From Marinicella marina (GTDB lineage: Bacteria; Pseudomonadota; Gammaproteobacteria; Xanthomonadales; Marinicellaceae): a DNA stretch of 64,000 bases. Location: positions 62,001 through 126,000 of the forward strand of contig NZ_JASJNC010000001.1 in NCBI RefSeq assembly GCF_030065545.1. Reading direction: 5' to 3'. The position numbers and the translations under genes were made by a program. The notes below the pieces were generated by a model. It was not told the DNA's origin, did not search any database, and worked only from the letters and a program-made list of their open reading frames with translations. Positions 1 to 64,000 of the stretch are shown one piece after another. Each line of letters opens with the position of its first letter. The stretch's first letter is position 1.

Positions 1-339
1 CCCAGTGACGCAACGGCCAAACTGGTTTTCAATCACAGCAGTGGTGCCAAGCAAATGTTTCCTGTGAAATTACTTGAGGTGAATGGTGAAAACGTGATCG
101 TTCGAGACAGCGCAGCCTGGTTCAATGCCGGTGAGTATATTTTGAATTTTGCTTCCAATGTCGATACCCGATACACCAAAGCGTTTTTGACACCACAAGA
201 ACGTCGAAACAGCCAACTACAAGATTGGAATACAGAATTGAGAATAAAAGTTGAGTCTGGCAAAACCTACTACATTGGTTTTGATGCATCTAGCAGTGAT
301 TCGAAAGAATGGCAGCCGGTTATCTATAAAGTAGAATAA
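1..339 (+). CDS. C-terminal part of an unrecognised, probably exported protein (5' end outside window)
   Basis: The frame is open from the first base of the window to a TAA at 337-339, so only the last 112 residues are visible. They alternate hydrophobic and polar residues in short strands and end in a Tyr/Trp-containing stretch, as in small beta-rich periplasmic proteins. The start ATG at 55 is internal, because sense codons continue upstream of it. A strong terminator follows 29 bp downstream, so this is the last gene of its unit. I do not recognise the family. Coding status is well supported by the uninterrupted frame and terminator; function is unknown. Confidence 0.7.
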   Translation, partial: PSDATAKLVFNHSSGAKQMFPVKLLEVNGENVIVRDSAAWFNAGEYILNFASNVDTRYTKAFLTPQERRNSQLQDWNTELRIKVESGKTYYIGFDASSSDSKEWQPVIYKVE

Positions 340-367
340 CTAACAGCCATCGATTCATCCATAATAG

Positions 368-402
368 GACTGTGATGCAGCGATGCCTCACAGTCTTTTT
401 TT
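368..402 (+). terminator. Rho-independent terminator of the first gene
   Basis: GACTGTGA (368-375) pairs perfectly with TCACAGTC (388-395) around a 12-nt loop and is followed by a seven-T run. The T run lies on the plus strand only, so it serves the truncated gene to the left and not the convergent minus-strand peptidase gene. Confidence 0.9.
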
Positions 403-418
403 ATGCTGAAGTAACAGC

Positions 419-1453
419 TTACTCATCACCATAAATAGCCACTTTGGATTCTTTACTGGTTTTGAAACCACGATACATACCAGGTGTGTTGAACACCATC
501 ACCGGCTTACCCGCAGGGTCCATACCGATGATGCCACCTGAACCACCAACACCTTTGAGTTCTTGCATGATTACTTCTTCGGCTGCTTGTTGCAGGTCCT
601 TGTCTTGGTAACGAACCCGAGCACAAATGTCATGAGCCACCGCATACCTGATGAAAAACTCGCCATGGCCTGTGGCTGATATGCCACAACTGCGGTTATC
701 GGCATAAGTACCTGCACCAATCACCGGCGAATCACCGATGCGGCCCCAAGCCTTATAAGTCATGCCACCGGTTGAGGTGCCAGCGGCTAAATTGCCATTG
801 ACATCGACTGCCACGGCGCCCACCGTGCCAAATTTAAATTCCGCATCCAGCACATCTTGTTCTGAGGCTTGATCGGCCTGCTTTGCCTTGGTTTTCGCAT
901 CGACTTCTTGCCATGCTTTGAATCGTGCTTCGGTGTCGAAATAGTTGTTCTCGACCTGCTCCAAGCCTTTGAGTTTTGAGAAAGTGTCAGCACCTGAACC
1001 TGCCAACATCACATGCGGCGAATTGAGCATCACTTGCTCTGCGGCTAAAATGGGGTTTTTGGTGAACGAAACACCGGCTACAGCGCCAGCTTCTAAATCA
1101 CTGCCACGCATGATAGATGCATCCAGTTCATGTTTTCCAGGTTTGGTATATACCGCTCCTTTACCGGCATTAAAGTGTGTTGAGTTTTCTAGCACTTTAA
1201 TCGCTGCGATGATGCCTGCGGTAGAATCACCACCTTGCTCCAGCACAGCATAGCCAGCATCCAGTGCTGCTTGTAAATCTGCTTTGATCGACTGTTCCTG
1301 TTCGTCACTTAAATTCTCTCGCATGATGGTACCCGCACCACCGTGGATAACAATGGCGATGTTGTCTTTTTTGCTCTGTGCTTGTTCAGCCATCGCCACA
1401 CCCCCAGTCATGCTTATAGCAAATAAGCATATCAATATAATTATTATTTTCAT
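419..1453 (-). CDS. iaaA: Isoaspartyl peptidase / L-asparaginase, Ntn-hydrolase family, exported
   Basis: Ntn-hydrolase of the plant-type asparaginase family, which removes isoaspartyl residues from the N terminus of peptides and hydrolyses asparagine after autocleavage. The precursor shows an early HGGAG motif near residue 37 and the cleavage/nucleophile motif G-T-V-G with Thr at about residue 210, followed by the T-S-T-G-G substrate loop. The chosen ATG at 1453 opens a clean signal peptide (MKIIIILICLFAISMTGG...AMA), pointing to the periplasm. The longest frame begins four codons earlier at a TTG with no better ribosome site. It is transcribed divergently from the fusion gene, with about 70 bp between the two starts. 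The 344-residue length fits the family plus a signal peptide. Confidence 0.92.
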   Translation of the reverse strand: MKIIIILICLFAISMTGGVAMAEQAQSKKDNIAIVIHGGAGTIMRENLSDEQEQSIKADLQAALDAGYAVLEQGGDSTAGIIAAIKVLENSTHFNAGKGAVYTKPGKHELDASIMRGSDLEAGAVAGVSFTKNPILAAEQVMLNSPHVMLAGSGADTFSKLKGLEQVENNYFDTEARFKAWQEVDAKTKAKQADQASEQDVLDAEFKFGTVGAVAVDVNGNLAAGTSTGGMTYKAWGRIGDSPVIGAGTYADNRSCGISATGHGEFFIRYAVAHDICARVRYQDKDLQQAAEEVIMQELKGVGGSGGIIGMDPAGKPVMVFNTPGMYRGFKTSKESKVAIYGDE

Positions 1454-1525
1454 AGAGTTTCTCAATTCTTATCAACATTCCCATACAATAGCAAAAAAAC
1501 AGAGCTCATTGGTCATAAAGATGCC

Positions 1526-4500
1526 ATGAATAAAAAACCCAACAAACAGCAAGTCATCCAATGGTTGAAACACCATTACGGCATTACTGGCCAACTCTCA
1601 GAATTAGTCGGTGATGTCGACCACAACTACAAATACCAAGGTGAACAACAAACTTTTACAGTCAAAATCAGTCGTGTAACTGACTTGGCTTGTTTTGAGT
1701 TTGAAAATGCATTGATGATTCATTTGTCAAAGCACCAAGCCGCTGGTTTGAATCTACCTCAACCTATACTGAATCAGCACAATCAGTGGTTAACCACATG
1801 TGACAACATCGATGGGGAATTGATCATCATGCGTGTTCTGACTTGGGTCAGTGGGGTGTTGTGGTCAGACTACCTGCCTCATAGTCCAATGATGTTGTGC
1901 CAACTGGGTCAACAAGCCGCCGCACTTGATACGGCCTTGGAAACTTTTTCACACCCTCTTGCCGAGCGAGCCTTTGAATGGGATTTGGCTCAGTCTTTGT
2001 GGCTCAAAGACTACCTAGATTTGTTTGATAAGGACCAACAAAAACTGTTACTACACTTCACTGATTTGTTTGAGTCACAACAAAGTGAATACCAACAACT
2101 GCGTCGCCAAGTCATTCACAACGACCTCAATGACAACAATGTCTTAGTGGCTGAGAATCGCGTCAGTGGATGCATCGATTTTGGCGATGCCATTCACACG
2201 CAACTGATCAACGAGTTGGCCATCGTCTGTGCCTATGCCATGATGGGCCAATCCGATGTTTTAGGCGCCGCTGCGGCGGTGATCAAAGGCTATCACAGCG
2301 TCGTTCAATTGCAGCAAAGCGAACTTGACCAACTGTATCATTTGATTGGCATGCGCTTGGCTGTCAGCGTGACCCAAGCAGCCATAGCACGACGTGACAA
2401 CCCAGCAAACACCTACAAAACCATTTCTGAAAAACCGGCGTGGGAGGTGTTAAAACAGTGGCATTCGCTGCCACCGGCCATGGTGAGATACACCGTTAGA
2501 TTAGCCTGTGGTTACAATGCCCATCCACAACAAAAAGCATTGATCCATTACCTCGAACAAAACGCCATCAAGTTAGCTGAGATATTTCCAGAACACCACG
2601 AAAAAACAGCGATCATGGGCATTGATCTGAGTGTTGGGAGCACTTTGTTGGGCGCTGCTGCTGATTACGAAAACCACGCCGAACAACAGTTTAAAATCAG
2701 TCAACAACAAGCCAAATTCCCACAGCATTTTTTAGCCGGTGGCTACGGTGAAGCCCGTTCTTTTTACGCCGCCGATGCTTTCAGTTATGAGGGCAACAGC
2801 GGCAAAGAATACCGCACCATGCACTTGGGTTTGGATGTTTGGTTGCCTGCCTTCAGTGCCATTCATGCGCCACTGGATGGGCGCATTGTTGGTTTTAAGA
2901 ACAACGACAACCCGCGTGACTATGGTCCGACCATCATCTTGGAGCATCAATATGAAAACGGCACTTTTTACAGCCTGTACGGCCACTTGGCATTAAAAAC
3001 CCTTGAATTACATCAACTGGGTGATGAAGTAAAACGTGGGGCCCTGCTGGCCTGGGTGGGTGAGGCAGATGAAAATGGCGGCTGGTCTCCGCATTTGCAT
3101 TTCCAAATCATGCATGACATGCTAGGTAATGAGGGCGATTTTCCAGGCGCATGTCGACCACTTGAGTGGCCGGTTTACCAGGCCTTGTGTCCGGACCCCT
3201 ATTCGTTCATCAGCGACCCAGTCAGTCATCAATATGAACATTATGATAACCAAACAATCATAGATTTTCGCCACCAACATTTGGGCAAATCATTATCTTT
3301 GGCGTATTCTGAGCCGATTCAAATGTTGCGCGGTGATGATGTTTACTTAATTGATCAATTCGGTCAAAAATACCTAGATACTTGTAACAATGTGGCCCAC
3401 GTAGGGCATGAAAATGCCGCCGTGGTGCGTGCTGGCCAACAACAAATGGCCATTCTCAACACCAACAGCCGTTACCTGCACCCAGCCATCATCAAGTTCA
3501 CCAAGGCATTACTAGAGACCCTACCCAATGAGCTGTCAGTGGTGCATCTGGTTAATTCAGGTTCAGAGGCCAATGAACTGGCCTTGCGCATGGCACAAGC
3601 TTATAGCGGCGGTAAAGATGTGATTGCACTGGAATCTGGATACCACGGCAACAGCAATAGCACCATCGCCATCAGTTCTTATAAGTTTGATGGAAAAGGT
3701 GGTCAAGGCGCACCTGAGAACACCCACATTGTGCCATTGCCTGACACCTTCAGGGGGCGTCATTGTGGTGCCGATGCCGCAGATCAATATGCCAGCTATG
3801 TACAACACCACATCCATAAGCTACAAGCCCAAGGACATCAGTTATCGGCATTCATCGCTGAGAGTATCGTCTCATGCGGTGGCCAAATTGAGTTGCCAAC
3901 TGGCTATTTAAAACAGGTTTATCAAATGGTCAGAGCCGCAGGTGGGGTGTGTATTGCGGATGAAGTTCAAGTCGGTTGTGGCCGCATCGGCAGTCATTTT
4001 TGGGCCTTCCAGTCTCATGATGTGGTGCCCGACATACTCACCATTGGCAAACCCATCGGTAACGGTCACCCACTGGCTGTGGTGGTTTGTAGCCAAAGGG
4101 TCGCTGATGCTTTTGCTAATGGTATGGAATACTTCAATACATTTGGTGGTAACCCAGTATCGGCAACCATTGGCCTTGCGGTGCTGCAACAAATCAAAGA
4201 CAAAAAGCTGCAACAAAATGCCTTGGAGACGGGGCAGTATCTGAAAACTAAATTAGCTGCATTGCAAGCCCAACACCCCATCATCAAAGACGTGCGAGGA
4301 CAGGGGCTATTTTTAGGTTTTGAGTTGTGTGATGATAATTTGAATCCATTACCACAACAGGCTCAGTATTTGGCTGATCGCATGCGCGATTTGGGCATCC
4401 TTATCAGCACTGATGGACCCGATCATAACGTGATTAAAATCAAGCCCCCAATCACATTCAGTCAACAGCATGTCGATGAATTGCTGCACAGATTAACCAT

Positions 4501-4531
4501 TGTGTTGGCAGAAAACCCGATGAATTACTGA
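1526..4531 (+). CDS. Triple fusion: APH/hydroxylysine-kinase-like domain + M23 peptidase + class III aminotransferase-like phospholyase
   Basis: Three domains lie in one uninterrupted frame of 1001 residues. Residues about 1-330 form an APH-type kinase with the catalytic H-N-D-L-N-D-N-N loop (H198, D200, N205) and metal-binding D218 in C-I-D-F-G. Residues about 370-560 are an M23 (LytM-like) domain keeping its zinc ligands, H433-x3-D437 and H523-L-H525. Residues about 570-1001 are a fold-type I class III aminotransferase with the PLP lysine at K842 (T-I-G-K-P-I-G-N-G). No signal peptide is visible. The flanking domains match the human pair HYKK (hydroxylysine kinase) and AGXT2L phospholyases, so phosphorylation of an amino alcohol followed by PLP-dependent phosphate elimination is inferred. 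The role of the peptidase domain in an apparently cytoplasmic enzyme is unknown. Confidence 0.9.
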   Translation: MNKKPNKQQVIQWLKHHYGITGQLSELVGDVDHNYKYQGEQQTFTVKISRVTDLACFEFENALMIHLSKHQAAGLNLPQPILNQHNQWLTTCDNIDGELIIMRVLTWVSGVLWSDYLPHSPMMLCQLGQQAAALDTALETFSHPLAERAFEWDLAQSLWLKDYLDLFDKDQQKLLLHFTDLFESQQSEYQQLRRQVIHNDLNDNNVLVAENRVSGCIDFGDAIHTQLINELAIVCAYAMMGQSDVLGAAAAVIKGYHSVVQLQQSELDQLYHLIGMRLAVSVTQAAIARRDNPANTYKTISEKPAWEVLKQWHSLPPAMVRYTVRLACGYNAHPQQKALIHYLEQNAIKLAEIFPEHHEKTAIMGIDLSVGSTLLGAAADYENHAEQQFKISQQQAKFPQHFLAGGYGEARSFYAADAFSYEGNSGKEYRTMHLGLDVWLPAFSAIHAPLDGRIVGFKNNDNPRDYGPTIILEHQYENGTFYSLYGHLALKTLELHQLGDEVKRGALLAWVGEADENGGWSPHLHFQIMHDMLGNEGDFPGACRPLEWPVYQALCPDPYSFISDPVSHQYEHYDNQTIIDFRHQHLGKSLSLAYSEPIQMLRGDDVYLIDQFGQKYLDTCNNVAHVGHENAAVVRAGQQQMAILNTNSRYLHPAIIKFTKALLETLPNELSVVHLVNSGSEANELALRMAQAYSGGKDVIALESGYHGNSNSTIAISSYKFDGKGGQGAPENTHIVPLPDTFRGRHCGADAADQYASYVQHHIHKLQAQGHQLSAFIAESIVSCGGQIELPTGYLKQVYQMVRAAGGVCIADEVQVGCGRIGSHFWAFQSHDVVPDILTIGKPIGNGHPLAVVVCSQRVADAFANGMEYFNTFGGNPVSATIGLAVLQQIKDKKLQQNALETGQYLKTKLAALQAQHPIIKDVRGQGLFLGFELCDDNLNPLPQQAQYLADRMRDLGILISTDGPDHNVIKIKPPITFSQQHVDELLHRLTIVLAENPMNY

Positions 4532-4594
4532 GGATTCACAACAGCCATGGCTGCTTATGTTAAAATGCGCGGCTAAATTTTATCAGGACACAAC

Positions 4595-5056
4595 ATGCAA
4601 ATTAAAGACAATTGTGTGGTCGCTATGCACTACACACTCACCAATGACGAAGGTCAAGTACTCGATTCATCTGAAGGCCGCGACCCTTTGAAATTTTTAC
4701 AAGGCGCACACAATATCATCATTGGCTTAGAAAAAGCCATGGAAGGCAAACAAGTTGGCGATGCGTTTGATGTCACTGTTGAGCCAGAGGAAGCTTACGG
4801 TATTCGTCATGAGCAAATGATTCAAAAAGTACCAAAGTCAGCCTTTCAAGGCGTTGATGACATTGAAGTGGGCATGTCCTTTCAGGCACAAACTGAGCAA
4901 GGTCCTGTGCCAGTAACCATCACCGAAGTTACTGGTGATGTGGTCACAGTTGATGGTAACCACGAACTGGCTGGTCAACGCTTACATTTCAAAGTGAGCA
5001 TCGAAGAAGTGCGTGAAGCCACTGCTGAAGAGCAAGAGCACAACCACGCCCATTAA
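4595..5056 (+). CDS. slyD: FKBP-type peptidyl-prolyl isomerase, SlyD-like
   Basis: Cytoplasmic prolyl isomerase and chaperone with the SlyD layout: a split FKBP domain (residues about 1-70 and 130-145) interrupted by the insert-in-flap chaperone domain (about 70-128). The opening M-Q-I-K-D-N-C-V-V-A-M-H-Y and the D-P-L-K-F-L-Q-G-A-H loop are characteristic. Unlike the enterobacterial protein, the long metal-binding His/Cys tail is reduced to a short E-H-N-H-A-H end, so nickel delivery is less certain. AGGA about 9 bp upstream supports the ATG. It is separated from the fusion gene by 63 bp and followed by a terminator. Confidence 0.93.
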   Translation: MQIKDNCVVAMHYTLTNDEGQVLDSSEGRDPLKFLQGAHNIIIGLEKAMEGKQVGDAFDVTVEPEEAYGIRHEQMIQKVPKSAFQGVDDIEVGMSFQAQTEQGPVPVTITEVTGDVVTVDGNHELAGQRLHFKVSIEEVREATAEEQEHNHAH

Positions 5057-5128
5057 GTGGTTTGTTACGAGGCCATTGGTTTTGCTCAAAGCGAAGACCA
5101 GAGCCTTAAGTAAAAATTTGATTAAGTT

Positions 5129-5158
5129 AAAAACAGGCAAGTCTCACTTGTCTGTTTT
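5129..5158 (+). terminator. Rho-independent terminator after slyD
   Basis: AAAACAGGCAAG (5129-5140) and CTTGTCTGTTTT (5146-5157) pair with one G-T wobble around a 5-nt loop; the 3' arm ends in TTTT. It lies in the gap between slyD and the DUF4174 gene. Confidence 0.75.
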
Positions 5159-5253
5159 ACCATTGGCGGTGACTGTATCACTGCTTCTTTCCCCAAAGGC
5201 TAAACCACCACTTCATCACATCTAAATCACCTACATTTTGGTATATTTCAAAT

Positions 5254-5715
5254 ATGTTTAAAGCATCAACAACATCAACACCAATGCTACCAATGGTTGC
5301 TTCATTGTTGTTATCTATTTTTTCAGGAAATGCCTTGGCCAGTAACAAACCAGCAAACGCACTGAATGACATCACTGATTTGCAGTGGCAACACCGCATC
5401 ATTCTGATCAATGACATTGAAAACCTAGATGATGTTGTGCAACTCCTTGAGCAAAACAAAGATGAAATTCAGGAACGTGATATCCTCTGGTTTGTGCTGT
5501 CACCAGATGGCATTTCTACCAACCACACCCAGCCGTTGTCAGCTGAATTAAAACAAAATATTCTCAAAACCTACCCAATGAAAAGCAACCAGGTCATCCT
5601 TATCGGTAAAGACGGCGGGGTTAAATCACGCTTCAGCGCACTGCAATTAAATGACATATTCAGCGAAATCGATGCCATGCCCATGCGCCAAGCTGAAATG
5701 CGCAGGGATAACTAA
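5254..5715 (+). CDS. DUF4174-domain exported protein
   Basis: A 153-residue protein with a hydrophobic N-terminal segment ending in S-G-N-A-L-A-S, read as a signal peptide, followed by a thioredoxin-fold-like DUF4174 domain. The domain starts at L-Q-W-Q-H-R-I-I-L-I and includes the typical N-Q-V-I-L-I-G-K-D-G-G-V-K segment near the C terminus. The family has no established reaction; members are small periplasmic proteins. No redox Cys pair is present. The next gene is 92 bp downstream on the same strand. Confidence 0.75.
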   Translation: MFKASTTSTPMLPMVASLLLSIFSGNALASNKPANALNDITDLQWQHRIILINDIENLDDVVQLLEQNKDEIQERDILWFVLSPDGISTNHTQPLSAELKQNILKTYPMKSNQVILIGKDGGVKSRFSALQLNDIFSEIDAMPMRQAEMRRDN

Positions 5716-5807
5716 CGCAACTCTGACTAACGACTACCTGTGTTCACACAAACCATAAGCCGATTGATTTAAAATATTCATGAGTCAAATGAATTCATAC
5801 CACCACC

Positions 5808-6014
5808 ATGCAACATCAAAGTAATCCAGTTCATCCACAAAACATCGGCGGCATTCATAAAAAAGGCATCGGCATGGGCGAGGAGGCCATGATCAGAATC
5901 ACCGCTGGCTTATGCGCACATCCAGAATCGTGGCAGAAATCACCACAAGAAATAGTCGCCCGAGCCCAAGCCATTCACGATGAATTATTCAGGTACAAAG
6001 GGGTCGACGCATAA
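5808..6014 (+). CDS. Small protein of unknown function (68 aa)
   Basis: A 68-residue frame with protein-like composition: a Gly/Lys-rich N-terminal half (I-G-G-I-H-K-K-G-I-G-M-G-E-E-A) followed by a likely amphipathic helix ending in D-E-L-F-R-Y-K-G-V-D-A. It has no signal peptide or membrane segment. No strong ribosome-binding site is visible before the ATG. I do not recognise the family. It is listed because the frame sits cleanly between genes and nothing on the other strand competes with it. Confidence 0.5.
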   Translation: MQHQSNPVHPQNIGGIHKKGIGMGEEAMIRITAGLCAHPESWQKSPQEIVARAQAIHDELFRYKGVDA

Positions 6015-6267
6015 CAAGACAGGCAAATCAGTGATTTTATCATCGGTTTATTGGACCTCTTTATGGTCTTGAATGGTTGGGTGATATCACTGAACTGTGT
6101 ATGAGTTTGTGATGGGCAGGGCCCAATCTACTTAAATACGGTCATTCTCGAGCTGACCCAATTCACTATTGTGGTGACTATAAAATCCATTGATTTAATT
6201 GTTTTGGTATAGGTTTAGAGAATAGAATGATTACTACTAATTGCATCATTCAACAGGGACATACAAA
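6015..6267. other. Non-coding gap with an 8-bp inverted repeat
   Basis: About 250 bp without a supported gene. TCAGTGAT (6029-6036) and ATCACTGA (6086-6093) form an 8-bp inverted repeat 49 nt apart; there is no T run behind it, so it is not a standard terminator. The remainder is AT-rich and presumably holds the promoter of the exported trypsin-like gene, but I see no clear -35/-10 pair. Confidence 0.4.
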
Positions 6268-6984
6268 ATGAAAACTTTATTACTCATTGCTTTTTGCTTT
6301 TTTTCAACCATTACATTCGCACAATCCAACACCAATAAAAAAATAATCTATCGACCCATTTTTGAGCTGAAAACAGAAGTGGCCAGAGCCGGCACAGCAT
6401 TCCTGCTGGTTGAAAACAACAACATTTTCATTGTCTCAGCTCAGCACTTAGTTGGCACAGCAGGTGGTTTATCAAAAGACTACACCGGGAAGGAGATGGC
6501 TGCACAATTTGAAGCCATAAAACTCGAACCGCTCGATTCACGTTTTGGCTCTTTGACAGCAAAAGATTTACTTTCAATCCCAAATGCTAAAGCCATAGAG
6601 GGTGATAACTTTACTGATGATATTTTCATCGCACCGGTCAGTGCGCAAGTCGACTCTGAGCCATTCAAGTTATCTGGATACAGACCATCAATTGATGATA
6701 AAGTTTTCCTGTTTGCACAGGTTAACAACCAAACAGCAAGCTATCACCCTGCTGTAGTCATCAGCTCGGAAGAGTATGAACTGGCCTACCTGTTTGAAAA
6801 TAAGACCATCAACTTAAGGGCAACAAGCGGTGCACCAGTTTTGAATAGCAACTATGAAGTCGTAGGGATTAATTTGGCAGGTGGTGAAGTTCCTGAAGTG
6901 GGTGTAGTTGGTTGGGCAAATCCCTTAAATTCAATCAAAAAACACATATCAAACCCCAAACCTTTGGCTTCACACGAAGAATAA
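6268..6984 (+). CDS. Exported trypsin-like serine peptidase-fold protein
   Basis: A 238-residue protein with a signal peptide (MKTLLLIAFCFFSTITFAQ) and a chymotrypsin-like pattern: His60 in V-S-A-Q-H-L, an Asp at 117/118 in T-D-D-I-F-I, and Ser187 in T-S-G-A-P-V followed by V-V-G-I-N-L-A-G-G. Spacing and order match the H-D-S triad, with the usual G-D-S-G motif replaced by T-S-G-A-P. I therefore infer a small secreted peptidase or a degenerate relative. The ATG at 6268 was preferred to an in-frame TTG at 6241 because it opens the signal peptide. It converges with the next gene with no bases between the two stop codons. Confidence 0.7.
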   Translation: MKTLLLIAFCFFSTITFAQSNTNKKIIYRPIFELKTEVARAGTAFLLVENNNIFIVSAQHLVGTAGGLSKDYTGKEMAAQFEAIKLEPLDSRFGSLTAKDLLSIPNAKAIEGDNFTDDIFIAPVSAQVDSEPFKLSGYRPSIDDKVFLFAQVNNQTASYHPAVVISSEEYELAYLFENKTINLRATSGAPVLNSNYEVVGINLAGGEVPEVGVVGWANPLNSIKKHISNPKPLASHEE

Positions 6985-7242
6985 TTAACCTTGTTGTTCT
7001 TTGATTTTTTTATTGATATATAAAAGTATAAAAGCAAATACCCATTGATAAACAACAGCTGCAATTATTAACCATGTTTCAGAAAAACCGTTAAACACTT
7101 TTTCATACCAAACACTCATGATACCAAGTAAATGAATCACAGCCAAAACCACAGCATCTTTAAGTGGTGATGTTTTTTTGTAGAGAAAATACATAACAAG
7201 CAATTGAGAGGCTGTCAGTGGCATCAATACCAGGTAATGCAT
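6985..7242 (-). CDS. Small membrane protein of unknown function (85 aa)
   Basis: An 85-residue hydrophobic protein with about three membrane helices (starting near residues 2, 29 and 56) and a charged C-terminal tail, I-N-K-K-I-K-E-Q-Q-G. It lies 7 bp downstream of the phosphatase stop on the minus strand, so it is probably the last gene of the ubiG-phosphatase unit. I do not recognise the family. Confidence 0.6.
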   Translation of the reverse strand: MHYLVLMPLTASQLLVMYFLYKKTSPLKDAVVLAVIHLLGIMSVWYEKVFNGFSETWLIIAAVVYQWVFAFILLYINKKIKEQQG

Positions 7243-7249
7243 GAGAGCC

Positions 7250-7927
7250 TTATCCTGTTATCGTGGTGATTATTTCTTTACTGGAGCTAAACCTAAAATG
7301 CGCCAACCATTCCTCAACCTTATCCTCAGGAGCCAAATAACCCCACAGGGCAATGCCTGATTGCATACCAGCGGCGTGGGCGGCGTCGATATCTGATTTA
7401 GCATCACCGAGATACAACGTTTCAGTGTGGACAATTTGCATCGCTTCGGCAGCGTGTAACAAAGGTTTGGGGTGGGGCTTGGCGATGCCCACTTGATCGG
7501 CACAAACCAGTATTCTGGATGCATTCAGTTCAGTGGTGTTTTCAACAATGGGCTTGGCCAACCAAGAGGGTTTGTTGGTGACGATGCCCCAGGGAATACT
7601 GCGCTGATCAAGGTGTAATAACAAGTCAGGTATGCCGTCGAATAATTGGCTGTGGGTGTTGAGTTGTTGCTGGTAGATATCGAGGTATTCAAGGCGCAAT
7701 TGTTCCAATAACTCAGCAGATGGGTCAGCAAACACCGACTTAACCAAAGCCACCGCCCCTTTAGAAATATACTGGCGGTAATCAGCCACGTTCAGTTGGT
7801 GTTCGATGCCATGATTATCAGCCAAATGCATCAATGCATGGATCATATCCACCGCTGTATCCATTAAAGTGCCATCCAAATCAAACAGCACGCTGTTGAT
7901 TTCAGGCCGCTGCTGAGATTCAGGCAT
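7250..7927 (-). CDS. HAD-family sugar-phosphate phosphatase, MupP/Gph type
   Basis: HAD-superfamily phosphatase of 225 residues. It shows motif I (F-D-L-D-G-T-L), motif II/III (V-T-N-K-P) and motif IV (Y-L-G-D-A-K-S-D-I-D-A). The start at 7927 overlaps the ubiG stop by 8 bp and gives the usual family N terminus; the longer frame is read-through inside ubiG. In Pseudomonas, the gene directly behind ubiG encodes MupP, the N-acetylmuramic acid 6-phosphate phosphatase of peptidoglycan recycling. Phosphoglycolate phosphatase is the alternative. Position favours MupP, but sequence alone does not decide it. Confidence 0.85.
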   Translation of the reverse strand: MPESQQRPEINSVLFDLDGTLMDTAVDMIHALMHLADNHGIEHQLNVADYRQYISKGAVALVKSVFADPSAELLEQLRLEYLDIYQQQLNTHSQLFDGIPDLLLHLDQRSIPWGIVTNKPSWLAKPIVENTTELNASRILVCADQVGIAKPHPKPLLHAAEAMQIVHTETLYLGDAKSDIDAAHAAGMQSGIALWGYLAPEDKVEEWLAHFRFSSSKEIITTITG

Positions 7928-8636
7928 TTTTCTTCGCGGTGAGGAAGTAATTGATGTCCAAATCCTCAGCATCAATGCTGGCTGTTTCAGTGATGGGGTT
8001 GTAGCGCATGCCGGATAAGTCGACGATATCCAATGGTTTGTCTTGTAACGCTTTGACCAACTCTGATGGCTTGATGAACTGATTAAAATGGTGGGTGCCT
8101 TTGGGCACTATTTTCAACACATGCTCTGCGGCAAAAATGCCCAACATCATGGCTTTGGGCGTGCGGTTCAAGGTCGATAAAAACAGCCATCCACCTGGCT
8201 TTAGGGCCTTCAAACAGGCATCCACAATACTTTCCGGATCAGGCACATGTTCCAACATTTCCAAACAACAAACCACATCTTGTGAGGCTGGATTGGCCGC
8301 GGCAAAATCTTCTATGCTTTGCAGTTGGTAATCAACCTTTTGGCCTGATTCGTGTAAATGTAATTGGGCCGTTTGTAGGGATGATTTTGATAAGTCCAAA
8401 CCGGTCACAGCGGCGCCTTTGGCAGCCAATGCCTCACTGAAAATACCACCGCCACAACCCACATCCAAAACATTCAAGCCGTCGAGCTTGACTTGGTCGG
8501 TGATGTATTTGAGACGAGTTGGGTTGATCTGATGTAGGGTTTTGAACGGGCCATTTAAATCCCACCAAAAGGCGGCTTGGCTGTCAAATTGGTCAATTTC
8601 ATGGTCGAAATGGTTACTTGTGTTGGCTTCACTCAT
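7920..8636 (-). CDS. ubiG: Ubiquinone biosynthesis O-methyltransferase UbiG
   Basis: SAM-dependent O-methyltransferase that performs both O-methylation steps of ubiquinone synthesis. Family signatures are F-W-W-D-L-N-G-P-F-K-T-L-H-Q-I-N-P-T-R near the N terminus and the SAM-binding loop L-D-V-G-C-G-G-G. The start at 8636 (M-S-E-A-N-T) gives 238 residues, close to the family length; the frame continues 27 codons upstream without resembling UbiG. It overlaps the phosphatase gene by 8 bp, implying translational coupling, and is transcribed divergently from the MerC-like gene. Confidence 0.95.
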   Translation of the reverse strand: MSEANTSNHFDHEIDQFDSQAAFWWDLNGPFKTLHQINPTRLKYITDQVKLDGLNVLDVGCGGGIFSEALAAKGAAVTGLDLSKSSLQTAQLHLHESGQKVDYQLQSIEDFAAANPASQDVVCCLEMLEHVPDPESIVDACLKALKPGGWLFLSTLNRTPKAMMLGIFAAEHVLKIVPKGTHHFNQFIKPSELVKALQDKPLDIVDLSGMRYNPITETASIDAEDLDINYFLTAKKNA

Positions 8637-8852
8637 GGCATCGATTTGAGTCAAAAATGCTATTGTACACTCACATGCGGCCATTTTTTGTGCTTTGTCA
8701 GCAATTCTTAACAGCAAAGACGGTTTGGACCACAGTGGTTTTATTGTTGAGCGAATTTTTTACCACCAATGCCCATTCAAAGCCTTGTTAGTACACAAAA
8801 CAAACCCATATCTGGTATCATCCGAATTTTACAGAATCAATCCTCACATCAC

Positions 8853-9251
8853 ATGCAATCAACCGCTGATAAAATAGGTATCTTCTTGTCTGGCTTGTGT
8901 GCCATTCAATGTGCCATGCTGCCGATTTTACTCAGTGTATCTGCAGTGGTGCCCAGTTGGGCACATTTTGGTCATGGCTGGATTTGGTTAACTGTAATTG
9001 GGGTAATCGCTGCATGGTCATTCAGTCGTGGCTGGAAACAACACCAGGATAAACGTGTGATTGGACTGTTTGCGATGGGTTTTGGTTTTTTGATTGCTGG
9101 TTCTTTGGCGGAAGACAAAGTTCACATCATCACAGAATCAGCGATGTTCGTAGTTGGTGGCGTGTTGATGGTGATGGCGCATTGGCGCAATTACCAACTG
9201 ATGAGATGTATTAAGCCCAAAGCGAGTGAAGTCGTTGGCGGAATCGAGTAG
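8853..9251 (+). CDS. MerC-domain membrane protein
   Basis: A 132-residue protein with four predicted membrane helices and the MerC signature near the N terminus, G-L-C-A-I-Q-C-A-M-L-P, with a Cys pair at the membrane entrance. MerC proteins take up mercuric ions, but stand-alone chromosomal homologues outside mer operons are of unknown role. No merR, merA, merT or merP is nearby, so mercury resistance should not be assumed. The start is uncertain: an in-frame ATG at 8769 adds 28 residues unlike the family, and neither has a good ribosome site. Confidence 0.75.
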   Translation: MQSTADKIGIFLSGLCAIQCAMLPILLSVSAVVPSWAHFGHGWIWLTVIGVIAAWSFSRGWKQHQDKRVIGLFAMGFGFLIAGSLAEDKVHIITESAMFVVGGVLMVMAHWRNYQLMRCIKPKASEVVGGIE

Positions 9252-9272
9252 TTAGATTCAAGAGAACTGCGA

Positions 9273-9443
9273 TTAAAGCTCCTCGAAGTCTTCCTTAGTC
9301 ACACCACAGTCAGGACACATCCAGGTTTCTGGAACGTCTTCCCAACGGGTGCCTGGCTCGATGTTGTCATCAGGCCAACCATCGGCTTCATCGTAAATGA
9401 GACCACAAACAACACAGATATATTTTTTGAATTCAGTTTCCAT
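9273..9443 (-). CDS. Rubredoxin
   Basis: A 56-residue rubredoxin, a small one-electron carrier with one iron held by four cysteines in C-V-V-C-G and C-P-D-C-G. The aromatic core Y-x-C-x-x-C-G-x-x-Y and D-G-W-P-D-D-N-I-x-P-G-T are intact. The ATG at 9443 gives the standard length; upstream frame extension is not rubredoxin. It is divergent from the ABC transporter operon. The electron partner is not in this window. Confidence 0.95.
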
Positions 9444-9511
9444 TGGGAACAAATATAATTTCAGATGTCGCTTATATACGGTCATTTGAAAAAAAATCAA
9501 CAAGGTAATTT

Positions 9512-10465
9512 ATGCAACATGCAATTGACATCAAAAACTTAGTAAAAACCTACAAAGACGGTACCCAAGCACTCAAAGGCGTAGACCTGAAAGTTGAAGC
9601 CGGAGAAATCTTTGCTTTATTAGGCCCCAACGGCGCCGGCAAATCGACCTTGATTGGCATCATTTCATCATTGGTCAACATGACCTCTGGCGAAGTCAAA
9701 GCCTTTGGCAAAGATTTGGTCAAGAACCGCACCGAGGTCAAAGCCATGATTGGACTGGTACCACAAGAATTTAATTTCAACATGTTCGAAAAGCCCATTG
9801 ATATCGTCGCTAACCAAGCAGGCTATTACGGCGTACCACGTAAAGTGGCGCTTGAACGCACTGAAAAGTACCTCAAACAATTACAACTGTGGGAGAAACG
9901 GAATACCATTTCACGCGGTTTATCCGGTGGCATGAAACGTCGCTTGATGATCGCTCGTGCCATGGTCAATGAACCCCGCATCCTGATTTTGGATGAACCC
10001 ACAGCGGGTGTGGACATTGAGATTCGCCGCTCCATGTGGTCTTTTGTTGAAGAAATTGCTGCCCAAGGCACCACCATCATCTTAACCACGCACTATTTGG
10101 AAGAAGCAGAGCAGTTATGCAAGAACATCGCCATCATCGATCATGGCGAAATTGTCAGGAACACCACCATCAAGGATTTACTCAAGACCTTGGACATTGA
10201 GACATTCATATTTGACCTTGATAAAACCCCTGATGAAAAATTGTTGGCGGCATTGGATGCCAGGGTGAGGGACGATAACAGCATTGAAATGGACGTCCCC
10301 AAATCGAAAAATCTTAACAGCGTGTTCAAACAAATTGATGAGGCCGGCTACTGTGTTTCCTCGATGCGCAACAAAGCCAACCGCCTGGAGGAATTGTTTG
10401 TGAAAATGATCGAGAACAACACCGAAACCAAATCATCTCAGCCAACCCCAGGAGGTGCAGCATGA
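9512..10465 (+). CDS. yadG: ABC transporter ATP-binding protein, YadG-like
   Basis: ATPase subunit of an ABC-2 type exporter, 317 residues. It has Walker A G-P-N-G-A-G-K-S-T, Q-loop P-Q-E, signature L-S-G-G-M-K-R-R, Walker B I-L-I-L-D-E-P-T-A-G-V-D and the switch H in T-T-H-Y. The C-terminal 90 residues form the extra domain of the drug/polysaccharide exporter subgroup. It overlaps the permease gene by 4 bp (ATGA), so the two are co-translated. Closest in layout to the E. coli yadGH pair; the substrate is unknown. Confidence 0.92.
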   Translation: MQHAIDIKNLVKTYKDGTQALKGVDLKVEAGEIFALLGPNGAGKSTLIGIISSLVNMTSGEVKAFGKDLVKNRTEVKAMIGLVPQEFNFNMFEKPIDIVANQAGYYGVPRKVALERTEKYLKQLQLWEKRNTISRGLSGGMKRRLMIARAMVNEPRILILDEPTAGVDIEIRRSMWSFVEEIAAQGTTIILTTHYLEEAEQLCKNIAIIDHGEIVRNTTIKDLLKTLDIETFIFDLDKTPDEKLLAALDARVRDDNSIEMDVPKSKNLNSVFKQIDEAGYCVSSMRNKANRLEELFVKMIENNTETKSSQPTPGGAA

Positions 10466-11232
10466 GCTCAGTAACATTCAACGGCATCAAAACCCTGATG
10501 CGCAAAGAAGTGACCCGCATTGTCAGAATTTGGTCACAAACCTTACTGCCACCAGCGATCACCATGACTTTGTATTTCGTGATTTTTGGTAATTTAATTG
10601 GTTCTCGAATCGGCCAGATGGGTGGTTTTGATTACATGTCTTTCATTGTGCCTGGTTTGGTGATGATGGCAGTGATCACCTCATCATACGGCAACATGGT
10701 TTCCTCATTTTTTGGCGCCAAATTCGCCAGACACGTAGAGGAGTTACTGGTATCACCGATGCCCAATTGGGCCATCTTGACCGGTTACGTCAGTGGCTCA
10801 TTATTCCGCGGCTTGGCTGTGGGTTTGATTGTGACCATCATTTCCTTATTTTTTACCGAAATCAAAATCCATAACGTGTGGATCATCATTTCAACAGTCG
10901 TTCTGACCTCTATTGTGTTTTCCTTGGGTGGCTTTATCAATGCAGCCTTCGCTAAAAAGTTCGATGACATCGCCATCATTCCCACTTTCGTCTTGACCCC
11001 TTTGACTTATTTGGGCGGGGTGTTTTACTCGATTTCTTTGTTACCTGATTTTTGGCAAAAAGTCTCCTTGATCAATCCGGTACTGTACATGGTGAACACT
11101 TTCCGCTATGGCTTCCTGGGCGTGTCAGACATCAATGTGGCTGTGGCCTACGGCATCATCATTTCCTTTGTCTTGATTTTAGGCTTTATTTCTTGGTACA
11201 TCTTGCACAAAGGGATTGGTCTGCGGTCTTAA
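10462..11232 (+). CDS. yadH: ABC-2 type permease, YadH-like
   Basis: Integral membrane subunit of 256 residues with six predicted helices and the ABC-2 pattern, including the conserved P-L-T-Y-L-G-G-V-F-Y-S loop before the last pair of helices and the N-P-V-L-Y-M motif. It partners the ATPase encoded immediately upstream. It converges with the large dikinase-like gene, leaving 9 bp between stops. Confidence 0.92.
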   Translation: MSSVTFNGIKTLMRKEVTRIVRIWSQTLLPPAITMTLYFVIFGNLIGSRIGQMGGFDYMSFIVPGLVMMAVITSSYGNMVSSFFGAKFARHVEELLVSPMPNWAILTGYVSGSLFRGLAVGLIVTIISLFFTEIKIHNVWIIISTVVLTSIVFSLGGFINAAFAKKFDDIAIIPTFVLTPLTYLGGVFYSISLLPDFWQKVSLINPVLYMVNTFRYGFLGVSDINVAVAYGIIISFVLILGFISWYILHKGIGLRS

Positions 11233-11241
11233 CCACAAGCA

Positions 11242-13995
11242 TCAATCAATCCAAGGCCTGGCCTGTTTGATTTCTAAATGACCGCGGCTGCCATCGTCGG
11301 TGCGGGTGATTTTGAACTCGATGTCCATGGCAAAATCTTCATCACCCGCATAAATGGCTTTGAAGTGGCTTTGTATGCGTTGCATGGCAACACGCAATTC
11401 CCTCACTTCATCATCCAGCAGCACATTGATGGTGGGAACTGGCTGACCGTAAACCGTTTCTACATTTGAGCGCCTGATGTACTGCTGAACCCAGCTGTAA
11501 TCAGTATCTGATGAAACCAGCCTGGCCAGTAAAAATTCATCTGGAATGGCACCCACTTCACCCTCACTGGTAACAATCGGCTCTGGGTTGGTCACTGAGA
11601 TTTCACCGTATTGGGCATTGACATAGTAACCTTCCCAATTGCGATCATAAATGTTTTTAGTCACTGCCACACCATTGACTTGTTCATCACCATAGCTCAG
11701 GTGTACCAAAACACCCATATAGGTTTTAAAATGATCAATGCGGTAAAAGCGCCGTTCTTCAAATGCGCGACTGGTCCACAGACTGGCCCATACTTTTTTC
11801 ACTGACTCCCCAATCAAACCTTCATCAGGGTGGTGTGTGTTGGACTCATAAAGCCCAGCACCATTGAAACCGGCCAGGTCTTCGTTGTTGGTGCTCGAGC
11901 GCAACCGAATCGAATGGGTGAAATCACCATCTGGATCCCAAAAATAACGCATCGACTCTAATACCTCAGCCATGTCAGCTGGCACTTCGCTTTTGCGCAC
12001 TTCTTTGCGAAAATCTTTTAATTGTTCAAGGCGAACATCCGGACTGTTTATGAATGCCTCTGCTGCCATGATTTGTTGAATTTGTTGGTACAGACTTTTG
12101 CCGTTGGGATCACTGGAATCATCGCACAGGTCGCGGTATTTGCCATCCGGCGTGATGCCATCATCCTCAAAACCTTGACACCGATTCATCTGCATAAAAT
12201 CATCGTACATAGCAAACGGAATGGCATAACCCACTGGGTATGAACCCGGTTCCAGCACCTGAGCCAGTTCAGCAACATTGGCTGCTTTGGCACCAAAACG
12301 AATCCAATCTGAATGGCGCAAGGTATCTAGTCGTGCTGGTAAAACCACTGATAAATCACTCTGCGGCTCTTGGCTTTTTTGAGGCCGTACCTGTTCCAAC
12401 CATTGATCAACTTCAGCCTGTGTCGCGGGTTCTATAACAAAACCATCGTGATTCACTTGATAATGAACCAACTGATTCAACAAGGGTTTTATGAAGGGGT
12501 TTTCGGCGGCATCCTGAATGAAAGCATTGGGTGTGTTGTTTTGTTTGGCCTTTAAATTAATGTGTGATAACGGCGTTTGCACGGTGTCGGTGATGATGCC
12601 TGCGACATGAGCCAAATCATTGGGGATGAAGGTAAAAATCACCACATCGTTGACTGAAGGGGTTGGATCTCCCTCATTGACCACGCGTAAAGTACCGTAG
12701 CCTTCAGCCAAATTCATCGCTGTATAGGACACATTATCAAACAATGTTTCACTGTCGATGACAGCCACTTCATTGTCATCAAAATAGGCTTGGTTCTGCA
12801 GATAGATGTTGGTTTGGGTATCACTGCCCGGAAAGTACACCAAGTTACCATCCAGCACGCGCATTTTCGCCGTTAATAACTGATGGGCTTTAACAATCAA
12901 AGGCGCCGCCACTGGATCAGTCGGCCATAACTGCAAGGTGTATAAGCCCTTGGCTGCTGGATAGGGATTGATGAATTTATCATGCGCCAGTATCGAGCCC
13001 GCCAAATGTTTGCGTGCGTCTAAGAAATACGTGCTGCTGTTAAAAACTCGGTAAGCCTCATCGTAATTAAGTGTCGGATACCAGTCCAAAACATCGTAAG
13101 CAAAATCTATATGCAACGGTACGTGTTCACTGTGCATGAAGTACACACTGGGAAAATCAGTATCAATGTCTTTGATGATGAATTTCAGTTCACGGATACC
13201 TATGGCACCCGGTGTTGCGCTGCGTACCGACAAGTCATTATAGACCTGCCTGTTTATTATGTAGGTGGCTCCAAGTGAAGGGTCTAGCCCCCATTGGTAA
13301 CTGACCGTTACTTCGGCGTCTTGATGACCAGCAAGTCGTACTCGCAACGCCGATGATGTGATTCCAGATAGAGTAATGAACTCATTACCCGCACTGTTCG
13401 CATCACCTTCAAAACCACTGTAAGTGATTTCCATTCCTTGGTAACTGACCGTGGCCAAGTCAGCACCATTTAATAAACCACTGTTTTTATCAACCAGCGC
13501 GGTATCACCATCATACAGTTGTAAATCAACATCCTGATTGGTGCTGATATTGATTCGGACTTGTGCCTTTCCTGCTGGAATGCTGCCGATCACTTTCACC
13601 GACTCACCAACCAATGACAGGTGTTGGTTGAATACCCCCTTTCCATGATCATAATCACTACAACCGGTGTTTAACTCCCATATTTTGTTGAGCAATGCAT
13701 TGGGTGTTTGATCAGTTGCAGTATCGTACAGAAAATTCTTCACCCGAACGGCTTTATCTGAATACACCCCAGATGGGTGATTGAGGTAATCTCGACTGAA
13801 GCTGCGCAAACAAAACTGTTTGTCATGGTTGCTTTCACAGCTCGCCACCCATTGGCTGATATTGGTTTCAGGACAAGCTTCCTCCCAGTCAAAACCACTG
13901 GCTTGTGAGCTTGAAACGACACCCATGATAAGGCCAAAAAGTGTTGTTGCATGGCAATGATTTTTCACTCTGAGATCCCTGATTAATCCATTCAT
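11242..13995 (-). CDS. Exported PEP/pyruvate-binding protein with glucan-water-dikinase-like core
   Basis: A 917-residue protein. Residues 1-33 look like a signal peptide ending S-S-S-Q-A-S-G. Residues about 120-210 resemble a beta-sandwich of the PPC type (V-D-L-Q-L-Y-D-G-D). Near residue 477, L-S-H-I-N-L-K-A-K-Q-N-N matches the swivelling phosphohistidine domain; its L-S-H form and position before the nucleotide-binding domain match plant glucan, water dikinase rather than PEP synthase. From about residue 565 follows the PPDK/PEPS ATP-binding domain (K-A-A-N-V-A-E-L, S-I-R-L-R-S-S-T-N-N-E-D, A-S-L-W-T-S-R-A-F-E). The fold assignment is secure. A dikinase outside the cytoplasm would lack ATP, so substrate, location and activity are open. 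Confidence 0.8.
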   Translation of the reverse strand: MNGLIRDLRVKNHCHATTLFGLIMGVVSSSQASGFDWEEACPETNISQWVASCESNHDKQFCLRSFSRDYLNHPSGVYSDKAVRVKNFLYDTATDQTPNALLNKIWELNTGCSDYDHGKGVFNQHLSLVGESVKVIGSIPAGKAQVRINISTNQDVDLQLYDGDTALVDKNSGLLNGADLATVSYQGMEITYSGFEGDANSAGNEFITLSGITSSALRVRLAGHQDAEVTVSYQWGLDPSLGATYIINRQVYNDLSVRSATPGAIGIRELKFIIKDIDTDFPSVYFMHSEHVPLHIDFAYDVLDWYPTLNYDEAYRVFNSSTYFLDARKHLAGSILAHDKFINPYPAAKGLYTLQLWPTDPVAAPLIVKAHQLLTAKMRVLDGNLVYFPGSDTQTNIYLQNQAYFDDNEVAVIDSETLFDNVSYTAMNLAEGYGTLRVVNEGDPTPSVNDVVIFTFIPNDLAHVAGIITDTVQTPLSHINLKAKQNNTPNAFIQDAAENPFIKPLLNQLVHYQVNHDGFVIEPATQAEVDQWLEQVRPQKSQEPQSDLSVVLPARLDTLRHSDWIRFGAKAANVAELAQVLEPGSYPVGYAIPFAMYDDFMQMNRCQGFEDDGITPDGKYRDLCDDSSDPNGKSLYQQIQQIMAAEAFINSPDVRLEQLKDFRKEVRKSEVPADMAEVLESMRYFWDPDGDFTHSIRLRSSTNNEDLAGFNGAGLYESNTHHPDEGLIGESVKKVWASLWTSRAFEERRFYRIDHFKTYMGVLVHLSYGDEQVNGVAVTKNIYDRNWEGYYVNAQYGEISVTNPEPIVTSEGEVGAIPDEFLLARLVSSDTDYSWVQQYIRRSNVETVYGQPVPTINVLLDDEVRELRVAMQRIQSHFKAIYAGDEDFAMDIEFKITRTDDGSRGHLEIKQARPWID

Positions 13996-14163
13996 ATTTA
14001 ACTGACTTGCAGTTTAGCACAGCGATGTTAAAACATTGATAAGGCATTGATTCACTGCACATCATTACCGGTCTTGTAAATGTTGAAAGTTAACAAACCA
14101 CAGGAAATAAACACCTGGTTTGCAGGTATCTGCCAAAAAAAACGGGAATTCTATGTATTGGGG

Positions 14164-14191
14164 CTTGAATTCAACACCGCCAACCCCACAT
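14164..14191 (+). promoter_or_regulatory. Sigma-32 (heat-shock) promoter of groESL
   Basis: CTTGAA (14164-14169), a 14-bp spacer and CCCCACAT (14184-14191) match the sigma-32 consensus CTTGAA-N13/15-CCCCATnT. It lies about 90 bp before groES. No CIRCE inverted repeat is seen, so RpoH rather than HrcA control is inferred. Confidence 0.85.
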
Positions 14192-14279
14192 GACACTCCA
14201 ACCGAAGCACCGTTATTTTAGAATACTTGTGCTTCATCACTATAGACTAATTTTTAAACGTATTTAGGGAGTTCGATTA

Positions 14280-16219
<1,940 letters not shown>

Positions 16220-16245
16220 ATCATCCCCTGAACGTCCGTTCACAA

Positions 16246-16273
16246 AAAGCCCTGTTTTTACAGGGCTTTTTTT
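16246..16273 (+). terminator. Rho-independent terminator of groESL
   Basis: AAAGCCCTG (16246-16254) pairs perfectly with CAGGGCTTT (16261-16269) around TTTTTA, followed by a T run to 16273. Confidence 0.93.
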
Positions 16274-16340
16274 ATGGCTGTTTTTTACCGGCCTTAAATA
16301 ATCATCGGTTACAATCTTGGCATTCAATTCCTAAGCTTTG

Positions 16341-17483
16341 ATGATGACCAAACCCACCCAATTTGAAACCCGCGCCATTCAAGCCACTGAACCCCATGAT
16401 GATGAGACCGGCTCAGTCGCCAACGCCATCTACCCATCAACCACGTTCAAGCGAGAGACTGATGGCACTTTCAAAAGTGGCTACATCTATTCACGAAAAG
16501 CCAACCCCAACCGCAGCTTATTAGAATCAGCCTTGGCGACCATAGAAGAAGGTGAATTTGCCTTGGCTTTTGCTTCAGGCATGGCGGCCATCAACACCGT
16601 GTTACAAAGCCTGAAACCCGGTGATCATGTGATTGTGCCAGATGATGCCTATTATGAAGTTCGACGCACCTTGGGTGAATTGTTCAGTACTTGGCATTTA
16701 GCACACACACAAGTAGACATGACTGATCATGAAGCGATAAAAGCTGCAATCAAACCCAACACCCAACTGATCTGGATTGAATCACCTTCCAACCCGTTAC
16801 TTAAGGTGACTGACATCAAGACCGTTGCTGACTTGGCGCATGCCAATGATGCACTTTGTATCGTTGATAACACTTGGTGTACACCGGTGCTACAAAGGCC
16901 TTTGGCTTTGGGTGCTGATGCCGTGATGTACTCAACCACCAAATACTATGGTGGCCATTCAGATTCTCTCAGCGGCGCTTTGGTGCTCAACCCTGCTGCT
17001 CCTGAATCTTTCAAAGCCCAGCTCAAGAACATCCAAAACCTCAGTGGCGCCGTACCATCAGCATTTGATGCTTGGTTAATCACTCGTGGCATCAAAACGC
17101 TCAAACTGCGGGTGATGCAACAAGTCAGCAATGCCCAGAAGTTGGCTGAATTCTTTGCCCAGCACGATGCCGTTGATGCCGTCCATTTTCCTGATCTGGC
17201 CAACCACCCCCAACATGAGTTGGCCACCAGGCAGATGCCAGATGGCTGTGGTGCCATGATTTCCATCCAAGTGGGTTCTGGCAGAGAAGCAGCCATGGCA
17301 GTGATCGCAAAGCTCCAGCTTTTCACTCCCGCCACTTCATTAGGCGGCGTTGAAAGTTTAGTTGAACACCGCAAATCAGTGGAGGATGCATTAAGCCAAA
17401 CGCCCGAAAACCTGATCAGAATTTCAGTCGGTATCGAACACATCGATGACTTAATGGCTGATTGGCAAAACGCGCTGTCTTGA
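16341..17483 (+). CDS. PLP-dependent trans-sulfuration enzyme (cystathionine gamma-synthase/lyase family)
   Basis: Cys/Met-metabolism PLP enzyme of 380 residues. The PLP lysine lies near residue 201 in Y-S-T-T-K-Y-Y-G-G-H-S-D, with the cofactor tyrosine motif Y-S-R-x-x-N-P and the phosphate-binding S-G-M-A-A-I. The family includes cystathionine gamma-synthase, cystathionine beta- and gamma-lyases and O-acylhomoserine sulfhydrylase; which one cannot be settled from the sequence. The C-terminal S-L-G-G-V-E-S-L motif is typical of synthase and gamma-lyase members. The ATG at 16341 (or its neighbour 16344) was preferred to an in-frame TTG at 16338. It stands alone, with no other methionine genes beside it. 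Confidence 0.88.
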   Translation: MMTKPTQFETRAIQATEPHDDETGSVANAIYPSTTFKRETDGTFKSGYIYSRKANPNRSLLESALATIEEGEFALAFASGMAAINTVLQSLKPGDHVIVPDDAYYEVRRTLGELFSTWHLAHTQVDMTDHEAIKAAIKPNTQLIWIESPSNPLLKVTDIKTVADLAHANDALCIVDNTWCTPVLQRPLALGADAVMYSTTKYYGGHSDSLSGALVLNPAAPESFKAQLKNIQNLSGAVPSAFDAWLITRGIKTLKLRVMQQVSNAQKLAEFFAQHDAVDAVHFPDLANHPQHELATRQMPDGCGAMISIQVGSGREAAMAVIAKLQLFTPATSLGGVESLVEHRKSVEDALSQTPENLIRISVGIEHIDDLMADWQNALS

Positions 17484-17490
17484 AAATGTT

Positions 17491-17694
17491 TTAATTGACT
17501 GGCAGGCCTTTGATTTTTTGCCGTTCTTTTTTGATCAAGTTCAACAGCTTTCTACAAAATGCTGTTTTCTCTGAGCCTTGAAAAGAAGCCCTGACCAACT
17601 CACGTTGTAAGTACCTGATCTTTTTTTCGATGGTTTTGGCGTTTTGATACGCTGCATTTCTGGATTTAATTTGTGCAATGATACTGTGTTGCAT
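17491..17694 (-). CDS. Small basic protein of unknown function (67 aa)
   Basis: A Lys/Arg-rich, probably helical 67-residue protein (A-K-T-I-E-K-K-I-R-Y-L-Q-R-E-L, L-N-L-I-K-K-E-R-Q-K-I). The start at 17694 has AGGG 8 bp upstream; an in-frame ATG at 17760 adds 22 residues without a visible ribosome site. It converges with the PLP-enzyme gene, 7 bp apart. No family recognised; it could bind nucleic acid judging by charge, but that is a guess. Confidence 0.5.
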   Translation of the reverse strand: MQHSIIAQIKSRNAAYQNAKTIEKKIRYLQRELVRASFQGSEKTAFCRKLLNLIKKERQKIKGLPVN

Positions 17695-17889
17695 TGAAAC
17701 ACCCTTTCTGTTGTGACAATGACTGTATGTTCGCTCCAAAGCAACTTGTTTGTCTGTCATTAAAATCCGATGTTGTTGTAAGAAATTATCGATGGTACTG
17801 CGAATTTTTGGCCAATCATAACTGCAGACTGTTATTCATATGAAGTTTCTATTATGATGAAATGCGTTTGTAAATGATGATGATGATGA

Positions 17890-19143
17890 ATGCCTCCTCA
17901 AGCTGTCGAAAACACACCACCGTTTTGGCGTAAGCTGGGTTTTTTCCTGACTTACCTGAAACAAGAAAAACTCTACTACCAAATCACCCTGCTGGCTTTT
18001 GCCAATGTTTTGACCTTTATACCCATCGTGATTATCCCTTTGTTGGTTGCGGCTTTGTTATTCTTGGCATCGTATAAATTGGCCTTTGAGGTTTTGCATG
18101 CGGTATCCACTGGCCAGTTTACATACGCCGATGCTCGCAGCCATGAGATTGATGACAAAATTGGCTTCAAAGCCATGGTCATGGCCATCATTCAGATCTT
18201 TATCTTTTTATTCATATACCGCAGCGATCCTGCTTCTGGTTTGGCCTTATTGATTCTCACAACGGCAGCAACACCAGCATACCTGATGATGCTGAGCAAA
18301 ACTCAATCAGTTACGACTTCTTTGAACCCGATGAATCTACTCACTGTAATGACCCGCATTGGTTTTGAGTATTGGATGTTATTGATTTTCTTTTTAATCT
18401 GTGGTGCGGCTAATTTAGGTTTCAGGTACCTGATGGCCGATGCACTGCCTGGCATCATAGGCAGTGTACTGACGGCTTGGGTTTTGTATTTTTTATTGGC
18501 TTATACTTTTGCAGTTATTGGCTATGTGATGTACCGCCACGCCGATGAATTGGGTCATGATACCGTGGATACTGAGGTCTTAACAACCCAAACAAGCCAC
18601 CCTGTGGACCCACTGAAGGATCGCATCAAAGACTTGATTGAACAAGGCAACGCTCAGGAGGCCATCAACATCATCAATGAATTAAAGGCCGATGAAGAAC
18701 GCACCGACTTGGATGTTTATTTGTCCCAAGCTCAAGATATTTTAGTACACAACAATCGCCTGCGACCCGCTGATAAGCTGCAGCAATTGATTGCTCAAAA
18801 CAACCACAAAGCAGCCATAGAATTGGTCCTTGAGTATTTAGAAGATGGACATTTCATCAAACCCAAAGACCCCAACCACATGAGCCAATTGATCACCCAT
18901 GCCTTCGAGAGAAATCAATTCAAAACCGTACTTAAACTGGCTCGCGACTTCGATCAACGCTTTCCCGATGCGCACCAGGATGTTGTTGATAATTATTTTT
19001 TGGTGGCCAAAATATATTACCAAAACAAAAAAACTGATGCCGCGGTGAAACTGTTAACTCATTTGATAAAAAAGTACCATGGCAGTGCCAATGTCAACGC
19101 ACCAAGTTCCTATTTAAAAGGCATTGAAAAACTCAAAGGATAA
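17890..19143 (+). CDS. Membrane protein with C-terminal TPR-like helices
   Basis: A 417-residue protein. Residues about 30-225 contain several membrane helices in pairs; the soluble half (about 235-417) is made of helical hairpins such as I-K-D-L-I-E-Q-G-N-A-Q-E-A-I-N-I-I, typical of TPR-like scaffolds. The layout suggests an inner-membrane protein presenting a cytoplasmic protein-interaction domain. No catalytic motif is seen and I do not recognise a named family. The start codon is directly preceded by five tandem out-of-frame ATG triplets (17874-17888) and no clear Shine-Dalgarno sequence. Confidence 0.75.
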   Translation: MPPQAVENTPPFWRKLGFFLTYLKQEKLYYQITLLAFANVLTFIPIVIIPLLVAALLFLASYKLAFEVLHAVSTGQFTYADARSHEIDDKIGFKAMVMAIIQIFIFLFIYRSDPASGLALLILTTAATPAYLMMLSKTQSVTTSLNPMNLLTVMTRIGFEYWMLLIFFLICGAANLGFRYLMADALPGIIGSVLTAWVLYFLLAYTFAVIGYVMYRHADELGHDTVDTEVLTTQTSHPVDPLKDRIKDLIEQGNAQEAINIINELKADEERTDLDVYLSQAQDILVHNNRLRPADKLQQLIAQNNHKAAIELVLEYLEDGHFIKPKDPNHMSQLITHAFERNQFKTVLKLARDFDQRFPDAHQDVVDNYFLVAKIYYQNKKTDAAVKLLTHLIKKYHGSANVNAPSSYLKGIEKLKG

Positions 19144-19166
19144 TGAGTCATAACAAAATGACAGAC

Positions 19167-19736
19167 TCAATAACGGTAATGGCCAGTGATGGGGTGTTTA
19201 AACAGCATGTCTTCACTTCTTACGCCCCAGCCTATGTTGTGAATGATTTCATAATTACCTGATGCTGCCTTTTGATCACTGACGATACCAATGTGTGGCC
19301 GGTTGTTGCCACTCAGACGCCAACTGACGATGTCACCTGGCTGATAATCTCGAGGGTTTTGAGTGATTGGCAAAGCAACACCAAAGCGCTTAAAAAATAC
19401 TTCTAAATTAGGCACTCGGCGGTGATCGATGTTACTGTCTGGTTTGTTCAGTCCCCAAATTTTTGGATAGAGTCCGAAATGCTTATCCATGTCCTCATGT
19501 ACCAATTGTTGTAGGTCTATACCTAAGGCACGGTATGATCTGATGATGACATCGGTACACACCCCTTTGTTGGCTGCCACATCTCCCATTGGGTAGGCTA
19601 TTGACTGGTATGAACCGTCATAAATCACCACATGTTTAAGGCGGTCCTTGGCTGCATCAACCAATGGGTTGGCAATGCTTAAGCCGTTGAAGGTCAGCAG
19701 CACCAGGTAGAATAAGCCAGAAATGAAGACTCGCAT
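19167..19736 (-). CDS. DUF1287 (NlpC/P60-like) exported protein
   Basis: A 189-residue protein with a signal peptide (MRVFISGLFYLVLLTFNGLSIA) and the DUF1287 core: V-C-T-D-V-I-I-R-S-Y-R (candidate catalytic Cys), D-H-R-R-V-P-N-L, Y-Q-P-G-D-I-V-S-W and R-P-H-I-G-I-V-S-D (candidate His). The pattern is that of NlpC/P60-like cysteine peptidases or amidases acting on the cell wall; activity of the family is not established. The start at 19736 was chosen for the signal peptide; an upstream ATG adds 19 residues. Confidence 0.85.
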   Translation of the reverse strand: MRVFISGLFYLVLLTFNGLSIANPLVDAAKDRLKHVVIYDGSYQSIAYPMGDVAANKGVCTDVIIRSYRALGIDLQQLVHEDMDKHFGLYPKIWGLNKPDSNIDHRRVPNLEVFFKRFGVALPITQNPRDYQPGDIVSWRLSGNNRPHIGIVSDQKAASGNYEIIHNIGWGVRSEDMLFKHPITGHYRY

Positions 19737-19794
19737 TTCAACTTTGACAACTGTCCAGTAAATTGATTCAAACAAAACACTTACTGCTGGCAAA

Positions 19795-19819
19795 GAAAAA
19801 GCCAGCTGAAAAGCCGGCT
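19795..19819 (-). terminator. Rho-independent terminator after dodecin gene
   Basis: On the minus strand AGCCGGCT (19819-19812), loop TTTC, AGCTGGCT (19807-19800), with one mismatch, followed by a T run. It separates the dodecin gene from the DUF1287 gene downstream of it. Confidence 0.8.
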
Positions 19820-19847
19820 CTTGCTACTTTTGATAATTAATGGTTGG

Positions 19848-20051
19848 TCAGTCTTTTAATACAAATGTGACCTTCATCGCCACGCGGTATTCAACCACTT
19901 TACCGTCTTCTACCACAACTTTTTGGCTTTCAACCCAAGCACCAGTAATATTTTTTAAGGTCTCAGAGGCCCTTTCGATTCCATTTTCAACAGCATCATC
20001 GAAACTTTTTTTCGAACTGGCAATGATCTCAGTTACTTTGGCTACGCTCAT
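19848..20051 (-). CDS. Dodecin, flavin-storage protein
   Basis: A 67-residue dodecin, which assembles into a dodecameric shell binding flavins. Family signatures: V-A-K-V-T-E-I-I-A-S-S, S-F-D-D-A-V-E-N-G-I-E-R-A, G-A-W-V-E-S-Q-K (flavin-stacking Trp) and the final Y-R-V-A-M-K-V-T-F-V-L. It is a single gene with its own terminator. Confidence 0.95.
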   Translation of the reverse strand: MSVAKVTEIIASSKKSFDDAVENGIERASETLKNITGAWVESQKVVVEDGKVVEYRVAMKVTFVLKD

Positions 20052-20156
20052 GAGTTTTCTCCTGAATGATTAATAAGTCTAATGAGGGTAGCAAACCACC
20101 TGTTATTTTTCCATTAGCTGGGTATTGATTTAACACTTGTTGATAATCAATGAGAC

Positions 20157-20186
20157 AAAAAAAGCCGATCACAGACCGGCTTTTTA
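20157..20186. terminator. Terminator between peptidase and dodecin genes
   Basis: AAAGCCG (20161-20167) pairs with CGGCTTT (20177-20183), with a further imperfect inner pairing. An A run lies on the left and a T run on the right, so it can act in both directions; the gene that needs it is the minus-strand M2 peptidase whose transcript runs leftwards. Confidence 0.75.
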
Positions 20187-20206
20187 TCAAGCATTACCAC
20201 AAGCGT

Positions 20207-22015
20207 TTACCAGCCGCATTCACGACCTTGGTTTTGTTCATCCAACCAAGATTTCAACGGCGCAAAATAATCAACCACCGCGGTGGCATCCATTTCACGT
20301 GAATTGGCAATCACTTCCATGGCATCTTGCCAAGGCTTTTCAGCACCCATTTCCAATACTTCGATGAGCTTTTCACCGGCTGCTTGGTTGTTATAGATCG
20401 AACAACGGTGTAAGTCACCCTCAAAGCCAGCTGTTTCACACAGTTCACGGTGAAATTGAAACTGTAGGATATGAGCCAGGAAGTAACGAGTGTATGGGGT
20501 GTTACCAGGAATGTGGTATTTGGCACCTGGATCAAAATCAGCCTCAGTTCTTGCTACCGGTGCTTTGATGCCTTGGTATTTATTGCGCAATGCCCACCAG
20601 CCTGCGTTGTACTCTTCGGGTGATATTTCACCATTGAACACCTTCCATCGCCACTGGTCTACCAACAAACCAAAAGGCACAAAAGCAATTTTTTCTAAGG
20701 CTTTTTTCATCAACATACCCAAGTCATTTGAAGATGCTGGAACTTCATCTATCAAACCAATTTCCTTAAAGTATGAGGGTGTGATTGACAACGCCACAGT
20801 GTCGCCGATCGCTTCATGAAAGCCATCATTGGCACCGGTACGATACAAAATGCTTTTGTCGTTGTAAGCGCGCTGGTAGAAGTTGTGACCCAACTCGTGG
20901 TGGATGGTAACAAAATCTTCATAATCTTCTTTGATACACATTTTCATGCGTATGTCATCGACATTGTCAATGTTCCAGGCACTGGCATGACACACCACAT
21001 CGCGGTCTTGTGGTTTAGTAAACAGCGAACGTGACCAAAACGTTTCAGGCAATGGCGGCAAACCCAAAGAGGTAAAAAAGCCTTCTGCTGTTTTGGTCAT
21101 TTTCTTGGCATCATAATCATTTTCGGCCAATAATGCCGTGACATCGATGGTTGAGCCAGCATCCTCAGGTTTGACCAAATCGTACACACCAGTCCAATCT
21201 TGGGCCCACATGTTACCCATCAGATGAGCTGGAATCATGCCGTCATCACCCATGATTTCCTCACCGTAATGATCAGTTAATTTGGTTCGAACATGGCATT
21301 GAAGTGAATCATACAAAGGCTTGACTTGGGTCCACAAACGATCCAACTCTTGGGGGAATTCACTGGCTGGCATGTCATAACCTGCACGCCACATGGCACC
21401 GGTATCTTGGTAACCCAAAGCTTGTGCACCTTCGTTGGCTAACTCAACCATGCGCTGGTATTTATCGCGCATGGCAGGTGAGACTGTGCGCCAGCCTTGC
21501 CAAGCTTCTAATAAAGTTTCATGATCACGCGACTGCGCTATGGTTTGAGACAGCTGACCCAAAGATTGACATTTGTCCTCCACACAGTATTTTCCAGCAC
21601 CATACATGGCCTCCAAATTAGCCATGATTTGAGCCAACTCAGCATTCTTATCCACATCATCTGGAGCCGCCAGCGTCAAGCTGCCTTTGATGATATTCAT
21701 GCGACGGCGCATGTCATCAGACAACTCCAAATCATCAAATTGTTTCGCCTCGTTGGCAAATTTGACTGACAAAGCGCCAGTTTTTTCAATGCTTTTGGCG
21801 CCCAACCAAACCGTATCTTCAGTAATGAAGTTGGCCTGTACCCAGGCGACCCTGCTGGCATATTCCCATTCGTCTAAATAAGTCTGTTCAACTTTATCTA
21901 AAAAAGCTTGGGCATCTTCAACCGTGACTTGATCAGCGGCTTTTTTATTCATGGTATTGTTTTGACAAGCCATCAATGACATGATCAAACACAATGTAAT
22001 TACATTTCTCAACAT
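20207..22015 (-). CDS. M2-family zinc dipeptidyl carboxypeptidase (ACE-like) lipoprotein
   Basis: Homologue of angiotensin-converting enzyme. The zinc motif H-H-E-L-G-H with downstream E-A-I-G-D gives the two His and distal Glu ligands, and Y-F-L-A-H-I-L-Q-F-Q-F-H near the C terminus contains the chloride/substrate region typical of M2 peptidases. The ATG at 22015 opens a lipoprotein signal (M-L-R-N-V-I-T-L-C-L-I-M-S-L-M-A-C), so the enzyme is probably anchored in the envelope and trims dipeptides from peptide C termini for nutrition. The longer frame (22153) overlaps the upstream terminator region and was rejected. The 602-residue length is normal. Confidence 0.93.
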   Translation of the reverse strand: MLRNVITLCLIMSLMACQNNTMNKKAADQVTVEDAQAFLDKVEQTYLDEWEYASRVAWVQANFITEDTVWLGAKSIEKTGALSVKFANEAKQFDDLELSDDMRRRMNIIKGSLTLAAPDDVDKNAELAQIMANLEAMYGAGKYCVEDKCQSLGQLSQTIAQSRDHETLLEAWQGWRTVSPAMRDKYQRMVELANEGAQALGYQDTGAMWRAGYDMPASEFPQELDRLWTQVKPLYDSLQCHVRTKLTDHYGEEIMGDDGMIPAHLMGNMWAQDWTGVYDLVKPEDAGSTIDVTALLAENDYDAKKMTKTAEGFFTSLGLPPLPETFWSRSLFTKPQDRDVVCHASAWNIDNVDDIRMKMCIKEDYEDFVTIHHELGHNFYQRAYNDKSILYRTGANDGFHEAIGDTVALSITPSYFKEIGLIDEVPASSNDLGMLMKKALEKIAFVPFGLLVDQWRWKVFNGEISPEEYNAGWWALRNKYQGIKAPVARTEADFDPGAKYHIPGNTPYTRYFLAHILQFQFHRELCETAGFEGDLHRCSIYNNQAAGEKLIEVLEMGAEKPWQDAMEVIANSREMDATAVVDYFAPLKSWLDEQNQGRECGW

Positions 22016-22076
22016 TTTTAGTCCCGTTAATAAAAACGCTGACATTCTACAACAAACCAAGAATATTTTCTGACGG

Positions 22077-22104
22077 CAAAAAAATACCCAGCATCGCTGG
22101 GTAT
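22077..22104 (-). terminator. Rho-independent terminator after low-complexity lipoprotein gene
   Basis: On the minus strand ATACCCAGC, loop GAT, GCTGGGTAT form a perfect 9-bp stem followed by a run of seven T. Confidence 0.93.
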
Positions 22105-22127
22105 CTAAAAAAAATAATGTGGTTGCT

Positions 22128-23474
22128 TTACTGTCTTTGGCGGCCTCTATCAACAGATCTTTTAGAGCTTTGTCCTCGCGATTTATTGTTATTGCGGTTG
22201 TTAGATTTATTTGAAGCTTTAGGTGGGCTGCGCTTTACCTGAGCAGGTTTGTTTCGTTGCTGAGGTGTCGATCTGACCGCCGGTTGATTGCGATTGGATT
22301 GTGCTTGCCGTTGCGGGTTGGGGCGCACGGCTGCGCTTTGGTTAGTCCATGGTGAAACGTAAGTGGATCGTTGGTTGATCACTCGCCTGGGTTGCTGTGC
22401 AGGCTGCGAACGTGTATTGGTGTGATAAACCGGCGATTGACTGTTCATCGGTTTGACCTGCACTTGACGATTGCGTAACTGGCTGGCTATGCGGTTGTTA
22501 CCTGGCCGATTTGAACTTGTGTTGCTGGATGTTCGGTTAGTGGGCGTGCGTTGTTGCAGGTTTCTTTCGGCATATTGTCGCTGTAATCGCTGCTGTAACG
22601 CCGCATCAGACACGCCATTATTAATCGACGATTGAACAGTGGTTCGACCTGTTACCGATTGTCTGTTGCTGCCAGAGGCATTGTTGGTGCTGCTTTGCTG
22701 CCTGCTGCTGTGAGCGCCACGAGTTGATCGATTGGGGCTGCGGTAGTTGTTATTGCTTGAACGACTGCCAGAACGGTTGCTTGAACGATTGATAGACCTG
22801 TTCGCTGAACGGCTGGCTGGCCTGGTATTGAGCCGCCGATTACTGCTGCTGCGTCCACGATTCACGGCCGTTGGATTGCTGCGGTAGTAACGGTCGTTGC
22901 GGTTGGGTGTCTTGTTATTATAATTGCGGTAATAACGTCCATTGTTCAGCCTTCTGGCTTCATTTCTGGCTGAATAATAACCACGCTGTGTAGGACGATA
23001 GTGGTTATAAGTTCTGTTGCGCCAGTGGTTGTACCACCAATAGTTATCATTATAATAGCTGTTATAACCGAAGCCATAGCCCAGTCCAAAGCCCCATGAT
23101 GGCCACCAAGTGGATGCATAAAAGCCAGGTCGGTGATTGAATCCATAACCCAGACCACACCAAGAAGACCAGTATGAAAAACCACAATTATTAAACGATG
23201 AATAGTAAAAACCTACTCGCGGGTAACGGAATGGGCTGTAGTTGATGTTACTGTAGGTTACGCCCCAACGATCCGGGTAATAATTGTAATTGTTATAATA
23301 AACACCATCACCAGCAGCGGTATATTCAGAAGAGCCATAACCGTAATAAGGGTCATAATCACCGTATGCATAATAATCATCTTGGTAGTAAGTATCACTT
23401 TCGGCACTGTAGCGGTGATTGTGTACACCACAAGAGGCCAAAAACAGCGTCATAATTGGTATCAAAAGTTTCAT
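22128..23474 (-). CDS. Low-complexity Tyr/Asn/Arg/Ser-rich lipoprotein
   Basis: A 448-residue protein beginning with a lipoprotein signal (M-K-L-L-I-P-I-M-T-L-F-L-A-S-C). Residues about 20-170 are extremely rich in Tyr, Gly, Asn, Trp and Phe; the rest is rich in Arg, Asn, Ser and Gln with S-N-R-S type repeats and becomes strongly basic toward the C terminus. No enzymatic domain is visible. The start at 23474 was chosen over 23495 because it places the signal correctly. Such sequences suggest an intrinsically disordered, surface-attached protein, perhaps binding nucleic acid or acidic polysaccharide; that is inference. Own terminator downstream. Confidence 0.8.
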   Translation of the reverse strand: MKLLIPIMTLFLASCGVHNHRYSAESDTYYQDDYYAYGDYDPYYGYGSSEYTAAGDGVYYNNYNYYPDRWGVTYSNINYSPFRYPRVGFYYSSFNNCGFSYWSSWCGLGYGFNHRPGFYASTWWPSWGFGLGYGFGYNSYYNDNYWWYNHWRNRTYNHYRPTQRGYYSARNEARRLNNGRYYRNYNNKTPNRNDRYYRSNPTAVNRGRSSSNRRLNTRPASRSANRSINRSSNRSGSRSSNNNYRSPNRSTRGAHSSRQQSSTNNASGSNRQSVTGRTTVQSSINNGVSDAALQQRLQRQYAERNLQQRTPTNRTSSNTSSNRPGNNRIASQLRNRQVQVKPMNSQSPVYHTNTRSQPAQQPRRVINQRSTYVSPWTNQSAAVRPNPQRQAQSNRNQPAVRSTPQQRNKPAQVKRSPPKASNKSNNRNNNKSRGQSSKRSVDRGRQRQ

Positions 23475-23616
23475 TTTTAGTACATGGATTGTCATTGTTC
23501 AACCATACTACAACCAAAACACTGAATCAAACATGAATGCAGCACAGAATAACTACCATTCTGCGGCCAAATCAAGTTAAATACCGCCACCTAAGGTTAT
23601 ATATTTCAAGGCAATC

Positions 23617-24528
23617 ATGAATCAAACCAGCCAAACTGAAAATTGGAAAAAAGGGCTTATTTTCTCTCTGATTACGGTGCTTTTTTGGAGCACTTTACCG
23701 GTTTCACTAAAGATCAGTATGTCAGCCACTGATGCCATGACTTTGACATGGTTTCGCTTTCTGGTGGCAGCACTGTTTACCCTATTGCTGTTACTGCACC
23801 GCAACAAACTCAAAGAATTCAAAGGCTTGGTTGTAACGGACTGGTTGTGGCTTGGTTTGGCTGCATTGATGTTGATAGGTAATTATGTGCTGTTCTTGAT
23901 TGGTTTGGAGATGACCTCACCTGCCAACGCCCAGGTTTTCATTCAAATGGCACCGCTGTTGATGACTTTAGGTGGTGTGTTGATCTTTAAAGAGGCGTTT
24001 AATCGAATGCAGTTTTTGGGCGTGATTTCGATTATTACTGGTCTGATTTTGTTTTTTAATGACCAGATCAAACAAATCCTCAGCGAAGACTACTCTGTCG
24101 GCATTTGGGTGATGTTTGCTGCTGCTTTGACCTGGGCCATTTATGCCTTGATTCAAAAAAAACTGGCTGGCCGTCTTTCCTCACAAAGCATCCTTGGCTT
24201 CATTTATGCGTTTGCTACTTTGGCGTTATTTTATTGGGCCGACTTGGATAATTACCACACCATCACCACCACCCAATGGTTGGCCATCGCCTATGCCTGT
24301 ATCAATACGGTCATAGCCTATGGTGCTTTTGGAGAAGCCATAAGCCATTGGAATGCCTCGAGGGTAGGCATGGTGTTGGCCCTCACGCCTGTCACCACGT
24401 TGTTATTCATCAATGCATTTGCCTACTTTTTTAATGATTTGATATCTGCTGAGTCGATTCAACTGATTGGTTACATTGGTATGGCTTTTATTGTTACAGG
24501 GTCTATGCTGGCCAGTTTGAAAAAGTAA
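23617..24528 (+). CDS. EamA/DMT-family permease
   Basis: A 303-residue protein of ten predicted membrane helices in two homologous EamA halves. It shows F-W-S-T-L-P-V and L-T-W-F-R-F in the first half and A-L-T-W-A-I-Y-A-L-I-Q-K-K in the second. Members export amino acids or other metabolites; substrate unknown. It is divergent from the low-complexity lipoprotein gene. Confidence 0.9.
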   Translation: MNQTSQTENWKKGLIFSLITVLFWSTLPVSLKISMSATDAMTLTWFRFLVAALFTLLLLLHRNKLKEFKGLVVTDWLWLGLAALMLIGNYVLFLIGLEMTSPANAQVFIQMAPLLMTLGGVLIFKEAFNRMQFLGVISIITGLILFFNDQIKQILSEDYSVGIWVMFAAALTWAIYALIQKKLAGRLSSQSILGFIYAFATLALFYWADLDNYHTITTTQWLAIAYACINTVIAYGAFGEAISHWNASRVGMVLALTPVTTLLFINAFAYFFNDLISAESIQLIGYIGMAFIVTGSMLASLKK

Positions 24529-24609
24529 ATGTGATGTGACCAATGGCACTGTCGTTTTTTTACTTGCTCCCGTATAGTAATTAAGAAACGAAGCAATGGA
24601 GCAAATATC

Positions 24610-25020
24610 ATGTCCGACAAAGAAAACAAAGATGATGTGACCGAATCATCAAATGAAACCAATACAGAACAAGTCATTGAAGCTGAAACAGTTAACAGTG
24701 AAAAGACCGCCAGTGAGAATGATACAAAAACCAATAAATTCAATAACGATGTATTAACCAGAATTTTGGTGACCTTGTTATTCGCTTTAATTGGCTGGGT
24801 TTCCTTGTGGGTTTTCGCGGTTGTGGTGTTGGTACAATTTGGATTCTTACTGATCACCGGTCATGCCAATAAGAACCTCAAAGCTTTCGGTGGTGAAATG
24901 GGCCAATACTTATCTGACATCATCAAATACGTTGGCTTCCAAACCGAGCAAAAGCCTTTTCCCTTTCAAGGCTGGCACTACGATGATAAAAACACCAAAA
25001 ACGGTGAACCCGCCAAGTAA
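24610..25020 (+). CDS. DUF4389 membrane protein
   Basis: A 136-residue protein. The first 45 residues are acidic, Glu/Asn/Thr-rich and likely disordered; then follow two membrane helices (R-I-L-V-T-L-L-F-A-L-I-G-W-V and V-V-L-V-Q-F-G-F-L-L-I-T-G) and the conserved tail N-L-K-A-F-G, Y-L-S-D-I-I-K-Y-V-G-F and P-F-P-F. This is the DUF4389 layout; function unknown. A ribosome site (GGAGCAA) precedes the ATG. Confidence 0.8.
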   Translation: MSDKENKDDVTESSNETNTEQVIEAETVNSEKTASENDTKTNKFNNDVLTRILVTLLFALIGWVSLWVFAVVVLVQFGFLLITGHANKNLKAFGGEMGQYLSDIIKYVGFQTEQKPFPFQGWHYDDKNTKNGEPAK

Positions 25021-25051
25021 TTATTTCATTTCCTCTCTTAGTTGTAGTTGA

Positions 25052-25078
25052 CGCCAAGTTAATCTTGGCGTTTTTTTT
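25052..25078 (+). terminator. Rho-independent terminator after DUF4389 gene
   Basis: CGCCAAG pairs with CTTGGCG around a short TTAAT loop and is followed by eight T. Confidence 0.93.
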
Positions 25079-25137
25079 GCTGGTCTAATCCGCCCATTGT
25101 TTGTAATATGTTTGTTCAAAATAGGTCTTAATCAAAC

Positions 25138-25338
25138 ATGAAAACATATGATTTAAAAGGATACACTCTGGTGCTGGATAAAGTGGTTTTTGTCAGTGCA
25201 GTATTCACTGCTGACCATGATGAAGGCAAACAATTCAATGTCCGTTTGGTCGGCGACCTATTGAAGTTTAAGTTTCCTACCCACGCCGATGCGGTGATGG
25301 CCAGGGAGCTGTTGATCAAAACCATGAAGGAAGCATAA
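25138..25338 (+). CDS. Small protein of unknown function (66 aa) leading the SDR-ALDH operon
   Basis: A 66-residue protein with alternating beta-type strands (K-V-V-F-V-S-A-V-F-T-A, F-N-V-R-L-V-G-D-L-L-K-F-K-F) and a C-terminal helix. The stop is one base before the ATG of the SDR gene, so the two are almost certainly co-translated. No family recognised; it may be an accessory factor of the pathway downstream. Confidence 0.65.
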   Translation: MKTYDLKGYTLVLDKVVFVSAVFTADHDEGKQFNVRLVGDLLKFKFPTHADAVMARELLIKTMKEA

Positions 25339-25339
25339 T

Positions 25340-26131
25340 ATGATGGATTTAAACCTGAAAGGCAAGACCGCTGTGGTTTGTGGCTCAACCCAAGGCATGG
25401 GCTTAGCGATTGCACAACAGTTGGCACAACAAGGCGCGGCAGTGGTGATGGTGGCTCGCAACCAAGAAAAATTGACCGAAGTGGTCAAGACTTTGAGTAC
25501 TGAAGACCAGCAGAACCATCATACTTTGGTGGCTGACTTCAGCGACCCAGCACAAGTCAAGTCAGCCATTGAGGCGCATCTGGCCAAACATCCAGAAGCA
25601 AACATTTTAATCAATAACACCGGTGGACCACCGCCTGGTCTTGCCAAGGATGCCGACCCAGCAGCTTTTCAGTTGGCTTTCAACCAACATTTGATTTGTA
25701 ACCAGGTGTTGGCGCAGGCTTTGGGACCCGCCATGCAACAAGCCAAATACGGGCGCATCATCAATGTCATATCCACCTCAGTCAAACAACCTTTGCCCAA
25801 TTTAGGTGTTTCTAACACCATCCGTGGTGCGGTCGCCAATTGGGCCAAAACCTTGGCCAATGAATTGGGACAGTACAACATCACCGTTAATAACGTCTTG
25901 CCGGGCGCCACCGAGACCGGTCGATTGTCGAGCATTTTTGAAAATAAAGCCAAAAAAACTGGCTTAACCGTTGATCAAGTGATTGAAAATGAAAAAGCCA
26001 TCATACCGATGCGTCGATTCGGCACGCCACAAGAATTTGCCAATGTGGTGGGCTTTTTATCATCGCCCGCAGGGGCTTACATCAATGGTGTCAACATTCC
26101 AGTCGATGGTGGACGCACCGCATGCCTGTAA
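25340..26131 (+). CDS. Short-chain dehydrogenase-like protein lacking the catalytic Tyr and Lys
   Basis: Rossmann-fold SDR of 263 residues. It has the cofactor motif G-S-T-Q-G-M-G (residues 15-21), the N-N-T-G-G motif and the active-site serine region S-T-S (145-147). Where classical members carry Y-x-x-x-K, this protein reads S158-N-T-I-R162, so both the proton-donor tyrosine and the lysine are replaced. This marks the atypical 3-oxoacyl-ACP-reductase-like subgroup, whose chemistry is unclear. The C-terminal G-V-N-I-P-V-D-G-G is intact. The ATGs at 25340 and 25343 are equally possible. It overlaps the aldehyde dehydrogenase gene by 10 bp. Confidence 0.85.
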   Translation: MMDLNLKGKTAVVCGSTQGMGLAIAQQLAQQGAAVVMVARNQEKLTEVVKTLSTEDQQNHHTLVADFSDPAQVKSAIEAHLAKHPEANILINNTGGPPPGLAKDADPAAFQLAFNQHLICNQVLAQALGPAMQQAKYGRIINVISTSVKQPLPNLGVSNTIRGAVANWAKTLANELGQYNITVNNVLPGATETGRLSSIFENKAKKTGLTVDQVIENEKAIIPMRRFGTPQEFANVVGFLSSPAGAYINGVNIPVDGGRTACL

Positions 26132-27585
26132 CGGCTGAAAACCTTACCATTAAAAACCTCATCAATGGTGAGCTGCTGGAGCCTGTCAATGGTCAGCACA
26201 TTGACAACATCGAACCAGCCACCGGCCAGGTTTATGGCCTGATTCCCGGTTCAGATAAGGATGACCTCGATCTGGCAATCAAAGCCGCTGAGAAAGCGTT
26301 CAGCATTTGGTCTAACACGCCGGCAGAGATAAAAGCCAAAACACTGAATAAACTGGCAGATTTGATTGAAGAAAACCAAGATCAATTAGCCAGAACAGAG
26401 GCCATTGATAACGGCAAACCAATCACTTTGGCTAAAAATGTCGACATTTACCGCGCTGCTGCAAATATCCGTTTCTTCGCCCAAGCGGCCACACAATTCA
26501 GCAGTGAATCTCACGCCATGGAAGATGTCGCCATCAATTACACCTTACGCGATCCTCTGGGTGTTGTGGCATGTATTTCCCCATGGAATTTACCGCTGTA
26601 TTTATTCACATGGAAAATTGCCCCTGCTTTGGCCACCGGCAACTGTGTCATAGCCAAACCCTCAGAGGTGACGCCGATGACTGCCTACTTGTTTTCTGAA
26701 TTGTGCATTGAAGCGGGTTTGCCTGCTGGTGTTTTGAATGTCTTACACGGCACAGGACAGGTCATTGGAGATGCCATAGTTAAACACCCCAGAATCAAAG
26801 CAGTCAGCTTCACCGGTGGCTCAAATACCGGCACAACCATCAAACAAGCCACCGCCCAGCAGCACAAAAAATTGTCTTTAGAGTTAGGCGGTAAAAACCC
26901 CACTTTGGTTTTTGCTGATTGTGACTTTGAACGAACTGTTGATGAGGTGGCACGTGCTGCTTTTGCCAATCAAGGGCAAATTTGTTTATGCGGCTCGCGC
27001 ATTTACATTGAGCACAGTATTTATGATCAATTCACAGCCGCTTTGGTGGCAAAGGTCAAACAACTGGTGATTGGCGATCCTTTGGATGAGCGCACACAAT
27101 TTGGCGCACTGGTATCCAAAGCACACATGGAAAAAGTTTTAAGTTATATTGAACTGGCTCAAACTGAAGGCGGTGAGGTACTCACAGGAGGCAAGCAAAT
27201 TAACCTCGAAGGTCGATGTGCCGAAGGGTATTTTATTCAACCGACCATCATTGCAGGGCTTAAAAACCAATGCCGCACCAATCAAGAAGAAATTTTTGGG
27301 CCTGTTTGTAGTGTACAAAGTTTCTCCTCAGATGAGCAAGCATTGCAATTGGCCAACGACTCAGATTACGGTTTGGCTGCCAGTATATGGAGCCAAGACA
27401 TCAGCCGCTGTCATCGTATGGCCAAACAATTGAACACCGGCATTGTCTGGGTCAATTGCTGGCTGTTGCGTGATTTACGCACGCCTTTTGGTGGCATGAA
27501 AGCCTCAGGCTCCGGACGTGAAGGTGGCTTGGAAGCGTTGCGCTTTTTCACTGAGCCCAAAAATGTTTGTATCAAATACACCTGA
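26122..27585 (+). CDS. NAD-dependent aldehyde dehydrogenase, ALDH8 / aminomuconate-semialdehyde type
   Basis: A 487-residue aldehyde dehydrogenase with general base E254 (L-E-L-G-G-K-N-P) and nucleophile C288 in N-Q-G-Q-I-C-L-C-G-S-R. The C-L-C-G-S-R context resembles ALDH8A1 and bacterial 2-aminomuconic or 2-hydroxymuconic semialdehyde dehydrogenases, enzymes of tryptophan/kynurenine or aromatic meta-cleavage breakdown. No ring-cleavage or kynurenine gene is in the window, so the substrate is inferred from sequence style only. Overlap with the SDR gene implies co-translation. No terminator is evident immediately after it. Confidence 0.9.
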   Translation: MPVTAENLTIKNLINGELLEPVNGQHIDNIEPATGQVYGLIPGSDKDDLDLAIKAAEKAFSIWSNTPAEIKAKTLNKLADLIEENQDQLARTEAIDNGKPITLAKNVDIYRAAANIRFFAQAATQFSSESHAMEDVAINYTLRDPLGVVACISPWNLPLYLFTWKIAPALATGNCVIAKPSEVTPMTAYLFSELCIEAGLPAGVLNVLHGTGQVIGDAIVKHPRIKAVSFTGGSNTGTTIKQATAQQHKKLSLELGGKNPTLVFADCDFERTVDEVARAAFANQGQICLCGSRIYIEHSIYDQFTAALVAKVKQLVIGDPLDERTQFGALVSKAHMEKVLSYIELAQTEGGEVLTGGKQINLEGRCAEGYFIQPTIIAGLKNQCRTNQEEIFGPVCSVQSFSSDEQALQLANDSDYGLAASIWSQDISRCHRMAKQLNTGIVWVNCWLLRDLRTPFGGMKASGSGREGGLEALRFFTEPKNVCIKYT

Positions 27586-27810
27586 CTCTGTCACCACTGA
27601 TCAAAATCACCAATCAATTTGATTACTTATTTTTCTCAAACAGCGCTTTGTCATTCAACAAGCCATCAACAAATGGATTAATTTTGTAATCATTTCGTTA
27701 ATTCATGGTCTTATTAATAAGTTCGTTGAAAACATCAGGACTTTTGGCACATTAATTGGCCTGGTGATATGACTAATATAATAATACGTACTGAAACAAC
27801 AACAAAGTTA

Positions 27811-27839
27811 TTGACGTACGTAAGACTTAGTAGTATAGT
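27811..27839 (+). promoter_or_regulatory. Sigma-70 promoter of candidate small RNA
   Basis: TTGACG (27811-27816) and TATAGT (27834-27839) are separated by exactly 17 bp, close to the full -35/-10 consensus. A start near 27846 would follow. TACGTAC (27785-27791) and GTACGTA (27816-27822) form an inverted repeat that reaches into the -35 box and may be an operator. No protein-coding frame begins within the next 300 bp. Confidence 0.75.
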
Positions 27840-27845
27840 GATTGC

Positions 27846-28007
27846 ATGAAACAGACATATGTAAAGCAATTTCCATATGGATGTAGCAAGCTTGGAGTTA
27901 CAGAAATTCCTCCCCTAACGCTTTTTAACTCTCTGATTTCTGTAACTCCACCCTTTTAAGAATCAAGGGAAGGTGGCCTTGTGGACCAAGGCTCACATGC
28001 TTTTTTT
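27846..28007 (+). ncRNA. Candidate small regulatory RNA (about 160 nt)
   Basis: Between the promoter and a seven-T run lie three hairpins. The main one is a perfect 15-bp stem (27893-27907 with 27936-27950) holding a 28-nt loop that begins TCCTCCCC, a sequence complementary to Shine-Dalgarno sites. A smaller CCCTT/AAGGG hairpin spans 27951-27969. The terminator stem GTG-GCCTTG / CAAGGC-t-CAC (27973-27996) precedes ATGC and T7. GCATG near the 5' end (27844-27848) can pair with CATGC (27996-28000). I do not recognise 6S, tmRNA, SRP or RNase P RNA. The architecture is that of a trans-acting sRNA; expression is unproven. Confidence 0.65.
27973..28007 (+). terminator. Rho-independent terminator of candidate small RNA
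   Basis: A 9-bp stem with one bulged T (27973-27981 with 27987-27996), loop TGGAC, followed by ATGC and seven T (28001-28007). Confidence 0.8.
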
Positions 28008-28177
28008 GACTAACAAATTCAATGTCTTGGGTTATCAACGATTTATAACTTGAGGCTCCTCTTTTTTATATTTCCACTCTCAATAAAATCATTTATAACC
28101 GTCCTTGCGCTTTTTATTATAAACCGAAAACGGCATAATACCTCAAACAGTTTTTTAACTTTTTTTTCACACCACCC

Positions 28178-28678
28178 ATGTTGCATAACTCTGAAGAAAT
28201 TCGTACACAATTAAAAGAAGTAACCGATGCTGCCCACTGGGCAGGCGATCTGTTTGAAAAGTCCTTTGGTGCCAAAGTACCAGATTTCCCCAAACACTTT
28301 GTCTTGGTCGCTGAAGCGCCCAACGACGAAACACTGATATTGGGCTATGTCCACTTCACACAGCATGAGAACGTGTATTTGGGTGGCGGTATGTGTGTCA
28401 ACAAACAAGCCTTGAGGCAACTACCCAAAAACCTCAGGTCAGCATTGAACCAACAAGGCGGTGTGGCTTACACCATGCTCAGTGAGGCAGTGAAACAACT
28501 TAATGACTGCGATGCTGTGTTTGGTTATGTCGGCCACAAAGGTGCGTACAGAATTGATTTGGCTGTGGGCTTTGAACCAACAGTCCACAAACACCTGATT
28601 GTGTACTGGAAAAAACCGATGAATGAATTGGAACAGAAGCAGATCATACAAAAAGCCCATGCCTATGGACCTTTTTAG
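28178..28678 (+). CDS. Unrecognised protein, possibly GNAT-like fold (166 aa)
   Basis: A 166-residue soluble protein. The order of strands and helices (F-V-L-V-A-E-A, L-I-L-G-Y-V-H-F, Y-L-G-G-G-M-C-V-N, A-V-F-G-Y-V-G-H-K-G-A-Y-R-I-D-L-A-V-G-F-E) resembles an acetyltransferase fold, with Y-R-I-D-L-A-V-G-F-E in the place of the usual acceptor segment. No clear acetyl-CoA loop is seen, so the assignment is tentative. The gene sits 51 bp before glutathione reductase on the same strand. Confidence 0.65.
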   Translation: MLHNSEEIRTQLKEVTDAAHWAGDLFEKSFGAKVPDFPKHFVLVAEAPNDETLILGYVHFTQHENVYLGGGMCVNKQALRQLPKNLRSALNQQGGVAYTMLSEAVKQLNDCDAVFGYVGHKGAYRIDLAVGFEPTVHKHLIVYWKKPMNELEQKQIIQKAHAYGPF

Positions 28679-28729
28679 CAATATTTTTACAGCAACTGGG
28701 TCAACTAACCAAATGAAGCGGAGAAACAA

Positions 28730-30058
28730 ATGAAATATGATTATGACTTACTGGTTATTGGTGCAGGCTCTGGTGGCGTAAGGGCAGCAAGGATAGCTGC
28801 CGGCTATGGTAAGCGCGTGGCCATTTGTGAGGGCGACAAAGTAGGTGGTACTTGTGTCATCAGAGGTTGTGTGCCGAAAAAGCTATTCGTTTATGCCTCT
28901 CAATACAGCAAAATGTTCAAAGCAGCGAAAACCTTTGGATGGGACATTCAAAGCCAATTCAATTGGCCAGAACTGCTGCAAAACAAAGACGCTGAAATCA
29001 ATCGCTTGAATGGCATTTACTTGAACCTATTGGCCAATGCAGGGGTGGAGCTAATCAGGGGTTTCGGTACATTTGTTGATGCCCACAACATAAAAATTGC
29101 GGAGAAGACTTACTCTGCTGAGCGGATTCTGATTGCCACTGGCGGTTCTCCAACGGTCCCTGACATACCAGGAAAAGAACACGTCATCACTTCGAATGAA
29201 GCACTGGATTTACCACAACTGCCAGCAAGCATCACCATCAACGGCGGTGGTTACATCGCGGTTGAATTCGCTTGTATCTTCAATGCGCTGGGAGTAAAGG
29301 TCAATTTGGTTTACCGAGGTCCACAAATTTTACGCACTTTCGATAGTGAAATAGCCGCTTTCGCACAACAAAGCTTCATAGATGCCGGTATCAATGTCTT
29401 CACCGACACATCAATCTCCGCCGTAGAGAAAACCGAAGCAGGCTTGGTATGCAAGAGTAACCAAGCTGACATAACCAGCGATGTGGTGTTCTTTGCCACT
29501 GGCCGGCAAGCCAATACCGAACGACTTAATCTCACAAAAGTTGGTATAGCCACCCAAGCGAATGGACAAGTGGTGGTTGATGAGGAACAAAGAACCAGTC
29601 TGGAACATGTATTTGCAGTCGGTGATGTCAGTAACCAAGACAACCTCACCCCTGTTGCCATTCGCGAAGGCCATTACTTGGTTGACCGGCTGTATGCTGG
29701 TGGCGAGCAATATCCAGACTATGACTTCATTCCAACCACCGTTTTTTGCCAGCCCGAGATAGGCACCTGCGGACTGACAGAGGATGAGGCCAGGGCGCAA
29801 CATGCCAACATCAAAACCTACACCAGTACCTTCCGCGCGATGAAATATGCCATGAGTGACGTGAATGAAAAAACCTTGATGAAAATTGTGGTCAATGAAG
29901 ACACCGATCAAGTTCTGGGCATGCATGTCTGCGGTGCCGATGGTGGTGAAATGATACAAGGTTTTGGTGTGGCTTTGAAACAAGGCCTGACCAAAACCCA
30001 GCTCAACAGCACCATCGGCATTCACCCGACTTCTGCTGAGGAGTTTGTCACGCTCTGA
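28730..30058 (+). CDS. gor: Glutathione-disulfide reductase
   Basis: Cytoplasmic flavoenzyme that regenerates glutathione with NADPH. It shows the FAD motif G-A-G-S-G-G, the redox disulfide C42-V-I-R-G-C47 and the C-terminal catalytic pair H432-P-T-S-A-E-E437. In the second Rossmann domain, R-G-P-Q-I-L-R carries the two arginines that select NADPH over NADH. GCGGAG lies 9 bp upstream of the ATG. Length (442) is slightly below the E. coli enzyme. It converges with the next gene. Confidence 0.95.
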   Translation: MKYDYDLLVIGAGSGGVRAARIAAGYGKRVAICEGDKVGGTCVIRGCVPKKLFVYASQYSKMFKAAKTFGWDIQSQFNWPELLQNKDAEINRLNGIYLNLLANAGVELIRGFGTFVDAHNIKIAEKTYSAERILIATGGSPTVPDIPGKEHVITSNEALDLPQLPASITINGGGYIAVEFACIFNALGVKVNLVYRGPQILRTFDSEIAAFAQQSFIDAGINVFTDTSISAVEKTEAGLVCKSNQADITSDVVFFATGRQANTERLNLTKVGIATQANGQVVVDEEQRTSLEHVFAVGDVSNQDNLTPVAIREGHYLVDRLYAGGEQYPDYDFIPTTVFCQPEIGTCGLTEDEARAQHANIKTYTSTFRAMKYAMSDVNEKTLMKIVVNEDTDQVLGMHVCGADGGEMIQGFGVALKQGLTKTQLNSTIGIHPTSAEEFVTL

Positions 30059-30064
30059 GCCGTT

Positions 30065-30832
30065 TCAGCAAGGAATGACTGGAGTGATGTTTGAAGATGC
30101 ACTGCCTAGCACATTGAATATTTCCGAAGTAATCCGGCATTTATTCAGAGCGATGTCCAACAACAAAGCAAAAATAACCGTTAAATAAACGAGGTATGAC
30201 CAACCCATATAATCATTGAAAATCAGTGTGTACAACCAATTTTGACCAAAAATGTAAAAAGCTGTCGCTATGAAAGTGGCAAAGAACAACATCAATCCCG
30301 GCACAAACAATTGTTTTATTGCCAGCGGTTTGAGGTATGAAAGAATAAACAGAATAAGAAACATGGTGGCATTGCTGAAAGCAAAAACCCTTATATCTGA
30401 CTGCAGTTGGCTAACTGTTTCTATGTATTTCCCGCTGACTATTTCAGCCAGGTTAAATTGTGCCATTTTCAAACCTTTAAGTTTATCAAGGTAATCTTGC
30501 TTGATACCTTTGGCCAACTGCTTGCTCTTTTCACAGTCATAACCACACATTTGCGCCATGATAGTGGCTATTCTTTGGGGTAATTCATCTGCCAGATTTT
30601 GTTGAATTTGGCGTTCTTGCAGACCCAGCCTGTCGGCCAGGGCCTGGGCTTTTTGGCCAAATTTTGTGTTGGCCATTCCGGACAGCTTGGTTCTGACTTC
30701 TTTTTCAACTTGGTAACTAACAAAGTTTTTTGCTGACTTTTCTACCAATTCAGCATCTGTAAAAGTTAAGATAAATATAAAGCCGAACAGCAACAAACCC
30801 AACATGCCGCTTATTCTCAGTGTGATTTTCAT
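30065..30832 (-). CDS. Membrane protein of unknown function (255 aa)
   Basis: One N-terminal membrane helix (residues about 8-26), a helical soluble region (about 30-140) including a C-G-Y-D-C pair near residue 96, then about four membrane helices to residue 230 and a short tail. The soluble part would lie in the periplasm. No named family recognised. It converges with gor, with 6 bp between stops, and has no partner gene on its strand. Confidence 0.65.
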   Translation of the reverse strand: MKITLRISGMLGLLLFGFIFILTFTDAELVEKSAKNFVSYQVEKEVRTKLSGMANTKFGQKAQALADRLGLQERQIQQNLADELPQRIATIMAQMCGYDCEKSKQLAKGIKQDYLDKLKGLKMAQFNLAEIVSGKYIETVSQLQSDIRVFAFSNATMFLILFILSYLKPLAIKQLFVPGLMLFFATFIATAFYIFGQNWLYTLIFNDYMGWSYLVYLTVIFALLLDIALNKCRITSEIFNVLGSASSNITPVIPC

Positions 30833-30934
30833 GGTTCAGTCCTCTGGTTGTTTCTCCAGTAACGAACCAAGACCCTGTTTGTTTTAGTTTGATTATGATT
30901 TTGAGCAGTGGGTCAAGTTTTACAGCAGAGGTTA

Positions 30935-31750
30935 TTAATCCTGCAGCAAGATTGACTTCAACTGGTGCTTATTTTTCCAATCATTATTTGCCACAAAGCG
31001 CGGCATGGCCCAAACATCGCTGTCTTTATCAACGTGATCCGCAGCTGTGGTAAAAGCGGCTTTCAAGCCGATTTCATGACCATACTCAGGCAGGTACTCA
31101 AAGCGCAAATAATCACTGAAATTACCGTATGGGTAGGCGAAATAGTTGGATTGGTAGGACCCTTTGATGTGCTGATTGAGGTATGTTTGTGCTTGCCTGA
31201 TTTGAATGTCACAGCTGTTTTTGTCGTTGATACAACGAAAAGAGTCATCATCAACATTGTTATTTTCCAACACACCGTGATTGTGATCCCAGCTGTGATT
31301 GGCTATTGCCATTAAGCCAGAATCTTGGGCCAATTGCCACCAATCGTCTTGCCACCAACCTTTACCCACCAAGCACTTTTCATCCAGAACCACACGAGCC
31401 GCTGGCGAGACAATCACAAAATTGGTCATGTGTACCGCCGCACCGGTATTTTTTTGGTGGTGTTTCAGGGTGTTGAAAAAGCTGATTTGTACACCAAAAT
31501 CTGGGTGAACAATGTCGTGAAAGTCAAAATCAGTGCCATCATCACAGGTCAACACCACGCTATGCTCTACCGCAGCATCAGGCAGCTGCCCTGCATGCCA
31601 AGCAAGCAACTGATCCAATGTGATGATTTTTATGCCAAGTTCATGGATGGTCGCTAAATCATTGGCCAAGGCAATGTGGTCATTGTTGTTGTATGCCATG
31701 CCGTTGATGTTATTGGCATGGTAGGTAAGTATAGGAACGCGAATCATCAA
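30935..31750 (-). CDS. Polysaccharide deacetylase family protein
   Basis: NodB-type deacetylase fold of 271 residues. Motif 1 is T-C-D-D-G-T-D (catalytic and metal-binding Asp) and motif 2 is N-H-S-W-D-H-N-H (the H-S-x-x-H metal site). The opening V-P-I-L-T-Y-H-A matches the family. No signal peptide is visible, unlike many cell-wall deacetylases. It follows the SufT gene by 11 bp and may be co-transcribed with it. Substrate unknown. Confidence 0.85.
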   Translation of the reverse strand: MMIRVPILTYHANNINGMAYNNNDHIALANDLATIHELGIKIITLDQLLAWHAGQLPDAAVEHSVVLTCDDGTDFDFHDIVHPDFGVQISFFNTLKHHQKNTGAAVHMTNFVIVSPAARVVLDEKCLVGKGWWQDDWWQLAQDSGLMAIANHSWDHNHGVLENNNVDDDSFRCINDKNSCDIQIRQAQTYLNQHIKGSYQSNYFAYPYGNFSDYLRFEYLPEYGHEIGLKAAFTTAADHVDKDSDVWAMPRFVANNDWKNKHQLKSILLQD

Positions 31751-31761
31751 TTAACTGCGCT

Positions 31762-32310
31762 TCAGAGCATGCCGGTTTCTAATTTAGCCTCCTCAGACAT
31801 CATGGATTGATCCCAAGGTGGATCGAACACGATTTGGCAGTTTACTTGGTTGATTTCTGGAATGAGTTTGATTTTGGTCGCTGCATCTGAAACCAACACA
31901 TCACCCATGCCACAACCAGGCGCGGTTAAAGTCATATCAATATCAACGTTATAGCCTTTTTCAGTCGGTTTGACTTCACACTCATAGACCAAGCCAAGCT
32001 CAACGATGCTGACCGGTATTTCGGGGTCATATACCGTACTTAACTGGTGCCAAACGGCTTGTTCAACGTCTTCTTGAGTGGCGTTTTCAGGCAATTCAGG
32101 GGCCGCTATCGGCTCACGTCCCAAGGCGTCGGCATTATGACCTAATATCATGAACATGCTGCCATCAACAAAAATGGTGAAACTACCGCCCAAAGCTTGG
32201 GTGATGTAGCCCACCACACCAGCAGGTAATTCTATGGTCTCGCCAGTGGGTACTGTGATGGCTTCCACATCACGTTCTAATTTAAATGGTTCGCTGGTTA
32301 AACTGTACAT
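31762..32310 (-). CDS. sufT: Fe-S cluster maturation protein SufT
   Basis: MIP18/DUF59-family protein of 182 residues used for maturation of iron-sulfur proteins. The N-terminal part carries R-D-V-E-A-I-T-V-P-T-G and the DUF59 domain Y-D-P-E-I-P-V-S-I-V-E-L-G-L-V-Y with T-A-P-G-C-G-M-G, whose Cys is conserved in the family. The frame is open to 32463, but the first 51 codons do not resemble SufT, so the ATG at 32310 was chosen. No other suf or isc gene is nearby. Confidence 0.9.
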   Translation of the reverse strand: MYSLTSEPFKLERDVEAITVPTGETIELPAGVVGYITQALGGSFTIFVDGSMFMILGHNADALGREPIAAPELPENATQEDVEQAVWHQLSTVYDPEIPVSIVELGLVYECEVKPTEKGYNVDIDMTLTAPGCGMGDVLVSDAATKIKLIPEINQVNCQIVFDPPWDQSMMSEEAKLETGML

Positions 32311-32557
32311 ATGAGTTGCAACGTTTTCGGCCTGAACGGCGTCTGTTAAATAGAAAGCGCGAATTTTACCATGCTTGTGATGAAATGTTTGCATCGAACC
32401 AGCAATTGTTGGCTGATGCTGACTTTTGACACATTCAAAGGCCGGGCTTTCTTGTATAATCATCGCAGCTTCAAAACATCTTGAAATACTAGGGTTTGGT
32501 ATTAAATCAAAGTCGCCTTTTTATTTTATTTTAACAACAGCACATACAGGTCATTAA

Positions 32558-33541
32558 ATGGAACAACAAATCACAGCTTTGACAGCAGCTTTTCAAAACA
32601 CACGAGAAGCCATCGGCAACCAAATTCTGGGACAACAAAAACTGGTTGATCGCTTGTTGATGTCATTGCTTTCTCATGGTCATTTACTGGTAGAAGGCGC
32701 ACCTGGACTGGCCAAGACCACCGCCATTAAAGTATTGTCTGAATGCATTGAGGGTAATTTTCACCGCATTCAATTCACGCCAGACTTGTTGCCTGCCGAT
32801 CTGACCGGTACTGATGTTTACCATGCCGAATCGGCTACCTTTGAGTTTCAGAAAGGGCCTTTGTTTCATAATTTGGTGTTGGCCGATGAGGTCAACCGAG
32901 CACCTGCTAAAGTTCAATCGGCCTTACTGGAGGCCATGGGTGAACAGCAAATTACCGTCGGCAAAACAACCTATGATTTGCCTAAGCTATTTCTGGTGAT
33001 GGCAACACAAAACCCAATTGAGCAAGAAGGCACCTACCCCCTGCCTGAGGCACAACTGGATCGTTTTTTGATGCACGTGACCATTGGTTATCCTGAAGCT
33101 GATACTGAATTAGATATTTTGAAATTAGCCCAAAGTAAAGATTTGGCAGAATTCAGTCACAGCAACAAAACCGAACAGTTGTTGACCCAAGAACAAATTT
33201 TTGCGGCGCAACAACACATCCTCAAACTTTATGTGGCTGAGAATTTGGAAAAGTACATGGTCGAATTGATTTTGGCTACCAGAAACCCCAGCAAATATGA
33301 TGAATCATTGGCCAGCCAAATAGAATTCGGCGGTTCACCTCGTGCCACCATTGCGCTGGACCGTTGTGCCAGGGCACATGCTTTTCTTGAAGGCAGAGAC
33401 CACCTATTACCAGAGGATATACATGCAGTTATACATGATGTTTTGAGGCACCGCATTATTTTGTCTTTTGAGGCTGAAGCTGAAGGGTTAACCGTTGACC
33501 GAGTGATTGACCAACTGCTAACCAGCGTGCCATTGCCCTGA
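32558..33541 (+). CDS. MoxR-family AAA+ ATPase
   Basis: A 327-residue MoxR ATPase, a chaperone-like AAA+ protein that works with VWA-domain proteins. Walker A G-A-P-G-L-A-K-T, Walker B V-L-A-D-E-V-N-R-A, sensor 1 A-T-Q-N-P-I-E-Q-E-G-T-Y-P-L-P-E-A-Q. It is the first of six closely packed genes (MoxR, DUF58, DUF4381, BatA, BatB/C, BatD), the conserved Bat operon layout linked to envelope stress tolerance. Confidence 0.95.
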   Translation: MEQQITALTAAFQNTREAIGNQILGQQKLVDRLLMSLLSHGHLLVEGAPGLAKTTAIKVLSECIEGNFHRIQFTPDLLPADLTGTDVYHAESATFEFQKGPLFHNLVLADEVNRAPAKVQSALLEAMGEQQITVGKTTYDLPKLFLVMATQNPIEQEGTYPLPEAQLDRFLMHVTIGYPEADTELDILKLAQSKDLAEFSHSNKTEQLLTQEQIFAAQQHILKLYVAENLEKYMVELILATRNPSKYDESLASQIEFGGSPRATIALDRCARAHAFLEGRDHLLPEDIHAVIHDVLRHRIILSFEAEAEGLTVDRVIDQLLTSVPLP

Positions 33542-33552
33542 TAACAACTGAC

Positions 33553-34509
33553 ATGAGCCAACCCAGTCCGCACAATGCAAAAACCACGGTAACCGCAAAG
33601 AGCTTGGTTGAAACGCGGCCGCATGCCCGCCAATTTAATTTGACCAGCATAAAAAAAGCATCCTCTGCCATTTCGGGCTTACATGATTCACGTTTTCGTG
33701 GACGCGGTATGGATTACCAAGAATCCAGAATTTATCAAAACGGCGACGACATCAGAAACATGGATTGGCGCGTTACAGCAAGAACTGGCATAGCACACAC
33801 CAAACTGTTTCAAGAAGAGAGAGAACGGCCCACTTACTTAGTGGTTGATGCCAATGACAGCATGCGTTTTGGTACTAAAAAACAATTCAAATCCGTATTG
33901 GCCAGTAAGGTTGCGGCTTTGTTAGGTTGGTCGTCGGTACAACAAGGTGATCGCATCGGCATCATGAGCTTTGGCAGTAATGGCTTACACATCGGCAAAG
34001 CCACCGCTGGTAAACGTGGCATGATGGGTGTCATATCTCATCTGATCAAAGCGTTTGACAGCGTTGGGAAAAACCAAGAACACCACCCACTGGACCAAGC
34101 GCTGAAACAACTGCGAACCATCATCAGACCCGGTTCTTTGGTGATCATAGTCAGTGATTTTCAAACTTTAGGTGATGAGTCAAAACGGCATTTATTGCAA
34201 TTAAGAAAGCACAATGATGTGCTGGCGGTCAAAGTCAGTGACCCGTTTGAAAACCAATTACCATTGCCAGCCTTGTACGGGGTTCAAACCTCACAGCGTG
34301 CCAAAGTACTGAACACCCAGTTGGACCGCACCCAAAAAGCTATGCGTGAGCGCCAATCACGTCACATCCAAGCATTGAAAGATAACATCATCAAAGCGGG
34401 GGTACCTTTGATACCGATACAAACCAGTGACAATTGGGTCAGCACCTTAAAAAATGGTTTAACCAATCCTGCCCTGGCATTCAGCCACTGGCTGGGGGCT
34501 AATGGCTGA
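33553..34509 (+). CDS. DUF58-domain protein of the Bat operon
   Basis: A 318-residue protein with the DUF58 signature Y-Q-E-S-R-I-Y-Q-N-G-D-D-I-R-N-M-D-W-R followed by a VWA-like fold (Y-L-V-V-D-A-N-D-S-M, V-I-I-V-S-D-F). It starts 11 bp after the MoxR gene and its stop overlaps the DUF4381 start by one base. Role in the operon is presumed adaptor between MoxR and the membrane VWA proteins. Confidence 0.9.
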   Translation: MSQPSPHNAKTTVTAKSLVETRPHARQFNLTSIKKASSAISGLHDSRFRGRGMDYQESRIYQNGDDIRNMDWRVTARTGIAHTKLFQEERERPTYLVVDANDSMRFGTKKQFKSVLASKVAALLGWSSVQQGDRIGIMSFGSNGLHIGKATAGKRGMMGVISHLIKAFDSVGKNQEHHPLDQALKQLRTIIRPGSLVIIVSDFQTLGDESKRHLLQLRKHNDVLAVKVSDPFENQLPLPALYGVQTSQRAKVLNTQLDRTQKAMRERQSRHIQALKDNIIKAGVPLIPIQTSDNWVSTLKNGLTNPALAFSHWLGANG

Positions 34510-35021
34510 TGCAAGCACCAGGACCAGAACTCAGCACACTGCCACTGCGCGACATCAAGCTGCCCACAGAACCGGGGTTTTGGCCATTGGCACCTGGCTG
34601 GTGGGCTGTAATTGTATTGGTGCTGGTGCTCTTATCACTGTTAACCATCATTTGGTACAGGTATCGACAAAAGAAAAAGCGCTGGTTGGCCATTGAGGCA
34701 CAACTCTCAGCACTTGAGTTCAAACACCATGAAACTCAAGATGCACAACAGTTACTGACAGATATTTCGGCTTTCCTCAGGCGCTTCGTAAAGTACCAGT
34801 TAAGACAAAACACTGCTGTCACGTTATCCGGCCAAGCCTGGATTGATTACTTGAACGACTTGGCACAATCTGAATTATTCAGCCCGTTTGCTGACACTTT
34901 AAAGGCCGGTGCTTATCGCAATGATTGTGAATACGACAGCGAACAACTGTTACAGGTCACACGCCAGTTCATCAAACAACAAACCATGAAGCCCAAAATC
35001 AAGGAGCCAGAAGATGTATAA
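34509..35021 (+). CDS. DUF4381-domain membrane protein of the Bat operon
   Basis: A 170-residue protein with a short N-terminal arm (L-P-L-R-D-I-K-L-P, typical of DUF4381), one membrane helix at about residues 31-50 and a charged cytoplasmic helical domain. It overlaps both neighbours (1 bp with DUF58, 8 bp with BatA), so it is translated as part of the operon. Function unknown. Confidence 0.88.
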   Translation: MQAPGPELSTLPLRDIKLPTEPGFWPLAPGWWAVIVLVLVLLSLLTIIWYRYRQKKKRWLAIEAQLSALEFKHHETQDAQQLLTDISAFLRRFVKYQLRQNTAVTLSGQAWIDYLNDLAQSELFSPFADTLKAGAYRNDCEYDSEQLLQVTRQFIKQQTMKPKIKEPEDV

Positions 35022-35982
35022 CTTTGATTGGCCTTGGGTGTTCTTTTTACTGCCACTGCCTTGGTTGGTGCGGATGCTACCCAAAGTAAGCCAGGCCAGC
35101 ATCACCACCATTGATGCACCTTTTTTAAATGATCTTTTTGGCAGCAAAAGCGGTGAATTTCAGCCACGCGCTTCCGTTTTTAATGTTTTGCCATGGCTGT
35201 TGTTACTGTTGGCTGTGAGCAAACCACAATGGATTGGCGAGGCGGTACCATTACCGGTAGAAGGCAGGGATTTGATGTTGGCCATCGATATTTCAGGCTC
35301 AATGGAACAAAAAGACATGCAAATCAACGGTCAAGCTGTCGACCGGTTAACAGCGGTGAAAAAAGTGGCCGGTGAATTCATTGAACGGCGAGTCGGTGAT
35401 CGTTTGGGGCTGATACTATTCGGCGAAAATGCTTACCTACAAGTACCTTTGACTTTTGACCGTGAAACCGTCAAAACATTGTTGTTTGAGGCTGCCATAG
35501 GGCTGGCTGGGAAGTCCACAGCGATTGGTGATTCCATCGGTTTAGCGGTTAAAAAAGCCCGTGAAGCCGAACAGGGCAACCGCGTATTGATTGTGCTCAC
35601 CGACGGCCAAAACACCGCAGGCGCCATTGAACCCCTGAAAGCCGCAGAACTGGCACGTGCTGAAGCACTGAAAATTTATACCATTGGTGTGGGTGCCGAT
35701 GAATTGGTGGTCAACAGTTTTTTTGGTGGCCAAAGACGCATCAATCCATCCTCAGATCTAGATGAAGCCAGCTTGAAACGCATAGCGGCCATCACAGAGG
35801 GCGAATATTTTCGCGCCCGCGACACCAATGAATTAGAACAAATTTACGCCATCCTTGATGAGTTGGAGCCATTGGCAGAAGAGGAACAGTTCTATCGACC
35901 AACCAAAGAATTGTACATGTGGCCTTTATTCGCGGCGCTGTTGAGTTTGTTTTTAACCTTGTGGTTGAGGCGATTGTCATGA
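35014..35982 (+). CDS. batA: BatA-like VWA membrane protein
   Basis: A 322-residue protein with an N-terminal membrane hairpin and a C-terminal membrane helix framing a von Willebrand A domain. The metal site is intact: D-I-S-G-S-M, with T at the second position later in the fold and L-T-D-G-Q-N. Presented to the periplasm or cytoplasmic face of the inner membrane as in other Bat proteins. The stop overlaps the next start as ATGA. Confidence 0.92.
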   Translation: MYNFDWPWVFFLLPLPWLVRMLPKVSQASITTIDAPFLNDLFGSKSGEFQPRASVFNVLPWLLLLLAVSKPQWIGEAVPLPVEGRDLMLAIDISGSMEQKDMQINGQAVDRLTAVKKVAGEFIERRVGDRLGLILFGENAYLQVPLTFDRETVKTLLFEAAIGLAGKSTAIGDSIGLAVKKAREAEQGNRVLIVLTDGQNTAGAIEPLKAAELARAEALKIYTIGVGADELVVNSFFGGQRRINPSSDLDEASLKRIAAITEGEYFRARDTNELEQIYAILDELEPLAEEEQFYRPTKELYMWPLFAALLSLFLTLWLRRLS

Positions 35983-37781
35983 TGAGCGAATTCATCTGGA
36001 GCCAATTTCACTTTCTCAGACCACAACTGCTTTGGTTGTTGATTCCTGCCGCCTTGGCACTGTATTTTTGGTTGAATGCCCGCAGCCAAAAAGACGGATG
36101 GCAACAAAGCTGTGACCCTGAACTGTTACAGGCCATGCAGATCAATTCTGCAGCCAAAGGTACGCGTTGGCGCTGGCTTTATTGGCCAATCACACTGATC
36201 TTAATTTTGGCTTTGGCTGGACCTGCTGCGAGACAAATTACTGTACCCATGGTGAAAAATCAATCGGCTTTGGTGGTGGCCTTGGATGTTTCGAAAAGCA
36301 TGTTATCTGATGACTTGAAACCTTCTCGCTTACAACGGGCCAAGTTCAAAATACAGGATTTATTAGAAAAACGTCAGGACGGACAAACCGCCTTGGTGGT
36401 TTATTCAGGTGACGCTTTTGTGGTGACACCTTTAACTGACGACACCGCCACCATTGTTTCGCTGTTGGGGGTGCTTGAGCCCAGCATCATGCCAGCGTCA
36501 GGTACTAACACCATTGCTGCTTTGGATAAAGCCGATGAACTGCTGCAACAGGCAGGTGTCAGCCAAGGCCAAATTTTACTGGTTACCGATGGCATTGATA
36601 TGTTCAAAACTCAAGATCGACTACAAGCCATCAGTGACTCAGGAACCACCATCCATGTGCTGGCGGTTGGCACTGCAGAGGGCGCGCCGATTCCAACCAA
36701 CCAAGGTTTCCTTAAAGACCTGCGCGGACAAATTGTTATTCCTCAAGTAGACTACAACAGCTTGCAGCAAGCGGCGCGCATTGGACAAGGACGCTTCAGT
36801 GTTCTGGATAACACCATCAATGAAGACAACCTGTATGAAACCAATCCCAACCGCGATGACAATCAAAGCAAAGACAATGAGTCTGGCAGTGAGAACTTCA
36901 TAGATGATGGTCCTTTATTGGCACTGTTGTTGATACCGATGCTGGCGCTGTTATATCGGCGCGGCATGTTGATGGTTGTTTGCGTGGGCTTCATGCTCAA
37001 CAGCCAGCATAGCTACGCTTTGAGCTGGGATGATTTGTGGCTGAATAAAGACCAACAAGCTTATCGCCAATTAGAGACAGCACCTGAAAAAGCTTTTCAA
37101 CAAGCCCAGAGCACGGCGCTAAAGGCAGCGGCTGCGTACAAAAAACAAGACTTTAAAACCGCCACATCGCTGTATCCTAAAACAGGAGACTCCTTGGCAG
37201 ATTACTACAACCGGGGCAATGCGCTGGCCCAAGCTGGTGATTTGGCCGCTGCCTTGGACAGTTACAACCAGGCCCTCACTTTTGATCCTGAAGATGAGGA
37301 CACACTGTACAACAAAAACATTGTTGAACAAGCTTTGCAGCAACAACAGGAACAAGAACAACAACAGCAAGAACAACAAGAGCAACAAAACCAAGAGTCT
37401 CAAGACAGCCAGGATAACCAACAACAAGAACAACAAAACCAAGAAAGCAGCGAACAAGAACAACAAGAACAGCAACAACAGGCGCAAAAAGACCAACAGG
37501 CAGAAGCCGATCAAGAACAAGAGCAACAAGCTGAAGAACAAGAACAACAGACCGAACAACAAGAGCAGGAACAACAAGAACAACAAGAACAACAAGAAAG
37601 CATCGAATTGACGCCAGAAGAGAAAGCACTTGATGCAGAAGAAAAACAAGCCATGGAGCAGTGGCTCAGAAGAATCAAAGATGACCCAGGCGGATTAATG
37701 CGTCGAAAATTTTTGTATCAATACCACCGCAGAAACCAAGATGGTGAAAGCTATGACAATCAAACCACAGAGGATTGGTAA
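35979..37781 (+). CDS. BatB/BatC-like fusion: VWA domain plus TPR and Gln/Glu-rich tail
   Basis: A 600-residue protein that joins a VWA domain (D-V-S-K-S-M-L-S-D-D and V-T-D-G-I-D metal-site motifs, residues about 85-290), a membrane helix pair near 310-345, and a TPR (A-D-Y-Y-N-R-G-N-A-L-A-Q-A-G-D, about residue 405). Then comes a low-complexity Gln/Glu segment of about 95 residues (about 450-545) and a short charged tail. In other bacteria BatB and BatC are separate genes. The ATG at 35979 overlaps the batA stop; the longer frame starts inside batA and was rejected. Confidence 0.9.
   Translation: MMSEFIWSQFHFLRPQLLWLLIPAALALYFWLNARSQKDGWQQSCDPELLQAMQINSAAKGTRWRWLYWPITLILILALAGPAARQITVPMVKNQSALVVALDVSKSMLSDDLKPSRLQRAKFKIQDLLEKRQDGQTALVVYSGDAFVVTPLTDDTATIVSLLGVLEPSIMPASGTNTIAALDKADELLQQAGVSQGQILLVTDGIDMFKTQDRLQAISDSGTTIHVLAVGTAEGAPIPTNQGFLKDLRGQIVIPQVDYNSLQQAARIGQGRFSVLDNTINEDNLYETNPNRDDNQSKDNESGSENFIDDGPLLALLLIPMLALLYRRGMLMVVCVGFMLNSQHSYALSWDDLWLNKDQQAYRQLETAPEKAFQQAQSTALKAAAAYKKQDFKTATSLYPKTGDSLADYYNRGNALAQAGDLAAALDSYNQALTFDPEDEDTLYNKNIVEQALQQQQEQEQQQQEQQEQQNQESQDSQDNQQQEQQNQESSEQEQQEQQQQAQKDQQAEADQEQEQQAEEQEQQTEQQEQEQQEQQEQQESIELTPEEKALDAEEKQAMEQWLRRIKDDPGGLMRRKFLYQYHRRNQDGESYDNQTTEDW
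37340..37605 (+). repeat. CAA/GAA-rich low-complexity tract in the BatB/C gene
   Basis: Nearly every codon is CAA, CAG, GAA or GAG, encoding a mixed Gln/Glu stretch. The opposite strand therefore shows long Leu-rich frames that are artefacts. Likely variable in length between strains. Confidence 0.85.
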
Positions 37782-37784
37782 GCC

Positions 37785-39446
37785 ATGAGATTAACCCAAC
37801 AATTTTTGCTGATACTGCTGTTGACTGCCTTCAATGGCCAATCACACGCTGAAGTAAAAGCCAGTGTAGATCGCCAAAGTATATTTTTGGGTGAGTCATT
37901 TACCCTAACCATCAGCTCAGATAAAAACACCAACAGCCAACCTGATTTCACCATTCTGGACGCTGTCTTTCACGTCGGCCAAACCGGTAAATCCTCGTCC
38001 ACTAAAATCATCAATGGTGATGTTTCTACTGAAACCACTTGGCAGGTCTTGTTGGTGCCAAAATCACTTGGTTCCCACCTGATCCCGCCGCTTGAAGTTG
38101 ACGGAGACCGTACCCAAGCGATAAAAATTGAAGTAAAGAAACCAGATCCAAACGCCCAAGCCAGCGGTGATATATTCATTGAGCTAGAAACCAACAAATC
38201 ATCAGCCTTTGTCCAAGAAGAGGTCTTATTGACTGTGCGTTTACTTTATGCCATTAACCTCAAGAACGGTGCTTTGACCGAGCCCAGCGCCGACGGCGTG
38301 ATCGTGCAACAGATCAATAAAGGCGCCAATTACACCACTCAGCGCGACGGCAGAACCTACCAAGTTTTGGAAAGAAAGTACGCAATATTTGCTGAAAACA
38401 GCGGTCCGTTGACACTGAATCCATTGGTGTTTGAAGGGGAAGTCACAGACAACAGCAGACAATCACTGAGCATGTTTTCTCGCGGTCGACCGATTCGCAA
38501 AGTATCACCAATGCTGGAATTAGAAATCAAACAGATACCACAGGCATTCGTCAACAAAAATTGGTTGCCCGCCAAACAAGTCAACTTACAACAAAGCTGG
38601 TCGCAAAATAAGCCTTATCAGGTAGGGGAACCAATCACCCGCACCATTAATTTATCCGCCAGCGGTTTGTCGGAAACACAATTACCTGACTTGCTCATTC
38701 CTGAAATAGCTGGAGCAAAAATTTACCAAGACAAAACCGACACCATGACGCGCACAGATGGTCAACAGTTGATTGCCTCTAAAGTCATTAAATATGCAGT
38801 CATTCCGACGCGCAAAGGTGCTTTGGAAATACCGGCTTTCAATTTGGAATGGTTTGACACCAACAAACAACAAGCTGCAACAGCAACCATACCTGCCACT
38901 GTTCTGAACATCGAACCAGCCGCTGCAGGCACCACCGAGGCCCCTCCGGCGATTAACTTTAACCCCCCTGAAACAACAACCATACCTACCACTGAACCGG
39001 TTGCTCTGAATAACAACAATGACGGCTCAACTGTGTTGTGGCGTTCTCTGGCAATTGGTTTTGCAGCCATGTGGTTACTGACCTTATGCTTGTTGTGGTT
39101 TAAAGCCAAAGGCAAAACCACTGTCCCAGTGACAACACCACCTGAACGCATCAACAGCGTCTCAATAAAAAACCTTAATCAGGCGACAACTGCCCATATC
39201 CAAACCACTTTGATAGATTGGTGGAACCAAGCACACCAGCAACAGGTCACCAATCTGGGTCAGATTAAGCAGCAGTTGGAAGCTGGGCAATCACGTGATG
39301 CCATCACTGCCTTACAACAAAACCTTTACAGTCAAAACACTGAACCTTTGAATATTGATTGGCAAAAAATGATAAAAGCAGGTCATTTCAAACCCGCTCA
39401 AGTCATTGCATCCAAAACCAGCGGATTACCCGAGTTATACAGCTGA
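37785..39446 (+). CDS. batD: BatD-like protein
   Basis: A 553-residue exported membrane protein: signal peptide ending S-H-A-E, several beta-sandwich modules of the BatD (oxygen-tolerance) family, including Q-S-I-F-L-G-E-S-F-T-L-T-I and L-G-S-H-L-I-P-P-L-E-V-D-G, a membrane helix near residue 425 and a cytoplasmic tail. Last gene of the MoxR-Bat operon, 3 bp after the preceding stop. Converges with the acyltransferase gene. Confidence 0.9.
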   Translation: MRLTQQFLLILLLTAFNGQSHAEVKASVDRQSIFLGESFTLTISSDKNTNSQPDFTILDAVFHVGQTGKSSSTKIINGDVSTETTWQVLLVPKSLGSHLIPPLEVDGDRTQAIKIEVKKPDPNAQASGDIFIELETNKSSAFVQEEVLLTVRLLYAINLKNGALTEPSADGVIVQQINKGANYTTQRDGRTYQVLERKYAIFAENSGPLTLNPLVFEGEVTDNSRQSLSMFSRGRPIRKVSPMLELEIKQIPQAFVNKNWLPAKQVNLQQSWSQNKPYQVGEPITRTINLSASGLSETQLPDLLIPEIAGAKIYQDKTDTMTRTDGQQLIASKVIKYAVIPTRKGALEIPAFNLEWFDTNKQQAATATIPATVLNIEPAAAGTTEAPPAINFNPPETTTIPTTEPVALNNNNDGSTVLWRSLAIGFAAMWLLTLCLLWFKAKGKTTVPVTTPPERINSVSIKNLNQATTAHIQTTLIDWWNQAHQQQVTNLGQIKQQLEAGQSRDAITALQQNLYSQNTEPLNIDWQKMIKAGHFKPAQVIASKTSGLPELYS

Positions 39447-39460
39447 AGCTGAGACAGCAT

Positions 39461-40561
39461 TCAGTTTTTGCTGTGAAAGAGCATCTGCCCCTTGCGCTTG
39501 GCCCATTGCATCAAGGGCCATTCAATCAAGCGATAATGCAGTACACTGTAAATTGCAATGGTGGCAACAATAATGACCAGTGCCAGCAGGTGGTGCCATT
39601 CACTGGTTCGGCCCCAAGTGATCATGCCGATTTGAGTAAAAACAAACAAAATAGGTATATGCGACAAGTACAAACTATAGGAAGCATCACCCAATAGCTT
39701 ACCCAGCTTGGGCATCACCAGTCTCCCGCGCTTTTCTGCTTCAACCAACAATGCAACTACAACAACTGCCACCAGACCGAATAACAACACCCTGACAGGT
39801 GCATAATACCCCATCGAAAGGTAATGACCCTCATCCAGTGCATCGTGTTGATACCATAGAGTAAAAACAAAAACCAATGCTGCCACAAGCAGCCCTGTTT
39901 TTAAGTATTTTACCCGATGGTTTTCAAAAAATATGGCTACGCCGACACCGGCTAAAAACTGCAAACAAAAAGGAGAAAAGAAAAAAGTGAATACTGACGA
40001 TGTTGTGGGTAGGTTGGACAATGAATACACATCCATGACGAGGATGCCATAGGCTTGAACAAGAACAATCAATAAAGCAAAACCCATCAAAACACGTTTA
40101 CAATCATTGACAGATAAAAATAAGCAAATAGTAAACAGCAAATAGAAATACAACTCAAAGCTGAGCGTCCACGCCACCTGCAATATCAAATGAGGAATCG
40201 TCAACTCTGTCAAAAAGAATGAACCCAACATATTCACAGAACTGAATTTATCAGCGGCAAAATATGCCACCAAAGCGGTGGTGATTAAATAATAAGGCCA
40301 ATAACCCAAATAAATCCTTGCAGCTCGTTTGTAGGCAAATTCTGATGGGGTCTTTTTGCTTTGATTACCGTACGTAGAAATCCATATCACATAACCACTG
40401 ATTACGAAAAAAACATCAACCCCAGCATACCCAAACTGCACCATAAACAAGTGCATTTTTTCCATCAGGTGATTGGTGTTAAAAAAATGCGGTGCAAGAT
40501 GGTAGAAAACAACTGCCAGCGCTGCCGCACCACGCAGGAATTGAATGTTCTGCAATAACAT
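39461..40561 (-). CDS. Acyltransferase 3 family membrane protein
   Basis: A 366-residue O-acyltransferase (OafA/YrhL type) with about ten membrane helices. Family motifs: N-I-Q-F-L-R-G-A-A-A-L-A-V-V-F-Y-H at the N terminus with the catalytic His, and D-V-F-F-V-I-S-G-Y-V-I. These enzymes acetylate or acylate sugars of surface polysaccharides. No glycosyltransferase gene lies beside it, so the target is unknown. Confidence 0.92.
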   Translation of the reverse strand: MLLQNIQFLRGAAALAVVFYHLAPHFFNTNHLMEKMHLFMVQFGYAGVDVFFVISGYVIWISTYGNQSKKTPSEFAYKRAARIYLGYWPYYLITTALVAYFAADKFSSVNMLGSFFLTELTIPHLILQVAWTLSFELYFYLLFTICLFLSVNDCKRVLMGFALLIVLVQAYGILVMDVYSLSNLPTTSSVFTFFFSPFCLQFLAGVGVAIFFENHRVKYLKTGLLVAALVFVFTLWYQHDALDEGHYLSMGYYAPVRVLLFGLVAVVVVALLVEAEKRGRLVMPKLGKLLGDASYSLYLSHIPILFVFTQIGMITWGRTSEWHHLLALVIIVATIAIYSVLHYRLIEWPLMQWAKRKGQMLFHSKN

Positions 40562-40709
40562 GAGTCCGAGTGAGTTCCAAACAACAAAGCACTTACCTTA
40601 CCCCAACCCATTATATTTTCAAGCCTTAATTGAATCATGACCAATGGCACTGATATCTATCATACATTATGATATCATTTTAATATCATTTGATTTTATG
40701 GAGTTTATT

Positions 40710-41576
40710 ATGATTACAGAACAAAAAAGAAAAGCTTTGAACGGCATTCCTATGCTGTTGTTATTCATCGCTTTAATAATCGCTGACATTGCACTGTTGA
40801 TATTTGCTGGACGCAATAAAATCACACCTTTGCTGATCACTTGCATTGCTGCCTTACCCGTACTACTTATCTTGCTCGCAGGATTTTTCATGGTCAATCC
40901 AAACGAATCGAAGGTTTTACAGCTTTTTGGACGCTATGTAGGCACAGTCGATGACTCTGGCTTGCGATGGGCCAACCCCTTTTTCGGTAAAAAAGCCGTG
41001 TCTTTACGGGTCAGAAACTTTGAGAGTGGTAAATTAAAAGTGAATGATTCGGCCGGTAACCCCATTGAAATTGCCACTGTGGTGGTTTGGAAAGTGGTCG
41101 ACACTGCAGAGGCTATTTTTGAAGTGGATGATTATGAATCTTTTGTGCACATTCAAACTGAAGCGGCATTAAGAAATCTCGCCACTGCTTATCCTTATGA
41201 GTCACATAACGATGAAAAACTCACCTTACGCTCAGACCCACAAGAGATCGCTAACTTATTACAAAAAGAAGTTCAAGATCGATTGAACAAGGCTGGAGTT
41301 AAAGTTATTGAAGCCAGAATTTCACACTTGGCCTACGCTCAGGAAATTGCTGCATCCATGTTAAAAAGACAACAGGCACAAGCCATAGTGGCAGCCAGAA
41401 CACAAATTGTTGCTGGCGCTGTAGGTATGGTTGAAATAGCACTGCAAGAATTGAGTAAAAAACAAATCATTGAACTGGACGATGAACGCAAAGCAGCCAT
41501 GGTCAGTAACTTGATGGTGGTTTTATGCAGTGAAGAAAATGCCCAGCCGGTGGTTAATTCAGGCAGCTTATATTAG
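40710..41576 (+). CDS. SPFH-domain (band 7) membrane protein
   Basis: A 288-residue protein with two adjacent N-terminal membrane helices and an SPFH/stomatin domain (V-N-P-N-E-S-K-V-L-Q-L-F-G-R-Y-V-G-T through E-A-R-I-S-H-L-A-Y-A). The helical tail includes A-S-M-L-K-R-Q-Q-A-Q-A-I-V-A-A-R. The start at 40710 has GGAG 6-7 bp upstream; the longer frame from 40644 lacks one. It belongs to membrane-scaffold proteins forming oligomeric rings. It is followed after 2 bp by a small ribbon-helix-helix-like gene. Confidence 0.92.
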   Translation: MITEQKRKALNGIPMLLLFIALIIADIALLIFAGRNKITPLLITCIAALPVLLILLAGFFMVNPNESKVLQLFGRYVGTVDDSGLRWANPFFGKKAVSLRVRNFESGKLKVNDSAGNPIEIATVVVWKVVDTAEAIFEVDDYESFVHIQTEAALRNLATAYPYESHNDEKLTLRSDPQEIANLLQKEVQDRLNKAGVKVIEARISHLAYAQEIAASMLKRQQAQAIVAARTQIVAGAVGMVEIALQELSKKQIIELDDERKAAMVSNLMVVLCSEENAQPVVNSGSLY

Positions 41577-41578
41577 AC

Positions 41579-41743
41579 ATGTCTAAGAAGAAATCATTCC
41601 CTCTTCGCATCAACGAAGATATTTTGTCAGCAGTCCAACAATGGGCTGCTGATGATTTACGCAGTGTCAATGCTGAAATCGAGTACCTGCTAAGAGAAGC
41701 TCTGAGAAAATCTGGTCGACTAAAAAAACAACAAAAAAAATGA
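41579..41743 (+). CDS. 54-residue Arc/ribbon-helix-helix-like protein
   Basis: Too short for many gene finders. The ATG lies 2 bp after the SPFH stop and the frame ends at TGA 41741-41743. The protein opens M-S-K-K-K-S-F-P-L-R-I-N, the beta strand typical of Arc-type DNA-binding proteins. A first helix (E-D-I-L-S-A-V-Q-Q-W-A-A-D-D) and a second (S-V-N-A-E-I-E-Y-L-L-R-E-A-L) follow, then a basic tail rich in Lys and Gln. The position immediately behind the SPFH gene suggests co-transcription and perhaps autoregulation; this is inferred. Confidence 0.8.
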   Translation: MSKKKSFPLRINEDILSAVQQWAADDLRSVNAEIEYLLREALRKSGRLKKQQKK

Positions 41744-41843
41744 ACTCAGTTATGCTCTGCCAATCTTACATTAAGGTAAAGCAATACAATAATTGAAGAC
41801 CTAACAGCATTATTTTTAAGCTGGGTCATGTTAAGATTAATGC

Positions 41844-42347
41844 ATGGAGCAAAACCTCAATCACGAAGTTTACGTGCAATTAAAACGCATCGCCAACAAG
41901 TTGATGCAAAGCGAACGCAATGGTCACACCCTATCACCCACAGATTTGGTGCATGAAGCCTTTTTAAAGGTCAAGCAGCCACAAAACACTTCTTTTACTG
42001 AGCAACAGTACACTTTTGTTTTGGCCCGTCAAATGCGACGCTTACTGGTTGATTATGGGCGCCATAAAGCATCCCTAAAACGAGGCGGTGACAAGAAAAA
42101 AGTCATGTACACCGACGCTTTAGGTATCAGCAATAACATCACTGACTTTGAAGTCATCAACGCCGCCATCGAAGACCTCAAACAAATGGATCAAAGGGCT
42201 GCCGATGCCATAGACCTGTTTTACTTCACCAACACCGAACGCAGTCAAGCTGCCCAAATGCTGGGAATATCGATTGCAACTCTAGAACGTGATTTGCGTT
42301 TTGCCAAAGCACACATCAGTTATTTTATTGAACAAAATGTACCATGA
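41844..42347 (+). CDS. ECF-type RNA polymerase sigma factor
   Basis: A 167-residue extracytoplasmic-function sigma factor. Region 2 includes L-V-H-E-A-F-L-K-V, and region 4 the helix-turn-helix T-E-R-S-Q-A-A-Q-M-L-G-I-S-I-A-T-L-E-R-D-L. It belongs to the group (TIGR02999-like) whose genes neighbour Ser/Thr kinase-TPR genes rather than anti-sigma factors. Its stop overlaps the kinase start as ATGA, so the two are co-translated; the kinase is the likely regulator. Confidence 0.92.
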   Translation: MEQNLNHEVYVQLKRIANKLMQSERNGHTLSPTDLVHEAFLKVKQPQNTSFTEQQYTFVLARQMRRLLVDYGRHKASLKRGGDKKKVMYTDALGISNNITDFEVINAAIEDLKQMDQRAADAIDLFYFTNTERSQAAQMLGISIATLERDLRFAKAHISYFIEQNVP

Positions 42348-45052
42348 GTTCAAATAAGTCCCAGCCTCCTGCAATGGGTGCAAAAGCATTGTTTGATGCC
42401 TGCGTTGACCTACCAAAATCCGCGCAGCAGGCGTTGATTGCGGCGGCCAACGCCAGTGATGAAATTAAAGCCCATGTCACTGAGTTATTACAACATGCCA
42501 ACAAAAACATTGACTTGACCCAAGCAGTGGTTGACTCGGTGCAAGTGAGCTTAGACATAAAACCCCTCAAAGCAGGCATGAAAATCGACGCCTTCCAATT
42601 AGTCAAAAAAATTGGCGAGGGTGGTCAAGGTGAAGTCTGGTTGGCTGAACGCAGCACCGGTGATTTCAACCAACAAGTGGCCATTAAATTTTTAAAACCG
42701 GTTCATGATGAACATGAGTTATCTCGTTTTAAGACCGAAAGAAAAACCTTGGCCACGCTCAAACATCCCAACATCGCCCAACTGATTGGTGGGGGCGAGC
42801 TAGAAAACAATAGGCCATATATGGTCATTGAATTGGTTGAAGGGCAGCCGCTGCTGCAATACGCCAAACACCATAACTTCTCCCTCAAAGCCTACCTTAA
42901 ATGCTTTTTACAGATTTGCGAGGCCATCAGTTACGCCCACTCATTCTCCGTTATTCATCGAGACATCAAACCATCCAACATACTCATCACAGCCGATGGC
43001 ACGGTTAAGTTACTTGATTTCGGCATCGCTAAATTCGTTGACGGTGAAGCAGTCAAAACAGCAACCTTGCCGATCATGACTTTGGCTTACTCAAGCCCAG
43101 AACAAGTCACCGGCGAACCAGTTTCTACCGCGACCGATGTTTATGCCTTAGGCTTGTTACTGTATGAAATGCTCACTGGTCGCAGGGCACAAGCCCACGA
43201 CACTGAAGTGCCAGCGCAAATGATTGAAGAAATCACCAAAAACTCACCTTTGACACCCAGTTCAATGGCCACCCAATTGAACCTGGTCAGAAACTACACC
43301 ATAAAAAACCTCAAGGGCGATTTGGATAACCTGATCATGATGGCTTTGCGCAAGGAGCCCAAAAGGCGTTATGCCACAGTCAAAGACATGGCCAATGACA
43401 TCAAGAATTACCTCGATGGCAAACCTTTGGTTGCGGTGGGTGATGGCTGGTGGTACAAGACCAAAAAATTCATCACACGTAACCCAGCGTCAGCAGCACT
43501 GAGCACGGCATTGCTGATGTTTCTGATTGGCCTGCCGCTGGCTTTGTTGTACAACCAAAAACTGTTGACTGCTGAACGGGATAAAGCCTTAGCTGCACAA
43601 CAACAAGCACAAGAGCAATCCATCGTGGCCAACAGAACCACTGACTTTTTGGTCAACATCCTTGAATCAGCTTCACCGTTGGGGCACAAAGGTGAGGACA
43701 TTAAATTACAAGATGTGTTGGTGAGTGCAGAGCGTCAATTGGCCAACGGTTTAGATAACCAACCAAAAATCAAAGCTGAATTGTTAAGCAAATTGGCCGG
43801 CATTCACCACCACCTCGGCAACACACCCCAATCGGTCGAACATTACCAAGTGGTCCTCAGTATTTATGAATCGCTGGATGACCTGCCAGGCCAATTAAAC
43901 GCCTTGGGTCAACTGGTCGTTATGTCAAACTTTGCGAACCAACAAGACCAAGCCGTTGCTTATCAACAACAAGCCGAAACAATCAAAGCCCAAGTCAAAG
44001 ACATCAAAGCCCTGGCTTGGCATGAAGCCAAAATGGCTACCTTGGCCAATCAATTGAATCAAAGGACGGAAATTGAAAGTAATTTGCTGCGAGTGATGCA
44101 AGGCCTGGAACAGCACAACATCAACGATGCCGATTTATTAGGCAGAATTTACAACGAACTCAGTATCAGTGCAAAAGATCCGCAAACCGCACTTAAGTAC
44201 AATTTAGCAGCACTGGATTATGCCCAACAATTACATGGCCAAATGCATCCACAATACCTCAACCGCCTGAAAAACTTGGCCAACCGATATAAACGCCTGG
44301 AGCTATATAAAGAAGCCGAGTTAACCTTACTTGACGCCATTGAGAAAGGCGAAAAGCTGTACAGCAAAGACCACCCTTTTTATGGTTCGGTTTTGGCAGA
44401 GCTTGGTGCGCTGTATCATGACAAAGGCCGTTTCAGTGAAGTTGAAAAAATTTACTTAAGTGCCATGGAAATCAGTCAACGCTTGACGGGTGAAGAAAGC
44501 CTGAATTATGTACTTGAAGTCAATAATTTGGGTTACCTGTATGAAGACATGGGCAGGTACGAAGCCGCCGAACCTATGTACAAAAAGAGCATCAAATTAC
44601 GCGAAAAATACCATGCGCAAAGCCCCACCAGAATCGCCAGCAGCAAAAGTAATTTAGCCCGTTTGTTGGCCAAAATGGGACGCCATCAAGCCTCCGCTGC
44701 CCTATTAGAAGAAATTCAACCTATCGTTATCGAGCACAACCTATCACAAAGGCAAAACACCATCACCCAAATCGCCAATAAAATTGGCACGGATAAAAAA
44801 CTGTGCCAACAAGCCTTGGCAGAAATCCGAGAAATCATACCGGATGTACAACAAATGTCAGACCGAAGTTGGCGTCGCATGCACAATGAACTGTGGCTGG
44901 GAGAATTGGCTTTTGGATGTGATGAATTCTCCTTAGCCAACCGTTTACTGGTATCTGCACTGACTCTTTCTCAAGCCATTTATTTTCCAGACTCAGATGG
45001 ACAAAAAATGGTTTTAAATCGAGCTCAACCATTAATTAATCAAATAAATTAA
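42344..45052 (+). CDS. Ser/Thr protein kinase with transmembrane helix and TPR repeats
   Basis: A 902-residue protein. After a helical N-terminal segment comes a Hanks-type kinase (about residues 80-345) with G-E-G-G-Q-G-E-V, catalytic H-R-D-I-K-P-S-N and D-F-G-I-A. A membrane helix follows near residues 380-405 (A-L-S-T-A-L-L-M-F-L-I-G-L-P-L-A-L-L-Y). The C-terminal half is built of tetratricopeptide repeats and would face the periplasm. Together with the ECF sigma factor it forms a kinase-sigma switch in which external or envelope binding partners could control transcription. Target genes are not identified. Confidence 0.93.
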   Translation: MSSNKSQPPAMGAKALFDACVDLPKSAQQALIAAANASDEIKAHVTELLQHANKNIDLTQAVVDSVQVSLDIKPLKAGMKIDAFQLVKKIGEGGQGEVWLAERSTGDFNQQVAIKFLKPVHDEHELSRFKTERKTLATLKHPNIAQLIGGGELENNRPYMVIELVEGQPLLQYAKHHNFSLKAYLKCFLQICEAISYAHSFSVIHRDIKPSNILITADGTVKLLDFGIAKFVDGEAVKTATLPIMTLAYSSPEQVTGEPVSTATDVYALGLLLYEMLTGRRAQAHDTEVPAQMIEEITKNSPLTPSSMATQLNLVRNYTIKNLKGDLDNLIMMALRKEPKRRYATVKDMANDIKNYLDGKPLVAVGDGWWYKTKKFITRNPASAALSTALLMFLIGLPLALLYNQKLLTAERDKALAAQQQAQEQSIVANRTTDFLVNILESASPLGHKGEDIKLQDVLVSAERQLANGLDNQPKIKAELLSKLAGIHHHLGNTPQSVEHYQVVLSIYESLDDLPGQLNALGQLVVMSNFANQQDQAVAYQQQAETIKAQVKDIKALAWHEAKMATLANQLNQRTEIESNLLRVMQGLEQHNINDADLLGRIYNELSISAKDPQTALKYNLAALDYAQQLHGQMHPQYLNRLKNLANRYKRLELYKEAELTLLDAIEKGEKLYSKDHPFYGSVLAELGALYHDKGRFSEVEKIYLSAMEISQRLTGEESLNYVLEVNNLGYLYEDMGRYEAAEPMYKKSIKLREKYHAQSPTRIASSKSNLARLLAKMGRHQASAALLEEIQPIVIEHNLSQRQNTITQIANKIGTDKKLCQQALAEIREIIPDVQQMSDRSWRRMHNELWLGELAFGCDEFSLANRLLVSALTLSQAIYFPDSDGQKMVLNRAQPLINQIN

Positions 45053-45101
45053 ATTAATTTGAGGGAAATCTACTTGTTTTACGCTTTATAGGGTAATGAC
45101 A

Positions 45102-45180
45102 ACAATGTCATTGTAGTGGTCATCTACCTCTACCACTTAAGTTTGGATCAAGCGGGGGAAGTTTGAATCCCAACAACGAC
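45102..45180 (+). other. Structured non-coding segment after the kinase gene, tRNA-like pairing
   Basis: The 285-bp gap after the kinase gene holds a perfect palindrome ACAATG-T-CATTGT (45102-45114), a 6-bp hairpin AGTGGT/ACCACT (45115-45137) and GGGGA/TCCC around AGTTTGAA. GTCATTGT (45107-45114) also pairs with ACAACGAC (45173-45180) with one mismatch, giving a 74-nt outline with an acceptor-like stem. The T arm does not pair properly, so it is not called a tRNA. It may be a 3' regulatory structure or a decayed tRNA-like element. Confidence 0.35.
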
Positions 45181-45182
45181 TT

Positions 45183-45213
45183 AACCCACAACATTTTTTG
45201 TTGTGGGTTTTTT
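45183..45213 (+). terminator. Rho-independent terminator after sigma factor-kinase operon
   Basis: AACCCACAAC (45183-45192) pairs perfectly with GTTGTGGGTT (45200-45209) around ATTTTTT, with a T run to 45213. Confidence 0.93.
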
Positions 45214-45242
45214 AGTTTATTAACTAAGCTAATTATCTGGTT

Positions 45243-45308
45243 CATACCCGGTATGTCGACAAGATTGAATTCATAAAGCATGCCAATGAAATCATTTTAA
45301 TCTATAAT
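45243..45308 (+). promoter_or_regulatory. Promoter region of beta-helix gene with CATACC-C-GGTATG palindrome
   Basis: A perfect 13-bp palindrome, CATACC-C-GGTATG (45243-45255), lies about 50 bp upstream of a consensus -10 box TATAAT (45303-45308). No good -35 box is seen at the expected distance, so activation by a factor bound at the palindrome is possible. The start codon follows at 45338. Confidence 0.4.
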
Positions 45309-45337
45309 AATTAGTAGTCAAAAAAAGAGACGGGGAA

Positions 45338-47986
45338 ATGAAAAATCTAAAAATGAAAAAAACCTTGCTTTGCAGCGCTTTGCTGACAGCCATGGGTTCG
45401 GCCCAATCGGCCACCATCACAGTCAACGATGACTGTACCTTAATTGACGCCATCAACTCAGCCAACAACGACACTGCCGAAGGGTTATGTGGTGCTGGTT
45501 CAGGCGCTGATGTCATACAAATACAACAACCAAATTTAGTCATCAACATCACAGGCCCTTTGGTTCCTCCTGCTCCAGTCAAAGGCATCATAGGCGGTGG
45601 CGTTGAGGCTTTACCTTCGATTGAATCCGAGGTAACCATTGAAGGCAATGGCCTGACACTGAACGCTGATTATGCCAGCGACCCTGTGAGGGTTTTCACT
45701 GTGGGTTACGGTGCTGATTTGACCTTGCGCGATACCACTGTCACTGGTGCTGACTCAGCGCTGCCCTACGGTGGCAGTGGCTTATTCAGCAACGGTGGGC
45801 GTGTCACGCTGGAAAACACCACCTTTGATAATAACAGCGGCGGGGTATTTTTAGTCGGTGGCAGCGGACACGTGATTGATAACAGCGTCATCAGACACAA
45901 CACCTTGGATGCAGCAGATTACGCTGCTGGCTTAACCATGCTTTTCACCACCGCACAAATATCCAGAACCAGCCTATTTGACAATGAAATCATTGATGCA
46001 CCCTATATTTTAGGTGGTGGTGGCGGTGGCCCTGGTTTTGCTGGCGGCATCACCAGCATCCAATCTGAAGTGAGCATCACTGAGTCCACCATCAGTGGCA
46101 ACCGCAGCCCGTTTGGTGGCGGCATCATCATTAAAGACCAGCCTTACATGCCAATATTCAGTCAGCGTTCGCTGCCTGGCCAACTGGGCGGGGGGCCGAT
46201 GATTGAGAATGAAGTGACCATCACCAATTCAACCATCACCAACAACCAGTCCTATTATGCCAGTGGCATCCTAAATTTTAGTGAGTATGGCACGCTAACC
46301 ATTGCCGGTACTATTGTCGCGGGCAATGATGAATCGATATTTAATTTCGCTGCCAATATCTACAACGCCAACCCAACTGCCCTGGTGTTGGATGGTAACA
46401 ACATCATCGGTGATAATGGCAGCAGTGGAACAGTTGGTGTCGAATTAAGCGGAACCAACACCAGCTTCATCAATGACATAGATGACAATCTGTATCCGCT
46501 GACCCTATCAAAAGGCCAGCTGGTTCATCCGCTGAAAGTTAATTCAGCTGCAATTGACAGCAATGACCTTGCTTGTGCTGGTTCACTGACTGACCAAACT
46601 GGCAAAGCCAGGGGCCTTGATGGTGACGGTAATGGCAGTTTTGTCTGTGATATCGGTGCCTCGGAACACACCACCCCCATCGTAGCTGACGGCGCACCCT
46701 GTACGCTCAGTAACGCCATTCTCTCAGCCAACAATGATGCCAGTATAGGAGGCTGCCAACCTGGTAATTTCCACGACATCATCACTTTGCCAGAAAACAG
46801 CACCCAATCGGTATCAGCCACTGCTGATTATTTTGTCAATGGTTTCTTTAATTCACCCTTTGGCCTGCCCAGTATTGACACCGCGATTACACTAGAGGGC
46901 AACAACAGCAGCATACAAAGGGATCCTGCCAGCCTGGAAAACTTTGATTTGTTACTGATTGAAGACCAAGGTCAATTGAACTTGATTGATTCAACTGTCA
47001 GTGGCGCCAACGGACAACTGGCTGCTGTGGCTGCCATGTATGGTGGCAATGTGAATGTGGTATCTACCACCATCAGTGGTTCTGAAAGCATGGGACTTCT
47101 GGATATTATTTCTATCAATACATCGTTGGTTGATTCAGCCATTGAATACAATACCATTGGAATCAATTCCTACGTAACTGCAGCTGCAGGCATTTTCACT
47201 GTGCAGTCAAATGGGGTTCTTATTGAACAATCCAGCATCAACAATAACGCCAACGCCTATTTTGGCGGTATGCTTATCAATGGCAATTCTTTGACCAAAA
47301 TAACCAACAGCACCATCTCTAACAACACCGGTAATAATGCTGGCGGCGTCGTTATAGCCGGTACCACAAACACTCAGTTGAAGGGCTTGACGGTGACAGG
47401 AAACCAAGGTGGTGGCATCACAGGTGGCATTTATGCCGCAGGCGCTGAATTGATTACACTCTCAAATTCGATCATTTCAGGCAACAGCATCACAGCACCA
47501 ATACCTGTGCCTCAATCCCGGGTCAATCCAAACTCTGTTTTACATGCAGCAAACAATTTGGCATCCAGAGGAGGACCAGTCACACCACCAGAACTGGTCA
47601 GTTCGCCTGATACCATCACTTTAAATGGCACCAATATTCTCGGCCAGAATGGTGAAAGCGGCACCACTGGTGTGACCATAACACCCGGTGTGATTATACC
47701 CGCCGGCGCCACCGATACTGTGATTGAAACCACCTTAGGCAATAATGGCGGTAGCACCAAAAACCACTTGCCTGTGGCTGGTGGTGATGCGGTTGATACT
47801 GGCGGGGTATTTTGTGAACTGAGAACTGATCAGATAAATCGCATCAGACCCTGGGATGGTGACAACGATGGTAATGCAGCCTGTGATGTCGGTGCCATTG
47901 AACGGGGCTCCGTCACAGCAGCTGACCTGATATTCAAAGATGGTTTTGATGCTGAAATCATCATCAGAAGAGGGCTTAAACAATAA
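45338..47986 (+). CDS. Exported right-handed beta-helix surface protein with internal duplication
   Basis: An 882-residue protein with a signal peptide (ends G-S-A-Q-S-A). It has two homologous halves, each opening with a CSLREA-like motif (C-T-L-I-D-A-I-N-S-A-N-N-D near residue 33 and C-T-L-S-N-A-I-L-S-A-N-N-D near 456). Each half continues as parallel beta-helix coils rich in I-x-N-S-T-I-S-N-N and closes with a D-G-D-x-N-G-x-x-x-C-D-I/V-G-A segment. The C terminus D-L-I-F-K-D-G-F-D is the short tail seen on many surface proteins of Marinicella-like bacteria. Function is probably adhesion or polysaccharide binding. Confidence 0.85.
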   Translation: MKNLKMKKTLLCSALLTAMGSAQSATITVNDDCTLIDAINSANNDTAEGLCGAGSGADVIQIQQPNLVINITGPLVPPAPVKGIIGGGVEALPSIESEVTIEGNGLTLNADYASDPVRVFTVGYGADLTLRDTTVTGADSALPYGGSGLFSNGGRVTLENTTFDNNSGGVFLVGGSGHVIDNSVIRHNTLDAADYAAGLTMLFTTAQISRTSLFDNEIIDAPYILGGGGGGPGFAGGITSIQSEVSITESTISGNRSPFGGGIIIKDQPYMPIFSQRSLPGQLGGGPMIENEVTITNSTITNNQSYYASGILNFSEYGTLTIAGTIVAGNDESIFNFAANIYNANPTALVLDGNNIIGDNGSSGTVGVELSGTNTSFINDIDDNLYPLTLSKGQLVHPLKVNSAAIDSNDLACAGSLTDQTGKARGLDGDGNGSFVCDIGASEHTTPIVADGAPCTLSNAILSANNDASIGGCQPGNFHDIITLPENSTQSVSATADYFVNGFFNSPFGLPSIDTAITLEGNNSSIQRDPASLENFDLLLIEDQGQLNLIDSTVSGANGQLAAVAAMYGGNVNVVSTTISGSESMGLLDIISINTSLVDSAIEYNTIGINSYVTAAAGIFTVQSNGVLIEQSSINNNANAYFGGMLINGNSLTKITNSTISNNTGNNAGGVVIAGTTNTQLKGLTVTGNQGGGITGGIYAAGAELITLSNSIISGNSITAPIPVPQSRVNPNSVLHAANNLASRGGPVTPPELVSSPDTITLNGTNILGQNGESGTTGVTITPGVIIPAGATDTVIETTLGNNGGSTKNHLPVAGGDAVDTGGVFCELRTDQINRIRPWDGDNDGNAACDVGAIERGSVTAADLIFKDGFDAEIIIRRGLKQ

Positions 47987-47998
47987 CAGCAATCAGAA

Positions 47999-48026
47999 AA
48001 CCCCTCATGTTAACAACTGGGGGGTT
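47999..48026 (-). terminator. Weak terminator-like hairpin between convergent genes
   Basis: AACCCC (47999-48004) and GGGGTT (48021-48026) form a 6-bp stem; on the minus strand it is followed by TTTTC. It would serve the CPXCG gene or both convergent genes. Confidence 0.45.
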
Positions 48027-48216
48027 ATTCGTTTTCAGAATCAACGGCTATGTCAGTCACCGTTTCACCATCACTGACAACCCTAAATATTAAGGGACGG
48101 CAACACACATAACAGTCTTCTACATATTCTTGCTGTTCCACTGAACAATCAATAACCGCTTCAAATGTTTCCCAACAACAGGGACATTGTACGTTTTGAG
48201 TAACCAATCCAGACAT
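48025..48216 (-). CDS. CPXCG-type cysteine-rich protein
   Basis: A 63-residue protein with C-P-C-C and C-Y-V-C-C metal-binding knuckles separated by about 28 residues, as in the CPXCG Cys-rich family; probably binds one zinc. The start at 48216 (M-S-G-L-V-T-Q-N-V-Q-C-P) matches the family length; the frame reaches 48246. Function unknown. Confidence 0.85.
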   Translation of the reverse strand: MSGLVTQNVQCPCCWETFEAVIDCSVEQQEYVEDCYVCCRPLIFRVVSDGETVTDIAVDSENE

Positions 48217-48341
48217 TTTTGCCTCAATATTAAACAGATTCAGCATGATAGAATAATTCTTGTAAATAATGCGTTGAACTGTAACTTTTACTCAACCAAG
48301 CCGTTTTCATAACAATGAAACCAATTTTTAAGGAGATGACC

Positions 48342-49106
48342 ATGAAAAAAACCGCTATTATCGCAGCCATCAGTCTGGTGTCTTATGCCGCCATGGCAGG
48401 TAAAGACTTAAGTTTTGAACGCAGCTTGAATCTGAATACAGACCGCTTAAGTGGCCTAGAAATTGATGCTGGCGCCGGGTCTATTGAAGTGGTTGGCACT
48501 TCTGGCAATGAGATTCAAGTTTATGCCACCATCACTTCAGATGACTACAAGAACATGGATGACATGTTGGAAGGTTTTGATGACAAAATGTTGTTGAGCT
48601 TAAAACGTGACAGTGGTTATGGTTTATTAACGGCCAAACAAAAGAAAATGAGTGGCAACTGGGGCAGTAAAAACCTCGCCATTAACCTTCAAGTAGAAAT
48701 ACCCAGAGGTTTGGAGTTGGTGATTGATGATGGCTCCGGTTATATCAGTGTCGAAAATGTAGATGGCGCAGTGACCATTGATGATGGCTCTGGCTCGATT
48801 ACTTTGAGGGATATTGGCAACACAGTTGAGATAGAGGATGGCTCTGGATCGATTCAAATAACGGATGTCAATGGTGATGTTGAATTGGATGATGGCTCTG
48901 GTTCAATTGACCTGAAAAACATTTATGGCAACGTCGCTGTAGAAGATGGTTCTGGCAGCATCAATGGCAAAAAGATCACCGGTGACTTCAAAGTAGATGA
49001 CGGCTCTGGTGATGTGGTGGTAAAAGGACTGGAAGGCGAATTTATTTTGATTGATGATGGTTCAGGCTCAATTCGGGTCAATGGTCAACGCTGGGGTAAA
49101 AAGTAA
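48342..49106 (+). CDS. Exported DUF4097-like repeat protein with D/E-D-G-S-G motifs
   Basis: A 254-residue protein with a signal peptide (MKKTAIIAAISLVSYAAMA). From about residue 130 to the end it carries seven copies of D/E-D-G-S-G spaced about 20 residues apart, each followed by a hydrophobic beta strand, so an elongated beta-helix or adhesin-like (DUF4097) fold is expected. The regular Asp/Gly/Ser column could bind calcium, which is inference. AAGGAG six bp before the ATG fixes the start. Monocistronic by context. Confidence 0.8.
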   Translation: MKKTAIIAAISLVSYAAMAGKDLSFERSLNLNTDRLSGLEIDAGAGSIEVVGTSGNEIQVYATITSDDYKNMDDMLEGFDDKMLLSLKRDSGYGLLTAKQKKMSGNWGSKNLAINLQVEIPRGLELVIDDGSGYISVENVDGAVTIDDGSGSITLRDIGNTVEIEDGSGSIQITDVNGDVELDDGSGSIDLKNIYGNVAVEDGSGSINGKKITGDFKVDDGSGDVVVKGLEGEFILIDDGSGSIRVNGQRWGKK

Positions 49107-49120
49107 GTTAAAGCCATCAC

Positions 49121-49148
49121 AAAAAACAGGGCACCACCTAAGGTGCCC
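49121..49148 (-). terminator. Terminator after NTF2-like gene
   Basis: GGGCACC (49129-49135) and GGTGCCC (49142-49148) pair perfectly; on the minus strand the stem is followed by TGTTTTTTG. Confidence 0.88.
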
Positions 49149-49157
49149 AGTTTCTGA

Positions 49158-49499
49158 TCATCGCACTTCGATGTACCGAATCAAACCGCCGACCACCACA
49201 ATCCGCTCTACCCCACTGAAAACATCAATTTCGCTGTTGTTTTTACATGCTTCGCAATCGAAATACAGTTCAGTGATGTGTTGATCAAGTTGTTCAATGC
49301 TTTTTATCTGCCACTGCAGGCTTTGGTATTGATCAAAAAAAGCCCTCATCATCAGCATGATGTTTTCAATACCGTAATACAGTCCGGTATTAACAGAACT
49401 GTAAGTGGCCTCTGGATGTATCAATTTTTCTATGGCGCTTAAATCCGCTTGGTTAGATAAATCAAAATACAATTGGGCGATTTCAGATGAAGTACTCAT
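49158..49499 (-). CDS. NTF2-like / SnoaL-fold protein
   Basis: A 113-residue protein with the order of helices and strands of the NTF2-like superfamily: A-Q-L-Y-F-D-L-S-N-Q at the N terminus, L-I-H-P-E-A-T-Y-S-S-V-N, and L-Q-W-Q-I-K-S-I-E-Q. Members include isomerases, cyclases and ligand-binding proteins. Two cysteines near residue 85 (C-E-A-C) are unusual. Catalytic role not established. Confidence 0.75.
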   Translation of the reverse strand: MSTSSEIAQLYFDLSNQADLSAIEKLIHPEATYSSVNTGLYYGIENIMLMMRAFFDQYQSLQWQIKSIEQLDQHITELYFDCEACKNNSEIDVFSGVERIVVVGGLIRYIEVR

Positions 49500-49523
49500 A
49501 GCAAATATTATAAACAGTTCAGC

Positions 49524-49554
49524 ACAAAAAAGCCTGCTTTTAACAGCAGGCTTT
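49524..49554 (-). terminator. Terminator after PiT phosphate transporter gene
   Basis: AAGCCTGCT (49530-49538) and AGCAGGCTT (49545-49553) pair perfectly; the minus strand continues with a T run (49524-49530). Confidence 0.92.
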
Positions 49555-49578
49555 CAGGTTGAAATAATAATCTTTTAA

Positions 49579-50829
49579 TCAGCTGAAAATGGCTTTCAAA
49601 ATAAAGAAAAACACAATCGACAAGCTGGCACCAGCTGGAATGGTTACCACCCAGGATGCGAAAATGTTCCTCACCACCTTCAAGTCAATGGCTGAGATAC
49701 CACGCGCCATACCCACGCCCAAAACAGCTCCAACCAACGTTTGGGTGGTAGAAATGGGCATGCCAGTTCCGGAAGCCACCACAATGGTAGTCGAGGCTGC
49801 CAGTTCTGCTGCAAACCCTCTTGAAGGTGTTAAATGGGTGATTTTTTGACCGACCGTCCTGATTACGCGGACACCAAATGTGGCCAGACCAATCACAATA
49901 CCAATACCACCTAACAACAGGATCCAGGTTTGAATACCTGATTTAGCCGCGACAATGCCGGTATGTGCGGTTGAAACCACTGCCGCCACAGGTCCCACGG
50001 CATTGGCCACGTCATTGGAACCGTGTGCGAAAGCCAGGCCCGATGCCGTGATGACCATCAACACCGCAAACACTCGCTCTACGGTATAGAAGTGAAAGTC
50101 TTTTTCTTTCTTTTTATCTGCTTTGATTTTAGACACAAAATAAGCGCCTATCAAAGCCACAATCACACCACTTAAAGCAGCATAAGAATAAGCTTGCATA
50201 TCGGTAAGCTCTAAACCAACGTGTTTCAAACCTTTCTTAATGGTTACCAAAGTCAAAACAAATGCAGTTAAGAACATATAAAAGGGCACGTAACGTTTGG
50301 CTTTGGCCAGCGGATCTTTTTGTTTAAGTATCAAATGATGAACCGTTTGGAATATTAAGAACGCCAAGAAACCTGCAATCATCGGCGTAACCACCCAGCT
50401 CAAAACAATATCACCAACCTTACCCCACTTAATGGCTTCTGTTCCGATGCCCACCGCAGCAAAGCCAACCACTGCGCCCACAATCGAGTGGGTGGTCGAA
50501 ACCGGCCAACCTTTACGAGAAGCCAACAACAACCAACAACCAGCCGCCAACAAGGACGCCAACATGCCGAAGATCAATAGTTCAGGGTTGCCCTCTACGG
50601 CAGAAGCATCAATAATGCCTTTGCGAATGGTCGAAGTCACCGCACCACCAGCCAATACGGCGCCTGCGAACTCAAAAATAGCTGCAATGATGATGGCTTG
50701 TTTGATAGTGATTGCCTTTGAGCCAACCGATGTGGCCATGGCATTGGCCACGTCATTGGCACCAATACCCCACGCCATAAAACCGCCAAATACAGCCGCT
50801 AAAATAATATACGTTAATTCATATTCCAC
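49579..50829 (-). CDS. Low-affinity inorganic phosphate transporter, PiT family
   Basis: A 416-residue membrane protein with the two PiT signature motifs, G-A-N-D-V-A-N-A-M near the N terminus and G-S-N-D-V-A-N-A-V in the second half. It imports metal-phosphate using the ion gradient. It lies 11 bp downstream of the DUF47 gene, a common pair in which the PhoU-like protein modulates the transporter. Confidence 0.94.
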   Translation of the reverse strand: MEYELTYIILAAVFGGFMAWGIGANDVANAMATSVGSKAITIKQAIIIAAIFEFAGAVLAGGAVTSTIRKGIIDASAVEGNPELLIFGMLASLLAAGCWLLLASRKGWPVSTTHSIVGAVVGFAAVGIGTEAIKWGKVGDIVLSWVVTPMIAGFLAFLIFQTVHHLILKQKDPLAKAKRYVPFYMFLTAFVLTLVTIKKGLKHVGLELTDMQAYSYAALSGVIVALIGAYFVSKIKADKKKEKDFHFYTVERVFAVLMVITASGLAFAHGSNDVANAVGPVAAVVSTAHTGIVAAKSGIQTWILLLGGIGIVIGLATFGVRVIRTVGQKITHLTPSRGFAAELAASTTIVVASGTGMPISTTQTLVGAVLGVGMARGISAIDLKVVRNIFASWVVTIPAGASLSIVFFFILKAIFS

Positions 50830-50840
50830 AATTTGTCCCC

Positions 50841-51515
50841 TTACTTAGCCCACAACAATTCAAGCCTTCTACCAATGCGTTCTGCTTGATCCGCCACATC
50901 ACCTAACATGTCTATTAATTTATATAAGAACATCACTTCAACCGGTGGTAAGCCCTTTTCCATTAAGTAAACTTGTTCTTGTAAGTCTGCTTGCATGTTG
51001 TCTGTTTCGGTTTCAATTCTGTCTAGCTTGGCAATCAGTTTCTCTACCACTTTAACTTCCGCCCCACGAAAACCGGTTTCATACAACTCATCTAACTCAT
51101 TGACACTTTGCTTGGCTTTTTTAGCCGCGTCCACACAGCGGGACACAAAATCAGCAAACATATCAGCCAGCGGTGCGGGTATTTGCATTTTGCGCAGTCG
51201 AACCATGCCAGCAATTTGTTTACTGAGGTTAGCCACCTTGTCTTGCACCAAAACCAACTCGAGTAAATCTTGTCTCGGCACTGGCATAAACAAGCTCTTC
51301 GGCAAATTCGAGCGGATGTCATTTTTTAAATCATCGGCATCGTTTTCAAGCTGCCTGATGGCATTGGTGATTTCATCCACCTTAACCCAGTCATTTAAAT
51401 TAGCTGCAACAAACAGCGAAGGCAACAATGCCGCTGCATCGTATGCCGTTTTGATGTGTTTTTGTAATGGTTCGACTGGCGAACGACCCAGCATGTCAGA
51501 AATAAAGTTACCCAT
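50841..51515 (-). CDS. DUF47 PhoU-like protein
   Basis: A 224-residue all-helical protein of the DUF47/TIGR00153 family, related to PhoU, which pairs with PiT transporters. The start at 51515 is decided by a strong GGGAGG site 6 bp upstream and by the usual opening M-G-N-F-I-S-D-M-L-G-R-S-P; the longer frame (to 51572) is rejected. It is the first gene of the phosphate uptake operon. Confidence 0.92.
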   Translation of the reverse strand: MGNFISDMLGRSPVEPLQKHIKTAYDAAALLPSLFVAANLNDWVKVDEITNAIRQLENDADDLKNDIRSNLPKSLFMPVPRQDLLELVLVQDKVANLSKQIAGMVRLRKMQIPAPLADMFADFVSRCVDAAKKAKQSVNELDELYETGFRGAEVKVVEKLIAKLDRIETETDNMQADLQEQVYLMEKGLPPVEVMFLYKLIDMLGDVADQAERIGRRLELLWAK

Positions 51516-51614
51516 GGTGCCTCCCTTGGTTTTAAGTGCGCCCATTATACCCCCCTCAATGATGTGGCGCATTGAGAAATGTCATCAAATCTTGACCAAA
51601 CTGTCACAATTAAT

Positions 51615-52958
51615 TCAAATCAGACTAACCAGTTCGGGAAAAAAGAACAACACCATCAACATCAACAGTTGCAACAATATAAACGGCATCACCCCGCGAT
51701 AGAGATCGCGGCTTTTGACATCTGAAACACCACGTAAATAGAACAGTGCAAATCCAAAAGGCGGGGTCAGGAATGAAGTTTGTAGATTGATCGCAATCAT
51801 GATGCCCAGCCAAACCGGGTCATAACCCATCATCAACAAAATTGGCCCGACTATAGGAATCACCACAAAGGTAATTTCAATGAAATCAAGTATAAAGCCC
51901 AGCAAAAACAACAACAACATCACCAACAACAGGGCCATGCCTGCACCACCGGGTAGGTTAGTCAAAAAATGTTGTACCGCTTCATCACCACCAAATCCTT
52001 TGAATACCAGCGAAAACAAAGCAGCACCGATTAAGATCATGAATACCATGGCAGTAACCTTGACCGTTTCTTTGAGGGCGTCACGCAACATCGCCACAGT
52101 TAATTGGCGGTTGATGGCAGCCAAAGCCAAAGCACCAACTGAGCCCACTGACGCAGCTTCAGTGGGGGTAGCAATACCACCAATAATAGAGCCCAAAACA
52201 GCCAATATTAGAATCAAAGGCGGCAACAAAGAACGCAGAATATCACTTAATTTTGGTTGCTTCTCAACTACCACTGCAGGCATCGCATCAGGCCTTCTGA
52301 GCCGCACCCAAAACAGGTACATGGCATACAACAACACCAATAAAAAGCCAGGAATCAAGGCCCCCATAAACAGGTCTTGAACAGAAACTGTCTTGGGATT
52401 GAAAATGTTTAAATCCAACTGTGCCTGTTGATAAGCGTTGGATAAAACATCACCCAATAACACCAACACGATTGACGGCGGTATGATTTGACCCAAGGTG
52501 CCAGAGGCACAAATCGTGCCTGCCGATACAGCAGGGTCATAACCATGCTTTTGCATCACGGGCATCGCCAACAGGCCTAAAGTAACTACCGTAGCTCCAA
52601 CTATTCCAGTACTGGCAGCCAACAACATGCCGACTATCAACAAGGCAAAGCCCAGACCGCCTTTTTTACCACCTAATAAGGCCGCCATGTTCTGTAACAA
52701 CGACTCAGCCAGCTTGGCTTTTTCTAAAACCACGCCCATAAAAACAAAAACCGGCACTGCCATCAGTGTGGCATTATTCAAAATACCGTTCAATCGATTC
52801 GGTAGAGCCGCCAAAAAGTCGGCATCAAACCAGCCAGTAATAAAGCCTATAAAAGCAAACCACAACGACACCCCACCCAAAGTGAAGGCCACCGGAAACC
52901 CAACCATTAAAGCGCCAGTTACTGCCATAAATAACAGTAAGGCCCACCAAGCTTCCAT
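51615..52958 (-). CDS. dctM: TRAP transporter large permease (DctM)
   Basis: A 447-residue permease with the DctM pattern of about 12 helices and conserved segments such as P-V-F-V-F-M-G, T-G-I-V-G-A-T-V, I-C-A-S-G-T-L-G-Q-I-I-P-P-S-I-V and the C-terminal N-L-Q-T-S-F-L-T-P-P-F-G. It drives uptake of carboxylates or similar solutes using a sodium gradient, with DctQ and an external binding protein. DctQ is encoded immediately upstream with a 1-bp overlap; the binding protein gene is absent here. Confidence 0.94.
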   Translation of the reverse strand: MEAWWALLLFMAVTGALMVGFPVAFTLGGVSLWFAFIGFITGWFDADFLAALPNRLNGILNNATLMAVPVFVFMGVVLEKAKLAESLLQNMAALLGGKKGGLGFALLIVGMLLAASTGIVGATVVTLGLLAMPVMQKHGYDPAVSAGTICASGTLGQIIPPSIVLVLLGDVLSNAYQQAQLDLNIFNPKTVSVQDLFMGALIPGFLLVLLYAMYLFWVRLRRPDAMPAVVVEKQPKLSDILRSLLPPLILILAVLGSIIGGIATPTEAASVGSVGALALAAINRQLTVAMLRDALKETVKVTAMVFMILIGAALFSLVFKGFGGDEAVQHFLTNLPGGAGMALLLVMLLLFLLGFILDFIEITFVVIPIVGPILLMMGYDPVWLGIMIAINLQTSFLTPPFGFALFYLRGVSDVKSRDLYRGVMPFILLQLLMLMVLFFFPELVSLI

Positions 52959-53458
52959 CAGTCAGTGCCTCCTGGCTGCTGATTGTTTGGTGGTTTTCTG
53001 AAACTGACAATAAACACATAACCCAACATCGATATCGGCATCAGCAGCAGGAGTGTTTTGAATACAAACACCAACGGCAAACCACCGGTTTCACCTGATC
53101 CTTCAAGTCTCAACCATGAATCAACCACGTATTGGTAGCAGGCATAAATCATGAACAGCATCATCGGCACCATCAAAAGCCAAGTACCAGCCAAGTTAAC
53201 AAGGCGTTTTTTTGCTGCTGAAAAAGATTGATAAAACACATCCACCCGCACGTGGCGATCATGGTGCCAAGCATAAACCATACCCAACATCAACGCAGCA
53301 GCATGACAATAGATGGCCAACTCCTGAATAGGAATCCACACCACTGAAAACACATTCCTGGTAATGACCGTGAGAAAACTGAGCAACACCATGACCAGCG
53401 TCAACCAGCCAAGGAAACCACCATACCGCTCAAGCCACTGGGAATCAGCGGTCTTCAT
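52958..53458 (-). CDS. dctQ: TRAP transporter small permease (DctQ)
   Basis: A 166-residue protein of four membrane helices, with N-V-F-S-V-V-W-I-P-I-Q-E-L-A and W-H-H-D-R-H-V-R-V-D-V typical of DctQ. It associates with DctM, encoded next. The frame follows the MAPEG gene directly (stop and start codons adjacent), so the three are probably one transcript. Confidence 0.92.
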   Translation of the reverse strand: MKTADSQWLERYGGFLGWLTLVMVLLSFLTVITRNVFSVVWIPIQELAIYCHAAALMLGMVYAWHHDRHVRVDVFYQSFSAAKKRLVNLAGTWLLMVPMMLFMIYACYQYVVDSWLRLEGSGETGGLPLVFVFKTLLLLMPISMLGYVFIVSFRKPPNNQQPGGTD

Positions 53459-53842
53459 TCAGATTAATTGCATAATCACAGCAACCAAAGCGCCCAACAA
53501 CAAGATGTGTGAGGCCAAAAATCCGGTGACAAACCCCAGTCCTCTGGATTTAGGGTCTTTGATGTAAGTGGTGTAATACAGTTGTCGACCAAGTAAGTAA
53601 ACCACGCCCAAAACAGCCGCGCTGAGGGCATGGGCATAGGTCGCGAACAACAACAAAGCTGGGATAAAAATGATCAATTGTTCCAAGGTGTTTTGCTGCA
53701 CCCGATAATACCGTTCAAAAACTTCATGCCCTGTGACAGCCGGTGCATTCACTTGGAACTTGCCGCGCGCTGAACCGACCATGAAACTGAAAAAAGAATA
53801 TTGCAACAAAGCCAATACCAAAACCACGATCACATACAACAT
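53459..53842 (-). CDS. MAPEG-family membrane protein
   Basis: A 127-residue four-helix protein of the MAPEG superfamily. R-V-Q-Q-N-T-L-E-Q-L is the conserved glutathione/substrate loop and G-R-Q-L-Y-Y-T-T-Y-I matches the second signature. Eukaryotic relatives are microsomal glutathione transferases; bacterial roles are mostly unknown. It leads the TRAP permease genes. Confidence 0.9.
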   Translation of the reverse strand: MLYVIVVLVLALLQYSFFSFMVGSARGKFQVNAPAVTGHEVFERYYRVQQNTLEQLIIFIPALLLFATYAHALSAAVLGVVYLLGRQLYYTTYIKDPKSRGLGFVTGFLASHILLLGALVAVIMQLI

Positions 53843-54059
53843 AAAATATACCCTTTGTCAGAAGTGATTTATTTTAACTGATAACAACCCCATGGATGCG
53901 GCCAATAATTGACCATTATTTATCTCAGATAAAAAATTTGGCTCAAAACCAACAAAAAATTGGCTTAATCAAAACAAAACAACACATATCACAATGATTC
54001 ACTTCTCTTTGGATGATCCTGTGCTAAATTATTGACAGTTAAAAAGCGTGTGTGATTTT

Positions 54060-54905
54060 ATGAAAAAATTGATTTTATTAGGTGCCTTGATGTGCTCTGC
54101 GCTGACTCATGCTGGCAGTCGGCAATTGGGTACGGGTGCTGTGATGCAAGTTGAAGGCGCCTCAGGCAGTGGTATTGTGCCGTGGGCCACCATTGCCGGA
54201 TATGGTGAAAAAGGTGAAACCGATTTCACCGCAGCTTATACTTATCTTGATACCGATGATTACCGTTTTGATATGGTAGGTGCCGCAGTCGGCTGGCATA
54301 ACCGCGTCGAGCTTTCCTTTGCCAAACAAGAGTTAGATTTGCTTACTTTGGGCCCAGCACTTGATTTACCTGGCGCTTCTCTGCGGCAGGATGTGATTGG
54401 ACTTAAAGTGCGTTTGGCTGGGAATTTGGTGTACAGCAAGATGCCGCAGATAGCTTTTGGCATCCAACACAAAAAGAACCAATCTTTTCTGATTCCATCG
54501 GTTGCTGGTGCCAGAGATGACCAAAGCATGGATTATTATTTAAGTGCCACAAAACTTTTTCTGGGTAAACCAGCTGGCTTCAATGGCTTTGTCACCTTAA
54601 CCTTGCGCTCAACAGAGGCCAATGAGATGGGATTGTTGGGATTTGGCGGTGACATCGGTGGCAGAGACATCAATGCCGAAGCCTCCATTGGTTTGTTTTT
54701 GAATAAAAGTTGGGCCATCGGCTTTGACTACCGACAAAAACGCTCCAACTTGAGCTTCGCCAGTGAAGACAGTTGGCGCGATGTTTTTGTGGTTTGGGTG
54801 CCCAACAGGCACATATCTGTGGTAGCTGCCTATGCTGATTTGGGCAAAATTGCGACTTTGCCAGAACAAAAAGGGCTTTACCTATCAATCAACGGGAGTT
54901 TTTGA
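54060..54905 (+). CDS. DUF3034 family exported protein
   Basis: A 281-residue protein with signal peptide (ends T-H-A-G) and long amphipathic beta strands ending in a C-terminal Phe (I-N-G-S-F), as in outer-membrane beta-barrel or porin-like proteins. The opening G-T-G-A-V-M-Q-V-E-G-A-S-G-S-G-I-V-P-W-A-T-I is typical of DUF3034. The ATG at 54060 is preferred to an in-frame GTG at 54048. The gene for an exported truncated haemoglobin begins 2 bp after its stop. Role unknown. Confidence 0.88.
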   Translation: MKKLILLGALMCSALTHAGSRQLGTGAVMQVEGASGSGIVPWATIAGYGEKGETDFTAAYTYLDTDDYRFDMVGAAVGWHNRVELSFAKQELDLLTLGPALDLPGASLRQDVIGLKVRLAGNLVYSKMPQIAFGIQHKKNQSFLIPSVAGARDDQSMDYYLSATKLFLGKPAGFNGFVTLTLRSTEANEMGLLGFGGDIGGRDINAEASIGLFLNKSWAIGFDYRQKRSNLSFASEDSWRDVFVVWVPNRHISVVAAYADLGKIATLPEQKGLYLSINGSF

Positions 54906-54907
54906 GT

Positions 54908-55330
54908 ATGAAAAATTTAATCTTTACCCTGGTTATCACCCTGAGTGTTTTCGCGACAACAAAAGCACAAGCAGAGGAATCACTGTACCAACAACTCGGT
55001 GGTGAACCCACTGTCGATGCCATCACCAAAAACCTGATTGACAGACTGCTTGTGAATCCCAAAATCAGCTTTTTATTTGAAGAAACTGACCGCGAAGACT
55101 TACACCTTAAAATTGTTGACCAAATTTGTATGGAGACCGGTGGGCCTTGTGAGTATGAGGGCTTAGACATGGTTGAAGCCCACAGTGGTATGGACATCAA
55201 ATATTCAGAATTTGATGTATTTGTGGAAGATTTTATCCTCGCCATGGAAGATGCCAAAGTACCTTTCAGACTTCAAAACAAAGTGTTGGCTATTTTTGCT
55301 CCGATGCGTGAGGACGTCACTTACGAATAA
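54908..55330 (+). CDS. Exported group 1 truncated haemoglobin
   Basis: A 140-residue 2-on-2 globin preceded by a signal peptide (MKNLIFTLVITLSVFATTKAQA). Globin features: L-Y-Q-Q-L-G-G-E-P-T-V, the proximal His in E-A-H-S-G-M-D-I, and F-D-V-F-V-E-D-F. A C-M-E-T-G-G-P-C pair precedes the heme pocket. Placement outside the cytoplasm and pairing with DUF3034 suggest oxygen, NO or heme handling in the periplasm, which is inference. The ATG at 54908 is preferred to a TTG at 54902. Confidence 0.9.
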   Translation: MKNLIFTLVITLSVFATTKAQAEESLYQQLGGEPTVDAITKNLIDRLLVNPKISFLFEETDREDLHLKIVDQICMETGGPCEYEGLDMVEAHSGMDIKYSEFDVFVEDFILAMEDAKVPFRLQNKVLAIFAPMREDVTYE

Positions 55331-55356
55331 CCCTTTTGGCATGATTGGCTTTGAAG

Positions 55357-55389
55357 CCTGCTGAGACAAAAATCCCAGCAGGTTTTTTT
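55357..55389 (+). terminator. Terminator after haemoglobin gene
   Basis: CCTGCTG (55357-55363) pairs with CAGCAGG (55376-55382) and is followed by seven T. The T run touches the stop codon of the convergent kinase gene. Confidence 0.9.
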
Positions 55390-57385
55390 AGTTGTTGAAT
55401 TTTATCTGCTTTAACTCACTCAGTACAGCTTGTACAGTCTGTGGTCTGTCTTTCGGTTGTTTGGCCAAGCATTTCAAAATCAATTGCTCTAAGCTTTTTG
55501 GCGCATCCGCCCATTGGGTAGAGATGGGGAGCGGTGTTTCACTGACGTGTTTCATCATCAAATCCTCATCATCGCTGCCATAAAAGGGCCGCTGGCCGAT
55601 GAACAACTCCATCAATAAAACCCCCAAAGCATAGATGTCGGTGCGTTCATCAGCGCCTTTGCCTAAGGCTTGTTCAGGCGCAATGTATGCCGCGGTGCCG
55701 CCGACCATGGCATTGGATTGTTTTTCACTGATGATGGAATCAATTGACGCAATACCAAAGTCCATCAGCTTAATCGATGAATCCAATTCAACGATGATGT
55801 TGGCAGGCTTTAAATCTTTGTGTACCACGCCAGCCTCATGCGCCGCTATCAATCCTGAACAGATATGAATCGCTGCGTGCTTGGCTGCAGCCGGGCGTAA
55901 TTTTTTAGCGAACCGCAGTATTTGTTCCAAGGTATAACCTTGCACAAACTCCATGGAGATATAAACATTTTGTTTCAGCTGACCAAAGTCATGAATCCTT
56001 ACCACATTGGGGTGTGAAATGCGGCGGGCTACTTTGATTTCATCTTTGAACTGAACGATGTCCGACTCACTGGCTTGCTGGGTTTTGAGCACCTTCAAAG
56101 CCACCACTTCTTCCAGCTCTTGGTCATAGGCTTGGAACACAGCACCCATGCCACCCACACCAATATTTTTTATCACTTCAAATCGCTGATTGATGACTTT
56201 TCCTGGTTCAATCAGGACTTTGGCTGGATTTTGCATGCGCTCAACTTCATGATGAGACTTCTTGCTCAATTCAACCAAATGTGATGCCAGCGCATCTCGC
56301 CCCCTCAGGTTTTGCACCAATTGATTGATGGACTCACTCAAGTCCGACATGTCTGCGCCGACATTTTTGGGGAATTTGGCGCTGTAATTGCCATAAGACA
56401 CCTGACGGGTTGCTGCTGAAATTTTATTCAGTGATGACAGTGATTGGTTAACAAAAAAGCGAGCAATAATCAGTGCCAAAATCACAATGCCCAGACCGGC
56501 AGCCAACAACAGGTTTCTGGTTTTAATAAAAGGCGCCATGGCTTCATTGACCGATACGCCATTGAAAATAAAGTATTCGGTGTCGCCTAATTCACTCAGT
56601 TCACTCAAGCGTGTGGCCAAGTTCAACTCACTCAAACTGAGGTTTTGTTGTCGAGTCAAATCATTGGCATCAATGGCATTTAACCTTTCTATCAAGTTGG
56701 CATTTTTATCCAGATCAAGGGTGGTGGCTAATGTGGTGTATTGGCCAGACTGTTCGGCCACTACGGCCACCTCAGTGCCAGAAAGTCGGGCTATGTCGTT
56801 GGCCAGAACATCATCAACCGCTAACCCTGTTAACAAAAATCCAATCAAATTTCTGCCTCTGGATAATGGCACCACCGCAGCTTGGTAAAGCTGTTTGGAG
56901 TCAGTCCAATATCCACTCACCGGCAGCAGTTGATCAATGGCGTTTTCCATCAATGGATCTTCAGCCAAATTTTTAGGCGCCGCCATGGCCTGATCGGATC
57001 GGGCTATTTGCTGACCATCGGCAGAGACAATGATGGCCACTTCAAAGCCATACTGTTGTTTCCTTTCCAACAATAAGTCGGCAATCGAGGCGATATCAGC
57101 CCGTTCATTGTTTTCCAAGTCAAAAATGGTTTGAGCCACATAGGCCACGAAGGCAGGGTCAGAGGCCACCACCATTGAAACCAGCTCTAACTGGCGTAGT
57201 TTCTGCTGATTAAACTCTTGCTGAATCAACTGGCTGCTGCTTAGTTTTTTCTCTATGCCCTCATTGGCAATTTGGTTACCGAAATACAAGGTGATAAAAA
57301 TAGAGACCGCCACCGTTAACAAAATCAAAAAGCCCGTAATGAGCATGAGTTTTGAACTTAATTTGATGCCTGATTGTTGTGCCAT
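55388..57385 (-). CDS. Membrane-spanning sensor Ser/Thr kinase with HAMP domain
   Basis: A 665-residue protein: membrane helix near residues 13-36, an external sensor region (about 37-295) with Cache-like features, a second helix (about 298-322), HAMP linker, and a C-terminal Hanks-type kinase (about 400-660) with G-V-G-G-M-G-A-V, H-K-D-L-K-P-A-N and D-F-G-I-A. This is the topology of a histidine kinase or chemoreceptor but with a Ser/Thr kinase output. The ATG at 57385 avoids overlap with the upstream lipoprotein gene; an in-frame ATG at 57424 lies inside it. It is probably co-transcribed with that gene. Confidence 0.92.
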   Translation of the reverse strand: MAQQSGIKLSSKLMLITGFLILLTVAVSIFITLYFGNQIANEGIEKKLSSSQLIQQEFNQQKLRQLELVSMVVASDPAFVAYVAQTIFDLENNERADIASIADLLLERKQQYGFEVAIIVSADGQQIARSDQAMAAPKNLAEDPLMENAIDQLLPVSGYWTDSKQLYQAAVVPLSRGRNLIGFLLTGLAVDDVLANDIARLSGTEVAVVAEQSGQYTTLATTLDLDKNANLIERLNAIDANDLTRQQNLSLSELNLATRLSELSELGDTEYFIFNGVSVNEAMAPFIKTRNLLLAAGLGIVILALIIARFFVNQSLSSLNKISAATRQVSYGNYSAKFPKNVGADMSDLSESINQLVQNLRGRDALASHLVELSKKSHHEVERMQNPAKVLIEPGKVINQRFEVIKNIGVGGMGAVFQAYDQELEEVVALKVLKTQQASESDIVQFKDEIKVARRISHPNVVRIHDFGQLKQNVYISMEFVQGYTLEQILRFAKKLRPAAAKHAAIHICSGLIAAHEAGVVHKDLKPANIIVELDSSIKLMDFGIASIDSIISEKQSNAMVGGTAAYIAPEQALGKGADERTDIYALGVLLMELFIGQRPFYGSDDEDLMMKHVSETPLPISTQWADAPKSLEQLILKCLAKQPKDRPQTVQAVLSELKQIKFNN

Positions 57386-57392
57386 ATGCTGA

Positions 57393-58454
57393 TTAATCTC
57401 TGGTTGGGCGGTAAGATTTACCAAATTTGTTGGTGTGCTTGGGTACTTTGGGCCGCGTGATTGTTAATTCTTGTTGCAAGGCAGTTAAGTCCATGCCATC
57501 GTTTAAGTTAATTGTTTTGATGTTGCCTCTGGGGTGCCATATTTTCAATTCACCATCCAAACTGGGCAAGCCACCAAGGTCAAAGCGGCCGGATTCATCA
57601 ACGCGAGTGAAGTATGGCGTGTCCAATACCAATATATCAGCTTGCATCGAATGATGAACGTTGCAGTGGACATAAATCACCCCCGGCTGGTCGAAGGTGA
57701 CGTTTTTGGTGGTACCAGCTGAATACAAACCCAAATCAAACTCGCTTTCAGGGGTGACTGAAAAAACATTGTGTAAAATACGGTCCATGTTGGGAAAACT
57801 GACTTCACTGCCAACCGTAACAGCCAACACATTGGGTTCAAAACGCTTGTTTTGGGTACTGATGATTGCATCGGTGGGACTTAGATCAATGCCTTGTTTG
57901 TTATTGGGCTCGAAGTAAACGATGGTATTACTCACTTCGGCATTTTGTCGCCGCAATTCGGACTGATCCAATTTAACCTCGCCAGATAAATTCATACTTG
58001 TTACTGATTCAGGCTTGGGTTCAGGCTTGGTTTCAGGCTTGGTTTCAGGCTTGGGTTCAGGCTTGGGTTCAGGCTTAGGTTCAGGCTTCGGTTCAGGCTT
58101 CGGTTCAGGCTTAGGTTCAGGCTTGGGTTCAGGCTTAGGTTCAGGCTTGGGTTCAGGCTTGGGTTCAGGCTTAGGTTCAGGCTTAGGTTCAGGCTTAGGT
58201 TCGGGCTTCGGTTCAGGCTTCGGTTCGGGCTTGGGTTCGGGCTTGGGTTCGGGCTTGGGTTCAGGCTTCGGTTCGGGCTTGGGTTCGGGCTTCGGTTCGG
58301 GCTTGGGTTCAGGCTTCGGTTCGGGCTTGGGTTCAAACGATTGACTTTTTTCAGGGTCAGATGGTTTAACCATTGGGTCATTACTTTGTGGGGCGCAAGC
58401 ACTCAGCAATCCGAGACACAAAAGGGTGATTGCAATTGTTTTTACTCTATTCAT
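57393..58454 (-). CDS. Cupredoxin-domain lipoprotein with Glu-Pro-Lys-Pro repeat
   Basis: A 353-residue lipoprotein (L-G-L-L-S-A-C) whose first third is a rod of E-P-K-P repeats from about residue 40 to 150, followed by a blue-copper domain. The copper ligands are visible as L-H-N-V-F-S, then [10 protein letters not shown] (Cys, His and Met), a type 1 copper site. The rod would hold the cupredoxin away from the membrane. The start at 58454 gives a proper lipoprotein signal; the frame extends to 58607. It lies 7 bp before the sensor kinase gene. Confidence 0.88.
58009..58332 (-). repeat. 27 tandem copies of a 12-bp unit encoding E-P-K-P
   Basis: The unit TCAGGCTTGGGT (plus strand) recurs without interruption with point variants (TCGGGC, GCTTCG, GCTTAG, GCTTGGTT). 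Being a multiple of three, copy-number changes keep the frame and would alter rod length only. Plus-strand frames over the same bases (Gly/Leu/Ser repeats) are artefacts. Confidence 0.95.
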
Positions 58455-58713
58455 AATCAATGCTTCAATTCTAAAGTTTTGTTTCATCCAGCCTGTTGCT
58501 TTGATACCATTCTTTTCTTCCATCCAAGCCACAAGGCACACACCTTTAAGTATATAGGAACTGATGTCAATTTTATAAGTATTCTGCTTGATGCAAGCAC
58601 ATTTCAACGAACAATGACACGCACAAGCTCCTGATTTAAGTCATTCAAACCCTGCTGTGTGCCAGTGACTTCTGTCTCAGGCCAAACCACCTGTAATTGG
58701 TTATAATGTCCTG

Positions 58714-60174
58714 ATGAAACTGAACAGCAAATCTCTGTTATTGACTGTTTTCACCTTGCTGGGCTTGTTTGCTGTGGTTTTGGTGATGGTTTTGACAGAG
58801 AAAATATTGGCCATATGGCAATACCTACAACAAGCACCGGCTTGGGTCAGTGTTTTGTATGCCAGCGCCATCATTGTGGTTGCAACCCTTCCTGTGCTGT
58901 TGTTTTTAAAAATCACCCGACCAAAATCACCCAACGAACCCCAAGTTAAAATCATTGACGAATCGAGTCTTGAAGCTGCCATCATTAAGGAACAACGGCG
59001 CGGTGTGGACACTTCCGCCGCCGATGCTGAAATCAAAGAACTGCATGAACGACGCGGCAGTGGCCAGTTTCATATCAGCCTGTTTGGCAGCGCCTCTACC
59101 GGTAAATCCAGTTTGATCCATGCGCTGATACCCGAAGCGCGGGTAAAAACCGATGTGGTTAAAGGCACCACCATACGAGCCGAACACCATACTTATGGCC
59201 AACTGGAAATCACCGACCTACCCGGCTTTGATGCCGTTGATCAAGCCGAGCTTTCACAGTTGGCCTTGGAGGAATCTCAGCGTGCGCATGTGGTGGTATT
59301 TTTATTGAACACCGATTTAGCGCGCAGTGAAATGGTGTTGTTTGAAAAGCTCAATCAACTGAATAAGCCCATGGTTTTGGCTTTGAATAAAGTGGACGTT
59401 TATTCAAATGAACAAGTGCAACAAATCAGCGCAGCGATTACTGCCAAAACACAACAACAATTCCCTGTGGTGATGATTAATACCGGCGGCTTTAGGGAGG
59501 TCATCACCCGCCATGCTGATGGCTCTGAAAGTCAAAGCACAGAACCGAAGCAGCCAGAAATAAAACCCCTGTTAGATGCCATCGAGACCGTGATCAGTGA
59601 CAACCCCGAAGCCTTGCACCGCTTTCGTGATGCCGGTATTTTGCTGTTAGCAGAGAACAAACTCAATCAGGCCAGCAGCGAATTCAATCAAAACTTGGCA
59701 GAGGAGACCATCGAGCGCCACACCAAAAGAGCCATTGTTGGTGCATTGGCCTCTGTTGCACCAGGATCAGATCTGGTGATTCAGGGCACCATTGGCACCC
59801 AACTGGTCAGAGAGTTATGTCAACTCTACGATGTGCCAGTGAATCAATTACAAGTGGATCAAGTGCTTAAATCCACCGGCGGTAAACTGCGCACCTCGAC
59901 ATCATTGGTACTGGCAGTGGCCGGTAATGCACTGAAAGCCTTCCCTGGGGTCGGCACCGCAGCAGGTGGTATCATGCACGCAGTGGCCTATGGCTTGATT
60001 TTTAATTCACTCGGTAAAGCGGTCATGACCAGTGTCCAAAGTGAGGGCCGCCTGAATACCGAATTAACCCAACAAACCTTCGAGGAAAACTTACTTGGAT
60101 CATCCAAAGAACTGGCTAAAGACTTGGCGAAAATGGCGCTCAAACTCAGTCAACAAAAAAAACACAAAGCCTGA
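58714..60174 (+). CDS. Membrane-associated Era-like GTPase 1
   Basis: A 486-residue protein: two N-terminal membrane helices (residues about 5-25 and 45-67), a GTPase domain with G1 G-S-A-S-T-G-K-S-S, G3 D-L-P-G and G4 N-K-V-D, and a C-terminal helical region with hydrophobic segments (DUF697-like). Its last 80 bp overlap the next GTPase gene, so both are probably made together. Substrate process unknown; similar GTPases act on membranes or ribosomes. Confidence 0.88.
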   Translation: MKLNSKSLLLTVFTLLGLFAVVLVMVLTEKILAIWQYLQQAPAWVSVLYASAIIVVATLPVLLFLKITRPKSPNEPQVKIIDESSLEAAIIKEQRRGVDTSAADAEIKELHERRGSGQFHISLFGSASTGKSSLIHALIPEARVKTDVVKGTTIRAEHHTYGQLEITDLPGFDAVDQAELSQLALEESQRAHVVVFLLNTDLARSEMVLFEKLNQLNKPMVLALNKVDVYSNEQVQQISAAITAKTQQQFPVVMINTGGFREVITRHADGSESQSTEPKQPEIKPLLDAIETVISDNPEALHRFRDAGILLLAENKLNQASSEFNQNLAEETIERHTKRAIVGALASVAPGSDLVIQGTIGTQLVRELCQLYDVPVNQLQVDQVLKSTGGKLRTSTSLVLAVAGNALKAFPGVGTAAGGIMHAVAYGLIFNSLGKAVMTSVQSEGRLNTELTQQTFEENLLGSSKELAKDLAKMALKLSQQKKHKA

Positions 60175-61492
60175 AGCTGAAGATCAAATAACAGCTGCAT
60201 CTGAATTACCAGATGTCGGTGCACCAACGGTCAATGAACAGGCTTTAAGCAGCCTGCGTCAGTTGTTGGATGACCCAAAAATTCCGGCCACAGTCAGGAA
60301 CCAATTGCAGGATGAATACCAAAACATCCAGCGACTGATTGATAAATTAGAAAATGAACAAATTCACATCGTGGCTTTTGGTAAGGTCAGCACCGGTAAA
60401 TCCTCACTGTTAAATGCCATCAGCGGTGAGGCGCATTTCACTGTCAGCCCGCTGCATGGTGAAACCAAGCACACCAACCACCTGGACTGGCCCAGTTACC
60501 AACAACAATCAGTGGTGCTGATTGACACCCCTGGCACCGATGAATTCAATGGTGAAGAACGTGAACTGATGGCCCAACAAGCAGCCAATCAGGCCGATGT
60601 GATTTTGTTCGTGCTGGATGGTGATTTGAGTGCATCACAGAAACAACAGTTGGAAATCATTGCCCAACCCAACAAACCCATCATTGTGGTGCTTAACAAA
60701 GCCGATTTATACACCCACGATGAATTGCAGCGACTCAAAGCATCCATAACAGCCAAAACCCAGCACATCAACAGCCAACTTGTGGCCGTGTCAGCCGATC
60801 CCAGGGAACGCACTTTGATTGTTGAAATGGCCGATGGTACTCGCCAAGAAAAAGTCGAGTCACCACCAGCCCACATTGATGCACTGAAACAACTGATCTG
60901 GGAATTATTAGACAAAGAAGGTAAGACCCTGACCGCCTTGAATGCCTCCCTGTTTGCTGGTGAAGTGTCTGAAAACATAGCCCGCAAGGTCATCGAAGTG
61001 CGCAAAACCGCTGGGCAGAAAATCATTCGCACTTACTGCATGGCCAAAGGTGTGGGGGTGGCATTTAACCCCATACCTGTGGCAGATTTGTTGTTTGCTG
61101 CGGGCTTGGATGTGGCCATGATCAGGCAACTGTCCAAGTTATATGGTTTGTCTTTGGGTAAAGTAGAGGCGACCAAACTGACCACCACCATCATGGCTCA
61201 ACTGGCTGTTTTGATGGGTGCGGTTTGGGGCGTCAACCTGCTTTCATCGGCGATGAAAACCGTCAGCGCCGGCCTCTCCACCACGCTTACTGCCACTGCG
61301 CAAGGATCACTGGCCTATTATGCCACCTATTTGGTGGGCCAAATAGCCGAATATTATTTCATCCAAGGCAATTCTTGGGGCAAAGCCGGTCCCAAAACAG
61401 TGGCTAAAAACATCGTGAAGAACTTGGACAGGAATTCAATCCTGTTGGAGGCACGTGAGCAGATATTAAAAACTTTGAATCGTAAAAATTAA
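60095..61492 (+). CDS. Membrane-associated Era-like GTPase 2
   Basis: A 465-residue GTPase with G1 G-K-V-S-T-G-K-S-S, G3 D-T-P-G and G4 N-K-A-D, and a C-terminal hydrophobic helical part with a DUF697-like character. It is a diverged paralogue of the preceding protein. No ATG lies in frame near the N terminus; TTG at 60095, with GAGGA about 9 bp upstream, is the best start and places the first 80 bp inside the preceding gene. It converges with rnz, the stop codons overlapping by 4 bp. Confidence 0.82.
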   Translation: MDHPKNWLKTWRKWRSNSVNKKNTKPEAEDQITAASELPDVGAPTVNEQALSSLRQLLDDPKIPATVRNQLQDEYQNIQRLIDKLENEQIHIVAFGKVSTGKSSLLNAISGEAHFTVSPLHGETKHTNHLDWPSYQQQSVVLIDTPGTDEFNGEERELMAQQAANQADVILFVLDGDLSASQKQQLEIIAQPNKPIIVVLNKADLYTHDELQRLKASITAKTQHINSQLVAVSADPRERTLIVEMADGTRQEKVESPPAHIDALKQLIWELLDKEGKTLTALNASLFAGEVSENIARKVIEVRKTAGQKIIRTYCMAKGVGVAFNPIPVADLLFAAGLDVAMIRQLSKLYGLSLGKVEATKLTTTIMAQLAVLMGAVWGVNLLSSAMKTVSAGLSTTLTATAQGSLAYYATYLVGQIAEYYFIQGNSWGKAGPKTVAKNIVKNLDRNSILLEAREQILKTLNRKN

Positions 61493-62469
61493 TCATTAGC
61501 CCTCTGATCAACAAGACTCACATCGGCTGACTTATTCAGCATGAAACAGTCAAAATCATTGGCTAAAAACAATTGACCTTGGTAATGTGCTCTCGCTTCT
61601 TGTTCAATTTCAGAAATATTGGAACCCTGGCTATCACCGTATTGGTACCTGGCACTGAAATGCGTCAAAATCAGATTTTTTAGCTGTTGCTTTTGCGCAA
61701 ATTCAGCGACTTTTTCAGCTGAACTGTGTTGTGGTCCAGGACCAACCTTTTCAGCTATTTGTTGGGTGTAAGTTGCCTCATGAATCAACAAATCAGTGTC
61801 TGAGATGGTTTCAGTTAACAGCTCAGGCGTGTCATTGTCACCGCCAACAACCACTTTTCTTGGTTTTCTGGCAGGCAACCAATAATCGGAGGCTTGAATC
61901 TCCTGTCCATCATCAAGTTTGATGTTTTTGCCGGCCTGAATCTGACCCCACACCGGGCCTGGTGGTATCTCATCTGCTTTGAGTTTTTCGGCATTTAATG
62001 AACGTTCAATGCCTGACTCAGTAAAGCCATAGGCAAAAGAACGAACACGGTGCGAAAGCTCATGAGCATTGACACTGAAGTCACTCAGAGTGATTGACTC
62101 ATTCATTGATTCAACCGCAATGAAATCAATTTCGTAAGGCAAAAACGTGTCGCTTATGACTTGCGCTGTATCTATCAATTGTTTGATTGCAGCCGGTGCA
62201 ATTATTGTGATTGGCTGTGTTCTTCCAGCCATGGCAGCACTGGCCAACAGTCCAGGTAAACCGAAGCAGTGGTCGCCATGGACATGGGTAATCATGATTG
62301 CATCCAGATGATTTAAGGCCAGTTTGGTTTTTAATATTTGGTGTTGTGTTGCTTCACCACAATCCACCAAACACCATGCTTTTGTATCGCTCTTTTTTAT
62401 CACAATGCCAGAAACATTCCTGGTTTTTGTTGGGGTTCCAGATGAAGTACCTAAAAATATTATTTCCAT
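61489..62469 (-). CDS. rnz: Ribonuclease Z
   Basis: A 326-residue metallo-beta-lactamase-fold endonuclease that trims tRNA 3' ends. It has the zinc motif H-V-H-G-D-H, the typical opening I-I-F-L-G-T-S-S-G-T-P-T and the later L-I-H-E-A-T-Y and L-I-L-T-H-F-S-A-R-Y. Length slightly exceeds the usual 305 residues. Ends 4 bp inside the GTPase stop region. Confidence 0.94.
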   Translation of the reverse strand: MEIIFLGTSSGTPTKTRNVSGIVIKKSDTKAWCLVDCGEATQHQILKTKLALNHLDAIMITHVHGDHCFGLPGLLASAAMAGRTQPITIIAPAAIKQLIDTAQVISDTFLPYEIDFIAVESMNESITLSDFSVNAHELSHRVRSFAYGFTESGIERSLNAEKLKADEIPPGPVWGQIQAGKNIKLDDGQEIQASDYWLPARKPRKVVVGGDNDTPELLTETISDTDLLIHEATYTQQIAEKVGPGPQHSSAEKVAEFAQKQQLKNLILTHFSARYQYGDSQGSNISEIEQEARAHYQGQLFLANDFDCFMLNKSADVSLVDQRAND

Positions 62470-62506
62470 ACTTTTACAGGGGTGCGTTTATTCAATGAAT
62501 AAGCAA

Positions 62507-62722
62507 TTATTCCAATGGTGACTTCTTATTCAGTGCATTGATTCGTTTGGTTTCCTCGAAGTCCTTGGGATTATTGGCTTGGATGCGCTGCGATTTGGCG
62601 ATGTCTTGGATCGATTCATCGATGCTTTTGACTTGTTGGCTGATTTTATAGAAAAACGCGGCCATCAAAATAAACAGCGACAGCACCACAAATAACAGTG
62701 CCAATACATCAGGTTGGTTCAT
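62507..62722 (-). CDS. Small single-helix membrane protein (71 aa)
   Basis: One membrane helix (A-L-L-F-V-V-L-S-L-F-I-L-M-A-A-F-F) followed by a charged coiled segment ending K-K-S-P-L-E. GGAG five bp before the ATG at 62722 fixes the start over an in-frame GTG at 62728. It lies 37 bp upstream of the rnz start on the same strand, divergent from the ABC-F gene. No family recognised. Confidence 0.6.
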   Translation of the reverse strand: MNQPDVLALLFVVLSLFILMAAFFYKISQQVKSIDESIQDIAKSQRIQANNPKDFEETKRINALNKKSPLE

Positions 62723-62794
62723 ACGCACTCCGCATCAATTAAGCAATACACGATTATAATTGATTTTCACTGGTGACTCAGCCAGAATGTGCGC

Positions 62795-64000
62795 ATGATT
62801 CAATTGACCAACCTTTCACTCAGACGCGGCCATAAATTACTCTTTGAGGAAGCCAGTGTCAGCATCCACCCAGGCCAAAAAGTGGGTCTCACTGGTGCCA
62901 ATGGTACCGGAAAGTCGAGCTTATTTGCTTTACTGATGGGTAGCTTACAGGCCGATTTAGGTGAATGCAGTGTACCCAAAGGCTGGCGCATTGCACACGT
63001 CAAACAAGAAACCCCAGCCTTGGCTGTTTCTGCCATGGATTACGTGTTGGATGGCGATGTGGTTTATCGCGATATTGAACAAAAAATTGCCAAGGCCACC
63101 GCCGCCGATGAGCATGAAAAGTTAGGTGAGCTGTATGCTGAAATGGAGCACATTGATGGTTATGCTGCACACGCCCGTGCCGGGCGCTTATTGAATGGCT
63201 TAGGCTTCAGCAGCGATGAAACTTCACAACCAGTCAAGTCGTTTTCAGGTGGCTGGCGGATGCGTTTGAATTTGGCCCAAGCCTTGATGTGTCCATCTGA
63301 CTTGTTGTTATTGGATGAGCCAACCAACCATTTGGATTTAGAGGCAGTGGTGTGGTTACAAGACTGGCTCAAGCGTTATGAAGGCACTTTGTGGCTGATA
63401 TCGCATGACCGCGATTTTCTCGATGGCGTGGTGGGACACATCCTGCACATTGAACATGAACAACTGACCTTATACAGCGGTAATTATTCTGATTTCGAAA
63501 AAGCCCGCATGGAACAAATGGCACTGCAGCAAGCGATGTTTGAGAAACAACAGAAACAAATCGCCCACATGCAGGCTTATGTCGACCGTTTCCGCTACAA
63601 AGCCAGCAAAGCCAAACAAGCCCAATCTCGCCTCAAAGCGCTGGAGCGCATGGACACCATCGCTGCTGCGCAGGCGGAGAACCCGTTTCATTTTGAATTT
63701 TACCCTTGCCAAAACCTTCGGCACCAGATTGTCGAATTGGAACATGCCGACATTGGCTATGGTGAGCATAAGGTGTTTAAAGATTTGAGTTTTTCAGTCA
63801 CCGCCGGCGCCCGCATTGGTTTATTGGGTCGCAACGGCGCTGGCAAGTCGACCCTGATCAAAGCCATGTCGGGCGACAAAGCCTTACAAAAAGGCGAGCT
63901 CAAAACCGCCAAAGACTTACACATTGGTTATTTTGCCCAACACCAGTTAGAACAACTCGACCCCTCCGCCACTGCCATCGAACACGTGTTACAACTGGAC
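62795..64000 (+). CDS. yheS: ABC-F family ATPase, YheS-like (3' end outside window)
   Basis: Open from an ATG at 62795 to the last base of the window (402 codons), so it is not contained in full. First ATPase domain: G-A-N-G-T-G-K-S-S, signature F-S-G-G-W-R-M-R, Walker B L-L-L-L-D-E-P-T-N-H-L-D. Linker helix pair rich in K-A-K-Q-A-Q-S-R. Second domain starts with G-R-N-G-A-G-K-S-T. No membrane segment, as expected for ABC-F translation factors. The opening M-I-Q-L-T-N-L-S-L-R-R-G and the N-P-F-H-F linker match YheS. Confidence 0.92.
   Translation, partial: MIQLTNLSLRRGHKLLFEEASVSIHPGQKVGLTGANGTGKSSLFALLMGSLQADLGECSVPKGWRIAHVKQETPALAVSAMDYVLDGDVVYRDIEQKIAKATAADEHEKLGELYAEMEHIDGYAAHARAGRLLNGLGFSSDETSQPVKSFSGGWRMRLNLAQALMCPSDLLLLDEPTNHLDLEAVVWLQDWLKRYEGTLWLISHDRDFLDGVVGHILHIEHEQLTLYSGNYSDFEKARMEQMALQQAMFEKQQKQIAHMQAYVDRFRYKASKAKQAQSRLKALERMDTIAAAQAENPFHFEFYPCQNLRHQIVELEHADIGYGEHKVFKDLSFSVTAGARIGLLGRNGAGKSTLIKAMSGDKALQKGELKTAKDLHIGYFAQHQLEQLDPSATAIEHVLQLD

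Follow-up and report, generated by a model that had tools for sequence, protein, structure and literature searches.

A conserved, single-copy RNA gene that is apparently undescribed, flanked by an aldehyde dehydrogenase gene and a gene of 166 codons, is very probably present in the 64-kb stretch of Marinicella marina DNA analysed here, which is referred to as the window. Promoter included, it occupies about positions 27811 to 28007 of the plus strand, and it has a conserved promoter, a conserved structure, a conserved syntenic position and no conserved reading frame. The first-pass annotation of the window had proposed at this place a candidate small regulatory RNA with an anti-Shine-Dalgarno loop; promoter, stem and C-rich loop were found to be conserved and no Rfam family fits, whereas what points to an anti-Shine-Dalgarno role is the sequence of the loop. 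In the favoured interpretation the gene would be transcribed independently into an RNA of about 160 nt, which would act in trans and lower the translation of several mRNAs by means of its C-rich loop; this mechanism, taken in full, has about an even chance of being correct.

Distribution and genomic setting

In a DNA search of 101 genomes, strong matches (E of at most 1.4e-15) were obtained in 12 genomes, all of them Marinicella, and the best match outside the genus had an E value of 0.005. The main hairpin of the RNA (P1, see below), with a loop opening with TCCTCCCC, was found at the same syntenic place in 12 of the 18 genus genomes, and a covariance model of the hairpin, run against 299 genomes of the order, recovered the same 12 of 18. 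The rest of the 299 genomes gave nothing convincing with this model, the two matches having E values of 0.39 and 0.54; the search used strict filters, which missed the weaker hairpins of four genus members (G001, G002, G008 and G011) found with the filters off, and it may have missed weak relatives elsewhere. A pattern scan for the loop core in 84,980 species genomes, which was confined to contigs of 3,000 bases or more and from which records close to that of the window may be missing, returned 11 records, namely ten from Marinicella, with the cultured M. litoralis KMM 3900, M. sediminis F2 and M. meishanensis NBU2979 among them, and one from the Flavobacteriia (L043). The latter was rejected as a chance match, the stem being absent there. 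Judged from these searches, the RNA gene appears to be confined to most of the genus Marinicella. No small-RNA study of Marinicella was among the matches listed in literature searches.

The gene is situated in a gene-free gap of 592 nt (27586-28177) which is, as the first-pass annotation had claimed, the largest in the window when open reading frames of at least 75 codons are counted; the second-largest gap (5716-6240) comprises 525 nt. Its upstream neighbour is the aldehyde dehydrogenase gene (26122-27585, plus strand; Pfam Aldedh), which precedes the RNA in 11 of the 12 loci, the contig of the remaining locus (L016) beginning too late. The downstream neighbour is the 166-codon gene (28178-28678, plus strand), which has no Pfam match and follows the RNA at each of the 12 loci; no counterpart of it was found in G005, G011 and G015, of which G005 is 89% and G015 81% complete. 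One copy of the RNA locus is present in the window's genome, and the covariance model of the hairpin detected one locus per genome besides matches to its own antisense strand, so that a multi-copy element or mobile repeat was rejected.

P1, with a length of 55-60 nt, is nearly identical in all 12 homologues and thus almost invariant when compared with the adjoining coding DNA, which is only 70-77% identical: at the nucleotide level, the aldehyde dehydrogenase genes of the relatives measured (10 of 11) match that of the window to 69.8-76.7%. Even the most diverged homologue (L019, from G010) has kept the hairpin and the loop core.

Additional conserved blocks are located 3′ of the RNA. Those at 28020-28034 (CAATGTCTTGGGTTA) and 28052-28078 (GAGGCTCCTCTT...TTTCC) are conserved in most syntenic loci and possibly belong to the regulatory region of the 166-codon gene; TTCAATGTC, which is part of the former, is also present in genus members without the conserved RNA. 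A third conserved block (28092-28121, AACCGTCCTTGCGCTTTTTATTATA) includes the promoter-like sequence TTTATA-17-TATTAT, possibly a candidate promoter of the 166-codon gene.

Promoter and upstream element

A near-consensus sigma-70 promoter with a 17-bp spacer, as named in the first-pass annotation, is located at 27811-27839 on the plus strand (TTGACG-17-TATAGT) and is conserved in the relatives together with its spacer (GACGTACGT ... TTAGTAG). By consensus alone it is unexceptional, since three promoter-like sites were counted in 27300-28500 versus 2.7 expected in shuffles. The 29-nt promoter block (TTGACGTACGTAAGACTTAGTAGTATAGT) is identical in seven of the 12 loci and present as a variant in four, hence recognisable in 11; it was not found in L019. 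The spacer is no less conserved than the hexamers, which suggests a site for a regulator. A regulon sharing the promoter motif was rejected, since no second copy was found in the window's genome, neither of the 23-nt promoter core with up to three mismatches nor of the spaced promoter motif with up to two.

A further possible regulator site is the element GGACTTTTGGCACAT (27738-27752, plus strand), about 60 nt 5′ of the -35 box. It is located 104-184 nt 5′ of P1 in 11 of the 12 syntenic loci, several of which differ in it by one to a few bases; the contig of L016 starts too late to show it. In the window's genome, one exact site (the one at 27738-27752) and two sites with one mismatch were found, compared to one site for the reversed control. 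Both a promoter of its own and an intergenic location, which are used to recognise trans-acting sRNAs, can be assigned to the candidate gene from the promoter block, recognisable at 11 of the 12 loci, and from the position in the largest gap.

Secondary structure of the putative RNA

Based on the position of the promoter, the fold and the conservation, the transcript would extend from about 27846 to 28007 on the plus strand, corresponding to about 160 nt. The 164-nt strand folds more stably than all 200 of 200 shuffled sequences (z of -4.09), and the RNA is predicted to fold into four hairpins, designated P0, P1, P2 and P3. The perfect 15-bp hairpin, the second small hairpin and the terminator with seven T, all of them listed in the first-pass annotation, are present as P1, P2 and P3, respectively.

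P1 (27893-27950, plus strand) has a 15-bp stem formed by 27893-27907 with 27936-27950, which would present a single-stranded loop (TCCTCCCCTAACGCTTTTTAACTCTCTG) of 28 nt in the window and 27-32 nt in the relatives. In the 14-bp core of the stem, 168 of 168 pair cells across the 12 homologues are standard, including four G-U cells; ten pairs never vary, three vary on one side (G-U) and one shows a double change, in L019. The covariation of P1 alone is weak and is reached by 38 of 500 shuffles because the stem hardly varies; the structural support comes from the flanks, in which P0, P2 and P3 change in sequence and mostly keep their pairs. The first-pass annotation had named compensating changes in the stem together with a conserved C-rich loop in related genomes as support, and stem pairing and loop are indeed conserved in the relatives, promoter included, the P1 core contributing the one double change.

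The leader hairpin P0 (27847-27888, plus strand) is fast-evolving: its sequence and length vary freely, and the hairpin is retained in most relatives. Among the ten foldable leaders, without L017 (leader too short) and L019 (no promoter), z was below -2 in seven and between -0.8 and -1.9 in three. The small hairpin P2 (27951-27969, plus strand) and the terminator-like hairpin P3 (27973-28007, plus strand) were compared by means of hand-chosen arms in ten of the 12 homologues, L017 and L019 having been dropped since no P2 or P3 was drawn for them. The P2 arms, CCCTT/AAGGG in the window, are CCCTC/GAGGG in L010, L011 and L013 and CACCTC/GAGGTG in L012 and L014; P2 is weak in L015, L016 and L018. 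P3 comprises a GC-rich hairpin (27973-27996, GTG-GCCTTG/CAAGGC-CAC) followed by seven T (28001-28007), and nine to ten of the ten homologues are paired at each position of the hand-chosen arms, with double changes at some. In the window species, P3 and its T run would end the RNA; the terminator is evident by eye there and absent from the list of a simple terminator scan. At least six T near the end of P3 are found in four of the ten homologues with P3 (L001, L010, L015 and L018), and in the others the T run is shorter, interrupted or absent. Due to the weak U-run in several relatives, the 3′-end is uncertain. The first-pass annotation had also paired the two ends of the RNA (GCATG/CATGC). Both words are indeed present in the window, but only there, and the pairing is not conserved; four out of the five pairs would be possible in L010.

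Coding potential and known RNA families

The statement of the first-pass annotation that no frame begins here did not hold literally, since an ATG frame of 37 codons starts at 27846 and extends to 27959, although this frame is broken by 1-nt indels in the relatives. That it encodes a small protein is extremely improbable: the length of P1 varies from 55 to 60 nt with 1-nt indels, which exclude a conserved peptide, the leader is unalignable and no frame is kept. The locus thus shows a conserved secondary structure without a conserved reading frame, two features by which trans-acting sRNAs are recognised. In agreement with the earlier view that no known housekeeping RNA matches, an Rfam search of the whole window returned no family at gathering score at all. 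A relaxed search (E of at most 10) of 27590-28177 gave six weak matches, five of them to the opposite strand and the sixth to an animal microRNA model.

Relation to the neighbouring genes

In four members of the genus that do not carry the conserved RNA (G001, G002, G008 and G011; loci L050, L051, L052 and L117), a hairpin of at least 12 pairs with a short loop immediately follows the dehydrogenase stop codon. Its bases vary and mostly remain paired, with two mismatches in L051, and its tail is ACCTCTTTTT or a near variant. The U-run at these four loci begins about 5-6 nt past the stem, which is unusual for an intrinsic terminator. With the filters off, the covariance model R1 scored 21.8-35.5 bits on the sense strand of the four genomes and 22.4-33.1 bits on the antisense strand, as expected because the stem is self-complementary. 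The similarity to P1 in sequence is modest: 2, 10, 62 and 173 of 1000 shuffles were as good, and among four control regions there was one with a value of 27 of 1000. These hairpins may be reduced or ancestral forms of the RNA, or unrelated terminators. In a dehydrogenase tree of 18 rows, from which L015 and L016 were left out for lack of sequence, the family outgroup is placed beside L017 and L019 with moderate support (94/90) and on a long branch. A birth of the RNA from a terminator was considered, and the tree does not favour the simple hairpin as ancestor.

The location of the four hairpins, with their ACCTCTTTTT-like tails, directly behind the dehydrogenase stop codon would fit a P1 that serves the aldehyde dehydrogenase operon mainly as terminator or 3′-UTR hairpin, whether or not an RNA is released from it. 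Such a function is improbable in view of the distance of P1 from the stop codon, which is 307 bp in the window and 157 to 951 bp where measured, and of the conserved promoter that intervenes in 11 of the 12 homologues. Moreover, a terminator would not need the conserved loop, the four hairpins are only modestly similar to P1 and score on the antisense strand too, and a greater age of the simple form is not evident from the dehydrogenase tree.

On the other side, the constant location of the RNA 5′ of the 166-codon gene would also be expected of a cis-acting leader, that is, an attenuator or riboswitch of this gene. P1 ends 67 nt before the start of the gene in L017 and 37 nt before the first matched codon in L019, which is also without the promoter block, and at these two loci the hairpin could lie within the leader of the downstream gene. 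Because of these distances the cis-acting leader was rated slightly higher than otherwise, and it is still an unlikely explanation of the locus as such: in the other ten loci, P1 and the gene are separated by 224-284 nt, in the window the terminator-like hairpin with its seven T and the promoter-like block at 28092-28121 intervene, and no alternative anti-terminator pairing was noticed, without a systematic search.

Candidate targets and proposed role of the loop

The loop of P1 contains UCCUCCCC, the complement of the Shine-Dalgarno sequence, and an hfq gene is present in the window's genome. An anti-Shine-Dalgarno function is plausible. According to the mechanism of a trans-acting sRNA considered here, the sigma-70-type promoter, probably bound by a regulator as well in view of its conserved spacer, would start the RNA at about 27846, and the C-rich part of the loop (UCCUCCCCUA) would most likely pair with G-rich stretches at or near the ribosome-binding sites of several mRNAs. 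This pairing would lower the translation of these mRNAs, perhaps with Hfq.

Target sites were searched in the form of long exact or near-exact seeds; pairing may also rely on shorter ones. When one mismatch is tolerated, the 13-nt complement GCGTTRGGGGRGG still finds no site but the RNA locus itself in the window's genome. Across the 12 genomes it gave 36 rows, of which 25 are non-self, and none of the 19 non-self rows examined is in a Shine-Dalgarno position before an open reading frame of at least 70 codons. Two of the GCGTTRGGGGRGG sites (L103 and L107) are located just inside a gene which presumably resembles ftsZ. The sequence TAGGGGAG followed by ATG within 1-13 nt was found 28 times in the 12 genomes versus 38 times in the reversed control and is thus not enriched, and the only such site in the window's own genome falls within a reading frame. 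Six of the 28 sites, all in other species (L122, L127, L128, L133, L135 and L137), precede a frame of at least 100 codons that is not open far upstream and could be ribosome-binding sites. When proteins of at least 30 residues were compared for all 28 rows, no gene common to different species was found. For the 3′ half of the loop, the complement has 13 non-self sites (of 25 rows) versus 17 in the control, and no similar pair was detected among the surroundings of all 13.

Several aspects speak against the trans-acting sRNA. The whole P1 loop is conserved far beyond CCUCC, and simple blocking of Shine-Dalgarno sequences does not need a loop conserved beyond the anti-Shine-Dalgarno word. The C-rich word itself is changed in L013 and L019, and the extended complements revealed no target common to the species. 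The weak U-run in several relatives and the weak covariation of the P1 stem count against it as well. A less likely alternative is a structured RNA which would bind a protein or the ribosome as a decoy or for titration, with the whole of P1 as recognition site instead of an antisense seed. It is in keeping with such binding that P1, in contrast to P0, P2 and P3, is locked in its loop and in both arms, and that extended complementary targets common to the species were not found; but a loop of about 28 nt with small length changes is long for a protein site, no partner is known, and the target search covered only long exact and near-exact seeds. There is a lesser, though real, chance that the entire locked hairpin of 55-60 nt is recognised by a protein or the ribosome, or that it switches between a hairpin and an open form, which would make the stem arms pairing sequence too, instead of acting by plain anti-Shine-Dalgarno antisense pairing.

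Comparison with known small RNAs

Xanthomonas belongs to the same bacterial order as Marinicella, and its small RNA sX13 is represented by a model in Rfam; no sX13 match was among the Rfam hits in 27590-28177 up to an E value of 10. As described in passages of PMC3771888, the C-rich (CCCC) apical loops of sX13 repress mRNAs that carry G-rich motifs close to the start codon, and sX13 consists of three stems with 4C/5C loops and adjoins polA. The Marinicella RNA shares with it the C-rich loop and the bacterial order, but it is dominated by a single hairpin, the loop of which measures about 28 nt and is the only C-rich one, and it is located between the aldehyde dehydrogenase gene and the 166-codon gene, not beside polA. 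PmaR of Agrobacterium is characterised in parts of PMC6234868 as spoon-like, with one long stem and a single-stranded loop with C-rich target-engaging regions; according to these parts it acts on its targets mostly as an activator, the majority of the predicted sites lying elsewhere than at ribosome-binding sites. The long stem and the single-stranded loop with a C-rich part are common to both RNAs, which differ in lineage. In NfeR1 and the alpha-r14 RNAs, conserved anti-Shine-Dalgarno words (CCUCCUCCC) are found in the loops, as stated in sections of PMC10746234 and PMC3927594, and NfeR1 blocks the start of ntrB translation (PMC10746234). Alpha-r14 combines a constant short word in the loops with variable stems, and there are three hairpins, or three or four in the RNAs covered by the respective sections of PMC3927594. 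By contrast, the Marinicella RNA keeps the stem and the whole loop of one hairpin constant, and in place of three hairpins each with a CCUCCUCCC loop it has a single one with UCCUCCCC.

Because the loop complements the Shine-Dalgarno sequence, hfq is present, and sX13, PmaR and NfeR1 are established sRNAs with C-rich loops, a regulator acting in trans is favoured. By analogy, the Marinicella RNA is probably an sRNA that is restricted to the genus and acts in trans in the manner of sX13, PmaR or NfeR1, and it constitutes a new family by sequence and a familiar kind by design. An apparently undescribed, well-supported RNA gene is thereby added to the genus Marinicella. With one hairpin locked and the flanks evolving fast while remaining paired, its pattern shows where to mutate first; should the RNA bind G-rich sites, sX13 would have a counterpart with a single loop in its own order.
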